Below, piece by piece: positions 1 to 64,000 of a DNA stretch of 64,000 nt; the stretch's first letter is position 1, and each line of letters starts with the position of its first letter. Origin of the DNA: Akanthomyces muscarius (lineage: Eukaryota > Ascomycota > Sordariomycetes > Hypocreales > Cordycipitaceae); assembly GCF_028009165.1 (NCBI RefSeq), contig NC_079243.1, forward strand, positions 1,054,001 through 1,118,000, written 5' to 3'. Made by a program: the position numbers and the translations under genes. The notes under the pieces were generated by a model. That model was given only the letters and a program-made list of their open reading frames with translations, was not told the origin of the DNA and searched no databases.

Positions 1-1487
1 AGTATAGTATAATATATATAGGGGGTTATTTATATATAATAGCTAAGAAGCTTATTACCTTTTTTATTACTCTATCTACTCTATACTAGTTATATTCTCT
101 ATTTTATAGTAGCTTTTTCATATAAGAATATACCTTTCTTAACTTACCTTTATCTTTTTATCTAGTAAATGTACTTGCCCCTATTTAGGGTAATCTCTTT
201 ACTAGTATAAAAAGCTTATATATTCTACCCCCTACTTTCCAAGTACTATTAATAAAGAAGTAAGCTTTACTTTATATAGATTTTTAGTACTAGTAAAAAT
301 TAGTTTCGCTTTTTTGTATTTAAAATAAAAAGTAATAGTAACACTAATAATTAGATTTTTATATTTAGCCTTTTAATAATTATATTTTTATTAAAAATAT
401 ATAATAAGTTTTAATTATTATTATATAAAGTTTTTTAGTTAATATACTCTAATATTTTTATTATTATATTTAGTTAATAGTTAGTTTATTATATCTTTTA
501 TATTTATATACTAAAAGGGAAGGCCTTATAAATCTAGTTAAAGAATATATTTTATTATAACTCTCTTTTTTAAATTAATAAGCTTTTTTAAATTAATAGT
601 ATAATTATATTATAAGTTTTAGTTATTATATTAGTATTAAATAGTTATTATAAAGATATTATAGATCTTTATTACTTTATAGATACTTAATTTAAGTAAT
701 TTTCTAATAGTAAATAAGATAAGAATTATATTACTTTCTATAAAAGTGTTTTCTATAAGTTATTATTAAGTAATTATAATATAAAGATAATAGTTAGTGT
801 TTTATAATAAAAGTATATTACTTACTTATTTATACTATTTACTTATTAACTATATTATATATTAAATATTAGTATAATAAAAGGCCTTTTTAAGTAACTA
901 ATTATAATCTTAAAGAATTAAGTTAATTTAGATTAAATTACTTTATATAGATTAAAGTTATATTTTATATATTATAATAGAGGCCTTAATAATAAGTTAT
1001 TATTATAGGTTAAAAGAGAATATTTAGGGGGGTAGTTTTTACTTATAAATATAAGACTTTATAATTAATTAATTATAGTATTTAAAAAATATATTATATT
1101 AAGGGAAAAAGGTTAAAAATCTACTATCTATTATAAAGTATTAAGCTTTTATAGTTATAATATAAGAATAATATAGTATATATATATTAAGTATATTATT
1201 TAGTATTATAATAATAAAATTTATATTAAATAAAAGTAAAAAGCATATTAATATAATTAATATAAAAAGTTATTTAAATAAATAAATTAATATAACTAAA
1301 AATAAATAATATATTTTTATTATAAAATATTAACTTATATTTATATATTATAATTATTTAATAATAATTTATAAAAGAGTACTTTTATAAAAAATAATAT
1401 AAGTTTTATTTTATTTATTATTAAAAGATTATTTAAATTAAATATATATAAAATAATAAAAGTTTATAATATTTTTATAATAATTAA

Positions 1488-2273
1488 TATAGTTAATAAG
1501 TGAGTAGTATAGATAAGTGAGTGGCGTGTCTTACCCCACTTATTCTCTAAAAGTAAAATAACTCTATAAGGATAAAGTTTAAATAGCTAATCTTTTTATT
1601 AAAGTATAATAAGGTATTAAACTCCTTATAGAAAAATAATATTAACTATAAATAAAATATATTCTATTTATATAATAGTTAATAATAACTAAGTTTAATT
1701 TTTTCTATAATTCTTTTTAAAAATTATATTTTTTAATTTAAAATAGTTAAAACTTTAAATTTATTAAAATAGGCTTTTATTAATAACTATTTACTTATAT
1801 ATAATTAAAAATAAAATATAATTAAAAGTTTTAATAAATTATTAAAGATATTTAAAATTTAAAGCTAATTTTTAGTCTTTTTTATTTAAGTTATTAAAAA
1901 GATTAACTATATTTATTTTAGAAGTTTTATAGTTAACTAGGTACTATAAATATACTATAAACTATAATTTAATCTCTTAGCTAATAAACTAAAAGAAATA
2001 TTAATTCTTAAAAGAATTTAAAAAAGAATTAAATCTACTAACTATTAAATTAGTTATTATAAATTTAGATAATTATATTAAATACTTTATCTCTATATAT
2101 AAGTAACTTAATAACTTAGGGTTATAATAGACTTATTAAAAGTATTAATAAATATAAAAAGTTTATAAATATAACTAATTTACTCTTATAATTATCTAGT
2201 TATTCTAGAAATAGAGAATAGGTAGGGCAAAACACGCTACTCACTTATCTACACCACTTATTTATTAACTATA
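1488..2273. mobile_element. Short decayed TIR element
   Basis: The left end begins TATAGTTAATAAGTGAGT and the right end, read on the minus strand, begins TATAGTTAATAAATAAGT. The two ends stay similar for about 45 bp, including the internal stretch GATAAGTGAGT, so this is a 0.79-kb element with terminal inverted repeats. The interior is A+T-rich with no open frame. The same terminal motif caps the longer elements in this window, so it looks like a short, non-autonomous or internally deleted member. Confidence 0.6.
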
Positions 2274-2305
2274 TTATTTAATACTAATATAATAATAATA
2301 TATAA

Positions 2306-4065
2306 TATAGTTAATAAGTAAGTCGCCTAAATAAGCAAGTTACCTACTCTACCTAGTTTTTAGTACCCTTTATTTTAGTACTTTTATTACTTAATAATAA
2401 TTTATAAAAATCCCTTTAAAAGAAGTAGGTATTATTTTTACCCTTTAAGCTTTTAAAAAAGACTTAAAACTAAGTTATAAAGAAGCTATATTAATCTATA
2501 ATATATTTTAAATAACTATTTATAACTAATATAATAACTAAATTATATAATATAACTTTATATTTAATTTAAAAAAACTTATTAATTTAAAAAAGAAAAT
2601 TATAATAAAATATATTCTCTAATTAAATTTATAAAGACTTCTTTTTTAGTATATAAATATAAAAGATATAGTAAATTAACTATTTATTAAGTATAATAGT
2701 AAATATATTAAAATATACTAAATAAAAAACCTTATATAATAATAATTAAAACTTATTATATATTTTTTATAAAGATATAATTATTAAAAAGCTAAATATA
2801 AAAATCTAACTATTATTTATAATTAGTTTATATTTTTAGAGAATATAATTATAAAATATAGTATTATAAAGTTTAATATTTATAACTTTAATAAGATTAG
2901 ATTTCTAATAGGCTTTATTATAATAAAAATAGTTATTATAAGTTCTAATTAGGTTAAAAAAGTAAAAGTAATATAGTTTAGTAATAAGAAATAAATTATT
3001 ATAATTTAAGTAGTAAATTTTTAAAGCTTAATAATACTATTATATATTATAGTAAAAAGCTAAAAATACCTTATATTTTAGTATAAAAATAAATACTTAC
3101 TTTTAGATTAGTATATTAATATAAGCTTAAATAACTAAATAATAAATAAAATTAGTATAAGTTAGATTAAGTATTTTAATAAATATATAAAAGATTAAAA
3201 AGAGGGTAATTATATTAAGGCACCTATAAGGTATATTAGTTAGTAAGAGGTTATAGGCAACTAGAGGTATTATATGCGAAGAAGCTACTATATAGCTGCG
3301 AGCTGCTAATAAGGGAGTAGTGAGGAGGCAGCGATAATTCCACTATTATTCTAAAAAACCTAAGGATTATCTAGTAACTAAAGCTCTTTACTAATAGCAC
3401 CTTATAAATTATTACTTTTTAATTTTAAATAACTATAAAAGTTACTACTTAACTACTTTTTAGCTTTTTTATTAAAAGAAGAATATTATTACTTTTTATA
3501 TACCTATATATTTTTCTTATATACTTTAACTTTTAGATATTAGTTATTTTAGTTTATTAAAAAAGGCTTATAGATAATAAATTAAGGATTTTATAATAAC
3601 TAATATTATATATATTATTAAAAAAGACTTTTTTTTATATTTTTTAATACTATTAATAAGTCTATTATAAAAAGAATATTTAAGGTAGTTTTTAAAGTAC
3701 TAAAATTACCCTTTTTAATCTTAAAAAGGTTATTTTTATTTTAAAACTTAAGTTTATAATACTAAGTCTTTTAAACTTATATTTAGAATTTATTAGATTT
3801 TAAGTCTTTTAAATATTAAGTATAGTAAATAAAGTAGTTTTATAGTTTTTAATTTTAAAAAAATAAATTATTAATTACCTAAATAACTTTTTAATTAAAA
3901 GTCTTAATATACTTAATAGTTTTAAGAAAAGTATAATAACTATTATATATAAAGTTATATTTTTATATATTTAAATATAAGGCCTTAAAATTATAAATAA
4001 GTTAATTAGTAAATATTAGTAAGCTAAAAAAATAAGACTATAAACTAAAAGATCTCTTTTTATAA
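2306..4065. mobile_element. Decayed TIR element, copy 1 (interrupted)
   Basis: It starts with the family end TAGTTAATAAGTAAGT and shares its body, in the same order, with copies at 4066, 24543 and 62307: a block near 2815-2942 is almost identical to blocks near 4610-4722, 25050-25182 and 62815-62942. Its right part is missing because the next copy begins at 4066, probably a nested insertion. It is interrupted at about 3216-3400 by a less A+T-rich insert. No coding frame survives. Confidence 0.6.
3216..3400. repeat. Small insertion inside decayed copy 1
   Basis: About 185 bp of more balanced composition sits inside the A+T-rich element and is absent from the same place in the other copies. 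It is bracketed by the imperfect direct repeats GCACCTATAAG and GCACCTTATAA, as a target duplication would be. It looks like a later insertion that escaped the mutation seen around it. Its class is unknown; no open frame of note. Confidence 0.4.
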
Positions 4066-5921
4066 TATAGTTAATAAGTAAGTAGTATAAATAAGTAAAT
4101 AATATACCTTTATTATAAAATACTAACTATTATCTTTATATTATAATTACTTAATAATAACTTATAGAAAATACTTTTATAAAAGGTAATATAATTCTTA
4201 CTTTATCTATTATTAAAGAATTATCTAAATTAAGTATCTATAAAATAGTTAAGATTTATAATATCCTTATAATAACTATTTAATACTAATATAATAACTA
4301 TTTAATACTAATATAATAGCTAAAACTTATAATATAATTATATTACTAATTTAAAAAAGCTTATTAATTTAAAAAAAAGAACTATAATAAAATATATTTT
4401 CTAACTAGATTTATAAGGCCTTCCTTTTTAGTATATAAATATAAAAAATATAATAAACTAACTATTAGTTAAATATAATAGTAAATATATTAAAGTATAC
4501 TAAATAAAAAACCTTATATAATAATAATTAAAACTTATTATATATTTTTAATAAAAATATAATTATTAAAAGACTAAATATAAAAATCTAACTATTATTT
4601 ATAATTAGTTTATACTTTTAAAGAATATAATTATAAAATATAATATTATAAAGTCTAATATTTATAATTTTAATAAGACTAGGTTTTTAATAGGCTTTAT
4701 TATAATAAGAATAGTTATTATAAGTTTAAATTAAGTTAAAAAAGTAAAAATAATATAGCTTAATAATAAAAAATAGGTTATTATAATTTAAATAGTAAAT
4801 TCTTAAAGCTTAATAATACTATTATATATTATAATAAAAGACTAAAAATACTTTATATTTTAATATAAAGATAAATACTTATTTTTAGATTAGTATATTA
4901 ATATAAGCTTAAATAGTTAAATAATAAATAAAATTAGTATAAATTAGATTAATTATTTTAATAAATATATAAAAGATTAAAAAAAGGGTAGTTATTACCT
5001 TTTAATTCTAAATAGCTATAAAAGTTACTATTTAACTACCTTTAAGCTTTTTTACTAAAAAAAGAATATTATTACCCTTTATATACTTATATATTCTTCT
5101 TATATACTCTAGTTTTTAGATATTAGCTATTTTAGTTTATTAAAAAAGACTTATAAATAATAAATTAAAAATCTTATAAAAGCTAGTATTATATATATTA
5201 CTAAAAAAGACTTTTTCTTTATATTTCTTAATACTTTTAATAAGTCTATTATAAAAGAAAATATTTAAAATAGTTTTTAAAATACTAAAATTACCTTTTT
5301 TAATCTTAAAAAGGTTATTTTTATTTTAAAACTTAAGTTTATAATATTAAATCTTTTAAACTTATCTTTAATATTAACTAAATTTTAGGTCTTTTAAATA
5401 CTAAATATAGTAAATAAAATAGTTTTATAGTCTTTAATTTTAAAAAAATAAATTATTAATTACTTAAATAGCTTTTTAACTAAAAGTCTTAATATACTTA
5501 ATAGTTTTAAAAAAGGTATAATAGTTATTATATATAAGATTATATTTTTATATATTTAAATATAAAGCCTTAAAGTTATAAATAAGTTAATTAGTAAGTA
5601 CTAATAGGCTAAAAAAATAAGACTATAAACTAAAAGATCTTTTTTTATATAAAATATAAAAGATTTAAAAAAATAAATAGATATAAATAATTAAATAAAG
5701 GATAAAATATAGACTTATAGTTATTATAAAATAAAGGTTAAAATATATAGTTAGTAATATAGTATATATAGTTAAACTAAATATAATATATATATTTATA
5801 TTATAAATATAGAAATTAGTAAAAAAGAGGATTTTAATTAGTTTTAGATATTTTCTAATAGTATAGTTAAATTATTTATAATTAAAGGTTAAAAGGTTAG
5901 TAAAGGTATACTACTTACTTA
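4066..5921. mobile_element. Decayed TIR element, copy 2
   Basis: The left end is TAGTTAATAAGTAAGTAGTA. The right end near 5905-5921 reads, on the minus strand, ATAAGTAAGTAGTATACC, matching the left end. The 1.86-kb body aligns by eye with copies 1, 3 and 4. It is A+T-rich throughout, no open frame remains, and it forms the border with normal-composition DNA. Confidence 0.6.
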
Positions 5922-6052
5922 TCCAAAGACGAAGAAGAGCCGTGTGTAGGTAGAGAGCGCGGTCCGGCGCGGGATGTCAGAATGTGGTCCGTGAAGAAGT
6001 CGGCGAAGCCAGTAAGCTGCAGCTTGGCAACGTCGACGCGGGGTATGAGGCG

Positions 6053-6298
6053 TTACTCGGCCAGGCTGTGACAGTGAACCAGCAGGATGCCCAGCGGTGG
6101 CGCGCGGCGGTGCGCAGGCCCGAGTGGCACGATGGCATTGAGGTACACAACATACGCCTGGCCCGTGACGGTCAGCGCGGCCATGAGGCGCGCGATAAGG
6201 GCGTTGCGGGAGATGCAGAGGACGAGCAGCGCAAAGCATACCTGGTATACAGTAATGGAGCCGACGGCAAGCCATATGTTCGTATGGCCGAGGGTCAT
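6053..6298 (-). pseudogene. Membrane-protein fragment
   Basis: An 81-codon minus-strand frame encodes a strongly hydrophobic segment with two or three possible membrane helices. After its TAA the same frame continues as plausible coding sequence (a stretch including RVDVAKLQLTGFADFFTD) down to about 5930, where the A+T-rich block begins. The family is not recognised. It may be the 3' part of a membrane protein cut by the repeat border and broken by a stop. Little weight should be put on it. Confidence 0.25.
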
Positions 6299-7852
6299 GA
6301 CGAAGCGGCTTTGTTATCTTTCTCTATGAGGGAGAAACGGCCAACGCAACGTCCATGCCAATCGAGATAAAGCTTTGGTATATACCAACGTAAATCAATA
6401 AACGCCAACCATGAGTAGACATTGCAGTATGGCAGACGAACGTTTTTCAACTGGTAAAATGCGGCACTCTCGAGTATTTGACAGCTTCGAGGTCACTACA
6501 TAAGAACTCTCTAAACTTTTCTCCCCAGCCACTTACGGTATATGCTTGATGAGTGACAAGAGAAGCAGTTTGATGACACATTAAATTCTGCCAAAAACAC
6601 TGAAACCACAAATTAATGCTAGCTACGGGTTCCCTCTTGCAAGTCGCTAGCAAAATAGCCGACTCACCATATATGCCCATGGGATATGACTTCCATTAAG
6701 TCATTGCCATATCTTGAAGCTACTGTACTATTTCCGCTCACTGATTACTCCACAGCTACCTGCCAACTCCATGCAGCCCTATCCCGTCGGCAGCGAGCTA
6801 CCTGAAGCATCAGGCAAGTCACTCGCAGGTAGATGGTCCAATCAGACGCTGCTTCGGCAAACGATACGAGAAGTAGTGTGACGCAGTTGGCTACCAAGCT
6901 ACAGCTGTGCAGCACTTTTACGCTCGCATCTCTCCAGTTAGCATAGAGCTAGGTAAAGTTTTTAAGTGGTGCAACACATAGCTTGCTTCTTCCTGGTTGT
7001 CAACGGGACGAATGCGTCTTGGAAATTGAGAGAAGTCAATATGCAGGACTTATGACGGGTTAACTTGTCCCATTACCGTAACCGAAAGCTTGCTGGTCCC
7101 CCTCCTTCGGGTCCAACGGCTAAACCGGGACTCGTAATGTGGCTCGTTTAGTGTGCCTATACCTCCGCTCAGCTATAATCAGGCAGTGCAGCATTCCCGT
7201 GGGGAGATTGCTTCTAGCATAGCCTCTCTCCATATGGGGAAACCGATATTTCCGCTCAGCGACAAATTAGTACGGAGGCAGGGAGGATCTGACGCCCTAC
7301 AGCATTTGGTGAAACTTACGTCCACAAAACGACATTTTTGTGGGCTGACGAAGTCGCTAGGCAGAAAAGTAACTTTCCGCATATGAAAAGCCTCTATATC
7401 AGAAACCATATTAACTAGGATGCGGTTTTTTTTTTTTTTGGCAACGCTCCAGTGTCTGGGGCAATATCACAAGCCACAACACAATTGCCCATTTTCGTCG
7501 TCGAACTCGGAGACGCGGAACCAGGAAGTTATGACACGCCATTACTTGACCATTCGAGCACATATAGCAACGACCCGTAGTGCAATAGCAGTGGATATCA
7601 TAACGCTGTATGTATACAATAGCCCATGATCCCCACGACTCAGGTGCCGCGGCCACACCGTGAGGTAATGAATATCGCAGGGCATTACAGCCGGCTGAGT
7701 AGACCAGTGGTACGCTAGGATATAGGAAAGTGTACCCGCTACTGATTCTTCACCTAGTCTTAGCAAAAGATAATGCTCTCCTGTGCAATGCTTTAGCACT
7801 GAAATCCGTTCTCCATGCCACGACTAACGGAATTGTGGAAGTCGGTCTCGTC
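6299..7852. other. No recognised gene
   Basis: Normal base composition. Only short overlapping frames on both strands, none with a recognisable domain or convincing splice pattern. A run of about 14 T near 7425-7439 is the only local oddity. Confidence 0.5.
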
Positions 7853-8619
7853 ATGCTGCTAGCATTACCATCAGAAATCATACTACTCACGGTTGAATCT
7901 CTCGCAAACGCACGAGATGTCAATTCATTAGCTCGCTCAAGCAAACGACTATGGCACTTGGCAAACCCGCTCTTATATGCCCTCTTTGGCTCTGGTAGTC
8001 TCCTATGGGCCGCTGAAAAATGGCAAATAGATACCACTGAAAGAGCAATATTTTACAAAATCGATATAAACGAGACCGATAATGTAAGTTAGTTTACATA
8101 CTGCAAGCTAATTTAGTCGCTAATTCTACATAGCTTAAAAGAACTCCACTCATTATTGCTGCGACGAGTAGCCCCAGCTGTCTTGTTGCTCTTCTTCTAA
8201 GGTTCCACGAGGTAAACATGAACGCACAGGATGAGGACGGCCGAACAGCGCTCTGGCATGCAGCTGAACGCAATCGATTTGAGACGGTAAAACTGCTTAC
8301 CCAGAAATCCAGCATTAACCTCAATTGGGACGATGCGAATGGCACAACTCCGCTCATGATAGCGGCTTCGCTCGGAAACTGGGAGATTGTAGAGCTATTC
8401 GTTAGCTTATCAGAGCTGAACCCTAACGCTCAAGACAAGAATGGACGAACGGCTTTGTGGTGGGCAGCTCAAAATGGGCATGCTGCAACGGTTGGGTTTC
8501 TGTTAGGTAGAGCTGATGTTCTACGAAATCTATCAGACAATTGTGCTTTGACCCCGCTGTCAGCCGCCGTGAGAAACGGATGTAAGGCAGCTGTCGGGGA
8601 ATTAATTAAGGACAGGTAG
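7853..8619 (+). CDS. F-box and ankyrin-repeat protein
   Basis: Two open segments join across an intron at 8084-8133 (GTAAGT...TAG, 50 nt), giving about 238 residues with the frame kept. The N-terminus begins with an F-box-like helix set (LALPSEIILLTVESLA, then RSSKRLWHLANPLLYALF). The rest holds ankyrin repeats with the usual DEDGRTALWHAAERNR, NGTTPLMIAASLGN and DKNGRTALWWAAQNGH cores. F-box proteins recruit targets to SCF ubiquitin ligases, and ankyrin repeats usually provide the binding surface. I chose the ATG at 7853 because the F-box follows at once; an in-frame ATG at 7730 is possible. It lies alone in a gene-poor region and has no obvious operon-like partner. Confidence 0.65.
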
Positions 8620-11267
8620 AGATTCTCCAAGTTTTGCTGGTATAAATAGTACGAAGTGATCGTCCAGGCATTACAAGTAGATGTTCACTGTATGTATTGA
8701 AACACGAAACCTTGTAGAAAAATGTGACGGACTTTCATAGAGTCTCTCTGTTATATAATGGGCCGCCCTATCAATCTTAAACCCAACTGCTAGCCGATAA
8801 CCTTTCCTCCATTCCAAGACCAACAGACATTTCGTTTGGAATTATCCACCGGGCGTAATAAATTGAATGAATGAAAACTGTACAGTAACATTCATTCATT
8901 GTTTTATTCCACCCGGTGGCTTCCAACCAATTTAGCTCACTAGCTATTTCCAGGTACATGCTTGACTGTTCGCATCTCCCGTATCACTTATCCCTGTCGT
9001 TCTCGATCGCTTCCACTTTGTATCGCGACGAACCTTTTGAGGATAAGATTCGTTTGAGACTAAACAAGGCCGCCAGAAAACCAAAGTACAGCGCCCGTCT
9101 CAGCTGACAAAGACAAGGCGATCACTGGCATCCAGCTGTGAGCCTTGGACCTGCTGTATCTCCAGTAAGCCGTGCCTTAGGACATTCAAAAGTCCCTAGC
9201 CACAAACAAATGCAGCCGCACTTTACTTTAGAAAGCTCTAGCTTAACGACGTATTCAATTTTCTTTGTATGTCAAGAAGGATCGACTGACAATGCCACAA
9301 TGCTGAACTGCTGTTTCAACTGACGTGCGCATAGCAGTCACATGCTATGTACGTGACCAGATGGGCGATGTGTGTATGGAAGGATCTGCAGCATAGCCGC
9401 ACTGTTGACCTGTCTTCTGCGCCTACGAGGGTTGTGAGGCCGGTCTTTTCCCTAAAAGATAAAACCGCTAGAATGTTTTACTCTCACCCGTTCCCTGTTT
9501 TTTCCGCCAAGCCTTGTCTCACTCGGCCTGTCAAGCCCCACTTATAACAGGACCCGAACACCGGATAGCCTCCTGAGTGAAGCATGCTGTAGTACGTCGA
9601 GGAAGTTCGTCTCCCGTAGCCATTGCCCGCCGGCTTTCGACCGAAGCTTTGTTGGGCAGGATGCACGCCCTTCATCCGTGCGCTGGGCTGTGAAATTGAC
9701 CTGGTAGGCACGGCGGCGGATGATCCAATATCGCACATCTGCTGGCTTCGATGAATTTGATGATGGAATAACTAGTGCCGACTACATCTACAAATACGGT
9801 AAGACTGGTTTAAAACTGGGCCATAAATAGAGTGGATTGATCAGCCCCGCAAGCCAACATGCCATAAGCGTTGGCGGACTTAAAGCTAAATCACGCCGTC
9901 GGCCGACGACTGCAACAACAACCATGAGTTGACGCCTGATTAAAAGAAAATTATCAATTCATCCCCTCTGATGTGCGAAGCCTCCAGCAGGTATTTTTGC
10001 CCACCAACAGGAACGTGCAGGCTAGGTACAGAATCACAGAGATCATTACTACAATCTAAGTGTACCTCTATGTATTTGTGGACACAGATAGTACATCACA
10101 GCCTAGTAGCCACCACTAAAAGTCAAGTACCTGAGATGCTAGAGCTACGGCTGGTGATCGTCCTTTCGAGTGACCTCATTGGAGGCTTCGCGCACCAGAG
10201 GCGACGTTTGCCGCAACTACACAGAGAAGCTGGAGTAAGGCTTTGAGCAGCAAAACCTGTCGGTACTTGCAAGTTTAACCCATTTTTCCACGATTGCGTC
10301 TTCCTCGCATGCGCTGTTCAGCAAGCCATCCGGCGACAGCCCAAAAAAGCAGTCCTGACATAGCATCGGCCCTCCTAGGCCGGCCTAGACCTTATTATGC
10401 TAACGACCCAAAAGTTAGGGACGAGCAGAACTCCACCGCAGTACAGTGATCCTGCCTTTTTGAGCCGGACCTGGGATCCCTAGTGATTATACACAGTTAA
10501 CACATTGGTTGATAAGATGATCTCTCTGAGAACTGGGTACTAGTAAAACTCTTCTAGGAAGCTAGGATTTGAATCTGAATTGTGTCCCGGGTATAAATTG
10601 CATTAACCAGTAAGCAGCTCCCGCGTTCAACCCAAAGAAGTGATATGAACTTGGGGTATCGGCGGATTGGTAGCTCTGATGGCCGCGTCACACCGGTTTT
10701 TCCGTGCATAATTTCTTAACACATCTAGCTCCAGAGACTAAGACCGTTACTGAAATGGTGGGGTAAAGCCGGCCATCTCCTAGCTCCTTCGCCGTCGGCT
10801 TTCTTTAACAGCCCGGTTATCATGACGTCGTCGTGTCGGCCCCAGCCCAGTTAGTGGACAGTATGTTAAAGAATTTGTTAGTCCCTGCCACAGTCGGGCT
10901 GTCCCAACCATTGCCTCCATCGTGGTGCTCTTGGATGACAGATCAGGTCTTGCTCAACAGAGCTGTGACTGACAAACTATTGCTTGACCAATCAGACTTT
11001 CCGGCAATCAAAGTTTTGGACAAGCCAAGCCTTGAGACCCAAGGCTTTTGTGGCAGAGAACTACAAGGCTTAATTATGTAAGCAAGCGACCAGTAGTTCG
11101 AACTCCCAAAACTCTTAAGAAGTAATCCCGAACCAACTGCCGCTATTGCAGTTATAGACGAAACGGTGTGGCGTAATAGTTCATGCGCAAGAGTCGGAAG
11201 ACGGAGAGCACTCTGCTGCAAGGATTGGAAGCCGGGGGGAGTCGCATTATTTGTAGGACCTGCTCAT
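8620..11267. other. No recognised gene
   Basis: 2.6 kb of normal composition with only short frames. No domain, tRNA or rRNA was recognised, and no inverted or direct repeat stood out. It may contain old decayed sequence. Confidence 0.5.
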
Positions 11268-11275
11268 TATAAATA
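11268..11275 (+). promoter_or_regulatory. TATA box of the amidase gene
   Basis: TATAAATA lies about 94 bp before the ATG at 11369, a usual distance for a fungal TATA promoter. A CACC just before the ATG gives a good start context. Confidence 0.45.
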
Positions 11276-11368
11276 GGGATACCTGCCTGTTTATGTCTCC
11301 TGTAATCCTCATATCGTTTATTTGACCCGCTGTCTTCTACTGGCCCACATCATTCTTTCACTTGCACC

Positions 11369-13057
11369 ATGTCTAACTCAATTTTACCCGCTCTGCCAAT
11401 TGTGGCTGTCGACCCTCCGATGATACGTGGCACGAAGGAATATGAGCAGAAACGGACGGAAGTTCAACAACGCTTCGCAGACAGCATCCCGATGGAACTT
11501 CGTCTGCCGCAATCTGTTATTGATTCGGCACCTGCAAATGTCACCGCAATTCCTCGCGAGTGCGGATTGCTGAGTGAACGAGAGATTGCCATTACAGAAG
11601 ATTACGACGCTGTAGCCTTGGCTGATGCCATAGCGACCAAGAATTACACCGCCTATGAAGTCGCCACTGCATTTGCTAAGCGGGCAGTCATTGCGCATCA
11701 GCTTACCGCATGCCTTACAGAATGGTTCATGGACGAGGCTCTTGACCGCGCAAAAGACCTCGACAACCATCTCGAGTTAACCGGCAAGACGGTTGGCCCT
11801 CTGCATGGTGTGCCAATCAGCATCAAATCACTTTTGCCTCTGAAGGGCCACCTGGTTGACTTGGGCATTCTCAGCACGCAGACAACTGTGGACTTTGACA
11901 GTCACGCTGTTGCTGTTCTTCGCGATGCTGGTGCGGTATTTTACTGCAAGACGAACCAGCCTCAGCTTATCATGCATCTGGAAAGCGCGTCATTCCATGG
12001 CCGCACGCTCAATCCGTATAACTCCAAGCTCTCATCGGGCGGATCTAGTGGTGGCGAAGCGGCACTCTTGGCTATGGGTGGATCAATCCTTGGCATTGGC
12101 AGTGACATAGGCGGCAGCATACGAGGGCCAGCTGGTTTCTGCGGTATATACGGTTTTAAACCCACAAGCAATGTTCTGCCCAGGAAGGATGGCATGATTA
12201 TAGGTTTCGCTGCAGAAATGACCATTCCAATCTGCATCGGGCCTATGTCGAGATCGCTGCGGGACATGGACTTGTTCATGTCTGTCATGTCAGCTTCGAG
12301 GCCTTGGCGCGTTGATCCTCGCTTATTACCCATCCCATGGACAGGTATTTCCACACATATGGAGCGGTCTGGCCCACTCAAGGTCGGCATTATGATGAAT
12401 GATGGCGCTATCCAAATTCAGCCGCCTGTCGCCAAGGCCCTGGAGTGGGCTCGCAACAGACTGCTTGACGCACCCGGCATTGAAGTGAAGTCTTTTGAGC
12501 CGCTCCGCACCGCTGAAGCTATGAAGAATACACGAATTGCGTATTGGCCCAGTGGCGCAGAAGACCTGCGCGACATGGTGGTCAACACTGGTGAGCCTTG
12601 GATGGAGCTGTCCGAATATATCATCAAAGACGCAGTGGAAAATCCAGCTCGTGATGCAGATGGCATGTTCAAACTGAGAACGACACAAGAGAGCTTCTGG
12701 TTTGACTGGGCAGCTCACTGGAAAACACAAAACGTGGACATACTGATCTGTCCGGTCTTTGCCGGGCCTGCGCCTAGTCATGGCACTACACGGTACTGGA
12801 ACTACACGGCATTCTGGAACTACCTGGACATGCCTGGCGCTGTACTTCCAACCCCGATTGTCGCAGGTCCCAAAGGCATGGAGAGTTACCCGGACAATGA
12901 GCCGCTAAGCAAGCAGTGTGAAAATATGCGACAGTTGTGGGAAGATGGCGACTTTGAAGGCGCTCCGATTGGCATTCAAGTTGTTGCCCCGAGATGTCAT
13001 GATAATGAGCTGTTTCACGCCCTAGAGCAAATGAAAGAGTATCTTCAGATCATGTAG
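11369..13057 (+). CDS. Amidase-signature hydrolase (acetamidase type)
   Basis: A single uninterrupted 562-codon frame, close to the usual length of fungal amidases. The amidase-signature catalytic triad is visible: Lys153 in PISIKSLLPLKG, cis-Ser226 in SSGGSSGGEAALLA and nucleophile Ser250 in GSDIGGSIRGPAG. Such enzymes hydrolyse a carboxamide to acid and ammonia; fungal acetamidases of this type let the cell use small amides as nitrogen source, but substrate cannot be read from sequence. There is no signal peptide, so it is probably cytosolic. It has its own TATA box, stands alone, and is the only clearly intact long gene between the first two A+T-rich blocks. Confidence 0.9.
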   Translation: MSNSILPALPIVAVDPPMIRGTKEYEQKRTEVQQRFADSIPMELRLPQSVIDSAPANVTAIPRECGLLSEREIAITEDYDAVALADAIATKNYTAYEVATAFAKRAVIAHQLTACLTEWFMDEALDRAKDLDNHLELTGKTVGPLHGVPISIKSLLPLKGHLVDLGILSTQTTVDFDSHAVAVLRDAGAVFYCKTNQPQLIMHLESASFHGRTLNPYNSKLSSGGSSGGEAALLAMGGSILGIGSDIGGSIRGPAGFCGIYGFKPTSNVLPRKDGMIIGFAAEMTIPICIGPMSRSLRDMDLFMSVMSASRPWRVDPRLLPIPWTGISTHMERSGPLKVGIMMNDGAIQIQPPVAKALEWARNRLLDAPGIEVKSFEPLRTAEAMKNTRIAYWPSGAEDLRDMVVNTGEPWMELSEYIIKDAVENPARDADGMFKLRTTQESFWFDWAAHWKTQNVDILICPVFAGPAPSHGTTRYWNYTAFWNYLDMPGAVLPTPIVAGPKGMESYPDNEPLSKQCENMRQLWEDGDFEGAPIGIQVVAPRCHDNELFHALEQMKEYLQIM

Positions 13058-14285
13058 TGGCAGGAAAAAAGCTCTGTTCCCGAGCATAGTCTGATCCTCA
13101 GCATCTCAGTATTTTGCAACTTGGAAAGGTCAAGACAAAAATGGTCCCTTAGCATAAAACAAATCAAATTTCATTCGCTGTCTTCATACTGAATCCAACT
13201 TAAAAAGAAAAAGCAGAGTCAACAGGATCTCTGTCATACAAATATTGCCGCCGTCTCTTGGACAGTCTCTACCTGTGCTAATAGCAAAATGCCTCCGAGC
13301 CTCCTCCCCCCCTTTAATATCACAATGCCCTCACCCTGGGGCACCGCTTTCGCAAAACTACCACAGCCTCGCTAAAGCCTCCCCGGCTCTTCTTTTCGAA
13401 GGCTTCCAATGTTCTGCCTGTAGAAAAAATTGCTTCTCGCGCGTTCTCCTGTCTACATACTATGGCTTGCCTTGCATCAATCTAATTAGCTGGCGTTCAT
13501 ATTCGTCGCAGGTCAAAGTCGCCATAAGCCGTCACCCGTATTCCCAAGAGCACATCAGAATATTGTTTAACAGTATGCCAAGCAGTGGGCGTGACCGATT
13601 CGGCGGGCGCCGCGGGCCAGGCAAAACAGGGAAGTTCGATAGTGGTTGGAGTGGTCTAGCCAGCGGTTCGTAGGTCGAGAATATACATTGTACTGGAGCA
13701 ACACGCACGCTGGCCGCGCGTCACCCGCACCGGTCGGCCTTATGTGGCCTACAGGGTACACGTAAGTAGGCACCACCGCCATTATACGTCTGGAGCAGTA
13801 GCGTGGTCGCTAGAGCAGAAGGATTACTGATGGACCGCCAAGCGGGTACAACATGTGAGTGATCCCGAGTCACCACTAATACCAAAGAGTCACGGTACAC
13901 GAACGCTTCCATAAGGATGACGTCAGGCTAAACGTGTCGAAAGTTCATTGATGTAGGCCTCGCCGGACCGCCCAAGCTCGTCTGATCATCGGCATAACTG
14001 TTACATGTCACCCTTTCGGTGCTCGCGCACCTAAGTCCGGGTGGCATGGCGCCATCGAATTCTTCGCCAATCTGGCCGACCAAAAAGAAGTGCCGGATTA
14101 GAACGCTTTATTTGTAGTCTATATGCCCCGTGTACATGCTGTATGCCAAGTTCACGGCTGCCTACCTAGCTACTATCCACAGACACCACGAGGCATCTCG
14201 GCTCTTCTCCCTGCTCACAGTTATCCCCCAACGTTTCTGAACGAAGTACAACAACATGCTGAAGAAAGCTCACCCAGTTTTTTTC
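13058..14285. other. No recognised gene
   Basis: Short overlapping frames on both strands with no recognisable product. The last part may contain the missing N-terminal coding region of the peptidase gene that follows, but I could not assign exons. Confidence 0.4.
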
Positions 14286-14289
14286 CCTC

Positions 14290-16002
14290 AAAATACGGCC
14301 TCACTTTACATCAGGAGGTCATGTTTCTCACCTCTCTGTGTCTTACACCATCCCCAAATCATCTTTTACAGGCTCAAATCCACACTTGAACTACACAACT
14401 TGGTTCGGTAACTTTACTGCACATCCATACTTGGAGTCTGACATACATGCGACGGATTGCGCCGGACACTTACCATTCATATTTGTGGACGAAACAATCA
14501 CTCTACAACAGTGGCGCCTCAGCCGAGATCCCCTCAGCAACTTGACCATGAAGATGGACGTGTTCCCTCGCAAGGTTGATAGCCATACTGTTCCTGGTCC
14601 AAGAGTCGACTTGCGCTTTGACCAAGGAGGTCTCATTGGCACTGGAGGTTGGTTCTTGCCCCAAGTCGCCCAGCACGACTTCTACATCCATACTCTGGAA
14701 TGGGATATGTCCGGGGCCCCGTCAGGGACGCGCACTGTCTGGACCTATGGAGAGGGACCTCACCGTATTGAGCAGCCCGGCACTATCGACACTTTTTCTC
14801 GCTCCATTTTCATGGTTGGGCCCGTCCAGAGCTCCCCTAGGGACTGCAGCCACACAATGCGGCGGGCACCTGTGCTACATACTGGTTTGGAAGCCTTCCA
14901 CCAGTTCTTCAGCGCGTCAAAAGCTTCAACACAGATCTATACACGCCGATGGCAGACTTTTTCCAAGACTTGAATAGCTCGTATCGCGTTTTTATTCGGA
15001 CTGCTCCCCGAGGCTGGGGGGGTTCCGCCTTTTTGGGCAGCTACATTCTGGAATATAGCGATACAATATTGGACGAAGCAGATGCAGAGGTCACAAGCCT
15101 GCTTGCGCATGAAATGGTGCACAGTTTCACAGCTATGAGTAATGAAGAGAATGGTGAGGAGAACGCCTGGTATAGAGAAGGTAAGCTATCGGACATTGCT
15201 TCCTTGTCATGGCGGCTTTGTCTAATACTGTCTAGGAATGGCCGAATATTACGCAACCTTCCTGCCATACCGCTTCGGCCTCGTCCCACCATCTTACGTG
15301 GCCACGAGAGTCAACAGTAACTTGTACAGATACTACGCTAATCCGGAAATCAACATCTCCATGGCCGATGCGTTGAAAGGTTTTTATACGTCATGGTATT
15401 CGGAGTGGATACCCTACGATCGCGGGTTCGTATATTTTCTCTTGGTAGACGACCAACTGCGACGCCTGCCTGATAAGCCAAATTTGAATTCCTCGGGTAT
15501 TTTCGATCGAACTGTCCTGGAGCTCTCCGCGAGATGGAGACGGGGTGAAAAGGTTCAGCGAACAGATTGGCTTGCGAGCATTGGGCAGTTTTTGCAAGGC
15601 GGAGTTGATTGTGCTGCTCAGCTACAAGCCGTCTTGACCGGCAAACCTAGCATCAACCTTGCGGGTCGGCGCGTAGAATCACGAAGAAATGTGCTGCGCG
15701 AAACGAGGCAACCTGTTATTCAGTATGGCTATAGCAGACTGTCTGCATCGAGGGGCATTGTTGAAGGCCTGGTGCCCGGGTCGCATGCTGAGCGGGCTGG
15801 TCTACGCAATGGGGATGTAATCGTCAGAACGGGGTCTATGACTGAGGCTTCGCAGGAGCCGCTTGCGAAGTATTTTGTCGTGGTGAGCAGAGACGGAGAG
15901 GAAATCCGAATCGAGTATTCCCCGCGTGAGGACCGAGAAGTGTCGTGTTGGTTGCTGGAGAGCTTCAAGGATGACGTTACTCCCGCCAGCATCATGCGCT
16001 AG
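14290..16002 (+). pseudogene. M61-family aminopeptidase with PDZ domain, frameshifted
   Basis: Three coding pieces belong together. The first (about 14290-14860) includes PKSSFTGSNPHLNYTTWFGN. The second has the zinc-binding HEMVH at 15108-15122 followed by ENAWYREG, the expected glutamate region. The third follows a clean intron at 15181-15235 (GTAAGC...TAG) and ends with a PDZ-like segment (RGIVEGLVPGSHAERAGLRNG). This is the layout of M61 glycyl aminopeptidases, zinc exopeptidases with a C-terminal PDZ. Between pieces one and two the frame changes near 14860-14875 (the second continues as TYWFGSLPPVLQRVKSFN), with no plausible intron there. No N-terminal start was found. I therefore call it broken, unless the sequence has a one-base error. 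Confidence 0.6.
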
Positions 16003-17077
16003 TTAGCTTGATTGAGACAAACTCTCGGCGCACCACGAATCCGTTATGAGCGCCTTTTGCTAGACTGAACTTCGATTCGGACTACAATGATTTATAATGT
16101 TAAATGATACAGAGTCAGAAACTGATCAAATGCATTGTTCTTTCCTGCATCGCCAAAAACTAATTTTGTCCTAGCAGAGCAATACTGGATGCGGATGTGT
16201 CACAATAAAGCCCAGTTCAGCGGCCTATTACCCACGAAGATATTTCAGATACCGAATAGGTAACTAGCGGCGCTACTCCACAGGCTAAAACGGCTTTCAG
16301 TCCTATTCTTGTTCAGCCAGCATTCGTTTCGTCCTGCTCCATACGGAATTGTGTCAAAATCCCTCGATATAGCATTCTTGCTGTGGTCTCCGCAAAGAAT
16401 GTCTTCGCGCTGCCGGATACAACCCAATGTCTGAGTGCTGGAACCAAGAGGAATACGCATGCTGGAGTTAGCGAAAAGCTGGATGCGCCCTGCTGACTTG
16501 AAAATGATCGAGCGGTCTTCCATCATGTGGACATCACCACGGTGAAAGGCCACTCTGAGCGACTCGCATTTGCGACACAAATTATCGGGGTAAGCCTGTG
16601 GCGCGGTCTGGAACGCGTTATGTGCTACCTAGGGCCCACGCGGGCCACTCCTCCCGTGTTGTCTAGCCTCATCCGTTTTTTTGGGGGGCATTACTCCTTT
16701 CCCCTAAGGGTCCAGCTCACCTTGGCTAGTCACCTAGCTAAGTTCTCTCACCCACATTACTATTCTGAGGCATACTGGTGCAGGGGAAAAAAATCCAAGA
16801 AAAGTCGAAGTGACCACGTGCTGCTGTTTGTCATGGCCATGACTGTCATGGATACGCGCCACCATGACGAAACTACGAGTCAAAGGTCTTGCGGTCTAGC
16901 CACGCCTGGTAAGGGTAATCAACCCAGAACGTGGCTCCGAAGCTGACCATACGGGTAGCAGCACCAGCACTCTCGCGAAATGTGTTGCTACAGCGGAAAC
17001 TATTTACTGAGGTGAGGAATAAGCTGTGCAGTTTACTCTAACTCTGTCAATGCTGACCCGGTAGTTCGCAGATTGAA
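16003..17077. other. No recognised gene
   Basis: Short frames only. A 111-codon minus frame at 16245-16580 and a 139-codon plus frame at 16527-16946 show no recognisable features and overlap one another. Confidence 0.4.
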
Positions 17078-17548
17078 ATGAACTTAAATGATCTTTGCTC
17101 GTTTACGGCACAGTTCCCAGAATCATCGCAGACTATTGGTGGTCATCTTCGCGATGATGAGTTTCAGTGTATGCTTCACCTTTGTAGGCGGACTCATAGC
17201 TGCCTCGATGACATTATTACATTACGACGACAGCTTCACAACATACCGATCAAACGAAGTCTCGCCACTCACAAAATACCAGCTCATAGCAAGGATAATC
17301 ACCATCCTGATCTAGGGCGGCCGGGGTCAAAGAAGAAAAGAACCAAAAGAAAAATCCCAACCAGCGCAAAAAATTTGGATTTTCAATGTCAAATTTGCGC
17401 GACAGTTACGACACCGAAATGGCGAAGGGCCCCGGATGGCCTCCATTTAGTCTGTAATGTATGCGGATTGATGCATGCGAAAAGACTTCAGAGAGAAGCA
17501 GAAGCAGTCGCCCAAGTACAACTGATCAATCATGCAGTTTTGCGGTAG
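17078..17548 (+). CDS. Small GATA-type zinc-finger protein
   Basis: A 156-codon frame. Near the C-terminus it has CQIC, then 18 residues including TPKWRRAPDG, then CNVC followed by GLMHAKR. This is the C-x2-C-x18-C-x2-C GATA finger (class with an 18-residue loop), which binds (A/T)GATA(A/G) sites in other fungi. A basic stretch (SKKKRTKRKIP) just before it could be a nuclear localisation signal or DNA contact. No other domain is visible, so it is shorter than the well-known fungal GATA regulators and its targets are unknown. The start at 17078 is the first ATG in frame; an upstream exon cannot be excluded. Confidence 0.65.
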   Translation: MNLNDLCSFTAQFPESSQTIGGHLRDDEFQCMLHLCRRTHSCLDDIITLRRQLHNIPIKRSLATHKIPAHSKDNHHPDLGRPGSKKKRTKRKIPTSAKNLDFQCQICATVTTPKWRRAPDGLHLVCNVCGLMHAKRLQREAEAVAQVQLINHAVLR

Positions 17549-18184
17549 TGAAAGCCGCTTTGTACGACCACTACCTGCCTCGCGATTTGCTCGCGAAAGA
17601 AAGAGACCTGTCTGCATTTTAAGGGGCTTGGCACAGACGCCTTCCTCTACTCATACACCGCGCTGCTTTCGCACAAGAGTGGTTTCTTATCGCCCAAGAA
17701 AAAAGAATGTAACGTGGTGCGGGTGGTGAGATTCGTCGAGCGACTGGACACCGAACACATCTCTTCTTACATTGACGAGCGATTTGTCCGCTCCAACGGG
17801 AGTTGCGCCTGAGTCGTCAAAACAGGACTCACGCCCTGGCACGCACACCAATGCGTGGGTACATAACTGACTAGGAAAAGGACGGAGCCTTCTTCCACGA
17901 TCACTTTGCTTGGTTGGACAGCGCAAAATGTACTTCGCCACTGTCTTGACTGCAATGTAGGTCGGGACGGCGACAGAGTCCCCGGCTACAATACGAGGCT
18001 CCGATCTGCGTCGTACGGCTTAAGGGATTTTCCATTCTGGGTACCCTTTTTACCACCTCAGTCACTGTACTTCAATGCTGTAGCATCTTTCTGTGGAACT
18101 GGATGAAGGCTATTCATCAAGAAAGGACACATTGCTCTACGCTTCACTTCTCGAGTCTTCAATCAGTCAGAGAAACATATCGAA

Positions 18185-18590
18185 GTTGACATGGAGCGTT
18201 ATGGCGGCGAACTCGCAGTCGACTATATGGAAGCCTATTATAAGGTCAGTGCACTGCTCAATGTTTTTCTCCAGGCTGTCAATCCAAGGCCAATCAATTT
18301 GTTGACAGACTTGAAAGCTTGCAAGCAAGAAATTTGTTGACGACATCAGTGTGCTGGCAGTGGAGCGGTGTCTTATCAACAAACTACCATCCTTATTTCC
18401 ATCAGGAACCATCCTAGACCTTCGTGATGATGAAGTAGCCTATATCGCCAGAGAAAGTGATACACTGGCGCTAGAGAGGAGTCGGTATGGGCAGAAGCTT
18501 GCGACTTTGGAGGATGCCAAAACCGACCTCAAGCAACTTGATATTCACCGCGCATTAGACCTTGGTAAGAGGTCGATCTCCGGCTTCGCT
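18185..18590 (+). pseudogene. Remnant of a dynamin-like GTPase C-terminus
   Basis: Coding-like pieces read MERYGGELAVDYMEAYYK, then after a possible intron KKFVDDISVLAVERCLINKL, then LRDDEVAYIARESDTLALER. The order AYYK, FVDD, a helix, and then an acidic ES/R helix resembles the GTPase effector domain at the end of fungal dynamin/Mx-like proteins. No GTPase domain (GxxxxGKS) was found upstream, so only the tail remains. Exon borders are uncertain, and the family assignment rests on pattern alone. Confidence 0.35.
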
Positions 18591-18825
18591 GCTTTACAAA
18601 TACCGACAGTATATAGCATCGCCTCTACCTGAAGCTGTAGACCAAGTGTATAGCGAGGAGGATTAGAGGCTGAGTTTTCAAAGGACGAGCAGACCAAGGT
18701 TACTGAGCAGTCGCAACATGAAGAGGGCTATGACGGTAACGAATCTGCCAAATTGGACGAAACAGAATTTGACTGGGAGCCAAAAGCCAGAAAGAAAAGA
18801 AGAAATTAGACACCCATTTAGCCTG

Positions 18826-19063
18826 GATGAGAGCAAGGCTGTGCTCAAGGAGGGCGCAGCATCTTTAAATATATTAATAGCCATGAGTTGGTGGCGGCGC
18901 TTTCACGGCTTTGCAGCAATCACTACTCCCACTAGACTGATCCCGCTAAATTGATCTCAGGGATAGTCTCGATGAGAGCAGGGCTGTGCTCCAGGAGGCG
19001 CAGCATCTTACAACGTATAAATAGCAATGCGTTGGTGGCGGCGTTTCCACGACTTTGCAGCAA
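18826..19063. repeat. Imperfect direct duplication of about 95 bp
   Basis: 18826-18920 and 18971-19063 share a core starting GATGAGAGCA and ending near TTTGCAGCA, with the common inner pieces GCAGCATCTT and TTGGTGGCGGCG. They are separated by about 50 bp. The origin is unknown; there is no coding frame across it. Confidence 0.6.
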
Positions 19064-19809
19064 ACTAAAAATAGTATCGCACGATAGCGGAAAAAAAGTG
19101 ACAAATCCCACGCTATTTAAATCTAGCTTTCTCAATAAAGTACCTTTTAGGCATGTTTTCTATCATCTCTTTGCTGGCATTTCAAGGATGCTCTACTCGG
19201 AGTCCTTCCTACAGACTGTTACGGCGGAGAGGCAGCAGAAGCTGTATGGGATCGCCCGGGTCGCAATAGCTTCTCTGCGCTTTTCGCCCGATGAAGGAGC
19301 CTATGAGCATAATACTGACAGGAAGAAAGGGACCGAACTCCAAAGAATTCTTCAAGTAAGCGGATGTGACCGCTTGAGCGCAAAGCACAGGCCGTGCGGG
19401 AGCATAAGTGTCGAAAGTTTTCAGGCTGCACTTGATTATTCCGGATTGCGAAAGGAAGGCTTGCAGGATGCGGCATCCCCCCCATTCCTTAGTCTTCCAC
19501 CTCATCTGTTCGTATTGTGTGCACAGAGTCGGAGTAGAGTGCACGCGTTCATGCAAACGAAGCAAGCATGGCGGAGAAAGGAGCAATGGTGGACAGTGGA
19601 GCTAACTCAGGGTAGGTCAGTCGCCCGTTCACGCATCAATGTGCTAATTTCGCGAAGAGCTATCTGCAACCACTCTGTTGACGCTTGCAGAGGAATTCGA
19701 AAGTGAGCAAAGCAGATCTGACGGGTGTATCTTCTGGAACATATGCTACTACAAGGAACGCAACGACAAACAGAGGGCAAGGGCTTGGTGAGGACGTCTA
19801 AGCCGAAGC

Positions 19810-21879
19810 AAAACCGCCATCACACGCCAGCTGCTTGGGCATCCAGCGTTAACAAAATGGCTTCTCCGGGCTCTGAAAATGCCTGGCATGCGAAGCCAAA
19901 TGCAACTGGCTCTCATAAAACATATTGTGAGCTCAGGTCTGGAAGATGCATGGCGCGCCCTCACTCTTCTGGTGAGATGTCTACTAATCTACTGAATAGG
20001 AGCTTGTGCACGCTTTGGACGTCTTGTATGAGACGTGGAAGAAAGTTTTGGGACATGAGGAGGCTCTCCAATATGTTGATGAGGAATCTGTCCAAAGTCT
20101 ACAGCTACGGGCCCCAGCTGCATCGATAACTGACCGCAGCCACATAATCAGCTTGATGAGGCAAGGGCTGATCTTGAAAGCTGTGCGCAGCGCCAAAAGC
20201 GGGAACTCATTGAGACGAATCTTCTGGGTATCTCTTATCTAGTTCCTTCCCTCCATTCCATACAGCAAGATGGAAAGTACATTCGACCATGTGGCGCAGT
20301 CATGAAGACACTTTTACATCCCGACGAGTATCAAGTGCAAGTTTCACTCCAACGGCTAGCTCTGGCTGCCTACGACATAATGCATCCGGAATCTACCACG
20401 GTACTTTTCCCCATGTTTTTAAACCAGTTGAAGCTGCTTTATATCGACATAATGCTGAACATCGTGAACATCGTGGCGCTTGTAGGCCAAGAATGCCTCC
20501 GAGGAAAAGATCTGAAATCAGCTATGCCGCTGACGCGCGATGGCGTTGCCTGGGTCAAGCTCGCCGTACAAGCTCAGCGACTAGGTTTCGACTCTCCACA
20601 CATACAAAAACTAGTCGGGACAGACCCTCATCGCGAGATCATCCGACGAGCGTGCTTGGATGCCCGAGATTTGCTAAAGTCTACTTATAGCGACGGCGAA
20701 TTGGAGGAGTTTATACGATATTCAGCAGACTTCCTTCGCGGCGCTAAACTTGTGAAGAGGGTAGCACCGACCAGTATACCTTTGACAGGCAAAGACGGCG
20801 AGCCGCTTAAGTGACGCTGCGGTCGACAGTACTCTGCCGCGTACGCTCGTGATCATCTGCATTATACAGCCAACACCATAAACTGCTCGACGATTCCGGG
20901 TCAGGACGCCACGGCGTTGTTTGTCTGGAAAAGCCAATTCCACCTCTTCTGGGGTGACGATGCAATCCAACAGCAGCATAGTGTTGGTCGGATAGAGGGG
21001 GGCACATCGACGGCAGCCCAGGGTGAACGACAATCAGAAGAGCAATCGCAAATAAGCCCCCGTGTCAGCGAAGGAAGCGCAGCGGGGGAGATACAAGACC
21101 ATGCGATGGAGAGCCCCGATTACATGACATACAACGCTGCACCGTCAACTGATGCCAAATGCGACCACGGGATTCAGTGATGCGCTTCCCCCACACAACG
21201 AGGAAAATACGCAAATTAGCGACGTGCAACGCCCTAACACGCCGACACTGCAGACAGAGCAGACCGCTACTACCGACCTTGTGCAGGTTCAAGTCTGGCA
21301 CAATGAACAGTAGTTCCGGGGCCCCATTTGTTTGAAGGTTTGAAATTCAACGTTACTGATGGCCAGCAAGAGGTTCAACAACTGGACATTGGTATGGTTG
21401 ATGCTGCAGAGCTATCGCGTGATGGTCGGCTTGTGGAAAAGACGAAGAGAAAGCTGCCGAATCGTGTCAGTCTGGACCACGTTTATCCGATTTTAGTATA
21501 CGGAAAGCGGATAAATCGACGTCGTATCGAAAAAAACAGGCTTGTCGAGGCTCAAGAAGCAAATCTGGCAAGCCAGCTGGAATCTTGGGCCCATGCATCC
21601 CGAATCTCACCGAGCGCAGCAACAACAGTCAGTAGCGTGGACGCTAAAACAACCATTTGGGTTCTTCACCATGATGAATGGACTGCTCTTGGTCCTTTCA
21701 GTAAACCTATTGCCATTGGCACTGTCCAGCGTATACTGACGTTGGGGAATTTTTATCTGTTCGACTCTAGTGAGTGGGGTATCAGTGTTGACGATGTAAG
21801 TAGCTTCTCAGAAGTTTATATCACCAAACTCAGAAATGGGCTTTGGGGGCAACTATCCTTACGTAATATAATGACATAA
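19810..21879 (+). pseudogene. DUF3723-like fungal protein, frameshifted
   Basis: Pieces of one protein can be read in order: ITRQLLGHPALTKWLLRALK, an intron GTGAGA...ATAG before ELVHALDVLYETWKKVLG, then APAASITDRSHIISLMRQG, LLGISYLVPSLHSIQQDGKY, WVKLAVQAQRLGFDSPHIQK, and a last block 21328-21879 with FNVTDGQQEVQQLDIGMV and RVSLDHVYPILVYGKRINRR. The order and the phrases around them fit the DUF3723 family, fungal proteins of unknown function. Between KAVRSAK and RELIETNLLG (about 20190-20215) the frame changes by one base. 20815-21327 is only partly open. It looks inactivated, but missed introns or a sequence error are possible. Confidence 0.5.
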
Positions 21880-22154
21880 ATTGCATTTAAACTCAAGTGC
21901 CTTCGATTAGCTCGAAGCGTGGCAGTGCTCTTGTTGAAACGTTGCTATTGCGCACACCACACAAGCCACTTATTGGCTGAATTTGAGGGAAACATCATCT
22001 AGACTCGAGTGCCACACTCTCCCGTACGCTCTCGTACTAAACCCTAGCGGTTGTCTTGCACATGGTCGAATTTGTTGCTGGCAAAGCGCACAAGCCACTC
22101 CATAGCGACCCCACGCGCAGCTTTCGCTCCTAGAAATATTTCTTTCTTCGTGCT

Positions 22155-22267
22155 GCGTAAGAGAGAAGATTTAGAACATTGATGAGTAAGAGGAGGAGCT
22201 AAGAAGATCAATGCGCAAAAGAGGAGAATTGAGAACATTGATGCGTAACAGAGGAGAATCAAGAAGT
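22155..22267. repeat. Short imperfect tandem repeats
   Basis: Three irregular units built on AACATTGATG, CGTAA and AGAGGAGAA follow one another. The unit length is about 30-36 bp with mismatches. No coding role is visible. Confidence 0.45.
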
Positions 22268-23792
22268 AAGTATGATGGATTCGCTGATGGGCTGCAGTAG
22301 CTAGCTAGATGTTAGCACTTTCTGATTGCAGATCGTCAAGCGGACAATCACTAGCCTATTCGGGTAACTAGCAGCATCAACACTTTAGAACTCCGCATCG
22401 TGCTGGGTAGGTTTCCCGTGCCGCCATGCCACACACAATAACGTCAGTCACCAACTACTTTGGACGTTCGCTATGGCCCAAGCAGTATTTCCGGATAATG
22501 TGCTCCCGTCAGAGCCGGGGTTGGACAAAAGATGGGATAGCTGGGCGGGACAGGAGTGCAGGGACAGGAGCAGGCCCTGTAATTTGAGGCAGATGACGCA
22601 AGACTCCGCTGTGAAGGCACTGGAGTTGATGCCCCGGGCGCTGTATTTCAGGCTTACAGGGTCTAAATGCAAAAGTGTACAAGTACAGACAAAGAACATC
22701 TGACAACCAAGGAGGTAACATATAAAAAACTGGAGGAAATATCAGTAATTTATGTAAAAACCGTCACTTCTTACAAAGTCTAGGTGGTGAACAGCCGACT
22801 TTTACATCCGGTAAGACAAAACAAAACACCAATAATCGACAGTCGGATGCACCACACTGGTGTCGTCTCTGTAGATAGCTCAATTTCTCCTCCTCTCCTC
22901 AGAGTCACAGATATCTTCGCACTACCACCTATGGTGCTATCTGGACCTCGTGCGGGATCCTACCCAGGACAAAAACGGGTTCGCCAAGCGCCGTATGTGG
23001 TCGCGCGTTCGCTTTGCACCAGGATGAACCTACTCAGTACTCTATATGCGAGTTCGTGAGTAGCGACGCCGATGGTTTGCCGCGTGCGACAATGCTTATC
23101 TTAACGGCACTATGCAGGGCTATTAGGCTCTGGTCCGCGAGGTCTGAGCAGGCTGGCAAGCTCATTTCAGCCTCCTCAGGGGACACATTTGATGGAGAGG
23201 ACTAGAAAGTTATACTCACCAAAGACCCAAATACAGACACACTTGTTTACTGGGATGACTACTGGTATATGAGAATTAATAGCCAGGCAGACCAAGATCT
23301 TGCAATGGCGATGAAGCGCGAAGGGTATAAAGAATAGAGGGCGGTCTATATAAGTCACAAATGTTGAGTACATTGCCAATCTAGATTAGCTAATACTCAT
23401 TTTAATCGTAAAGCAATTTGGCTTATTGTCGCACAATGCTGCTAATAAAGATCTTTGTCCCGGACTACATTTCCCATTCAAGTAAGGCCAAAAGGTGGGG
23501 GGGCGTTGGACATCGCTCCTGGTATTGTCATGTCACTGAGACGCAGCTCACGAAAGAGAAAACGCCCGGAGATGTGGGCAGAGATGTACTCTGTGTCGAG
23601 CTGCTCAACGATTATCCGCGACCTGGACCATGTTATCTCTGGCGGTAGCAGATACTGTTGCTGAGCAATATGAAGGAGAAGAAGCCTGGTGCACGTCGGC
23701 GAAGACTTAGACGCCTACATTCTGTTAGCACTACTCGTGACGCGAGAACAGTCACAAGCTTAGTCAAGAGCAGAAGAGTAAAGAAAGTAAAG

Positions 23793-24015
23793 AATGGACA
23801 AGCGGAAAGTTACTCGCTCGTCAAGCACGGGTGGCCGGAATGTCAGAAATTTGCTAGGCAAAGATGTGTCGGTAAGTCGTGGACAAAAAAGAACAAATGA
23901 ACAAATGGACAAGCGTAAAGCTGCTCCCCGCCGGCAATGGGATGGTGCAGAAGGCCACACCAGTTGGTCAAGAGCTTGCTGGGCAAAAATGTGCCGAAGA
24001 GACGTAAACAAAAAG
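23793..24015. repeat. Imperfect duplication of about 110 bp
   Basis: Copies start at about 23793 and 23903, both with AATGGACAAGCG followed by a basic-looking stretch and later GCTNGGCAAA and GTGNCG. The duplication ends next to the A+T-rich border. Confidence 0.45.
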
Positions 24016-24097
24016 ACCAAAAGCAAACGTAGCGAAGCATAAAAGAACACAGATACTCAAATAGTCAAAGAAAGTATGAGTTGTTACACGATAAGAC

Positions 24098-26660
24098 TAC
24101 TTATTTATTAACTATATTAACTCTTTCTAAAAGTAATACTTTAATATTAGAGTATATAGAATATTTTTATAAATTAGTATATAACTTTATTTAATATTTA
24201 TATTCTTAGAACTATATTATTTAAATTAATTTTTTTAAATAAAAAAAATTAATTTAGTATTATATTATTAAATATATTTAAAAAGAAATCTAATAATTAA
24301 TAAATATTTTATTTATATTTTATTTACTAAAAAATATTTTATTTTATTATATTAAAAAAGGTTTTATTATAAATTATTTATAATTAATAATTATTAAACT
24401 TTTATTTAATAAATAAATAAGAATTTAAAATTAAATTTAATCTATTTTTTATAAATATATATTTTTATTTAATAAATATTTATTAAATTAAAAACCCTAT
24501 TAATAATAATTATTATTATTAAATTATTATTATATTTTTATTAATATAGTTAATAAGTAAGTCACTTAAATATATAAGTCACTTATTCTACCTAGTTTTT
24601 AATACCTTTTACCTTAATACTTTTACTATTTAATAATAATTTATAGAAATCTTTTTAAAAAGGTAGGTATTATTCTTATCTTTTAAGCCTTTAAAAAAGA
24701 CCTAAAACTAAATTATAAAGAAGCTATATTAATCTATAATATATTTTAAATAACTATTTATAACTAATATAATAACTAAGTTATATAATATAACTTAATA
24801 TTTAAGTTAAAAAAACTTACTAATTTAAAAAAAAGAGTTATAATAAAATATATTTTTTAGTTAAATTTATAAAGACTTCTTTTTTAGTATATAAATATAG
24901 AAAATATAATAAATTAACTACTTATTAAATATAATAGTAAATATATTAAAGTATATTAAATAAAAAACCTTTTATAATAATAATTAAAATTTATTATATA
25001 TTTTTAATAAAAATATAATTATTAAAAGGCTAAATATAAAGATCTAATTATTATTTCTAATTAGTTTATACTTTTAGAGAATATAATTATAAAATATAAT
25101 ATTATAAAATCTAATATTTATAACTTTAATAAGACTAGGTTTCTAATAGGCTTTATTATAATAATAATAGTTATTATAAGCTTTAATAAGGTTAGAAAAG
25201 TAAAAATAATATAATCTAATAATAAAAAATAGATTATTATAATTTAAATAGTAAATTCTTAAAGCTTAATAATATTATTATATATAATAATAAAAGACTA
25301 AAAAAACTTTATACCTTAATATAAAAATAAATATTTACTTTTAAATTAGTATATTAATATAAGTTTAAATAGTTAGATAATAAATAAAATTAGTATAAAT
25401 TAAATTAATTAAATATTTTAAAAAATATCTAAAAGATTAAAAAGAGAATAATTATTATCTTTTAATTTTAAATAGTTATAAAAGTTATTACTTAATTACC
25501 TTTAAACTTTTTTACTAAAAGAAAAATATTATTATCTTTTATATACTTATATATTCTTTTTATATATTTTAACTTTTAAATATTAGTTATTTTAGTTTAC
25601 TAAAAAAGACTTATAGGTAATAAATTAAAGATTTTATAAAAACTAATATTATATATATTATTAAAAAAGACTTCTTTTTTATATTTTTAATACTTTTAAT
25701 AAGTTTATTATAAAAGAAAATATTTAAGGTAGTTTTTAAGATATTAAAATTATTTTTTTTAATCTTAAAAAGGTTATTTTTACTTTTAAATTTAAGTTTA
25801 TAATACTAAGTCTTTTAAACTTATATTTAAAATTAGCTAGATTTTAAGTCTTTTAGATATTAAGTATAATAAATAAAGTAATTTTATAGTCTTTAATTTT
25901 AAAAAAATAAATTATTAATTATCTAAATAACTTTTTAATTAAAATCTTAATATACTTAATAGTTTTAAAAAAAGTATAATAATTATTATATATAAGATTA
26001 TATTTTTTTATATTTAAGTATAAAGTCTTAAAACTATAAATAAGCTAATTAGTAAGTACTAATAGGCTAAAAAAATAAAACTATAAACTAAAAGATCTCT
26101 TTTTATATAAAATATAAGAGATTTAAAAAAGTAAATAAATATAAATAGTTAAATAAAGAATAAAATATAAACTTATAGTTATTATAAAAAAAAGGTTAAA
26201 ATATATAGTTAGTAATATAGTATATATAGTTAGACTAATTATAATATATATACTTATATTATAAATATAAATATTAGTAAAAAAGAGAGTTTTAATTAAT
26301 TTTAGAAATTTCTTTATATTATAAATAAGTTATTAATAGTTAAAAAGTAAAAGGTTAAAAAATATAGATAACTTATTTATCTAAATAACTTACTTATTAA
26401 CTATATTATATATATTCTTTATATATTTTATATATATTTAAAATACTTATAATATATATTTACTATTTTTAGAAAATATAAAATATTAAACTTATAATAA
26501 GAGGTGGCTAGTTTTTAGATTTACTATATACTACCTAATTTAACAGTAATCTTATAAGCGTTCTATATCTCTAAGTCTATTATCTAAGTGTTTATACTAT
26601 TAAGAACCTAAAACTTTTTAGCTTAATTTTAGCGATATTTATTCTCACTTCTACTAGGAC
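24098..26660. other. Second A+T-rich, RIP-like block
   Basis: Composition drops sharply at about 24100, where a family end (CTTATTTATTAACTATA, the inverse of the usual left end) marks the right terminus of a decayed element. Composition recovers gradually after 26480. It contains copy 3 of the TIR family and unassigned A+T-rich DNA. No gene is visible. Confidence 0.8.
24543..26403. mobile_element. Decayed TIR element, copy 3 (full length)
   Basis: This is the best-defined copy. The left end TATAGTTAATAAGTAAGT at 24543 is matched by the right end, whose inverse is TATAGTTAATAAGTAAGT, ending at about 26403. The element is 1.86 kb. The inner body matches copies 2 and 4 in order and orientation. 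Heavy A+T enrichment leaves no open frame, so the transposase family, if there ever was one, cannot be read. Confidence 0.65.
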
Positions 26661-27146
26661 AAACTGATCGCATATTAATAGCGATATGGGTAGGAGACGA
26701 TAAAATAGCGATAGAAACCCATGGAGACCTATGGAAACTCGCGTAGAGGCCACGGTGTCCACCATGGCGCTAGCTGTGTCGCTTCGCTGGTTCGGTCGCT
26801 CGTTGGATCGCTCACACTGCGCTGACTCGATTCTGCGCTTTCTTGACTGCTACATCAGTGCTTCTTCCAGCGGTTGCTGTGCAATACTGGAGGTATATGG
26901 AAGATTTCACTTTTGACAATTTTTACTATGATTATGATCTTCGAAGCCTCGGAAGGGACAGGAATTAGCTGTGATTCATCATCATAATGAGCTGCGAGGG
27001 GGTTTGGATGTAATTTCCTCGCCTCTGACTTTGAGCCAGCCGTAGCATTGCCTGAACCTGGGCATCGAAGTAACCTCTACGAGATCCGGGTCTCCGTTGT
27101 CGGCCCTCGCGTTGTTCGTTACAGAAGACAAAATGGTTGTAACGGG
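26661..27146. other. Left flank of the MULE, no recognised gene
   Basis: Normal composition returns. A 61-codon frame at 26731-26916 has no recognisable features. On the minus strand an open stretch runs toward the element (contains NQTEPRYNHFVFCNEQREG), which could be coding sequence interrupted by the insertion, but no family is recognised. Confidence 0.4.
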
Positions 27147-27159
27147 GCTCTGTCTGGTT
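27147..27159 (+). repeat. 13-bp flanking direct repeat, left
   Basis: GCTCTGTCTGGTT lies 8 bp outside the left inverted repeat and recurs at 34745-34757, 4 bp outside the right one. A 13-bp match in such a position is very unlikely by chance, so it is a candidate target duplication. Mutator elements usually make 8-11-bp duplications, so the exact boundary of the element is uncertain. Confidence 0.55.
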
Positions 27160-27167
27160 GGGGGACT

Positions 27168-27230
27168 AGCTCACTGGTGGTGGTCGTAAAGCTATTGAAG
27201 GTTCAGGTGGGGCAAAAAGGCAAAAAGCGG
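27168..27230 (+). repeat. Left terminal inverted repeat
   Basis: It begins AGCTCACTGGTGGTGGT and ends CAAAAAGCGG. It matches the inverse of 34686-34740 over its length except a few substitutions and an 8-bp doubling of GGCAAAAA in the left copy (63 versus 55 bp). Confidence 0.85.
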
Positions 27231-27507
27231 TGAGTCTTGACCGCATATGCAATGCATATGCAATAGACGTACTGTGCGCTTGTCGGAAAGCTCATCTGCA
27301 TACGCCATGCATATGCCGGCAGCCAGCTCTGCATATGCCCCCGGCCATAAATACGGTGTAGAAGAATTCTCATGCTATGGCGCAAAAGACGGTCAGAAAA
27401 TTGAGTGAAGAGATAACAAGGAGAAAAATAATAAAGCACATAAGCCTCGCATATGCCATACATATGCTATTATCACACACAACAAAAATCAACTTCAATA
27501 TTATTAC

Positions 27508-30500
27508 ATGATGTCATCACCAGAGTCAAGCGCGGTGAACCCTTGGGGGCAGCTGTTTCAGCATAATGAGGTAAGAATACCCTAATAAGGCTCTGGGCAT
27601 ATGCTAACAACATCAAGGACCTATTCGCCAACACTCTCGAAGACGATGACCCTACAAGCTTTTTTAATATCCCGAAAGAGATTATTGAAGAGTCTGGGCT
27701 TATGCTCAGTGGGCGCGGAGCGCGTGCTGTGAGCGTTCGCAAAGTGATTGATTGCATTGCTCTTCCAAGCTATCCAAAAGCATCGATGGATGGATTGGTA
27801 TATATTATACCAAATATATCCCCGACATATGCTGGCGATAAGGTTGAGGAAGTGACAAACTTTATATAAGAGCAAATGAGTATTGTAAGTAATACTGGGC
27901 ATATGCCAGTGCTATGCTCACTATCTACTAGGTACAGTTTGGTTCAACTCGGGTTGGCAAATGCACAACTGTTTCTCTGGTATTCTTGTGAGTAAATTCT
28001 TCAAGTGTGCAGATGCTGAGCATATACTGACTAGAGATAGGGAGCAGATGCTTGGAAAAGGAGCGCAGGCACAGTGCTGGCATATGGCCTTCAAATGCAC
28101 TGGAATACGAGTCTGCTCAAAAATCAAGCAAGATCTTATAACCTACCAAGACGACTGGAATAATGGTTTTAACCCAGAGAATATTGGCCGCATACGCCAA
28201 ACATATGCCACAAGTATTGATACCATGGAGATTGACGAACGCACACGAATGAAGACGGAAGCAGCATACCTGGCATATAAGAAGATATGGGATAGTTCAC
28301 GACGCCCTTGTCGGCTACTCCCTGTATCAGAAGACCCTGAGAGTCTACCAGGCATATGCTGCGAAGAGCAACTAATGACCTGGGTCCAGACTGACGGGCA
28401 GTACTTTATTGGCTGTCCACAAACATCGAATGAGGCCTGTCAGCACACACAGCTCCGAGTTGTTATTGGTAATATTGACCTAGCATATCTTCAGCATATG
28501 GTCGAGTATGGGTTACACGAGCCCGAGGAGCCTCTACGCGATACTTGCTCTTTTTGGGATGCCTCAAATACACGGAGAAAGGACTGTAGTAAGTGATAAG
28601 AATATATAGAATGTAGAGTGAGCATATGCTAATAATATATAGTATTTCAGCATAAGGATATATCCCGCCTACGTCCACACAGTTGCCGTGTTAAATTTAA
28701 CGTCTACATACCAATTAATAACCGCCGTTTCCCTTGGTATATGCTCAGCACACGCGACGTCCATACCCACGTTCCACCGCCACCAAAAAACATACCACAA
28801 GATATTCTTAAACATCTTATTTATGCCCTCTCTGAGCGAGATGATTTATTATATCTAACTGCTTGTAAGTATTATTCTATACTATTTAAAGCATATGCTA
28901 ATAACATACCCTATAGGGAAAATATTTTTAAGCCCTTTACTTAATGAATTCCTTAAAAAGTATAAGGCTAAGAATATTCGGAGCATCCACCCAGCATTGA
29001 ATTGTGAGGATAAAATACATGCAATACTTATACGTGCACGATTCCTTAAATACCCTGAGGGTAATGATATTGCAGGTAAGTGCTATTTAGAATGTTGTGG
29101 GCATATGCGCTAACCATGCTAGGTGTACAACGAGAATTCTGCCTTAACCAAATCCGTGAGCCAAACCAGCAATAGATACGTGAGATCAAATTCTACGGCT
29201 CTGAGTATTGGATCATCATATGCTCAAAAAGCCAGGCTTCTGCTGCTCAGAAGGCAAGATGTATACAAATTGATCTATCTTTTAAGATGATTCGAGGGAA
29301 AGCAAATATTCTTAGCATCTCAAGCTAGAATGACACTTCTAATCGTAAGCATATGCCCAGTCCAGATAATACCTATCTCTAACCTACATATCTAGTTCGC
29401 GAAACATATATTTATACTATAACAACAATCACAACTACAGAGGCATACACTAATATAAGTAAGTGCCCAGCATATACCCAGGACACTACTAATCTAAATA
29501 GATGTTCGCAGCAATGTTTCGGTGGCTTGGTGACATTGGTGGCTTTAGCATACGCTGGCACCATCTCGAGCATATGCCACACGGAAGACCTCCTCCTATG
29601 TTCTATACAGTGACGACAGATATAGATGGGAAGCAAGCACATAGTGAGCAGCTACACAGCATATACGGAGAATATAGCTAATATCATTAGGACTTGGCAA
29701 TTACTTACAAAGTCTTGATTCACGATAGACCTAGCAAGAACATTTAGAGCATGTGCTTATCTTCTGCCAGGTACATATCCAACGGAACTAGCGACATAAC
29801 CATCCTGATACTCCTGATGAGTATACATATATGTCGCTCCTAGACTCACCATCTGCTAAGATCTATAATGAGGAAGTACGTCAGCTTATTGAGGCACACC
29901 CTGAGAGAGCAAGTTGGTTTAAAGCAAAAACAGCTCCCTGGGTTATTGCTAGGCTTGTTGCAAGTGCCTCAAAGGTGCCTCCAAAATGGCGATTATATGC
30001 TCAGAAGAATACGAATATCGCAGAGAGTGGCCATTGGGAAGACTACTCTGCTGTAGGACAGCACCGCAGCCTACTATCAGGTATCCTAGGGCTACGTCAG
30101 CATGTGCTGGAGAAATGCTTCAAGGTCCAAACACAAACAGACCTAGGAGTAGCAGTAACATGGCATAATCGAGGGCCTGTTGCCCGCATAAGCCGAGCAT
30201 ATCTTCGACGAGATACTACTAATCGCATAGCGCAAGATCGACGTATCTCTCAGCCAAACCTACCCCTTAACCCACGGAATCCCTACCATGTTCGACCCGA
30301 AGGCTCAAGCCCTGCGTCAGCATATGCCTCCGATACACCAACAACTCCTGTCCCACAAAGATCCTTGCAACCCTCTGAGCCCCCGTCCTCAACAGGTTCT
30401 GGGCACATGCCGGCAATCTCTTCGTCACAACACACAATACAGGCCAACAACGTAGGCCTATATGATGCCGAGAATACACGTATAACACCACCTACTCCAT

Positions 30501-31234
30501 CACCACAAAATATACCACAAGAAGATGTGCAGACATTGGCGGAGCATATGCCTGCACAACAACCGGCATATCCGCAAATACAGGGGACAGGTACGCCCCG
30601 GCCCTCCTCGGCAGTCGGTAGGCATACGCCCAAAACCGATGGGGCATCAACTGCATTACTAGAGCCTCTCACAGCACCAGCACTAGTTAGGCATATGACT
30701 GTAATTGAGCTTAATAGCCTGTTAGATAGTGATCAGTTGGAAACAATCGATCTATCTACAGTCCCAGCCGCGGGCATATGCCAGGATGATGATCTATCAA
30801 TCATCAGTATAAGAGCTTTAACACCAAGCCGTATTAGACCAATTACTGATGCAGATTGTAAACCAGTAAGTAATAGACATAATATAGGCATATTCCCAGG
30901 ACTAACTTTCTCTAGGAACCAAAAACACCACAACAACAAAAACGGGATCGCTCTAGCTCATCAGCAACGTGCTCACTACCATCAATTTCTCAGATATCTC
31001 TACGACCAAAACGGCCCCGGCATATGCCAGAGATAGATCAATTTGATGATGCTGAGATTTCTGCACTTCTTCTACAGCAGAAGGTGGTCAGAGAGGAGTA
31101 TAAAGATCTTATTCAAGAGGATATTCAACATATAAAAGAAAAGTGTCAAAGACTCAGACAAGGTATATGCTTAAGAGAGTTTTAAAAGATACTTAACTAA
31201 TTTATATATAGGAAAGGAAAAAAGAATAAGCTAG
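27508..31234 (+). pseudogene. MULE-type transposase, five in-frame TAG codons
   Basis: Reconstructed from about 12 exons with introns at 27571-27617, 27885-27931, 28589-28642, 28865-28916, 29076-29122, 29345-29395, 29459-29511, 29644-29690, 30866-30915 and 31163-31211 (the junction between 27797 and 27868 is unresolved); about 980 residues. MULE hallmarks are in order: CIQIDLSFKMIRGKANI (first catalytic Asp), FYTVTTDIDGKQAH (second Asp), LIFCQVHIQRN (the C-x2-H motif) and KNTNIAESGHWEDYSA late. MULE transposases cut and paste elements using a DDE RNase-H-like core. The tail is Pro/Ser-rich and ends in a charged helix (QKVVREEYKDLIQEDIQHIK). TAG at 29173, 29326, 29726, 29732 and 29789 breaks it. 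All introns contain GCATATGC or a variant. The start at 27508 is the first ATG after the left end that splices in frame. Confidence 0.75.
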
Positions 31235-31288
31235 TTTTTTTTCGTTTTTTTACGCTAGATTGAAAATTAGATATTAAATAAGTATATG

Positions 31289-32305
31289 CTAGGAAAATGC
31301 TAAGTGGCTTACTTGTGATAACTTTTGTAAAGCCCGGGTAGTCTTTTTAGGTGAAGTAGTTGCGTAGCATATGCTCTGCGACTTATTAACTCTTATCACG
31401 GACTCTGTAGAGGTAATATCCTCAGGCATATGCTGACTGCTAGCTGTGTACATTCTGGCTGTGTCCTCAAGTGAGGAGTCTGTGTTAATTGTGGTGTCTG
31501 GTTGACCGTTGTCTGAGCATATGCTGGTTTGATCCCGCTCTGATCGTGTGGTTGTAGGATCTAATGTGGGAGAGACTGGCACACCGTGAGCATATGCACA
31601 CGGTGTGTTGAATGTATTTTCGAACAACATCTGTCGGAAACTTGAACGATGGAATTGTCTACCATATTTCTGTGCAAATGCTAGGTCTTGTTGGCTATAA
31701 GATTATTAGCATATGCGTATAATATGAATAGTAGATACCTACGCAAGATACTCAAGCTCAGTCGCTACCTTATATAAAAATGAGGTCTTTGGTAGGTTTT
31801 TTGGCTCACGCTGGTACCGAGCATCACGCCAACCGCCATTGAGAACCCAGGCGCGAATAGTACTACTAAGTGTAAGCATATGTCACGTCTATTCTAAAAG
31901 AATACTTACTTCTCTCCAATTAGGCGTTCTTCGTCTGATATATTCGCCTTATTTGGGAGGCGGATATGGTAGGGATGTGCTGTTCGAATGTGACGATAAA
32001 ACTAAAGTATTTGATAAGTATATCCCTAGCAAGCGCCTGGCATATGTTAGGCCACCTACATTCACATTCTCAGTATATACCCTTCCACACATTCTGCCAG
32101 TACTGTTGACAATAATATCACAAATGTGTGTGTTGACACGGGAGAGAATTTGTGTGTTTTTCTTCTCAACTGGTCCTAAAATAGAGTTAGCATATGCTGA
32201 TAAAGTGATATAAATATTCTGACCATGATGGAAGCCAAACTTTGATGGATTTGATGCATTTATCACATCAATATCTGTATACTCTAATAGAAGTTGTCGC
32301 GCCAT
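31289..32305 (-). CDS. MULE accessory protein 1, 265 residues, unknown family
   Basis: Five exons, 32305-32224, 32175-32081, 32001-31910, 31865-31743 and 31694-31289, join without a stop; total 798 nt. Introns are 48, 79, 44 and 48 nt. The N-terminal half is compact (NPSKFGFHHGPVEKKNTQI, THICDIIVNSTGRMCGR, then YRHIRTAHPYHIRLPNK), and the Cys pair followed by H-x4-H could bind zinc. The middle has RAWVLNGGWRDARYQREPKN. The last 110 residues are Ser/Thr-rich and likely disordered. Four GCATATGC copies fall in the last exon, read as AYA, IC, HM and IC. I do not recognise the family. It runs convergent to the transposase and ends 54 bp past its stop. Role unknown; DNA binding is inferred only from the possible finger and context. 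Confidence 0.65.
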
Positions 32306-32532
32306 CTTACAGGAATCTCAGTAGAAGATGTAAGGAGGAAGAGGGGTATATGCCTGATTAATTTCTATACTAGGCGGGACGGATTATTATTAATCCATAG
32401 CTTACGCATTTTTCCTCCGCATAGAAATATCTTTATAGTAAGCATAACTTATAGCGAGCATATGCTAGATTACGAAATAACCTAGTAAGTGTCCAGGGGC
32501 TGCCTGCCCGCTACTAGCCCGTATTATGTATT

Positions 32533-32612
32533 GGAATTTCAGCATATGCCGAAAAAACGACTGCCTGCCGGAGGCTGTATTGCGCTCTGGAATTTCAGCA
32601 TATGCCGAAAAA
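32533..32612. repeat. Tandem copy of a GCATATGC unit
   Basis: The stretch GGAATTTCAGCATATGCCG with following A run and GACTGCCTG occurs twice, 56 bp apart. It shows the motif being duplicated with its surroundings, in the intergenic space between the two minus-strand genes. Confidence 0.7.
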
Positions 32613-32918
32613 AAGTTGACTGCCTCGCCGCGCGGTCTGTAGGGTAGCCTGCCTGCCTTACGCTAGCTAGGCGCAGCTGGCAGCCTGTAGCCGTTTAAAT
32701 CTCTCGGCATATGCTCACAACATGCACATGAGGGACAGAAAAGATTGGGAAATGACTTTTTATTTTTCGGCATATGCCGAGGGTATCCTTCCGGTCTGCT
32801 TGCCGGGAACAAAAACATCGCCGCCTGCCTCTCAGCATATGCTGAGCACCCTCCTGAAATTCACGAAAACAACAAAGCAAAAAACTGTCCAAGTCCCGAG
32901 GAGAGGCTGGGCATATGC

Positions 32919-34283
32919 TCAGGCCTTGTTGGCGGCAGCCTTCTTGGAAGGCTGGGCCTGGCGCGTGGAGGTGCGCGTAGCAGCTATTGATTGTCAGAAT
33001 GCTGTCAGCATATGCTCGGCGTACTACTTACCAGGGGCGGCACCCTTGGTGCCCGTGGCCGCCTTGTTAAGGCGGCGCTTCTTCGACGGGGCTATTTGTC
33101 GAGGGTCAGCCTAGAACCTTGTGGGCATATGCTCAGATACTTACGGGGGGGGCCCTGGGAGGGGGAGGGGGAGCGGTCCGGGACAGCAGCCTATTACTCG
33201 TCAGCATATGCTCAGTACATGTTCGTAGTGATTAATACTTACACCGCGGCCGCGCTTGCGCGGGGTGGTCTGCGCCTAGAAAAAGTATTATTATCTTGAG
33301 TACTCGGCATATGCTCAGACTAAAACTTACAGCAGGCGGGGAGCGGTGGAAACGACCAGTCTTGTCGCCGGTCGCGGCGCGCCAGACGGGATCAGCGCGA
33401 CTAACATTAATCAGCATATGCTCAGCTTGTTCGCACAGGATTCTCTACTCACGCCTTGGCCTCCAGAAAATCCGCGATCTTCTGGATCGGGCCGCCAAGG
33501 GGACCGGCACTAGAGGTTGTTAGCTCAGCATATGCTCAGACGGTTTCTTTCACTTACCCGGGCTCGTCCAGGAAGGCGGCCCTCTTCCACTCCTGGGAGA
33601 GGACATACCAGAGGAGGGAGCTATCACGGGTCAGCATATGCTCAGCATCGGCCTGAAACTACTTACCGGCGGGCGGTGGCCTTGTCGGCGGTGGTCAAGT
33701 TGCGCCGACCGGAGGAAACGGCTACTGATGTCAGCATATGCTCAGAACTTACTTGGGCTTACTTACGGTCGAAGCCGTGCATCGTCTTGATGTGCTTCTT
33801 CATCTATTTTTTTTTGTTAGCCCGGCATATGCCCGGAAGATGCGCAACACTTACTTGGCCGGAGCCACCCAAGAAGGCAATCACGGTGCCACACATGACG
33901 CCAAGCTCGTTCTTGACGCCGCACCTTTTGAGAATTAGCTGGGCATATGCTTATGCTCAGTATTACTTACACCATGGTGTTGACCTTGGCGATCTGAATC
34001 GAGCCTAAGAAAATTGGTCAGCATATGCCTGGAATCGGTTGACAGGGAGCTTACGGAGGGGGGGGGTGGTGGCCTTCGATGCCCATGTCGCCTAGAAAAA
34101 AATTAGTATGTGGGCTTTGAGCATATGCTCAACCCGTGCTTACCGCAGTGGATGCCAAGGGCTGTCTCGCTGGGTGCCCCAACGCAGTTGACCAGCTCCT
34201 GGTCAGTGAAAGTTGCTGGGCATATGCTCAGTACATGTTCAAGTTATTGTACCACACAAAAACTTACTTCCGAAAGAATCCAT
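32919..34283 (-). CDS. MULE accessory protein 2, 14 mini-exons, basic DNA-binding-like
   Basis: Exons (minus): 34283-34268, 34215-34144, 34091-34055, 34004-33971, 33924-33855, 33803-33767, 33721-33667, 33620-33558, 33509-33453, 33400-33331, 33275-33243, 33190-33145, 33091-33032, 32983-32919. Thirteen introns of 45-55 nt all have GTAAG or similar donors and TAG-like acceptors. Reading phase agrees at 12 of 13 junctions; the exception needs one base fewer in a run of nine C in exon 3, giving about 237 residues. Seen: CGVKNELGVMC then MKKHIKTMHG (a possible zinc finger with H-x4-H), a helical middle (LLWYVLSQEWKRAAFLDEP, IQKIADFLEAKA) and a basic tail with the AT-hook-like TPRKRGRG and PSKKRRLNK. 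A nuclear DNA-binding role is likely; the family is not recognised. Every intron carries one GCATATGC, no exon does. An upstream noncoding exon may exist near 34340-34385. Confidence 0.65.
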
Positions 34284-34685
34284 CTGCATTCGTTAGCATA
34301 TGCTGAGTGTACTCTAGGAACAGGGGTAAACTTACCTTTGATGATGGCGGGGGGGCGCGCGCAGTTGTTGTATATCTACTACCTGTCTAGTCAGCATATG
34401 CTGGGTGCTTGCTTCGGGGGCAGGGCCTGCATACAGAATTTGATGATGATGAAGAAGAGAGAAAGGAGAAGAGGAGCAGGATCTAGGCATATGAGTTAAT
34501 TGTTCCTAAGCACTGGCCAGGGCACGTGAGGTATCTCAAAGGAAGTGAATTCATTGTGATCTTTTTCATTGTCTATTGCTCAGATCAACTTCAGATCAGA
34601 GTAACAAAGAGGCATATACTAATTTGAGTGAAAAGGCGGGTACCTTGCATATGCAGAGCATCTGCAGCAGAGAATCATTTTTCTG

Positions 34686-34740
34686 CCGCTTTTTGCCCCA
34701 CCCTAGCCTCCAATAGCTTCGCCACCACCACCAGTGAGCT
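34686..34740 (-). repeat. Right terminal inverted repeat
   Basis: Inverse of the left terminal repeat: read on the minus strand it begins AGCTCACTGGTGGTGGT and ends GGGGCAAAAAGCGG. 55 bp. Confidence 0.85.
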
Positions 34741-34744
34741 TAGT

Positions 34745-34757
34745 GCTCTGTCTGGTT
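34745..34757 (+). repeat. 13-bp flanking direct repeat, right
   Basis: GCTCTGTCTGGTT, identical to 27147-27159 on the other side of the transposon. Confidence 0.55.
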
Positions 34758-36171
34758 TTGCGGTCCCGGAAGGATGACTATGGGTCCGCGCAACGCATCG
34801 TGCGGCGACAATGTTTCCTGCATCTGCTGCAAGACTGCGGCGCTCTGGCACTCACGCTGGGCAGCAAAGTAGTTAGGGGGGTCGGGCTCTTACTCCCAGA
34901 ACTAGATAATTGGCTTAAGCAAACAATTTTTTCACATCATTGTTTCATTCTTCTGAGATTTGCCGGTTTCATTACAAACGGGCGTTCAGTCCCGTGCTTG
35001 AAGATAACTTCTTAGTTCCAGCCGTCGATACCTCGATCCATTATACCGGCTTGCTGGTCGGATTCTGCTGCGATGTAATCGACAGAAGCAGGCCGCTAAA
35101 CTCAAATGAACATTTGCGGAGGCGAAGAATCTTGAAGTCCGCCCTGCAGCAGCTTCGCGGGCTGCTGGCCGTCAGCGGCCGGTCGTCAAGAAAGGGCCGC
35201 TGGATCTCCCCGAGCTGTCGCCCCGTACGACGGTCTTCACTCGGTCTCTAATATTCAGACATTGAGCTTTTTTCCTTTTGGCTTTGGCGGCAAGAAGATT
35301 ACATTGAACAGGGAGCTTGATGTAGTTCAAGTGAGCGAGAACGTGAATCACGGAGACAATTTCCGCAGTGGCGGCGTCGGCCGCAGCGCAAGTCTTTTCA
35401 TCAATTGCCGCGCGAGATTTTGTGTGAGACACACGAATGTAAGCCCTGGGCGTGAAACAGCTTGTAAGATCTGCTACCTAGCCATGGTGTAATGTGCATG
35501 TCGCCGCCTTCGCACAACTCAGCATCAGCCTAGTAGGCGTTCAATAAGGCATTCTCGTTTCACTCCGCGGTTCACCATGGCACTAACCAAAGATAAACCG
35601 TGATACACAAAGGTTACGCCTTGTCACTGACTCAAGTGAGCGTGTGACGTTTGCCTTCTGCATCTGCGGCGTTTAAAAAATCGAGGAACAAACACCGCCG
35701 TCGCACTTTCTTGAAGGACATCTCTGTTCCATCATTCAATTACTCACGTAATTAGGTTGCTTCTTTTCTTTATTTTGTTTGTATCAATTTTTAATAAACA
35801 TCTCTGTCAACTCGCCACAGCGCGAGGACACAGAATTCAGACCTTTCGAGCCGCGAGTGGCACTGGTGTAAATGTTGGTTGCCTTGAGATGCCATGGCGG
35901 CGCTGCGCATTCACAATATCTAAACAAAGCCTTATCATTCCTTTGATACTGCCAGAAAATATCTCCACATCCTTAGTTAGTCATTGATGTCCTGTGATTC
36001 TATAGCCACCCGTTCCCCCAGGCGCTCGCACAATAGAAAGGAACACACAGCCTCAACTCATAGCTCCATCGCTGCCGCCATTTCCAACACCACCGCGCTT
36101 TCCACAAAGCAATTGCTGCCGGCAGCAAACTTTAAATCACCTTGACACATCCGTGTCAAAGTATCTCCGAC
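34758..36171. other. Right flank of the MULE, no recognised gene
   Basis: Several 75-100-codon frames on both strands (for example 34734-35015 plus, 35172-35432 minus), none with a recognisable domain. The composition is normal. Confidence 0.4.
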
Positions 36172-36880
36172 TTACATAAATTCGCCCCACGTTTCCCACT
36201 CATCGTCGTCAGCAAACCTCACGCGGGCGCCACCTACTCGCCGCCGTTCCCCCCCATGCGCCGCCTCCCACGCTTCGACAACTAAATCCATCATGTTAGT
36301 GTGCTCTGCCCCTGGACCTATAACATCGGGGGGGGGGACAAATCTCACATCCAAAGAAGTCGGTAGAGGCATGGTCTGTTCTCCCTCTATGCAGCGCCGC
36401 CACCCTCATGACAATATCCGGTAAATTACCAGTGAAATTCAATTCTGCCGCCCTGCGCAAAAGGCAATCAAATCCGAGACTGGGAATGCCTCTCCACTCA
36501 TCCAGCTCCAACGCAAGCGACCACAACAGCACGGTAAGAGGGGAGGCGCACCGCAGTGAGTAGCACCGTCGACGGAAATTCAAGGTTTCTCCCGGAGGTG
36601 GCGGCACTGGAGGAAATATTGCGTTCAGGTTGTTTCGAAGTCGCGTCGTGTCATGGTCCGCAGACGCCAAGGTCCGCAGGGCAGGCAGGAGGCAGTTGGT
36701 GAGCATCTGCAGGCCTATCTCGTCACCCAGCACCGTCTGTATTCGCCCCAAGCCACGGCTCAGGTCGTTCAAATCATCATAATCCAAGAATCCGGCTATG
36801 TTCCTGACGTCGTCGTTCAAGAGCCTGTTGATTGCTTCGGCAGTCTCTCGGAATCTGCTCCGTACTTCTGGGTCGTCCAT
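36172..36880 (-). CDS. Hypothetical protein, split by a C-run frameshift
   Basis: A frame starts at 36880 (MDDPEVRSRFRETAEAINRL) and stops at 36296. A second frame overlaps it and ends at 36172 (VVEAWEAAHGGERRRVGGAR, ending WETWGEFM). The switch point is a run of ten C on the coding strand (36328-36337). With nine C the two frames become one 235-residue protein with no other change, so the run length is probably wrong or mutated. The N-terminal part is helical and acidic (DDLNDLSRGLGRIQTVLGDE). The end ATG overlaps a GTAAGT donor, so a further exon is possible. The family is not recognised. Confidence 0.45.
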
Positions 36881-37265
36881 GGTTGTCGTGGGTGTCGTGG
36901 GTGTGACGCGGGCTGGTTCAACGGACAGGTGCTGTTACGTGAGCGACAGGTCATGGAAAGGTGAGTCTCGAAGTCGGTATATGCTAATGGACGTGATCAA
37001 ACAAGCGTACAGAGGGAGAGAGGCAAGTCTTTATATCTCAAGGCTGGCCCATCTTCTCGCTCACGGTTCCACACGCGCCAAAACGACCGGATAAGCGCTT
37101 GTGGTCAAAGGTATTTTCCGTTGGCTGACACATTGTTGCACGATTTGTTGAACCACTTTCGAGTGTTGCTTTTCATGTATTCGTGTATATTGCTTTGTTT
37201 CTCTTGCATGTACGGCACTGTACAATGTGCGGGTATCTTTACTATGTAACTCAAAGGTCATCCGT

Positions 37266-39047
37266 TTACGTAAAGTCGTAAAGCATGAGGCTGTCCCTCC
37301 CGTCGCTCGCCTCCTTGAGCACCAGTACCACTTCGTCGTCAAAGCCCACCAGGTTGCGCCGTCCGTCGTCCAGGTCCATCTTGGTCGGCGTCCGCGGCGC
37401 GCTCCCCTCTCGTCTGTCATCCATTGACAGACTGTTCTCGGCTTCCTGCAGTCGTGGCCTGACTGCAACGCTGCGGGAGCTGGGACGGCCTTCCAGCTCC
37501 CAGAGACGGATCTCATCGCCTCGCGTGCTTACGCTGACTGCTTTGCCGCGCGGCGTTATCTCCGCGTCAGATATGCCCGACGTGTGGCCCCAGAGACGAA
37601 TGCCGGACGAGATGATCAGTGAGGAGGTGGTTGATGTGCACAGGTGTAGGACCAGTGTGTTGTCTGGCAGTGTGGCCAGTAGATATGGGTGGCTGTATCG
37701 TAGTTTGGTAGGCCCGGGCTCGTCGGGACTGCCAAAGCGATATACACTTGGCTGTAGGGGAGAAGAGGAGGGCGATGAGTGGCCAGATCGTATTTGTGTA
37801 GGTAGTGATGACGCGACGCGCGAAGTTACTGCGCCGGATGGGCGAATATCGAGGTCCTGGATGCCGATGGACCATCCGCCAACGGTATTGAATGTATATG
37901 CTATTGATGCGACGACAGACGCCGCATTCTTGCGCAAGGATAACGCGAGTGGCCCTTGCGTACTATGTGATTTGAGTGATGTGAGGAGATATGGTGCTGG
38001 TAGTGTGACATGGTCGTCATCTATATCATCTGGTGATTGTGTGTATGCTTCCCGTGCGACTTCGTTGTCGGTATCGTCGCCAGCGTCGGAAGTGTTGTCG
38101 GCGGATGGATTGCTAAATGTATAAAGTGCGATGAAGCCAAGTTGCGTAGCTGTCAATAAGTATGGATACCCGTAGGCAATAGCAAGCAGTCCTCCGAGGA
38201 AGCTCTTCTCTTGACGGCAGAGTAACCGTAGAGCGTTTCGGTGGGCATCAAGGCGCCAAACTCCCGAGGTGCCGTCTTCGAATCCGACAGCGACATCTAC
38301 CTGGCCTCGGCCCAGGCGAGTGTCATCGACGGCCAGACAGCTTGGTCGTAATCGGGTCGCGCGATCGAAATGTAGCGACGCCTGTGCGATGGGTTGCCTC
38401 GTGCGCAGATCCCAAGCGCGCAGGCCTGACACGGAGTCTGCTGTCACGGCGATGCCTTCGACAACCTTGATAAGCGTCTGCCACTCTGGCGGCGCAGTTA
38501 CGGCCGTCTGTTCCTTGGAGTTGTGCACGTCGACTTGCTCGACGGCGCAGCGCCCTCGTGCCCAGTTATGGCGCAGGCGGTACTGCTTCTTCCAGTCGAC
38601 CCAGTCCACGACCTGCTCCTGGCCGGCGTTCCAGCGCTTGGTCGACGCCGGTTTCCTCCAGGCCAAGGCACCGTCAGCAGCATCGGCACCGGAAGCGTTG
38701 CCCTTGGATAGAGAGTGTAGGCTTGAAGTGCTCCGTGCCTTCTTGAAGCCTGGTATGCGATGGGCGCGAGGAAGCACGAAGCGACGATAGTAGTGTGGGC
38801 GCCAGAGCTGGGAGTCGGAGGCGATGGCGTGGAAGCGCTTGGAGACGATTCCCACGTCGAGAAGAGAACTCTCGTTCATGTAGGAGAGGATTCGGACAAG
38901 AACCTCATCAGAGACTCGGGAGATAAAGTCCTTGGGCGGGAGTGTCGGAGTCGTGATCGTGCTCGACGTGTCGCGCGCTCGGTGTCGTTTGGCTGGCGCA
39001 TTAGCCTCGGCCGTGTCGAATGACAACCGTCGTTTCGTCGGCGGCAT
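37266..39047 (-). CDS. F-box/WD-repeat-like protein
   Basis: A 593-codon frame without introns. It begins with a basic, nuclear-signal-like stretch (PPTKRRLSF, PAKRHRARD). The F-box lies at about residues 38-85 (RVSDEVLVRILSYMNESSLL, then VSKRFHAIASDSQLWRPHYY). The remaining 400 residues have spaced short blades such as GLRAWDLRTRQPIA, GTSGVWRLDAHRNA, HTSGISDAEITPRG and DEIRLWELEG, consistent with a diverged WD40 propeller. Proteins of this layout act as substrate receptors of SCF ubiquitin ligases, with the F-box binding Skp1. The substrate is unknown. No close neighbour suggests a pathway. Confidence 0.75.
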   Translation of the reverse strand: MPPTKRRLSFDTAEANAPAKRHRARDTSSTITTPTLPPKDFISRVSDEVLVRILSYMNESSLLDVGIVSKRFHAIASDSQLWRPHYYRRFVLPRAHRIPGFKKARSTSSLHSLSKGNASGADAADGALAWRKPASTKRWNAGQEQVVDWVDWKKQYRLRHNWARGRCAVEQVDVHNSKEQTAVTAPPEWQTLIKVVEGIAVTADSVSGLRAWDLRTRQPIAQASLHFDRATRLRPSCLAVDDTRLGRGQVDVAVGFEDGTSGVWRLDAHRNALRLLCRQEKSFLGGLLAIAYGYPYLLTATQLGFIALYTFSNPSADNTSDAGDDTDNEVAREAYTQSPDDIDDDHVTLPAPYLLTSLKSHSTQGPLALSLRKNAASVVASIAYTFNTVGGWSIGIQDLDIRPSGAVTSRVASSLPTQIRSGHSSPSSSPLQPSVYRFGSPDEPGPTKLRYSHPYLLATLPDNTLVLHLCTSTTSSLIISSGIRLWGHTSGISDAEITPRGKAVSVSTRGDEIRLWELEGRPSSRSVAVRPRLQEAENSLSMDDRREGSAPRTPTKMDLDDGRRNLVGFDDEVVLVLKEASDGRDSLMLYDFT

Positions 39048-40620
39048 CGCGAATATCGGAAGACAGCCTGCGAACGCAGACGTGCCTGCTTGTCGGAATA
39101 CCGCAAGTCGTGGGAGAGTAGAGTATCAAAGAGGAATGGGATGGACAGTTAGCGGCAGTGGCGGCGGGCTGTCTTTTGTTCCCCGCGTACGGCACTCGAC
39201 TCGGCTGGCCCGCTGTCAGCGATTCTGTTGGCAGCGCTCCTGGTCAGAGACAGTGGCTGCAGCGCTGCAGGGGCCCCTGCAACCACAGTTCCAGAGCTCT
39301 CGTCCCCTGAAAACAGTGGGCAACTCCCCTGTGGCTGCTGCGTCATCCACTGTAAACACCCTGACTCCGAGGCTTCCAGTTTTGAAATCTCCCCACTACA
39401 CCATCACGTCAAGATTCCTCCCTGCATGCAACTTCCAATTCTCCGACAGACACACCTTGTTTGCACCCAAGAATCAAGTCGGCGATGCTCTATCGGCCAT
39501 TCCCGCTGCGACATGTCATCTCCGTCGTGTCTTTGAGCCAACTCTTCAGTCTGCGGCACCTTGGGCACTTGGGCACAAACTAAACTAGATCAGACGAACA
39601 ACCCGAGAGACACGGCACGCAGAACGCGACCTCGGCCACGACACTTGGTCCAGTTCATTGCAACATCGGCGGTCAAGGAACCACAAAGTCCCGGTTCGTG
39701 AGAAACGAGAAAAGAAAACACCAACGCCACAGCCGCTCGGTCCCTGTATCTGCCAGGCTGCCGGTGCCAGCTAGCCAGCCAGGCCAGCGCCCAGCCGTTA
39801 GCCGTGCTCACTTTGCTTTTTTTCAGCCCACCAGAGACATGATTCATTAAAAGCAACGCTCTGCCGCTGTCACATTCAGGTCGATTCAACACGTCTTTTA
39901 CCAGCTCGGCCTTGATCGAATCACTTGCCGGCTCGCAGGCGGATCGCCAACACTATGACCAAATGGCAGCGGAGTGGCTGCAACTTCGTTTCCTGCCAGT
40001 GCTACAGCATCTCAGGGGTGCATTAGCACATCGCGGCTCAAGATCCGGAGTTTCTTGTTTGCTTTTCTGACTGTGGTGGCCTCGGCCAGCCCGCAGGCGG
40101 CAGATGAATTGGCTCAGACATGGCGACCTGTCGCATAGACACGCATTCACCTGCGTGCCTGCGTAGCGGCCCATGCTGTGTAAGTCCCGCCAAGCCGACA
40201 TCATCAGACCTGGACTACATGTGCTCGTCATGTCGCATCCGCGTAACGTCTCTGCCTGAAGCCCCAGACAAGATCGCCTCACGGCTGGTCAATGTAGAGA
40301 CAGACGAGATTGGCACAGAGTCGGAGACCGGTCCGACAGTCCTATCTCCCTCGGTCCAGAATGTAAGTTGGAGTGCCAACACGATGCGCCCAAGTGCACT
40401 AAAATAGTAGAGCGTAGCCTGTTCCAGCAATCAAAGCTCACTACCCTAGAGCTTTTATCTGGCTCACTTAGACGGGCAACCCTTGCTTTTAGGAGGAAGT
40501 AGTCCACGGCACATCGGCAGCAATGGGCTGGTAATAGTTAAAGGATTGTGGTGAATACATTTGTAAACTACATTTGCGGATTTCTGCCGCTCACGACGCC
40601 CAACGGGCAAGCGACTTGTC
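39048..40620. other. Intergenic, no recognised gene
   Basis: 1.6 kb between the divergent F-box/WD and NTM1 genes. A GC-rich palindrome TGCAGGGGCCCCTGCA lies at about 39268 and could be a protein-binding site or chance. Frames present are short and overlapping. Confidence 0.45.
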
Positions 40621-41620
40621 ATGGCTGAGAGTTCATCGGGTGGAACCCCAAACGACTCTCCGGCCTGTCGTAGGCCGGCCCTGAAAAAAATCACCGGGCC
40701 TGAACAGCTCAAGGAAACAGAACGTTTACATGCCAACACCAACGATTTGCATCTCATCATGAACGAGCTTAAAGATTCACAAAATACCAAAGAGGAATCA
40801 ACATCATTATCAAATCAATATTCGGCACCTGACGGGCTCATCGATACTCAAGCGGGGAGAAAATATTGGGAGAATGCGGAAGCCAGTACTGATGGCATGC
40901 TAGGCGGTATCCCGACCTTTCAGGCTTACAGCCACATTTCCAGGACTGATATTCTCGGCTCCCGCTCGTTTTTGGCAAAACTAAACATTGGTGTAAAAAG
41001 CGGTCGGTCTACTGTCAAGAGTGCTGTGGACGCAGGGGCAGGGTACGTCGGTGCATGATGCCACAATGCTGTTGCTAACTTGACACACTGCAGAATCGGA
41101 AGGATCACGAAAGACTTGCTTTTATCAATCGCCGAAAGAGTTGACGTGGTGGAGCCTATTGCACGGTTTACTGAGCCGCTCAAGGGAACAAAAGGCGTGA
41201 GAAACATCTTCAACGTCGGCCTTGAGGATTGGCAACCCATTGAGGGCACCAAGTATGATCTGATATGGACGCAGTGGTGTCTGGGTCATCTTACGGATGA
41301 ACAAGTTGTGAAATACTTGGAAGTTTGCAAATCGCATCTCACGGCAGGAACGGGTTGGATCATCGTCAAGGAGAATTTGAGCACTGGCTTGGACGACATG
41401 TTTGACGCAACAGATAGCAGCATCACCAGGTATGCGCCCGTCCACGCAACAGCTGTAAAAACTAGACTAACTCAAACGTTGCAGACTAGACGAGAAATTC
41501 CGAGCACTGTTTGCGCAGGCAAACCTGCGGCTGGTACGGACAGATCTACAGCGTGTCAGCCCTCTGCAGTCATCGCGACGACTTCTCCCGGTGCGCATGT
41601 ACGCCCTGAAGCCGCGATGA
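40621..41620 (+). CDS. Alpha-N-terminal protein methyltransferase (NTM1/Tae1 type)
   Basis: Three exons, 40621-41042, 41094-41429 and 41485-41620, with GT-AG introns of 51 and 55 nt; 297 residues. After about 75 disordered residues come AGRKYWENAEASTDGMLGG, typical of the family, then the SAM-binding motif DAGAGIGRITKDLL across the first intron, DVVEPIARF, and YDLIWTQWCLGHLTDEQV. These enzymes add methyl groups to the free N-terminal amine of proteins with X-Pro-Lys starts, ribosomal proteins being the known yeast targets. The extra N-terminal tail makes it longer than yeast Tae1. It is tail-to-tail with another protein methyltransferase (SET type), 121 bp away. Confidence 0.85.
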
Positions 41621-41741
41621 GTACACTGCACATGTTTCCCGTGTGCTGTGGCAAGAGAGTCTGATTCATAGCACTAGCAGTTGCTGCCCAAATGCACAGG
41701 TTCCGATTGTTCACAAAGCCAGAACTGCAAAATGTGGCTTG

Positions 41742-42928
41742 CTATGTCGACCGAGACACATTTTCAACAACGCTCAACTGCACGGCTTTTCGCACCAGCT
41801 CGTCTATCTGAGTCCAGCGCTGTAGAAGAAGCGCTTGACATCCCTGACTGCTGCCACCCAAAGCCAATACGGCTTGGCGATGTCCTTCAATTCCCTCCAG
41901 ACACTTGGTCAAAAGTTCTCGTAGTTTCACATCGTCAACCGTTGTAGATCTAATCTCAAACCATCCGTCATCATCGCACAGAGCCTGCTCTTCAGTCCCA
42001 GGACCGCAAACCTGGCGCAATACAGCCACAGTCTTTAATTGCTTGAGCCCCGCAGATTCTTCGGAAGTTAATTCTGGAGTCATCAGATCATTGGGATTAA
42101 ATCGATCGTTTGCGTTGTTCTGCAATAGGAAACCGTATTCGCCCAGCAAAAAATCATTTGAATGCTCGCCGTATGATGTGCAGACCTCGTCACCCTTCCA
42201 ATACTTCCGGTCGGCTATGATTTCATAGCTATCAGAGCAATAGGACACTTTGCACCCGACAGCCGCGTGGTTGAATAAATCAGCTACAGGCAGTAGCACC
42301 AGGCGATCGTGCCAAGGATAATGAAGTGTCTGCCGTGTCTCCTGGTAGAACGCTCGGGTGCTCACAACGAACCAAGCATGCATGTAGTCTTCTGACGCAG
42401 CATTCGGATATGCGCCTCGAAACTGCTCCCAATCTCGGCTGAAACTGCTCTGTTGCTTGTCTAGCAGACTTTTTGCGGCACCTGGAAGCAAGCTCTGGGC
42501 TGCCTGGGACCAGAGGAATGGGATGGAGTTGAGTTCCGAAATGGTTGGTATTACATTCATCCAGCTTTGTGCGGGAGGGTTGAGAACGAATTCGGCGGCC
42601 AAGAGCCCATGTATTGACATTTTCAGAGGCAAGTTGGCACGGATGGCTGCCGATACTGTTTCCAAACCTCGCATGACGCGGAAAGGTACCGTCAGAACTA
42701 CATCGCCTTTCTGCAGCCAAATCAGTCATAAAGCTCTACACACACACCAAAAAAAAACCAAAAAAAAAGAAAGAAAGAAAGAGGAAACAGAAGGGACATG
42801 CTCAGTATCTGGAGTGTTTTGGTCGCCATCATTCCAATACCGCAACCTGGCTTAGTTTGGGGCTGGATGCCACGAATTTTAACGCCTTTCGAAGCAGCCC
42901 ATGCTAGTAATGAGTCGATTCGGTCCAT
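41742..42928 (-). CDS. SET-domain protein-lysine methyltransferase (LSMT-like)
   Basis: Exon 1 is 42928-42809 (40 codons) and exon 2 is 42710-41742; about 362 residues. Exon 1 has GCGIGMMATKTLQ and exon 2 continues KGDVVLTVPFRVM, the normal start of a Rubisco-LSMT-type SET domain. Later come LLPVADLFNHA (substrate/cofactor NH motif) and GDEVCTSYGEHSNDFLLGEY, then a C-terminal helical substrate-binding part. Such enzymes methylate lysines on non-histone targets such as ribosomal proteins or elongation factors. The intron 42711-42808 starts with AT instead of GT although phase and protein continuity fit exactly, so splicing may be impaired (see findings). It is convergent with the NTM1-type gene. 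Confidence 0.75.
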
Positions 42929-44159
42929 TTCGACAGGAAACGCAGCCGAACCACAGCATAAACTATAGTTGCAATCCTTCTTTGGCCATTTTTCGGAAGT
43001 TTATGGGTGGTCGACAGGTCGAGCACCCCCGCAAATGAACCAGGAGGACAGTAGTTGCTATGCCGCACAAGACTCAGCTGCGGGCGTACCAGGGTCGGCA
43101 GAGCAATCACCACGTGATATTGATCTGTTCATATTGGTTTCATAATTAATGCCAGATCGTAGTTTTTAGTGAAGGCGGAGGCAATCTAACGGCGTTGTTG
43201 AGTGTAAATTAAATAGGTCAAAGTAGCTACTGAATGAGCAATATGAAGCTGGCATGAGCGACCTTTTGGCGTCTGTATGTTACGAAAACGTTCAAATTCG
43301 GAATCGGGCTGACTTGAGTAAACTCACAAAGTCAAATGTTGACATACAAATGGTTGCTGAGATGCAGGTCTAGATCGGGGGGCAGTCGAGCGCGCCTGCG
43401 CCAGCCGTACCGTTGTGAGAGCTGATGCGCATTACCATGAAAACCTAGGGTCCCGCAAATGCCAGGTGCATGGACAAGTACAAACAAGGCCACAATAGAT
43501 TTGCACTTGATGATCGATTCCCCAGATGGCTCATTCGGTATTGCGCGATGCAGGTAAGCGTGCCCCCCATGTTGCTTGCGTCTATCGCATGTCGCCCGCT
43601 ACTCGCGAGATTGCGACTAGTTTCTCGGAGTACGGCCCCCGTACTTTAATATCTGTTATGGATATATTATATCTCAGCTATCTAACATCGAGTCTAACAT
43701 CGTCACGTCGAATCTACCAACCTTAGACAAGACCAGCTGCTTCTCGCCGGAGCCTACGTGTCCGCGCCCGCGCACGTAATGCCCGACGCTCATGCGCAAA
43801 GTAGCACTCCATTGTCATGTTGGCCGCAGCGTTTTACGCGTTCTTGTTTTAGGCGCACTGGAACCTCTTGTCAGTAGAGAGGTCTGTGCCTTTGCTATTG
43901 TAGGTGCACTTACCACGCCTCTCAGCACAATAGGCCAAAACAAAGCACTCGTTGATGAAAAAGCCACCACAAATCGAACAAAAAGAATGGGCATAAATAG
44001 GTCCAAGGGCGTCGAAGCTGACTACTTCGATAACTTGTCTTTTGTATATATATACGACGTTTCAAATTCTCCATCATCAGTTGCCATTCCCATTTTCGAA
44101 TTGCACGCTTACCACCAATACCACAACTTGCAGACACGCAAACCAAAGACTAATACAAC
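42929..44159. other. Intergenic, no recognised gene
   Basis: 1.2 kb without a convincing coding frame. It holds the upstream region of the secreted-protein gene, with an ATAAATAG box at about 43993. Confidence 0.5.
43993..44000 (+). promoter_or_regulatory. TATA-like box of secreted protein A
   Basis: ATAAATAG about 165 bp before the ATG at 44160. The distance implies a 5' untranslated leader of roughly 100-130 nt. Confidence 0.3.
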
Positions 44160-44630
44160 ATGAAACCCAAGTTTCACAAAGCTACGGCTGTTGGCCTCCT
44201 GCTGGCTGGACGGCCATCTCTGGCCTCGCCGCTCAACGCCACGGCCTTGGCCGCGCCGCTTAACTCCACGGTCGACACCGACACTCTGTCCCTGCATCTG
44301 GCTCGGTCGGGCTGCCACCAGAGCGACTGTCCCGACACGCGCTTCGGCGTCGACATCATAAGCATGTACACGGAGCCCTTCCGTACCTGGTTATACTTTC
44401 TCCGCTGGCAGAGCGTGTGCGGCTGCCACAAGGAGCAGGTCTTCGCCGACGGCTGCAGGAGCTTCACGACCTGCACGGGCAGGCACTCGGTGTGCTTTGA
44501 CTGGCACGGCGGTCGCGGGCACTGGATCGATCCCAGCGGGCATAAGACGTGCTGGTATCTCAGCAGCGATTATATCTGTCGCCAGACGTGGCTGGCGTGG
44601 CCGAAGATTGAGGTCGCTTGCACTTGGTAG
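44160..44630 (+). CDS. Small secreted Cys-rich protein A
   Basis: 156 residues, no intron. A signal peptide is likely at residues 1-22 (hydrophobic VGLLLAG core, small residues before SPLNAT). The mature part has two Asn-x-Ser/Thr sites and ten Cys in the pattern GCHQSDCPD, VCGCHKE, DGCRSF, TCTGRH, VCFDW, TCWYL, YICRQ, VACTW. The paired SDCPD/CGC/GRGHWID/TCW elements are shared with the gene at 45891, so the two are paralogs. The family is not recognised; size, secretion and Cys content fit an effector or other extracellular protein with disulfides. The ATG is preceded by AACA, a good context. Confidence 0.7.
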   Translation: MKPKFHKATAVGLLLAGRPSLASPLNATALAAPLNSTVDTDTLSLHLARSGCHQSDCPDTRFGVDIISMYTEPFRTWLYFLRWQSVCGCHKEQVFADGCRSFTTCTGRHSVCFDWHGGRGHWIDPSGHKTCWYLSSDYICRQTWLAWPKIEVACTW

Positions 44631-45890
44631 CGACAGCCCACGCCGGACAGACATAGTTCAACCTACTTTATTCGTAGATTTCATGCTTATACTCTTTTAA
44701 CAATTATAAGCTGCTTTATGATATATAAGCATCGATGCTTAAAAACTGACACTCAAAACATGCTAGGATCTGATGCACCATGCGCGTATAGCATGGGGAT
44801 CAGAAGTGATGCATTGGAAGACACAGTGTAAATTGCTAGAGTCCTAGATACCCCGTGCGAGTGCTTGGGGAGAAACGGATCTTAGATACACTAATTTGAA
44901 CACTATTTATAGCCACGTCCGCGGGACCGGCTACAGCAACGCCGTGTTGCTCGAGGGGTCGAGACTATCACGCCTCGTTTGGCTATCGATTTCTGCCCCA
45001 TGCTACTTGAGTCTTTTTTCTCGGTTGCACCGAGCGGAAGGAAGGTTGCAGTTGTGGCTTGACTGTTCAAATGCGGTGTCATGGTACAAGTCGTCTCCGA
45101 CACCAGCAACCTTCGGCCCGCGGGACCGACTGTGTAGTAGAGCTGCAGAAACCAACCTGCGGTCAATCCTCAGGCATGCAGCACACCAGGTGATACAGCT
45201 CGTCTAAATGCAAAAGTCCTGGGCTCTAATTGAGCACTTCTGTACTGCGTGGCTTTTCCCTGACCCTGCCACACACACGATAGGCTGGGGCCTAGCCGTG
45301 CACTTTCCAAGCCCGGTGACTAGCAAGATCAAAAGCTGGGTAGAGATTTCTGCTGCGGTGAAACGTCAGCGCGGAGAATATAGACTCGCCAAGCCGGGTA
45401 TTGCATCTCGCGGATTCAATAAAGTGCGCCTCCACGCTGCTGAGCTGCAGTCTCCAGTCCTAATATTGAGTCGAGCCCATGCAATATGCAACGCTCGTGT
45501 CTGCGCCTGGCCCTTACGAGCCGCTGCAAAATCTCGCCGAACTTTGTTGCCCAAAATAGGGCACCTGTTATAAAATTCCACTTTGACGAGTTGTCTTCTT
45601 TCAGCCCTACATCTTTAGAATACGAAAGTACCCGAAACAAGCCCTTCTTGCTGAAGAAGAGCGAGGCAACCTGTACGATGAGCAGACGATGCGACATATA
45701 AGGGCCGGGATGCGCCGAAAATGCCAGACAGGATGAAGAAGCATTACGAAGCCACAGCTTGTCCTTGAGACAGACAAAACCTCGTCTAATCTTCAACTGT
45801 CAGTCATTTTCCCTCCACTGTCCAGCTTCCAAGCCTTGCATTGTACTAACACCCTCATCTTGAGCAGCCGCCCAAAGTTCGCCACTCAAC
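44631..45890. other. Spacer between the two secreted paralogs
   Basis: 1.26 kb with no recognised gene. Short frames on both strands show no domain. It carries a TATAAGGG box near 45697 that probably belongs to the downstream paralog. Confidence 0.45.
45697..45704 (+). promoter_or_regulatory. TATA-like box of secreted protein B
   Basis: TATAAGGG lies about 190 bp upstream of the ATG at 45891, a similar arrangement to the box upstream of its paralog. Confidence 0.3.
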
Positions 45891-45962
45891 ATGAAGCTCG
45901 AACTAGTCAACACCGTTCTCGGACTCGTGCTCCTTTCTGGACAAGCCCTGAGCTCCCCACTC

Positions 45963-45999
<37 letters not shown>

Positions 46000-46352
46000 C
46001 CCCGGATGAGCTGTCCACGCTCGAGCCTCTGTCGGCCTGCGAGCAGGGCGACTGCCCGGACAACAGCTTCGGGCTCGACCTACTGAGCACCAGGGACTTA
46101 CTTGGATGGCGCTATATCCTCCGATGGCAGGGCCGCTGCGGCTGCTCCACCTGGGACGTCTCGGAGGACGGCTGCGCCGTCATCACCCCCTGCGGCGTGT
46201 CGCACCGCGTGTGCCTCGACTGGCGCAGCCGCCGCGGGCACTGGATCGACGACGGCGGCCGCAAGACGTGCTACTCCATCGACCATGGCTATGTCTGCGC
46301 CAACGAAAAGTGGGAGGCGTGGCCGACGGCTGAGGTTACGTGCAGCTGGTGA
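45891..46352 (+). CDS. Small secreted Cys-rich protein B, with polyQ
   Basis: 153 residues, no intron, paralog of the gene at 44160. The signal peptide is residues 1-21 (VLGLVLLSGQALS). Right after it comes a run of 11 Gln encoded almost purely by CAG (45965-45997), absent from the paralog. The Cys framework is the same: ACEQGDCPD, RCGCST, DGCAV, PCGVSH, VCLDW, KTCYS, YVCAN, VTCSW, with shared RGHWID. The Gln run may vary in length between strains. Function unknown; secreted and probably disulfide-stabilised. Confidence 0.7.
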
Positions 46353-46678
46353 GCGAGGGCGGATAGTCTACCCTTGCTCCTGTCGACAAAGGGTCAAATT
46401 TGAACTGCGGTTGTAGTTGACGCGGGCTTGTCTTCCAGCAGCCGAGCCTCTGGGCTCTACACGTCTTCAAGGCTAAACGAATAAGAATGAATAAATCACG
46501 TCTTGTATATTCTATGACTGAGCGTATCGTACGTGTGTAGCACGGGTATAGGAAGAACCTCTATCGAGGACACAAAAGAAACGCTGCGTGTGTATCTATC
46601 CCCATGCCGACTCCAGAAATGCAGACTCGGCTCGTTTGCCGTCCACTCGCACACATATCATCGTACAGCTTCCACCCT

Positions 46679-47809
46679 TTACAGCCCAATTCTCGCAAGC
46701 ATATCATCATACACCTTTCCCACCCATCCATCCTGAAGCCCTCCCCTCGCCACCACCGCCAGCCCGCCAACCGCCCACGCCGCCACCCCCAGCAGCACCA
46801 CGCCCTGCACCTGCAACCACCTATTCCTCCGCCTCCTCTTCGTCTTCTTGTCCACCACCACACTACTGCTCTGCCAGCCCTCCGTCGACGGCGCGACCCC
46901 CCACCACTTGGCCATGCCCCAGACCATATGCCCCGTGCCCAGCACAATCAGCCCCGCGTACGCCACGCCCGCCACTACGGGATGTCTCGCGAAGCTATGC
47001 GCTACGTACGCTAGGCCGACATTCGAGCTGTCCCCGTCGACCGCCAGCGGCAGCACCCGATTCACGCATACATGCGCGGCGTAGAAGATGGTGAATGCGT
47101 AACCCGAGAGGGAGATGTAGCTCAGAGGCGGCCAGAGCGTCATAGCCGCGGCGCCCGTCTGCGAGCGGTGCAGCGCGTACATGGCGGGCGTGGCGCCGCC
47201 GTAGCGACGCATGTTTTGCCGCCGCCGGAGCAGCCGCAGCGCGATGCCGGATCCGACGTGCAGGAGCGCGGGCAGCGCGACGAGCAGCGGCTCGGCGAGC
47301 GTCGTCTGGTAGATCTCGCGCGTCATGAGCAGGTACGTCTCGGACGAGGGCACGGAGCGCTGGACCGCGGGGATGAGGGACACGTTGGCGAGGTGCAGCG
47401 AGGTGAAGACGGACATGGCGTAGCTGGAGTAGCGTTGGATTCGGGAGACTACGGGGGAGGGTTGGGGTGTCAGTAACGGAGCTTGAGATGCTGAGATGGG
47501 AGAGCGTGGTGGAAAGAGGCGCGTACGGTAGAAGATGGAGCCGTGCCCGCTGTGGTTGCCGAGGCCGGGGCCGTCTGTGGTTCGGAGCGACGCCGAGTCG
47601 GACGACTTGGCCATGATGGTGTCTGAGTCGTCCGTCTCGATGCTCTCGTGGAGCTGCTTCTCGTCGGACGGCGTGGGCGAGTCAATCGGCGACGGGTCGA
47701 GCTCGAGCAGGGAGATGAGCGTCTGCTCCGACGCGCGGTGGTTGAGCGACTGCCTGGTGTGGGAGTCGTCCATGGCGAATGACTGCGACTGAAGAGGCGC
47801 GATTGCCAC
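46679..47809 (-). CDS. MCP1-like mitochondrial membrane protein (DUF1691)
   Basis: 376 codons in one frame. The N-terminal 110 residues are disordered and acidic. Then comes RIQRYSSYAMSVFTSLHLAN, several hydrophobic segments (EPLLVALPALLHVGSGIALR, YISLSGYAFTIFYAAHVCVN, VVAGVAYAGLIVLGTGHMVW) and a last helix near residue 345. This is the layout of the MCP1 family of mitochondrial outer-membrane proteins, which in yeast links to lipid homeostasis and Vps13. A 78-nt stretch at 47449-47526 has GT and AG ends and a length divisible by three; spliced it gives FYLSRIQRYSSYAM, closer to the family, so it may be an intron. Confidence 0.65.
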   Translation of the reverse strand: MAIAPLQSQSFAMDDSHTRQSLNHRASEQTLISLLELDPSPIDSPTPSDEKQLHESIETDDSDTIMAKSSDSASLRTTDGPGLGNHSGHGSIFYRTRLFPPRSPISASQAPLLTPQPSPVVSRIQRYSSYAMSVFTSLHLANVSLIPAVQRSVPSSETYLLMTREIYQTTLAEPLLVALPALLHVGSGIALRLLRRRQNMRRYGGATPAMYALHRSQTGAAAMTLWPPLSYISLSGYAFTIFYAAHVCVNRVLPLAVDGDSSNVGLAYVAHSFARHPVVAGVAYAGLIVLGTGHMVWGMAKWWGVAPSTEGWQSSSVVVDKKTKRRRRNRWLQVQGVVLLGVAAWAVGGLAVVARGGLQDGWVGKVYDDMLARIGL

Positions 47810-48151
47810 TCTGTTTGTCGTGCGCTGGCGCCGGTGTCGTAGTCCTTGGAAAGAGTCGCAGAGGGAAGGGTTTGCAAGGTAATGACGTTGTTGAGGGAGG
47901 TCCAGATTCCGTGTCGTCGCCCCGGCGTCTCAACCTCCGATTGTGGGGAGAGCCTCACCAAAAAAAGCTACAGGGGTCCTCAGGCCACCGTCAGCAGCAA
48001 CTGCAGCGCTGTCAGTGGACGGCAGCGCACTGAAACGCCCCGCTGCAGCGGTCGTATCCACTGAAGCCGCGGCCCGCGCTTCAGCGGCTCGTCAAGCTCC
48101 CGCAAACACCAAAACCTTCAACTCACCACATTGTCCATTCACCATCCCAAA
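47810..48151. other. Bidirectional promoter region
   Basis: 342 bp between the divergent MCP1-like and zinc-finger genes. GC-rich with several CTGCAGCG-type words; no gene. Confidence 0.4.
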
Positions 48152-48739
48152 ATGCCTCCGGTATGCCGTCCTACTCCTCATCTATCCCACCCTTGCCCCC
48201 GCTTATCACTAATGCCTCATCCGTAGCGTCATCAGACACTCCCACCCGCCGCGACGGCCGCGGCGCGCGACGCCCAAAAGTCCTTTTACTGCGCCCTCTG
48301 CGCCAAGGGCTACGCTCGGATGAACGACTACGAGGCGCACCTCGGCAGCTACGACCACTCGCACAAGCAGCGCCTCAAGGACATGAAGGCCATGGTGCGC
48401 GACCCCGGCGCGGCCGAGCGCGCGCGAAGAGCCGAGGCGAAAGCCGACGGCCTCGTGAGCATCAAGGTGCCCGACGGCAGCAGCGGCACCACGACAGGAG
48501 GGGGCTTCAAAAAGGGCGGCTTCAAGAAGAGCGGATTCAAAAGCACAATGGCGCCGGCAGCGGCAGCGGCGGCAGCAGAGGGGCAAGCACAGCAAAAGAA
48601 GGCGGTCGGGGATGGGGTGAAGACGGCGCCGGTGCAGCCTGAAGCTGTGACGACGAAGCCCTCGCTGGGGATGCTGGGCGAGAGCGATACCGAAGACGAA
48701 GGCTACGAAATGTACGATCCGAGATACCCGACCGATTGA
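48152..48739 (+). CDS. C2H2 zinc-finger protein, GPATCH8/ZNF804-like finger
   Basis: Three codons (48152-48160), an intron 48161-48226 (GTATGC...TAG) and exon 48227-48739 give 173 residues. The finger is FYCALCAKGYARMNDYEAHL followed by SYDHSHKQRLKDMK: C-x2-C then H-x5-H in the U1-like style seen in GPATCH8 and ZNF804 proteins, often linked to RNA processing. A helical Arg/Ala stretch follows (AERARRAEAKADG), then Gly-Phe-Lys repeats (GGFKKGGFKKSGFK) and an acidic end (ESDTEDEGYEMYDPRY). The very short first exon fixes the start. The exact role is unknown. It shares a promoter region with the MCP1-like gene. Confidence 0.7.
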
Positions 48740-48886
48740 GACTTTTCTCACGAGATCAATCACGATTATGAAACGAACTTGATTCAATTTTTTTTTGAAA
48801 AAAAAATGGCATACTTTTTGGTATCTCAATCCGACATCATTATCATTACAAGAGGAAGATGTTTTCTTACAACAGAAAGACAACTC

Positions 48887-51800
48887 TTACATGGAACCGG
48901 TATGATGGTGTCCATGCACCGGACCGCTTCCCGCACCCGGCACCTGTCCCGCCTGCTGCTGCTGTTGCTGCTGCTGCAGATGCGCCGCCCCCGGCTGCAG
49001 CCAGCGGTAGGACTCAATGTGCGACAGGTCCTCCTCCAGCAGGCCCATCATGTTGCGGTTGTTGACGAACCAGTCCGCAATCTGCGCGACCTGCGGATTG
49101 TGCGGCACCTGGCCCCCACCAGCCGCCGTCGTCGTCCCACCCTGGACGCCCGCTGCGCTCGCATCGTGGCCCGTCATGGCCTGGTCCTCCATGGGCATGA
49201 GGCCGAGCTGGCTGAGGTACATTTCAAACTCGTCCCCGATGGGCACGACGCCGCCGTGGCTGCCGCCGCCGGTGCTGTCCTGCTGCTGCTGCGACGACTT
49301 GGCCTCGACGTACAGCGTCAGCACGTCGTACATGACCTGGCACAGCCGGTACAGCTTCTCCACCGCCTCGGACGAGTCCCGCGCGAGGGCGAGCGAGGCC
49401 ACGAACTCCTTGAGGATCTTGAGGTCGTCGGCCGAGGACGTTTCGATAACGTAGCAGAAGAGCACGAAGAAGGGGGCAAATGGTGTGAGGAGGAGGTTCC
49501 TGGTCAATACAGTTAGCAACATGACTTAAGACAGTTGAACAATTCCGGGCTGTCCTCTTACCAGTGGACGTAGATGGTCTTGACAAAACTCCCGAGGTCT
49601 ATTAAGCGCGCGCAGTCTTGGTGCGCACTCATGGCCCTGCGTGCTGCCTCCAAACACTCGTCGCAGAAGCGACTCACAGAGCGCTCCGGCGCCGGGATGA
49701 CTCTGTAGATGAGCGTCTGCGTAACGTAGTACTGCACTTCGTCACCACGAATAAACACATCCACCACGTCCGAAATGTTCATCTGCTTGATGTAGCTGTA
49801 TGCGTTGCTACGCGCCTGGTCGCCACGCACACCGAGCTTGTGGCACTGCTCGGCCAAGGCGCGCGCGCGCTGCACCAGCTCCTCCTGCGGACAGTGCAGC
49901 GCCGCGGGGCTGTACAGCTGCTCATAGATGACGCTCTGCAGGCCCGAGATTTCGACCCACATGGTCGGCACGGTGTCGGCGCCGCCAGAGTCGAGAAGAT
50001 CAAACTCGAAGACGCGGGGAATATCAATGTCGCATTCGTGGATGACGGAGGCGCGGCCGAGGCGCAGGCCGAGACCCTTGTCAAGGGTGTAGATGTGCCA
50101 GAAGAGGATGCGCTTGATACGCGATATTTCCGGCGGGTCGTGCGCGAGGCTGTCCTGGCGGTGGAAGCCGCCGGTGAGGCAGAGCTGGGCGCCGGCGGAA
50201 GCAAAGTGCCAGGCGACGGTCGGGCGGGAGACGTCGACGGCATAGAGGCTCTGCTGCAGTTAGCGCGATTGATTCGTTTGAAAGATGAGATACTGAGCGC
50301 TTACCCCGAGTAACAGTGCTTGAACATTGTCAATCTTTGCGGATAAGAGCATGGGTAGGTTGGCAAGTGTCGTTTCAAGGTTTGCGCGGCATAATTGGAA
50401 ATGGCGGTTGTACTCCTCCCTCACAGCTGGATCTGAAGAGAGGGAGTGCTGCTCCAGGAACAAGTTGTAGAGAAGAGCGCTGACGACAGCAAATGTGGCA
50501 TCAGACACGTCTTCGGTGGGAAAGTACACGGCTCGACACAGGGTCGTAATGTCAGTGACGCCAACCAAGTCACACATGATTGTGAATAGAGTAACCGGAG
50601 AGCCTAGGATTGTCAGCGCGGCAATACTAGATCCTGTTTATGGTACATACCTTTATTTTTCTTGAGCAGCTCAACGACCAAAGCCATGGGTGGCAGAGGC
50701 AGTTTGGAAACACCACCAGGCGGAACAGCTCTTTGCAGCGGAAATCGGGGCCGGTGCTCCGGACGGCTCTGCTGCATCTCGACGAGCTGGCCAAGATTCG
50801 CCAGGGCCGCCTCCATTTTAGGATTGGCCGAACGGAGCGACGTCCGTTTGACGGCGCGCTCGAGGAACTCGCTGGCAAAAGCTGTGTGAACGGTCAGGCC
50901 CGAGTCGCCGCCAAAAGCTGCGTCCTCCTCGCTGCTGTCAAAATCGGCCGTGGACTCGCATGTCGGGCCGCTGCTTCCCGTTTGCGGAGTGGAGATGATG
51001 CGGCTGGTTGCGTCGCTGGGGACGCCCGACATGGAGAGATTCTTGAGAAGCGTCTCGATGCTCCCGAGGCGCGACTCTATTTGGTCAATCTTGCGCTCAC
51101 TGGGATGGTTAGTAAGAAAGAGGATGTCGCAACAACGATGGCGTTCATTGCGTGCAGCATGGTATAGACAACATACTATTGAGAAGAGATGAGAACACGT
51201 TGACGGGGTTCTTTGGGGCGTTGGCCAGCACCAGTGGATGTACATGGTCGCTTGGCTGTTCGACAATTGGCGCAAGGCCAGTCCTTGTCGCAGCGAATCT
51301 GGCAGCAAGCTTGTTAGTCAAGCCCCCGGTTATGATTACTTGTGATGATGCGCTTGGCAAGGGGAACTGGTGACACTGTGGCGCCAACCTTGAAGCAAAA
51401 GTCGGAATCAGAAGAACCACCGATCATGGCAGCGGCTTAAAGGTTGTCTGAGACAAGGTGACAGTGGCGGGAGAGGAGAAGAATGAGGGAGTACTAAAGC
51501 AATAAATAGCGGAACGTACCTTGCGGAGACGGCACTGGTCGCACTATGAGCAGGAAGTGAGCAGGTTAGCAGAGGTCTTGGAGGCAAATTGGCGCTTTTA
51601 TATGCAGGATGAGGGATATAACAGCGAGCTCTTGACGATCCCAGCCTTGCGCAGACGGCGAACAGGGCACTACGGCTTAGCAGGATAGCTTCAGTGCGGG
51701 ATTTAGCACAGCTGGTGGAAGAGGGAATTTTTGGCAGTGCAACACTAGGAATGAAGCTATGGTGATGCACTCCGTGGTATAGATGAAGATGGGGGTGAAA

Positions 51801-52033
51801 GTGGAAAGGATCAACAAGGGCGTGCGAAAGTGATGAACGGGGTGTAGGACTAGACGAGAGGCAGGGCAAAAAAAGAAAAAAAAAATGTTTTAAAGAAATG
51901 ATGTAACAATAATACGAAGGGGACGGGGGTATCATACCGCTCGACGGCCAGAGCCATCATCAGCAGCGGCGGCGCTGGCGGCAGCGGGGCCGACCATGAG
52001 AACCTGCGGCTGCTGAGGCGTATTTTGCTGCAT
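48887..52033 (-). CDS. Zn2Cys6 transcription factor
   Basis: Seven exons: 52033-51938, 51543-51520, 51298-51177, 51099-50651, 50603-50305, 50250-49562, 49499-48887; 2292 nt, 763 residues, all phases agree. The Zn2Cys6 cluster spans exons 2 and 3 (CDQCRLRK then IRCDKDWPCANCRTAKRPC). A coiled linker follows (KIDQIESRLGSIETLLKNLS). The middle is the fungal-specific regulatory domain with GAQLCLTGGFHRQDSLAHD and FWHIYTLDKGLGLRLGR. The C-terminus is Gln/His-rich. These proteins bind CGG-type sites as dimers and control metabolic genes; the target is unknown. The intron before the zinc cluster is unusually long (394 nt), and exon 2 is only 24 nt. Confidence 0.85.
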
Positions 52034-53857
52034 GGCGTGGGATCAACGTGAACAGGCCGCGACTGGCACAGGATTCGGCTGTACGGATGCAGTAAAGCAG
52101 CGATGCAACAATGGCCCTGTTTTTAGAGTCGCACTAGACTGTGCACAGGTTGCAAGCCGTCGTTGTAGAATTCAGATGGAAAGCTTGGGACCGAGCGGCG
52201 TTGAACAACGGCATAACGGGGCAGAACGAGTGGGCGTAAAGCCGCCAGCTATAAAATGAAGAGAAAGAGAAACGCCGGTTGGACGATGTAGGTGAATGCA
52301 GCTAGCCCAAGCCAACACGCATACTCGACGGGGGTGGGCGTGAGGAAGCCAACTTGGGGGTGTGTGAGTGGTGAGCGTGAGTGAGTGAGGGCGTGGTACT
52401 GATGCAAGATGACGCAGAGTCAAGTGTCGAGTGTCGAATGCGAACAAGAGGCAACGGCGGATGAGAGCTTCTAGAAAGACTGGTGAAGCAGAAGACGATG
52501 AATAGTTTAAAAATAGAAAAGAAAAATATCCATGTGCCGGAAGAGGGGCGCCGAGTAACGGAGCTGGAGCTGGTATCCGTCCGGTGACAGACCAGGCGAG
52601 ATAACTTGGCCTGGCACTGGATGGCTGGGCTGTGGCTCAGGTGCAATTCGTGGCTGAACTGAGTCAAGAGAACTGCGAGCTGGCCGAGTGTGGGTGTCCC
52701 GTTTGGGGAAGCTCCGCTGTTGAAGGCGTTGGTGTGTTGGTTGCCAGCCAAAAGGTAACGTCGAAATAAAATAAAAAAAAGGTTGGCCCTTTGTTCTCTT
52801 TGCAGTCAGTCCGGTCGGGTCGAGTGTCCAAGACAGAGGCAGAGACAGAAGCAGAAGCGCAAAAAGGCACGAGACTGGCTCTGCCTGGCCAATATACGGT
52901 GCAACCGGGCACCGCGGCGGCCGCGGACCCCGACGAGGCTAGGCTGTTTTGGGTTTGGTGCGCAGCTGGCAGTCAAGCACGCGGCAGCTGCACTGGCAGT
53001 TCGGCGGCGTGCAAACGGAGATGCATCGGCGAACCCAAAATGGGAGACGGCATGATAAGTATCAAACCGCTACTCCGTGCTATCATGAAGGGGCATTGAT
53101 TATGCTTATCAGAATCTTGGCAGTCTTCGTCACGCACGCATATTTGTGAATGCGAAAATTCGTCCATCATGCCGTACGACAGTGCAGGCTTTATTCGTCG
53201 TAAGTTTCAACTTTAAACCCGGAGTGTTTGCCGCCACCAACATACAATACACTCCGGAGTAGAGTCCTCGAAACCGCCAATTATACCATTTTGTGCTGCG
53301 CATACCCCGACCTCTACGTATCTTTACCATCTCCACCCATTCAACTATTTCGCCTCCAATTCGATCGCAATGCACGATTCACCAAGCCAAGAACTACGCC
53401 CCGTCGTCCACTCAGAACCCAAGTCCCTGCGGCATTGTGCATCCGCCACAACGGTTCCCTGCCCTACGACGTACGTCCCAACGCCACGCATCCATGGTTC
53501 CCGCAATCTCGGTTGCCGTACCATCATCTCCACGCAATCCTCCGCCGAGTGACGCATCGCCATGCATCTCCATCCGCCAGCCAGGGCTCCGGGTTCTAGG
53601 GACCCGAAGAGAATAAGCTAAACCGCCCCCGTCTCCACAGTAGCCTGTCCGTCCGCTGTCAAGCTTCGGATAGCCCTACCGTCCTCACAGTTTTACTACT
53701 TAAATAAAACAAGCCGTTGCGCCTATCGAGGCAGTGTCCGATTATAACAGCTTAGTTCCCATGTACATATGATCAAGCAACCCGTCGTTGTTGTCAACGT
53801 CTTCAGCTTCGGTTCTCTGCTGTCTTTACCCCACAGCCGCCCTCCACGCCACTCACG
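52034..53857. other. Intergenic between divergent regulator and transporter
   Basis: 1.8 kb. Frames on both strands are short and without domains. The spacing allows promoters for the divergent Zn2Cys6 and ABCB genes. A stretch of A at 52765-52780 and a CT-rich stretch near 53300-53420 are the only composition features. Confidence 0.4.
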
Positions 53858-56800
53858 ATGATGGAGCAAAAAGAACGTTCGCCTTCTACGGCTTCGACGC
53901 CTGTTGAGTCTGCCGTACCCGTCACGGAAACGTCAGTACAGAAACCAGAAAACGAACAAGAAGAGAAAAAGGATGGATCGTTCAAATACTACTTGGTATG
54001 GCGTCCAGCATGTCTCACTCTGCACTGCAGCTGTTGGCCTACTAACTCTGAGACAGCGCGTCTTCAAATACAACGACACCAAGGGGTGGGTCGTCAACGC
54101 CGTTGCCTTTCTCTGCATGATTGCTTCGGGTACCGCTCTTCCCTTGATGGATGTCGTCTTTGGCGCATATGTCAATGTATTCAATGACTTTGTCGCCGGC
54201 ACCCTGTCACCTGCTGGGTACCGCAAGCAGGTCGCGCACTATGCGTATGTTCTTGACACCAACGTCTTAAACACAACGACTAACTCCAACAGCCTCTTTT
54301 TCATCCATCTCTTTATTGGAAAGTTTGTCTTGACGTACATCTGGACGGTAAGTAGAGAATATTCGCGCACATGTCCCTTGCTGACATTCCAGGTCGCCGT
54401 TTCCATCACCTCGATCCGCGTCGTCAAGAAGATGCGCGTCGACTTTGTCCGGCAGACACTCCGCCAGGAAATTCCCTTCTTCGACGCCCCCTCCAGCTCC
54501 ATCTCCAGCCAGATCACCACGAATGGCAACCTCATCACCAACGGCATCGCCGAGAAGCTAGGCATCACCATCCAGGCCATATCCACCTTTGTCGCCGCCT
54601 TTGTCGTCGCTTTTGTAGTACAGTGGAAGCTGACATTCATCGTCATCTCCATTGTCCCCGTCAACATTCTTGTGACTGTCATCTGCGTCATGTTTGACAT
54701 GGTCTACGAGTACAAAATGTTTGACATTTACAGCAAGTCCGGCACCATTGCCGAAGAGGCATTTGCCACCATCCGCACCGCTCACGCCTTTTGGGCCTTT
54801 CCCAAGCTCTCCCGCCGCTTTACCAAAATTCTCGAGGAAGCGCGCCAGGTCGGCAACAAAAAGTCGCTCATTTACGCCATTCTCTTTTCCTTTGAATTCT
54901 TTTGCATTTTTGCCGGCTACGGTCTGGCCTTTTGGCAAGGAATGCGCATGTACGCCAGCGGTGAGATTACCAAGCCTGGCACAGTTGTAACGTGAGTATC
55001 TGTTCTTTGTCTTGCTTTTTTTCCACCTCCCTCTTTCCATGATTATTCTTCATTATTTCTCTGTTGGTTTTCGTACAATGCTGATTTCACAGCGTCATCT
55101 TTGCTGTTCTGGTCGCTGCCCAGGCCCTCACCCAGATCGCTCCCCAAACCGTCGCCGTCTCCAAGGCTGCCGCCGCCGCCCACGACATGTTTGCCGTCAT
55201 CGATCGCCAATCCGCCGTCGACTCGCTCTCCACCGCCGGCAAAACCATTCCCGATTTCCAGGGCAACATCAAAGTCTCCAACATTGACTTTTCCTATCCT
55301 TCACGCCCCGACGTGCCCATCCTCAAAAACTTTAGCATCGAAATTCCCGCCAACAAGACGACGGCCTTTGTCGGCGCCAGCGGCTCGGGAAAGAGCACGA
55401 TCTTTGGCCTGCTGGAGCGCTGGTATGCCAGCTCGGCTGGTGAAATCATGCTCGACGGTCATAAACTGACAGACCTCAACCTTCAATGGCTGCGCACCAG
55501 CATGCGCCTCGTCCAGCAGGAGCCTACCCTATTTACTGGCAGCATCTACCAGAATGTAGTCGATGGACTGTCCGGCACCGCCATGATTGACTTGCCCGAG
55601 GATGAAAAGCGACGCCTCGTTCAGGAATCCTGCAAATCTTCCTACGCGCACGATTTCATCTCTGAGCTACCCAACGGCTATGATACCATGATTGGTGAGC
55701 GTGGTGCCTCGCTCTCGGGTGGTCAAAAGCAGAGAATTGTGATTGCGCGCAGCATCATTTCCAATCCCAAGGTTCTCCTCCTCGACGAAGCCACCAGTGC
55801 CTTGGATCCCAATGCCGAAAAGATTGTCCAAACAGCATTGAACAATGTCGGCAAAGGACGAACCATGATTGCTATTGCCCACCGTCTCTCCACCATCCGC
55901 ACCGCCGACCAGATCATCGTCATGTCCAAGGGCCAAGTCCTTGAAACCGGCACCCACTCTGAGCTCATCAAGATGAACGGCAAGTATGCAGCCTTGGTCC
56001 GTGCCCAAGATCTCGGCGACGGCGATGCGTCTACAGACAGCGATGGTGGAGAGGACGCCAAGCCCGAGGAAGCTCTTGAGCTCATTGCCTCACGCGCATC
56101 AGCGGGCGCGCAGAGCGTCCAAATGGAAGCCGAAAAGGGACCTAGCTATGGCTTATTCATGGGACTGTGGATCATCGTCAAGGAGCAGCCCGAGCTGTGG
56201 TGGTACCTTTTCATCATTTCGCTGTGTGGCATCGCCGGCGGCGCCACCTATCCCGCGCTCGCCGTGCTGTTTGCGCAGACCATGGATGCGTTCACCACCA
56301 TCAACGTCCCCAAGGCCAACTTTTACGCCCTCATGTTCTTTGTCGTCGCGCTCGGCAACCTCGTCGCCTACGCCATCTCTGGATGGCTCGTCAATCTTAT
56401 CGCGCAGCACGTCATGAAGTTTTACCGCGCCGAGATCTTTGACAACACCCTCCGCCAGGACATGACCTTTTTCGACAAGCCCGAGAACAACACGGGTGCG
56501 CTTGTATCCCGTGTGGCGTCTGAGCCGACCAGTCTGCAGGAGCTGCTGTCGATCAACTGCGTCCTCATTCTCATCACCGTTGTCAATGTCCTCTCAAGCG
56601 TCATCCTGGCTCTCTGCTACGGATGGAAACTCAGTCTTGTCCTCGCGCTCGGAGGACTCCCCGTCTTGATTGCATCCGGCTACATTCGCATCCGTCTTGA
56701 GTTCAAGTTTGAGTCGGACACGGCCGATCGCTTCTCCAAGAGCAGCGGCCTTGCCTCGGAAGCCGTCATGGGCATCCGCACCGTGTCTTCCCTCGCCCTC

Positions 56801-57925
56801 GAGCAGGCCATCATCACCCGCTACCACGACTCGCTGCAGCACATTGCCGCCAATGCCATTTCTGGCCTGGGCTGGAAAATGTTCTTCTACTCGCTCAGCC
56901 AGTCCATTTCCCTGCTCGTCATGTGTCTTGGGTTCTGGTACGGCGGCCAGCTCGTATCCACCGGCGAGTACACCACGTCGCAGTTCTACGTCATCTTCAT
57001 CGCCATCATCTTCTCCGGCGAGGCCGCCGCGCTCTTCTTCCAGTACACCACGAGCATCACCAAGGCCGGCACCGCCATCAACTACATCCTACGCCTCCGT
57101 CGCACGCGCATTCTCTACGACAGCGACAGCGAACAGAAACCCAGCGATGCGGAAAAGTCCAACGAACCTATCAAGGGCAAAGAGGTCATCTGCGACAATA
57201 TTCACTTTGCCTACCCGCTACGCCCCAGCCTCAAGGTCCTGCGCGGCATCGACATTGGCATCCGGCCCGGCAGCATGGTGGCTTTTGTCGGCGCCTCGGG
57301 CTGCGGCAAGTCGACCATGATTGCGCTCCTGCAGCGCTTCTATGACCCGACCTCTGGCCAGCTGCGCCTCGACGGCCTCGACGCCAAGGAGTACGACCGC
57401 TCGCAGTACCGCCGCGACATTGCGCTCGTGCAGCAGGAGCCCGTGCTCTACCAGGGCTCCATCCGCCACAACATCTCGCTCGGCATCGAGTACGGCGAGC
57501 CGTCCGAGGCGGACATTATATCCGCGTGCCAGCAGGCCAACGTGTGGGAGTTTGTCTCGTCGCTACCCGACGGCCTGCGGACCACCTGCGGCAGCCAGGG
57601 CCTGTCGCTGTCGGGCGGCCAGCGGCAGCGCATCGCCATTGCGCGCGCGCTGATCCGCGCGCCGCGCCTGCTGCTCCTCGACGAGGCCACGTCGGCGCTC
57701 GACACCGAGTCGGAGAAGGTGGTCAAGGAGGCGCTGGACCGCGCCGCGGCCGGTCGCACCACGATTGCGGTTGCGCACCGCCTCAGCACCATCCGCGACG
57801 CCGACACGATTGTGGTGTTTGGCAAGGGGCACATTGTCGAGCGCGGCACGCACGAGGAGCTCATTGCGCAAAAGGGCGTGTATTATGAAATGGTGCTCGG
57901 GCAGTCGCTGGACCGCGAGGCTTAG
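53858..57925 (+). CDS. ABCB multidrug-type ABC transporter
   Basis: Exons 53858-53995, 54057-54347, 54393-54991, 55093-57925; 1286 residues, all phases agree. Full (TMD-NBD) x2 layout. NBD1: Walker A GASGSGKST near residue 437, signature LSGGQKQR near 550, Walker B VLLLDEATSALD near 570. NBD2: GASGCGKST near 1076, LSGGQRQR near 1180, LLLLDEATSALD. Membrane helices fill residues 60-350 and 690-980. Such pumps use ATP to export hydrophobic compounds, and fungal members include drug efflux pumps and a-factor exporters; sequence alone does not give the substrate. Both ATP sites look complete. It lies divergently next to the Zn2Cys6 gene, so that factor could regulate it, but this is only a guess from position. 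Confidence 0.9.
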
Positions 57926-58258
57926 AGCGGGTTGAAATCTCCTTCTCTCATATATAGATGTACATATAAACAACTCCTATTTATTAAAGCCTTTCCACTT
58001 CAATTGCCGGAGAATACTCGCAAATTGATTCAACGTTGAGTTTATTTCTAACTTGATGCTTAACTAGCGATCACGTCCCAAGAAACTAACACCCGTTTAC
58101 AAATGTCACATCGCATTGTCAGGTGGTGTCATTTTCATCGTTTTCATTTATTCTATTCTGTCTTCTTCTTTCGTTAGCTTCTGATGTTGAGACATGTACG
58201 GCTCAACATACCATTTATTTATTTATTAATTTTCGTCTTGCGCCCGTCGCCATCGCAC

Positions 58259-58489
58259 TTAGCACGCGCAGTACGCGCCGCCGCCCGACTTGTCCTTGCA
58301 GCAGAAGCGGTTGCCGCAGGCCTGGCGGACGGCCCAGATGTGCTTGTCGTTGCAGACGGCCACGTACGCGCGCTGGTTGCCGGCGCCGCCGTCGGCGCAT
58401 ACCTCCTTGCCGTAGTTGTTGCCGCAGCCGGTGTTGATCTGCGTGGCCGCGGCGGCGGTGACGAGGGAGAGGAGGGTGAGGAACTGCAT
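58259..58489 (-). CDS. Small secreted peptide with eight cysteines
   Basis: 76 residues, no intron. Signal peptide at 1-16 (MQFLTLLSLVTAAAATQ), then about 60 residues with eight Cys: GCGNN, VCADG, VCNDK, ACGNRFCCKD, YCAC. The CC pair and even Cys number suggest a disulfide-knotted extracellular peptide, such as an antimicrobial-like or effector protein. The family is not recognised. A TATATAAA box lies about 97 bp upstream. Confidence 0.65.
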   Translation of the reverse strand: MQFLTLLSLVTAAAATQINTGCGNNYGKEVCADGGAGNQRAYVAVCNDKHIWAVRQACGNRFCCKDKSGGGAYCAC

Positions 58490-58584
58490 TTTGGAGACTT
58501 GAAAAGATGGAGATTTATTCGGGCGAGTTAGAATGATGTAAAGTGATGTTTTGCTCTATTCAAAAGTCCACGGTATCCTCTTTC

Positions 58585-58592
58585 TTTATATA
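58585..58592 (-). promoter_or_regulatory. TATA box of the secreted peptide gene
   Basis: On the minus strand TATATAAA lies about 97 bp before the ATG at 58489, followed by a pyrimidine-poor leader. Position and match are good. Confidence 0.45.
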
Positions 58593-60116
58593 CCCGCTGG
58601 GCAGCATCTTTCAAGTACCTTAGGCGGTCCTGGGTTCGTGTCAGCCTCGGTGACTTCCTACCCTGCTACGCGATGCTGCTGTCGGATGCACCGATTCTAG
58701 GAAACGACCGAATGGCAGTAACCACTGCGGGGTCGCACAGCATCGTGAGAGGGGCAAAAATTGGTACCCTCAACGAGCCTGCCGTCGTCTAATTGCTGGA
58801 AAGTGTCCGTATGTCCGATACAAAACTCCCCGAAGGATTACAACGACGCATGTGCCTCATTACGGACAGGGCCGATCTGCACGGATTCAGACTCACGAGA
58901 AACTGCGACGTTGGCCGCGAAAGGTATCCCCGAGAATGGGCGTTCTTTCTATTTTTTTCTTTTTTTTCTTTTTGTTGGTAAATTCACGCCAGGTTTGCGC
59001 GATCTCGTAGATCAATGTGTTCTTGCCCCTGTTCCTAGGCCCCGAGATTCTGGTGCAAATGTGACGATGCTGGCACCAATACCGACTGCCCGAGATGGAG
59101 AACCTTTAGAATTGGACTCAATTAGGAAGACGTTACATTTTTTATTTCCATTTTTTTTTTTTCCAGCTCAAGCGGGGGTCTATAACAGCAAATAACACCC
59201 GCCTAGGCGCAGATTGCCAAGAGCCAAGGTCTTACACCGAGCCATTGCTGCCCCCTCCGCTCTTCACGGCTGGTCGGGGGTCGTCTGTCCGTGATCTATG
59301 GAGTAAGTTTCAGCAATTACTACATTCGACGAGTCAGTTTGCAAAATACACGAAAGCCAGTTTACCACTCCTCGCGTAAGATCATCTTTTCAGCTTTCAG
59401 AACCACTGTGGATAAGACGTGGAATGAGCCAGAGCGCGTCGCCGGATGTACCCCCTGCTAATTCGCAGTAGCTAGCTTCAGCGCTGTTCGCCCGATTCCT
59501 TTCACAATTTACATTTCGTCATTCCACTTGCAAGTCCAGCCCTGCGCAGTAAGCTGCATCTCGTCTGCGACAACCTTTCTCGGGGGTAGAGTCTTTCAAC
59601 CGATTGTCGCCACAGAACCGGGCAACTCATTTGCCTTGATACGGATACAGAAAGGGGAAACCCAGCCGCCAAGTCAGGCCAGGCTTCCAAACGCCGCCTG
59701 ATTCCCTGCGCCAATCAAGATGCTCGACTACTGCAGGGTGCGGTTCTTCAACTAATTACAACCACCATGCATGATGGCAAAACTATATTCCGGCAGAAGT
59801 CCGAAATGTCTTTCCCCGGTGCCGTCGCCCAAAGCAGTGTCCGTTTAGCGCCCGTGCAAAAAGTCGGGCACTCGATACACCGGGAGCATCCGCTGATGGA
59901 AAGACGCCACACCGGCTCGGGGTGAATCAGTCTTAGTACTGCTGAACTACCGTTGATTCGACCAAATCACAAATGTGAGTGGCAAGGACCCAGAGCGAGG
60001 GAATGTAATCGACCGACAAACCATCTAGGGGGGCGGCAGCCAGAGATGCATGCACCGATGGCACGCAGAACACGACAAATGGCGAAGCATCATCTTCTGC
60101 ACGTCTTGACACTCGC
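58593..60116. other. Intergenic, no recognised gene
   Basis: 1.5 kb with T-rich tracts at 58948-58978 and 59139-59163. No coding frame with a domain on either strand. Confidence 0.45.
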
Positions 60117-61244
60117 GTGCCGTTGGTGAATGATAAAAAGTTCACAATCGCCATCATATGTGCGCTAAAGCTCGAGCTAGATGCTGTGATCAACCTTCTG
60201 GATCATAACCCACGCACCGTGCCTCATGTCGGCAAGGAATATGGGTATCTATCTGCGACCCTTGCAGGACATGATGTGCTGCTTGTGAAGCCCCCAGAGT
60301 ACGGAATAGTCGACTCCGCCTTGGTGATGCAGGATATACACGCACAGTTTGGCAAAATAGAGCTGACCCTCCTGGTCGGCGTTTGCGGGGGTGTGCCTCA
60401 GCCCCTGAACAACGAGGAAAACGTCTCCGAGCCTATTTTCCTTGGCGATGTGATCATTAGCAACTCAATCGTCGGCTACATGCATGCAGCTCGCTTTGGT
60501 CCACAAGGGCCTCAGCTGAGAACTGCAACTCCGTGGCGTGTAAGCTCGAAGTTGCAGCAAATTCTGGGCTACCTCGGCACCGACCACTTCATGAAAGAGC
60601 TGTCTCTCAGCTCGGGGGCGGCAATGGCGCACTTCTTCGACGAGAAGAAATGTATGTGCCCTGGAGAGTCGGAAGATTTGGCGTTCGGCGTACCACCACA
60701 TCCACCGCAACGGTTGTCTAGCGAATCTGTGCAACGATTTCCCGCCAAGATATTGCGAAGGAGCAAGGTTGGCGAGCTGCACTGTCCTCGGATGCGATAT
60801 TGAGCACGCTCGCCCCCGCCAGCCGTATACTACTCGACCGCAACTTATTCACGTCGGGACTTACGCTTCGGGTGACATCGTCATGCGAAGCCCTGAGTTG
60901 AGGGATAGTTTGGCGCAGGAATATAATGTGCTTGCTTTTGACATGGAGGCTTCTGGAATTTTTCAGCTGAACGCAGCTTGCTTGGTGATCAAGTCGGTTA
61001 GTGACTATGGCGACAGCCACAAACAAAAGGCTTGGCAGAACTATGCCGCAGCTTGCGCCGCGTCTACTGCTAGAATCTTTGTCGAGTGCTTCTATTCTCA
61101 ATGTAAGTTGCCATTTGCCTGTTCTCTTACTCCTAGTTGTCTTCGAATCGAGCTAAATGTAATGCAGCGCAAGAAGTCAGTGGAACAAGCCTTTTGCGGA
61201 AGAACAATTGTGAGTTTTCCTGCAGAGACAACAGCTGCTGGTAG
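60117..61244 (+). pseudogene. Nucleoside phosphorylase-domain protein, frame broken
   Basis: It starts MPLVNDKKFTIAIICALKLE, the usual opening of the PNP/UDP-type nucleoside phosphorylase domain that forms the N-terminus of many fungal NLR-like proteins. LLVGVCGGVP, FLGDVIISNSIVG, IHVGTYASGD, VLAFDMEASG and VSDYGDSHKQKAWQNYAA follow in order. Near 60690 the reading frame changes: residues up to SEDLAFG are in one frame and YHHIHRNGCLANLCNDF onward in another. A GTATGT...TAG intron at 60651-60719 could also explain the change but would remove residues that look conserved. The last intron is 61103-61167 and the stop is at 61242. No NACHT, ankyrin or other C-terminal domain remains before the A+T-rich block. 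Confidence 0.6.
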
Positions 61245-61599
61245 CAGAAGCAAAAACAACAAGCTTGCAGACCGCAACTCGCAATCTTCGTTCCCCTAAT
61301 ACAGAATCAGGGGCCAGTTTGCAGTGCACAGAATCAACTGCCGAGTCTCTCGAATGCAGGGCCGGCTGACTGCAGCGGCACTGGGTGCGACACGCCCTGT
61401 TCTTCTACCGGATCAGCTGGTGCAGAGCTTTACACCAAAATTGCAGGTTCGTAGCAAATGTGCCTCGAGTTTGGGCGGACATGACGCCTTTTTTGCCGGT
61501 TAGGATGCCGCTTTTAAAGGCAAACTTACAACACGCTGGCCGCTAGTCCACCCTACACCACCAAGACTTTTAGACGTACTCTACTTAGTAGCGGCTATT

Positions 61600-64000
61600 A
61601 TTTAAATAGAAGCTTAGTGTCCCTAAGTTAATATTAATACTAGACTCTATTAGATTATTATTATTATGAATCTACCTTTTTTAAAATTAAAGAAAATTAT
61701 ACTTATTAAGACTTTAAATTATTTTTAATATTTTTTAAAATATAATAAATTAAAATACTAATAGTTTATTATAAATAAAACTATTAAAGGAAGATATATT
61801 TTTATAATTAAAGTTTATATATATATTATTAAATTAAAATAAATAAAATAAAGAAATAAACTTAGAAATTAAATAGTATATTAAATTAAAGATTAGAAAT
61901 TAATTATATTTAAAATAATTAATAAAGAAAATATAAATAAGTAAATATATATTTTTATTAATTTATTAATTTTAAATTATTAAATTTAATTATAATATTA
62001 AAAAATATTTAAAACTAATTAAAATACTTTTTTTTTAGTTTTTATATTTATAATATAAATATATATATTAAATATAATTTAATTATATATATTATATTAT
62101 TAATTATATATTTTAATATTTATTTTATAATAATTATAAGTTTATATTTTATTTTTATTTAAGTATTTATATTTATTTATTTTTTAAATATTTTTAATTT
62201 TATATAAAAAAAAGCTTTTTTAACTTATATTTAAAAAGAATTATATTTATTAATATTTATTAATTAATTGACTTATAATTTTAAAACTTTATATTTAAAT
62301 ATAATATAGTTAATAAGTAAGCAGTATAGATAAGTAAGTGGCGCACCTCTACTATAAAATACTAACTATTATCTTTATATTATAATTACTTAATAATAAC
62401 TTATAGAAAACACTTTTATAAAAGGTAATATAATTCTTATCTTATCTACTATTAAAAAATCACTTAAATTAAGTATCTATAAAGTAATAAAGATCTATAA
62501 TATCCCTATAATAACTATCTAATACTAATATAATAGCTAAAACTTATAATATAATTATACTACTAATTTAAAGAAGCTTATTAATTTAAAAAAGAGAGCT
62601 ATAATAAAATATATTCTCTAATTAGATTTATAAGGCCTTCCCTTTTAGTATATAAATATAAAAGATATAGTAAACTAACTACTAGCTAAATATAGTAATA
62701 AATATATTAGAGTATACTAAGTAAAAAACCTTATATAATAATAACTAAAGCTTATTATATATTTTTAATAGAGATATAATTATTAAAGGGTTAAATATAA
62801 AAATCTAATTATTATTTATAGTTAGTTTATACTTTTAAAGAATATAATTATAAAATATAATATTATAAAGTCTAATATTTATAACTTTAATAAGACTAGG
62901 TTTTTAATAGGATTTATTATAATAGGAATAGTTATTATAAGCTTTAATTAAGTTAGAAAAGTAAAAGTAATATAGTTTAGTAATAAGGAATAAGTTATTA
63001 TAATTTAAGTAGTAAATTCCTAAAGCTTAATAATATTACTATATATTATAGTAAAAAGCTAAAAACACCTTATACCTTAATATAAAAATAAACGCCTACT
63101 TTTAAATTAATATATTAATATAAGCTTAAATAGTTAAATAATAAATAAAATTAGTATAGATTAGATTAAGTATTTTAATAAATATATAAAAGATTAAAAA
63201 GAGGGTAATTATTACCTCTTAATTCTAAATAGCTATAAAAGTTACTACTTAACTGCTTTTAAGCTTTTCTACTAAAAAAAGAACATTATTACCCTTTATA
63301 TACCTATATATTCTTCTTATATACTCTAGCTTTTAGATATTAGCTATTTTAGTCTATTAAAAAAGGCTTATAAGTAATAAATTAAAAATCTTATAAAAGC
63401 TAGTATTATATATATTCCTAAAAAAGACTTCTTTTTTATATTTTTTAATACTTTTAATAAGTCTATTCTAAAAGAAAATATCTAAGGTGGTTTTTAAGGC
63501 GCTAGAATTACCCCTTTTAATCCTAAAAAGGTTATTTCTACCTTAAAACTTAAGTTTATAATACTAAGTCCTCTAAACTTATATCTAAAATTAGTTAGAT
63601 CTTAGGTCTTTTAGATACTAAATATAGTAAATAAAGTAGTTTTATAGTCTTTAATTCTAAAAGAATAAATTACTAATTACCTAAATAGCTCTCTAACTAA
63701 AAGTCTTAATATACTTAATAGTTTTAAAAAAGGTATAATAGCTATTATATATAAGGTTATATTTATATCTATTTAGGTATAAGGCCTTAAAGCTATAAAT
63801 AAGCTAATTAGTAAGTACTAGTAGACTAAAAAAATAAAGCTATAAACTAAAAGATCTCTTTCTATATAAGATATAAGAGATTTAAAAGAGTAGATAGATA
63901 TAAATAGTTAAGTAAAGGATAAAATATAGGCTTATAGTTATTATAAAGTAAGGGTTAAAATATATAATTAGTAATATAGTATATATAGTTAGACTAGATA
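61600..64000. other. Third A+T-rich, RIP-like block
   Basis: Composition collapses to A+T within about 60 bp after 61590. No gene is visible. It continues past the window end and contains copy 4 of the TIR family. Confidence 0.8.
62307..64000. mobile_element. Decayed TIR element, copy 4 (truncated by window end)
   Basis: Left end TATAGTTAATAAGTAAGCAG, then a body that matches copies 2 and 3 in the same order. It keeps more G and C than they do (for example ACCTTATACC and GGTGGTTTTTAAGGCGC), so it is a less mutated member and the best template for reconstructing the family. The right end is outside the window. Confidence 0.6.

Follow-up and report, generated by a model that had tools for sequence, protein, structure and literature searches.

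The window, meaning the whole stretch of DNA that was analysed, comprises 64,000 nt of the genome of Akanthomyces muscarius, an insect-killing fungus (GCF_028009165.1, NC_079243.1, positions 1,054,001-1,118,000 of the forward strand), and contains a transposon with many copies of the 8-bp palindrome GCATATGC. Its features, in window coordinates, are as follows.

27151..27159, left target site duplication, 9 bp, TGTCTGGTT
27160..34748, whole transposon, 7,589 bp, with ends common to six full-length copies; 46 exact and 35 one-mismatch copies of GCATATGC
27168..27219, plus strand, terminal inverted repeat at the left end, 52 nt, with 87% complementarity to the other arm
27243..27456, five exact palindromes clustered in the left subterminal region
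27508..31185, plus strand, transposase gene A with ten predicted introns, the product having 1,062 aa in copies L007 and L008; from a spliced-frame search that made no use of the palindrome
31313..32305, minus strand, accessory gene B for a C2H2-like protein (about 281 aa), with an uncertain 3' end
32318..32918, B-C spacer, 7 exact palindromes spaced by 56-109 bp
32458..34401, regular zone with 22 exact palindromes at a mean spacing of 92.2 bp, coefficient of variation (CV) 0.20
32919..34397, minus strand, accessory gene C, 15 exons and 14 introns; public annotation LMH87_011223, 240 aa
34647..34654, right subterminal palindrome
34689..34740, minus strand, right terminal inverted repeat
34749..34757, right target site duplication, 9 bp, TGTCTGGTT

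Terminal inverted repeats are present in most families of Mutator-like elements (MULEs), and here the element ends 8 bp outside the repeat arms, with a perfect 9-bp target duplication around all six full-length copies in the A. muscarius genome; for MULEs, the available text of PMC6446971 gives target duplications of 8-11 bp. The element is therefore MULE-like by its ends and target duplication, as the earlier note had proposed, while the profile gives no confirmation: the 1,062-aa transposase matched nothing in Pfam, the MULE domain PF10551 included, and PF10551, run against the genome at E 10, matched four other loci (3.2-3.3 kb), the palindrome-bearing element not being among the matches. 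Those four loci contain zero copies of GCATATGC. The six full-length copies include two identical pairs and one copy, L010, wrecked by RIP, and the unbroken ones encode the 1,062-aa transposase together with B and C, paralogous and zinc-finger-like, on the opposite strand. In the window copy, gene A contains stop codons, and an additional base in an exon 4 homopolymer shifts the frame of gene C.

All 46 exact palindromes lie within 27243-34654 and the remaining 56,393 bp of the window hold none, so the full count agrees with that of the earlier note; over all 8-mers, GCATATGC is the commonest of the whole window. The chance expectation first put forward, about 0.1, was too low for this window, since 100 shuffles gave a mean of 1.96 copies and a maximum of 8; the excess is nevertheless real. 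It extends to the one-mismatch forms, 34 of whose 35 copies in the element remain after the exact copies are excised, against 4.3 ± 2.1 (largest 11) in 300 shuffles, an excess of about eightfold. The genome (36.19 Mb) has 831 copies: 227 in the five element copies spared by RIP, one in locus L011 and 603 elsewhere, the number found outside the element comparing with about 1,025 genome copies expected from a Markov estimate based on the window outside the element. The reversed control word, whose CpG content differs, occurs 224 times. Pairs of GCATATGC with 66-96 bases between them number 77 genome-wide, against 0 for the reversed control, and among the pairs listed two fall outside element copies, both on C3. 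Within the A. muscarius genome the array is confined to the element, and the remainder of the genome shows no enrichment of the word.

Viral contigs and prokaryote genomes were searched for a three-site pattern with two gaps of 68-98 bases, which returned 15 and 51 stretches, respectively. The most sites in any one of these 66 loci outside A. muscarius is 15; judged by spacings and flank counts, most of the best 30 of the 66 are regular repeats, and inspection of their sites indicated that L074 looks like a coding repeat and that L124 is a CRISPR-like array. In the titles and abstract openings listed for fungal MULEs with palindromic sites, fungal anti-silencing, intron-rich fungal transposons and GCATATGC itself, no such array is reported, which leaves its unpublished status unproven; the accessible part of a paper on TET/JBP transposons (PMC12730594) does not mention MULEs.

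The 46 exact sites are distributed over introns (21), exons (11), one start codon and spacer or subterminal DNA (13). Gene A has 12, six in introns and six in exons, and each of its remaining four introns (out of ten) carries one-mismatch forms. Gene B has five in exons and one in an intron, its other two introns carrying ACATATGC, and the seven sites of the B-C spacer are located upstream of it. In gene C, each of the 14 introns contains exactly one exact palindrome, and the exons contain no internal one save that over the start codon (34394-34401). Because the sites occur in introns, in spacers and in exons, where they occupy all three reading frames, the constraint acts on DNA.

On sequence evidence B and C are paralogs: they are homologous at E 5e-12, and all three introns of B match introns of C in residue and phase, each with the word or a one-mismatch form, while C has at least three more introns than B within the shared domain. 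The Pfam zf-C2H2 match of B is weak (E 0.0081, below the curated cut-off), and C matched no family. PDB sequence searches gave nothing below E 0.3, protein B touching a Tramtrack finger at E 0.59; an NCBIfam search gave nothing of weight, an Rfam search no match, and two structure predictions for element proteins were of low confidence (pLDDT 40.7 and 33.2). A search with protein C found, among 217 candidates, only its own annotated copy.

The regular spacing of about 90 bp that had been noticed in 32458-34394 is borne out by the 22 exact sites of the regular zone, whose CV of 0.20 compares with a lowest value of 0.44 among 20,000 random placements. This zone is mainly the 15-exon gene C and continues through the B-C spacer, and its spacing follows the exon-intron beat of gene C. 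Across the whole element, exact sites taken by themselves are spaced no more evenly than random ones (CV 0.84, p 0.15); the 81 exact and one-mismatch sites together have a mean spacing of 92.7 bp and a CV of 0.57, against 0.99 ± 0.10 for random placement, with none of 20,000 placements reaching 0.57. The earlier note was right that the variants fill gaps, and wrong to link them to decay of the more decayed gene: 25 substitutions separate the window copy from L007-L009, and as none of them hits an exact or variant site, the variants are not products of decay in the window copy. The beat of 92 bp is about half of the usual nucleosome repeat, and nucleosome phasing may be a role of the array. Helical phasing in the regular zone gave a single weak peak at 10.8 bp (power 3.05).

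A search with the transposase region recovered two relatives, P0002 and P0003, among 3,054 candidates; protein searching of viral contigs gave none. In the searched region they are 40% (P0002) and 38% (P0003) identical to transposase A, and 56% identical to each other. The blocks IDLSFKM, DMDG and FCQVH..RN are invariant in all three sequences and may correspond to the MULE signature of catalytic DDE residues with a CxxH block between them. Peptides compatible with GCATATGC number 9 in P0002 (0.62 expected) and 8 in P0003 (0.69 expected), ranking first of 256 palindromes in both and, among all 65,536 8-mers, second in P0002 and first in P0003. The two relatives have three of these positions in common, and none of the eight compatible peptides of A is at a position common with either. 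The comparison uses protein letters only, and since two of the eight peptides in A correspond to one-mismatch sites and six to exact ones, some of those in the relatives may be inexact sites. Judged from these proteins, both distant relatives appear to have the word too, but in different positions; a word that persists while its positions change is the pattern expected of a binding site under selection for density. The earlier note had raised the prospect of relatives without the array, and the proteins of both agree with its presence.

We consider it about an even chance (probability roughly 0.5) that a protein encoded by the element, most likely B and/or C as dimers, recognises GCATATGC and would coat the element against silencing. 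Protein binding, B or C as the binder and the effect on silencing are all three steps that we infer, and the binding site of an element protein, already suggested by the earlier note, is the likeliest role for the word. Under this model, dimers of the two C2H2-like paralogs, B and/or C, would bind GCATATGC, and selection would maintain a site about once per 93 bp over the element's full length as far as coding allows: in introns and spacers, in loops, and in the transposase's loose C-terminal tail. The bound protein would coat the element and set it apart from host DNA, and by analogy with VANC in VANDAL elements the coat might keep the element's chromatin open and its genes expressed. The dense cluster at the left end may additionally aid transposition.

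Next in plausibility, though clearly less probable, is that an element protein binds the sites for transposition itself, through synapsis or recognition of a long element by transposase or helper, and not for chromatin. Binding to arrays close to the element ends is common among transposases and their helpers, five exact sites lie in the left subterminal 200 bp, and the two identical copy pairs sit at different target sites, a sign of recent movement; however, the sites run throughout 7.6 kb, middle included, and the last 250 bp at the right end, where end recognition would need sites, contain a single exact one. A slightly lower probability attaches to a regulatory role, in which a host factor, or an element protein acting as transcriptional activator or repressor, would use the array as a distributed enhancer or copy-number sensor. 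The seven sites in the spacer upstream of B speak for it, as does the dimeric viral protein EBNA1, whose consensus published in PMC2964674 has the same 8-bp core; other abstracts describe roles of EBNA1 in replication, transcription and tethering that depend on clustered sites. A frequently used host-factor site might, however, show enrichment elsewhere in the genome, of which there is none, and an even density through coding exons exceeds what an enhancer needs.

Two explanations start from the introns, and both are improbable. In the first, the palindrome would act in splicing, providing the branch point or lying beside it (GCATATGCTAAC, GCATATGCTGAC), and would mark introns with no DNA-bound protein. 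One palindrome in each of the 14 introns of C and an exact one in six of the ten introns of A fit this proposal, and in several introns the word shares its right end with a branch-like CTRAY; but in several others the branch-like motif is elsewhere, the distance from word to 3' splice site varies from 4 to 37 nt, and compatible peptides are abundant in the coding sequence of the relatives. Splicing alone was rejected as a full account, with 25 of the 46 sites outside introns. In the second, marginally less credible still, one word-bearing intron multiplied within the element as introners do. Fungal introner-like elements exist (PMC4457414, in its available text), and gene C, with its 15 tiny exons and its surplus of introns over B, would suit such an origin. 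Against it, the introns of C share no similarity beyond 5 bp from the word (left, 3.34 vs 3.28 ± 0.11; right, 3.27 vs 3.16 ± 0.12), being alike only at the word and a few flanking bases (within 5 bp, 4.19 vs 3.71 and 3.67 vs 3.30), there is no genome-wide excess of the word, and the exon and spacer sites are left unexplained; an introner origin is accordingly disfavoured.

Least probable of all is a self-mark giving protection from RIP, an idea of the earlier note for which the persistence of five near-identical copies in a heavily RIPed genome could be cited, were it not that survival may reflect only rare sex or recent arrival and that in L010, the one RIPed copy, the palindrome sites, themselves CpA/TpG, are mutated more often than other such positions (88 of 92 vs 806 of 966, p 0.0008); RIP protection was rejected for that copy. 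The window copy, too, has light RIP-like damage, and the absence of its 25 substitutions from exact sites, where about 1.4 were expected (25 x 22/403), is uninformative on protection. L010 was RIPed despite carrying the array, an observation that speaks against protection by the array and also counts against the proposed coating.

Binding of GCATATGC by B and/or C would, if the element coats itself, mean that the demand for sites dictates amino acids of the transposase, that 15 tiny exons with a site in every intron were favoured as room for sites, and that over deep divergence the word lasts longer than its positions. A DNA-binding requirement visibly shaping both protein sequence and intron structure in this way would be a rare case. 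The means by which transposons mark themselves and remain active in the face of host silencing have been worked out in detail for few elements. The present element provides a code that is simple and open to testing, made up of a single 8-mer and two candidate proteins, with five copies that are nearly identical and a RIPed one as control. New here are gene C with one palindrome per intron, the even array of exact and one-mismatch sites, the sites in exons and the compatible peptides of the relatives. More tentatively, and with the odds somewhat against it, we suggest a fungal self-coating system in which paired accessory proteins require a fixed palindrome per ~93 bp, an independently arisen counterpart of VANC anti-silencing.

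Four known systems bear comparison, as far as the available text of the cited papers describes them. Introner-like elements (PMC4457414, PMC9860276) likewise involve unusual intron numbers with a common sequence feature; they differ in placing similar introns across many genes, whereas here an 8-mer and a few flanking bases recur in one element. The Epstein-Barr family of repeats (PMC2964674) is also an array of palindromic sites for one element protein, EBNA1, with the same 8-bp core, but it belongs to a viral episome and its sites are clustered in the origin; the common core is likely a coincidence and implies no relation. Mutyl of Yarrowia lipolytica (PMC6446971, PMC9865632) is an ascomycete Mutator-like element with target duplications of 9-10 bp; its second ORF, mutB, carries a C2H2 label and is assigned a DNA-binding role (antisense in the paper's table, in the same orientation in its introduction); the available text mentions no palindrome array, and Mutyl has a single accessory ORF against two here, the likeness being one of description, with a weak zf-C2H2 match for B only. 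Closest are the VANDAL elements of Arabidopsis (PMC5735166, PMC10398659), Mutator-like transposons with a transposase and two accessory proteins, among them the anti-silencing VANC, and with a short motif in many copies, each family having its own word. B and C are likened to the VANDAL proteins by description, matching no family beyond the weak zf-C2H2. VANC motifs are tandem repeats in noncoding regions that differ between VANC families, whereas the A. muscarius word is palindromic, not tandem, occurs also in exons (11 exact sites) and is seemingly kept in distant relatives.

The palindrome GCATATGC is the most frequent 8-mer in the window, and our recount agrees with the earlier note that its 46 exact copies all lie within 27243-34654, against a mean of 1.96 (maximum 8) in 100 dinucleotide shuffles of the window; the remaining 56,393 bp contain none. 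Genome-wide, GCATATGC occurs 603 times outside the element copies, under the Markov estimate of about 1,025, and its reversed word is less frequent still, at 224. It is absent from four other MULE-domain (PF10551) loci of 3.2-3.3 kb each (L056, L057, L058 and L059), one of which carries stop codons. In prokaryote and viral collections, three-site arrays were found at 66 loci, with a maximum of 15 sites per locus: one of two loci examined site by site resembles a coding repeat and the other is CRISPR-like, while the remaining dense loci mostly show regular repeat spacing. The CRISPR-like array of a Thermomicrobiaceae MAG (L124:5118-5892), with GCATATGC inside its repeat, is ordinary.

Searching the genome (36.19 Mb) with the TIR-to-TIR stretch of the element as query recovered six full-length copies, together with a 270-bp end fragment (99%) and a 92-bp end-like match (79%). 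The six copies share exact ends and have perfect 9-bp duplications, each different, which sets the bounds of the element; from these we infer that it moves as a Mutator-like DNA transposon. The features are as follows.

27160-34748, the element, 7,589 bp
27508-31185, + strand, gene A, transposase
31313-32305, - strand, gene B, accessory gene
32919-34397, - strand, gene C, accessory gene
32458-34401, regular zone of evenly spaced palindromes

The window copy (L006) is identical in sequence to L005, and L008 to L009, each copy occupying its own target site, and such identical pairs at separate sites indicate recent movement. The L008/L009 pair lacks 56 bp (window 32532-32587), losing one palindrome there. 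The full-length copy L010 is heavily RIPed, with C>T changes at 745 positions and G>A changes at 595, and retains no GCATATGC, evidence of strong RIP in the lineage of Akanthomyces muscarius; 894 of its 1,340 changes fall at CpA/TpG and the rest mostly at CpG. Compared at positions that are the same in L007, L008 and L009, the window copy carries 25 substitutions, of which 21 are G>A after T, 3 are C>T and 1 is A>G; it also has two length differences of one base each. Stop codons in the transposase are common to L005 and L006, whose target duplications differ; it appears that a copy already bearing light RIP damage was moved in trans. AT-rich blocks of about 11-20% GC (window 1-6000, 24001-26000 and 62001-64000), adjoining DNA of about 50% GC, look as RIP-made isochores would be expected to.

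For L007 and L008, a spliced-frame search made without reference to the palindrome predicts a + strand gene with 10 introns that encodes transposase A, 1,062 aa long; its frame is open in these copies (and in L009, identical to L008) and carries stop codons in the window copy. The Pfam MULE profile gave no match to it. Residues 340-760 as query returned two protein matches, P0002 and P0003 (40% and 38% identical), with which A shares the invariant blocks IDLSFKM, DMDG and FCQVH..RN, resembling the MULE transposase signature. Gene C corresponds to the public record LMH87_011223 of Akanthomyces muscarius (Cordycipitaceae), which supports its many-exon structure as far as annotation can; in the window copy, exon 4 has a frameshift caused by an additional base. 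Gene B has a zf-C2H2 match under the cut-off (E 0.0081), and its 3′ end, like the introns of A and B, is a prediction. Judged by sequence, B and C are homologous: they are 30% identical across 126 aa (E 5e-12), and all three introns of B match C introns in residue and phase.

Location of the exact GCATATGC sites, with introns and exons from predicted gene models
Introns (21/46): C 14, A 6, B 1
Exons: A 6, B 5
Over the start codon of C: 1
Outside genes: B-C spacer 7, left subterminal 5, right subterminal 1

Each of the 14 introns of C contains exactly one GCATATGC. Introns make up 51% of this gene, so that the chance of all 14 sites being intronic is 8e-5 and, given this, that of one site per intron a further 6e-6. 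In A, 6 of 12 exact sites lie within the intronic 13% (p 0.0025), and the other four introns contain one-mismatch forms; the three B introns shared with C carry ACATATGC, ACATATGC and GCATATGC. The regular spacing reported earlier thus traces to the exon-intron beat of C, extended through the B-C spacer. Across the whole element, exact sites only are not significantly even (CV 0.84, p 0.15). One-mismatch words number 34 versus 4.3 +/- 2.1 once exact copies are excised, and the combined 81 sites have a mean spacing of 92.7 and a CV of 0.57 (random, 0.99 +/- 0.10). Left of the regular zone, 54 such sites have a spacing of 96.3 and a CV of 0.64 versus 0.98 +/- 0.13; the largely coding left part and the largely noncoding right part thus have about the same average spacing, with imperfect sites more numerous in the coding part. 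On both sides, the site flanks weakly favor Y at position +1 and A at position +3 (<=0.52 bit).

Within a gene, GCATATGC would read AYA, [CGRS]IC or xHM[HLPQR]. Such peptides number 9 in P0002 (0.62 expected) and 8 in P0003 (0.69 expected), ranking GCATATGC first in both among 256 palindromic 8-mers, and second and first, respectively, among all 65,536 8-mers; the two proteins have three compatible positions in common. Transposase A has eight (six exact and two one-mismatch sites), none within 2 alignment columns of one in either relative, and two of its exonic sites fall in insertions without counterpart there. Read indirectly from protein letters, and from two relatives with 56% identity between them, this suggests that the word is retained across relatives while positions change.

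A strand-neutral word of similar coding and noncoding density, with shifting positions and mainly found in one element family, is consistent with binding sites of a dimeric protein needing to cover the element. Candidate binders supplied by the element are the paralogous finger-like proteins B and C. We give binding of GCATATGC by some element protein, whatever its form, a probability of about three in four, and the VANC-like form about even odds. The anti-silencing VANC proteins of Arabidopsis VANDAL elements are the nearest precedent; their motifs are tandem repeats in noncoding DNA, distinct between VANC families (PMC5735166, PMC10398659). In architecture, the element is akin to Mutyl, a Mutator-like element of Yarrowia lipolytica, as described in PMC6446971.
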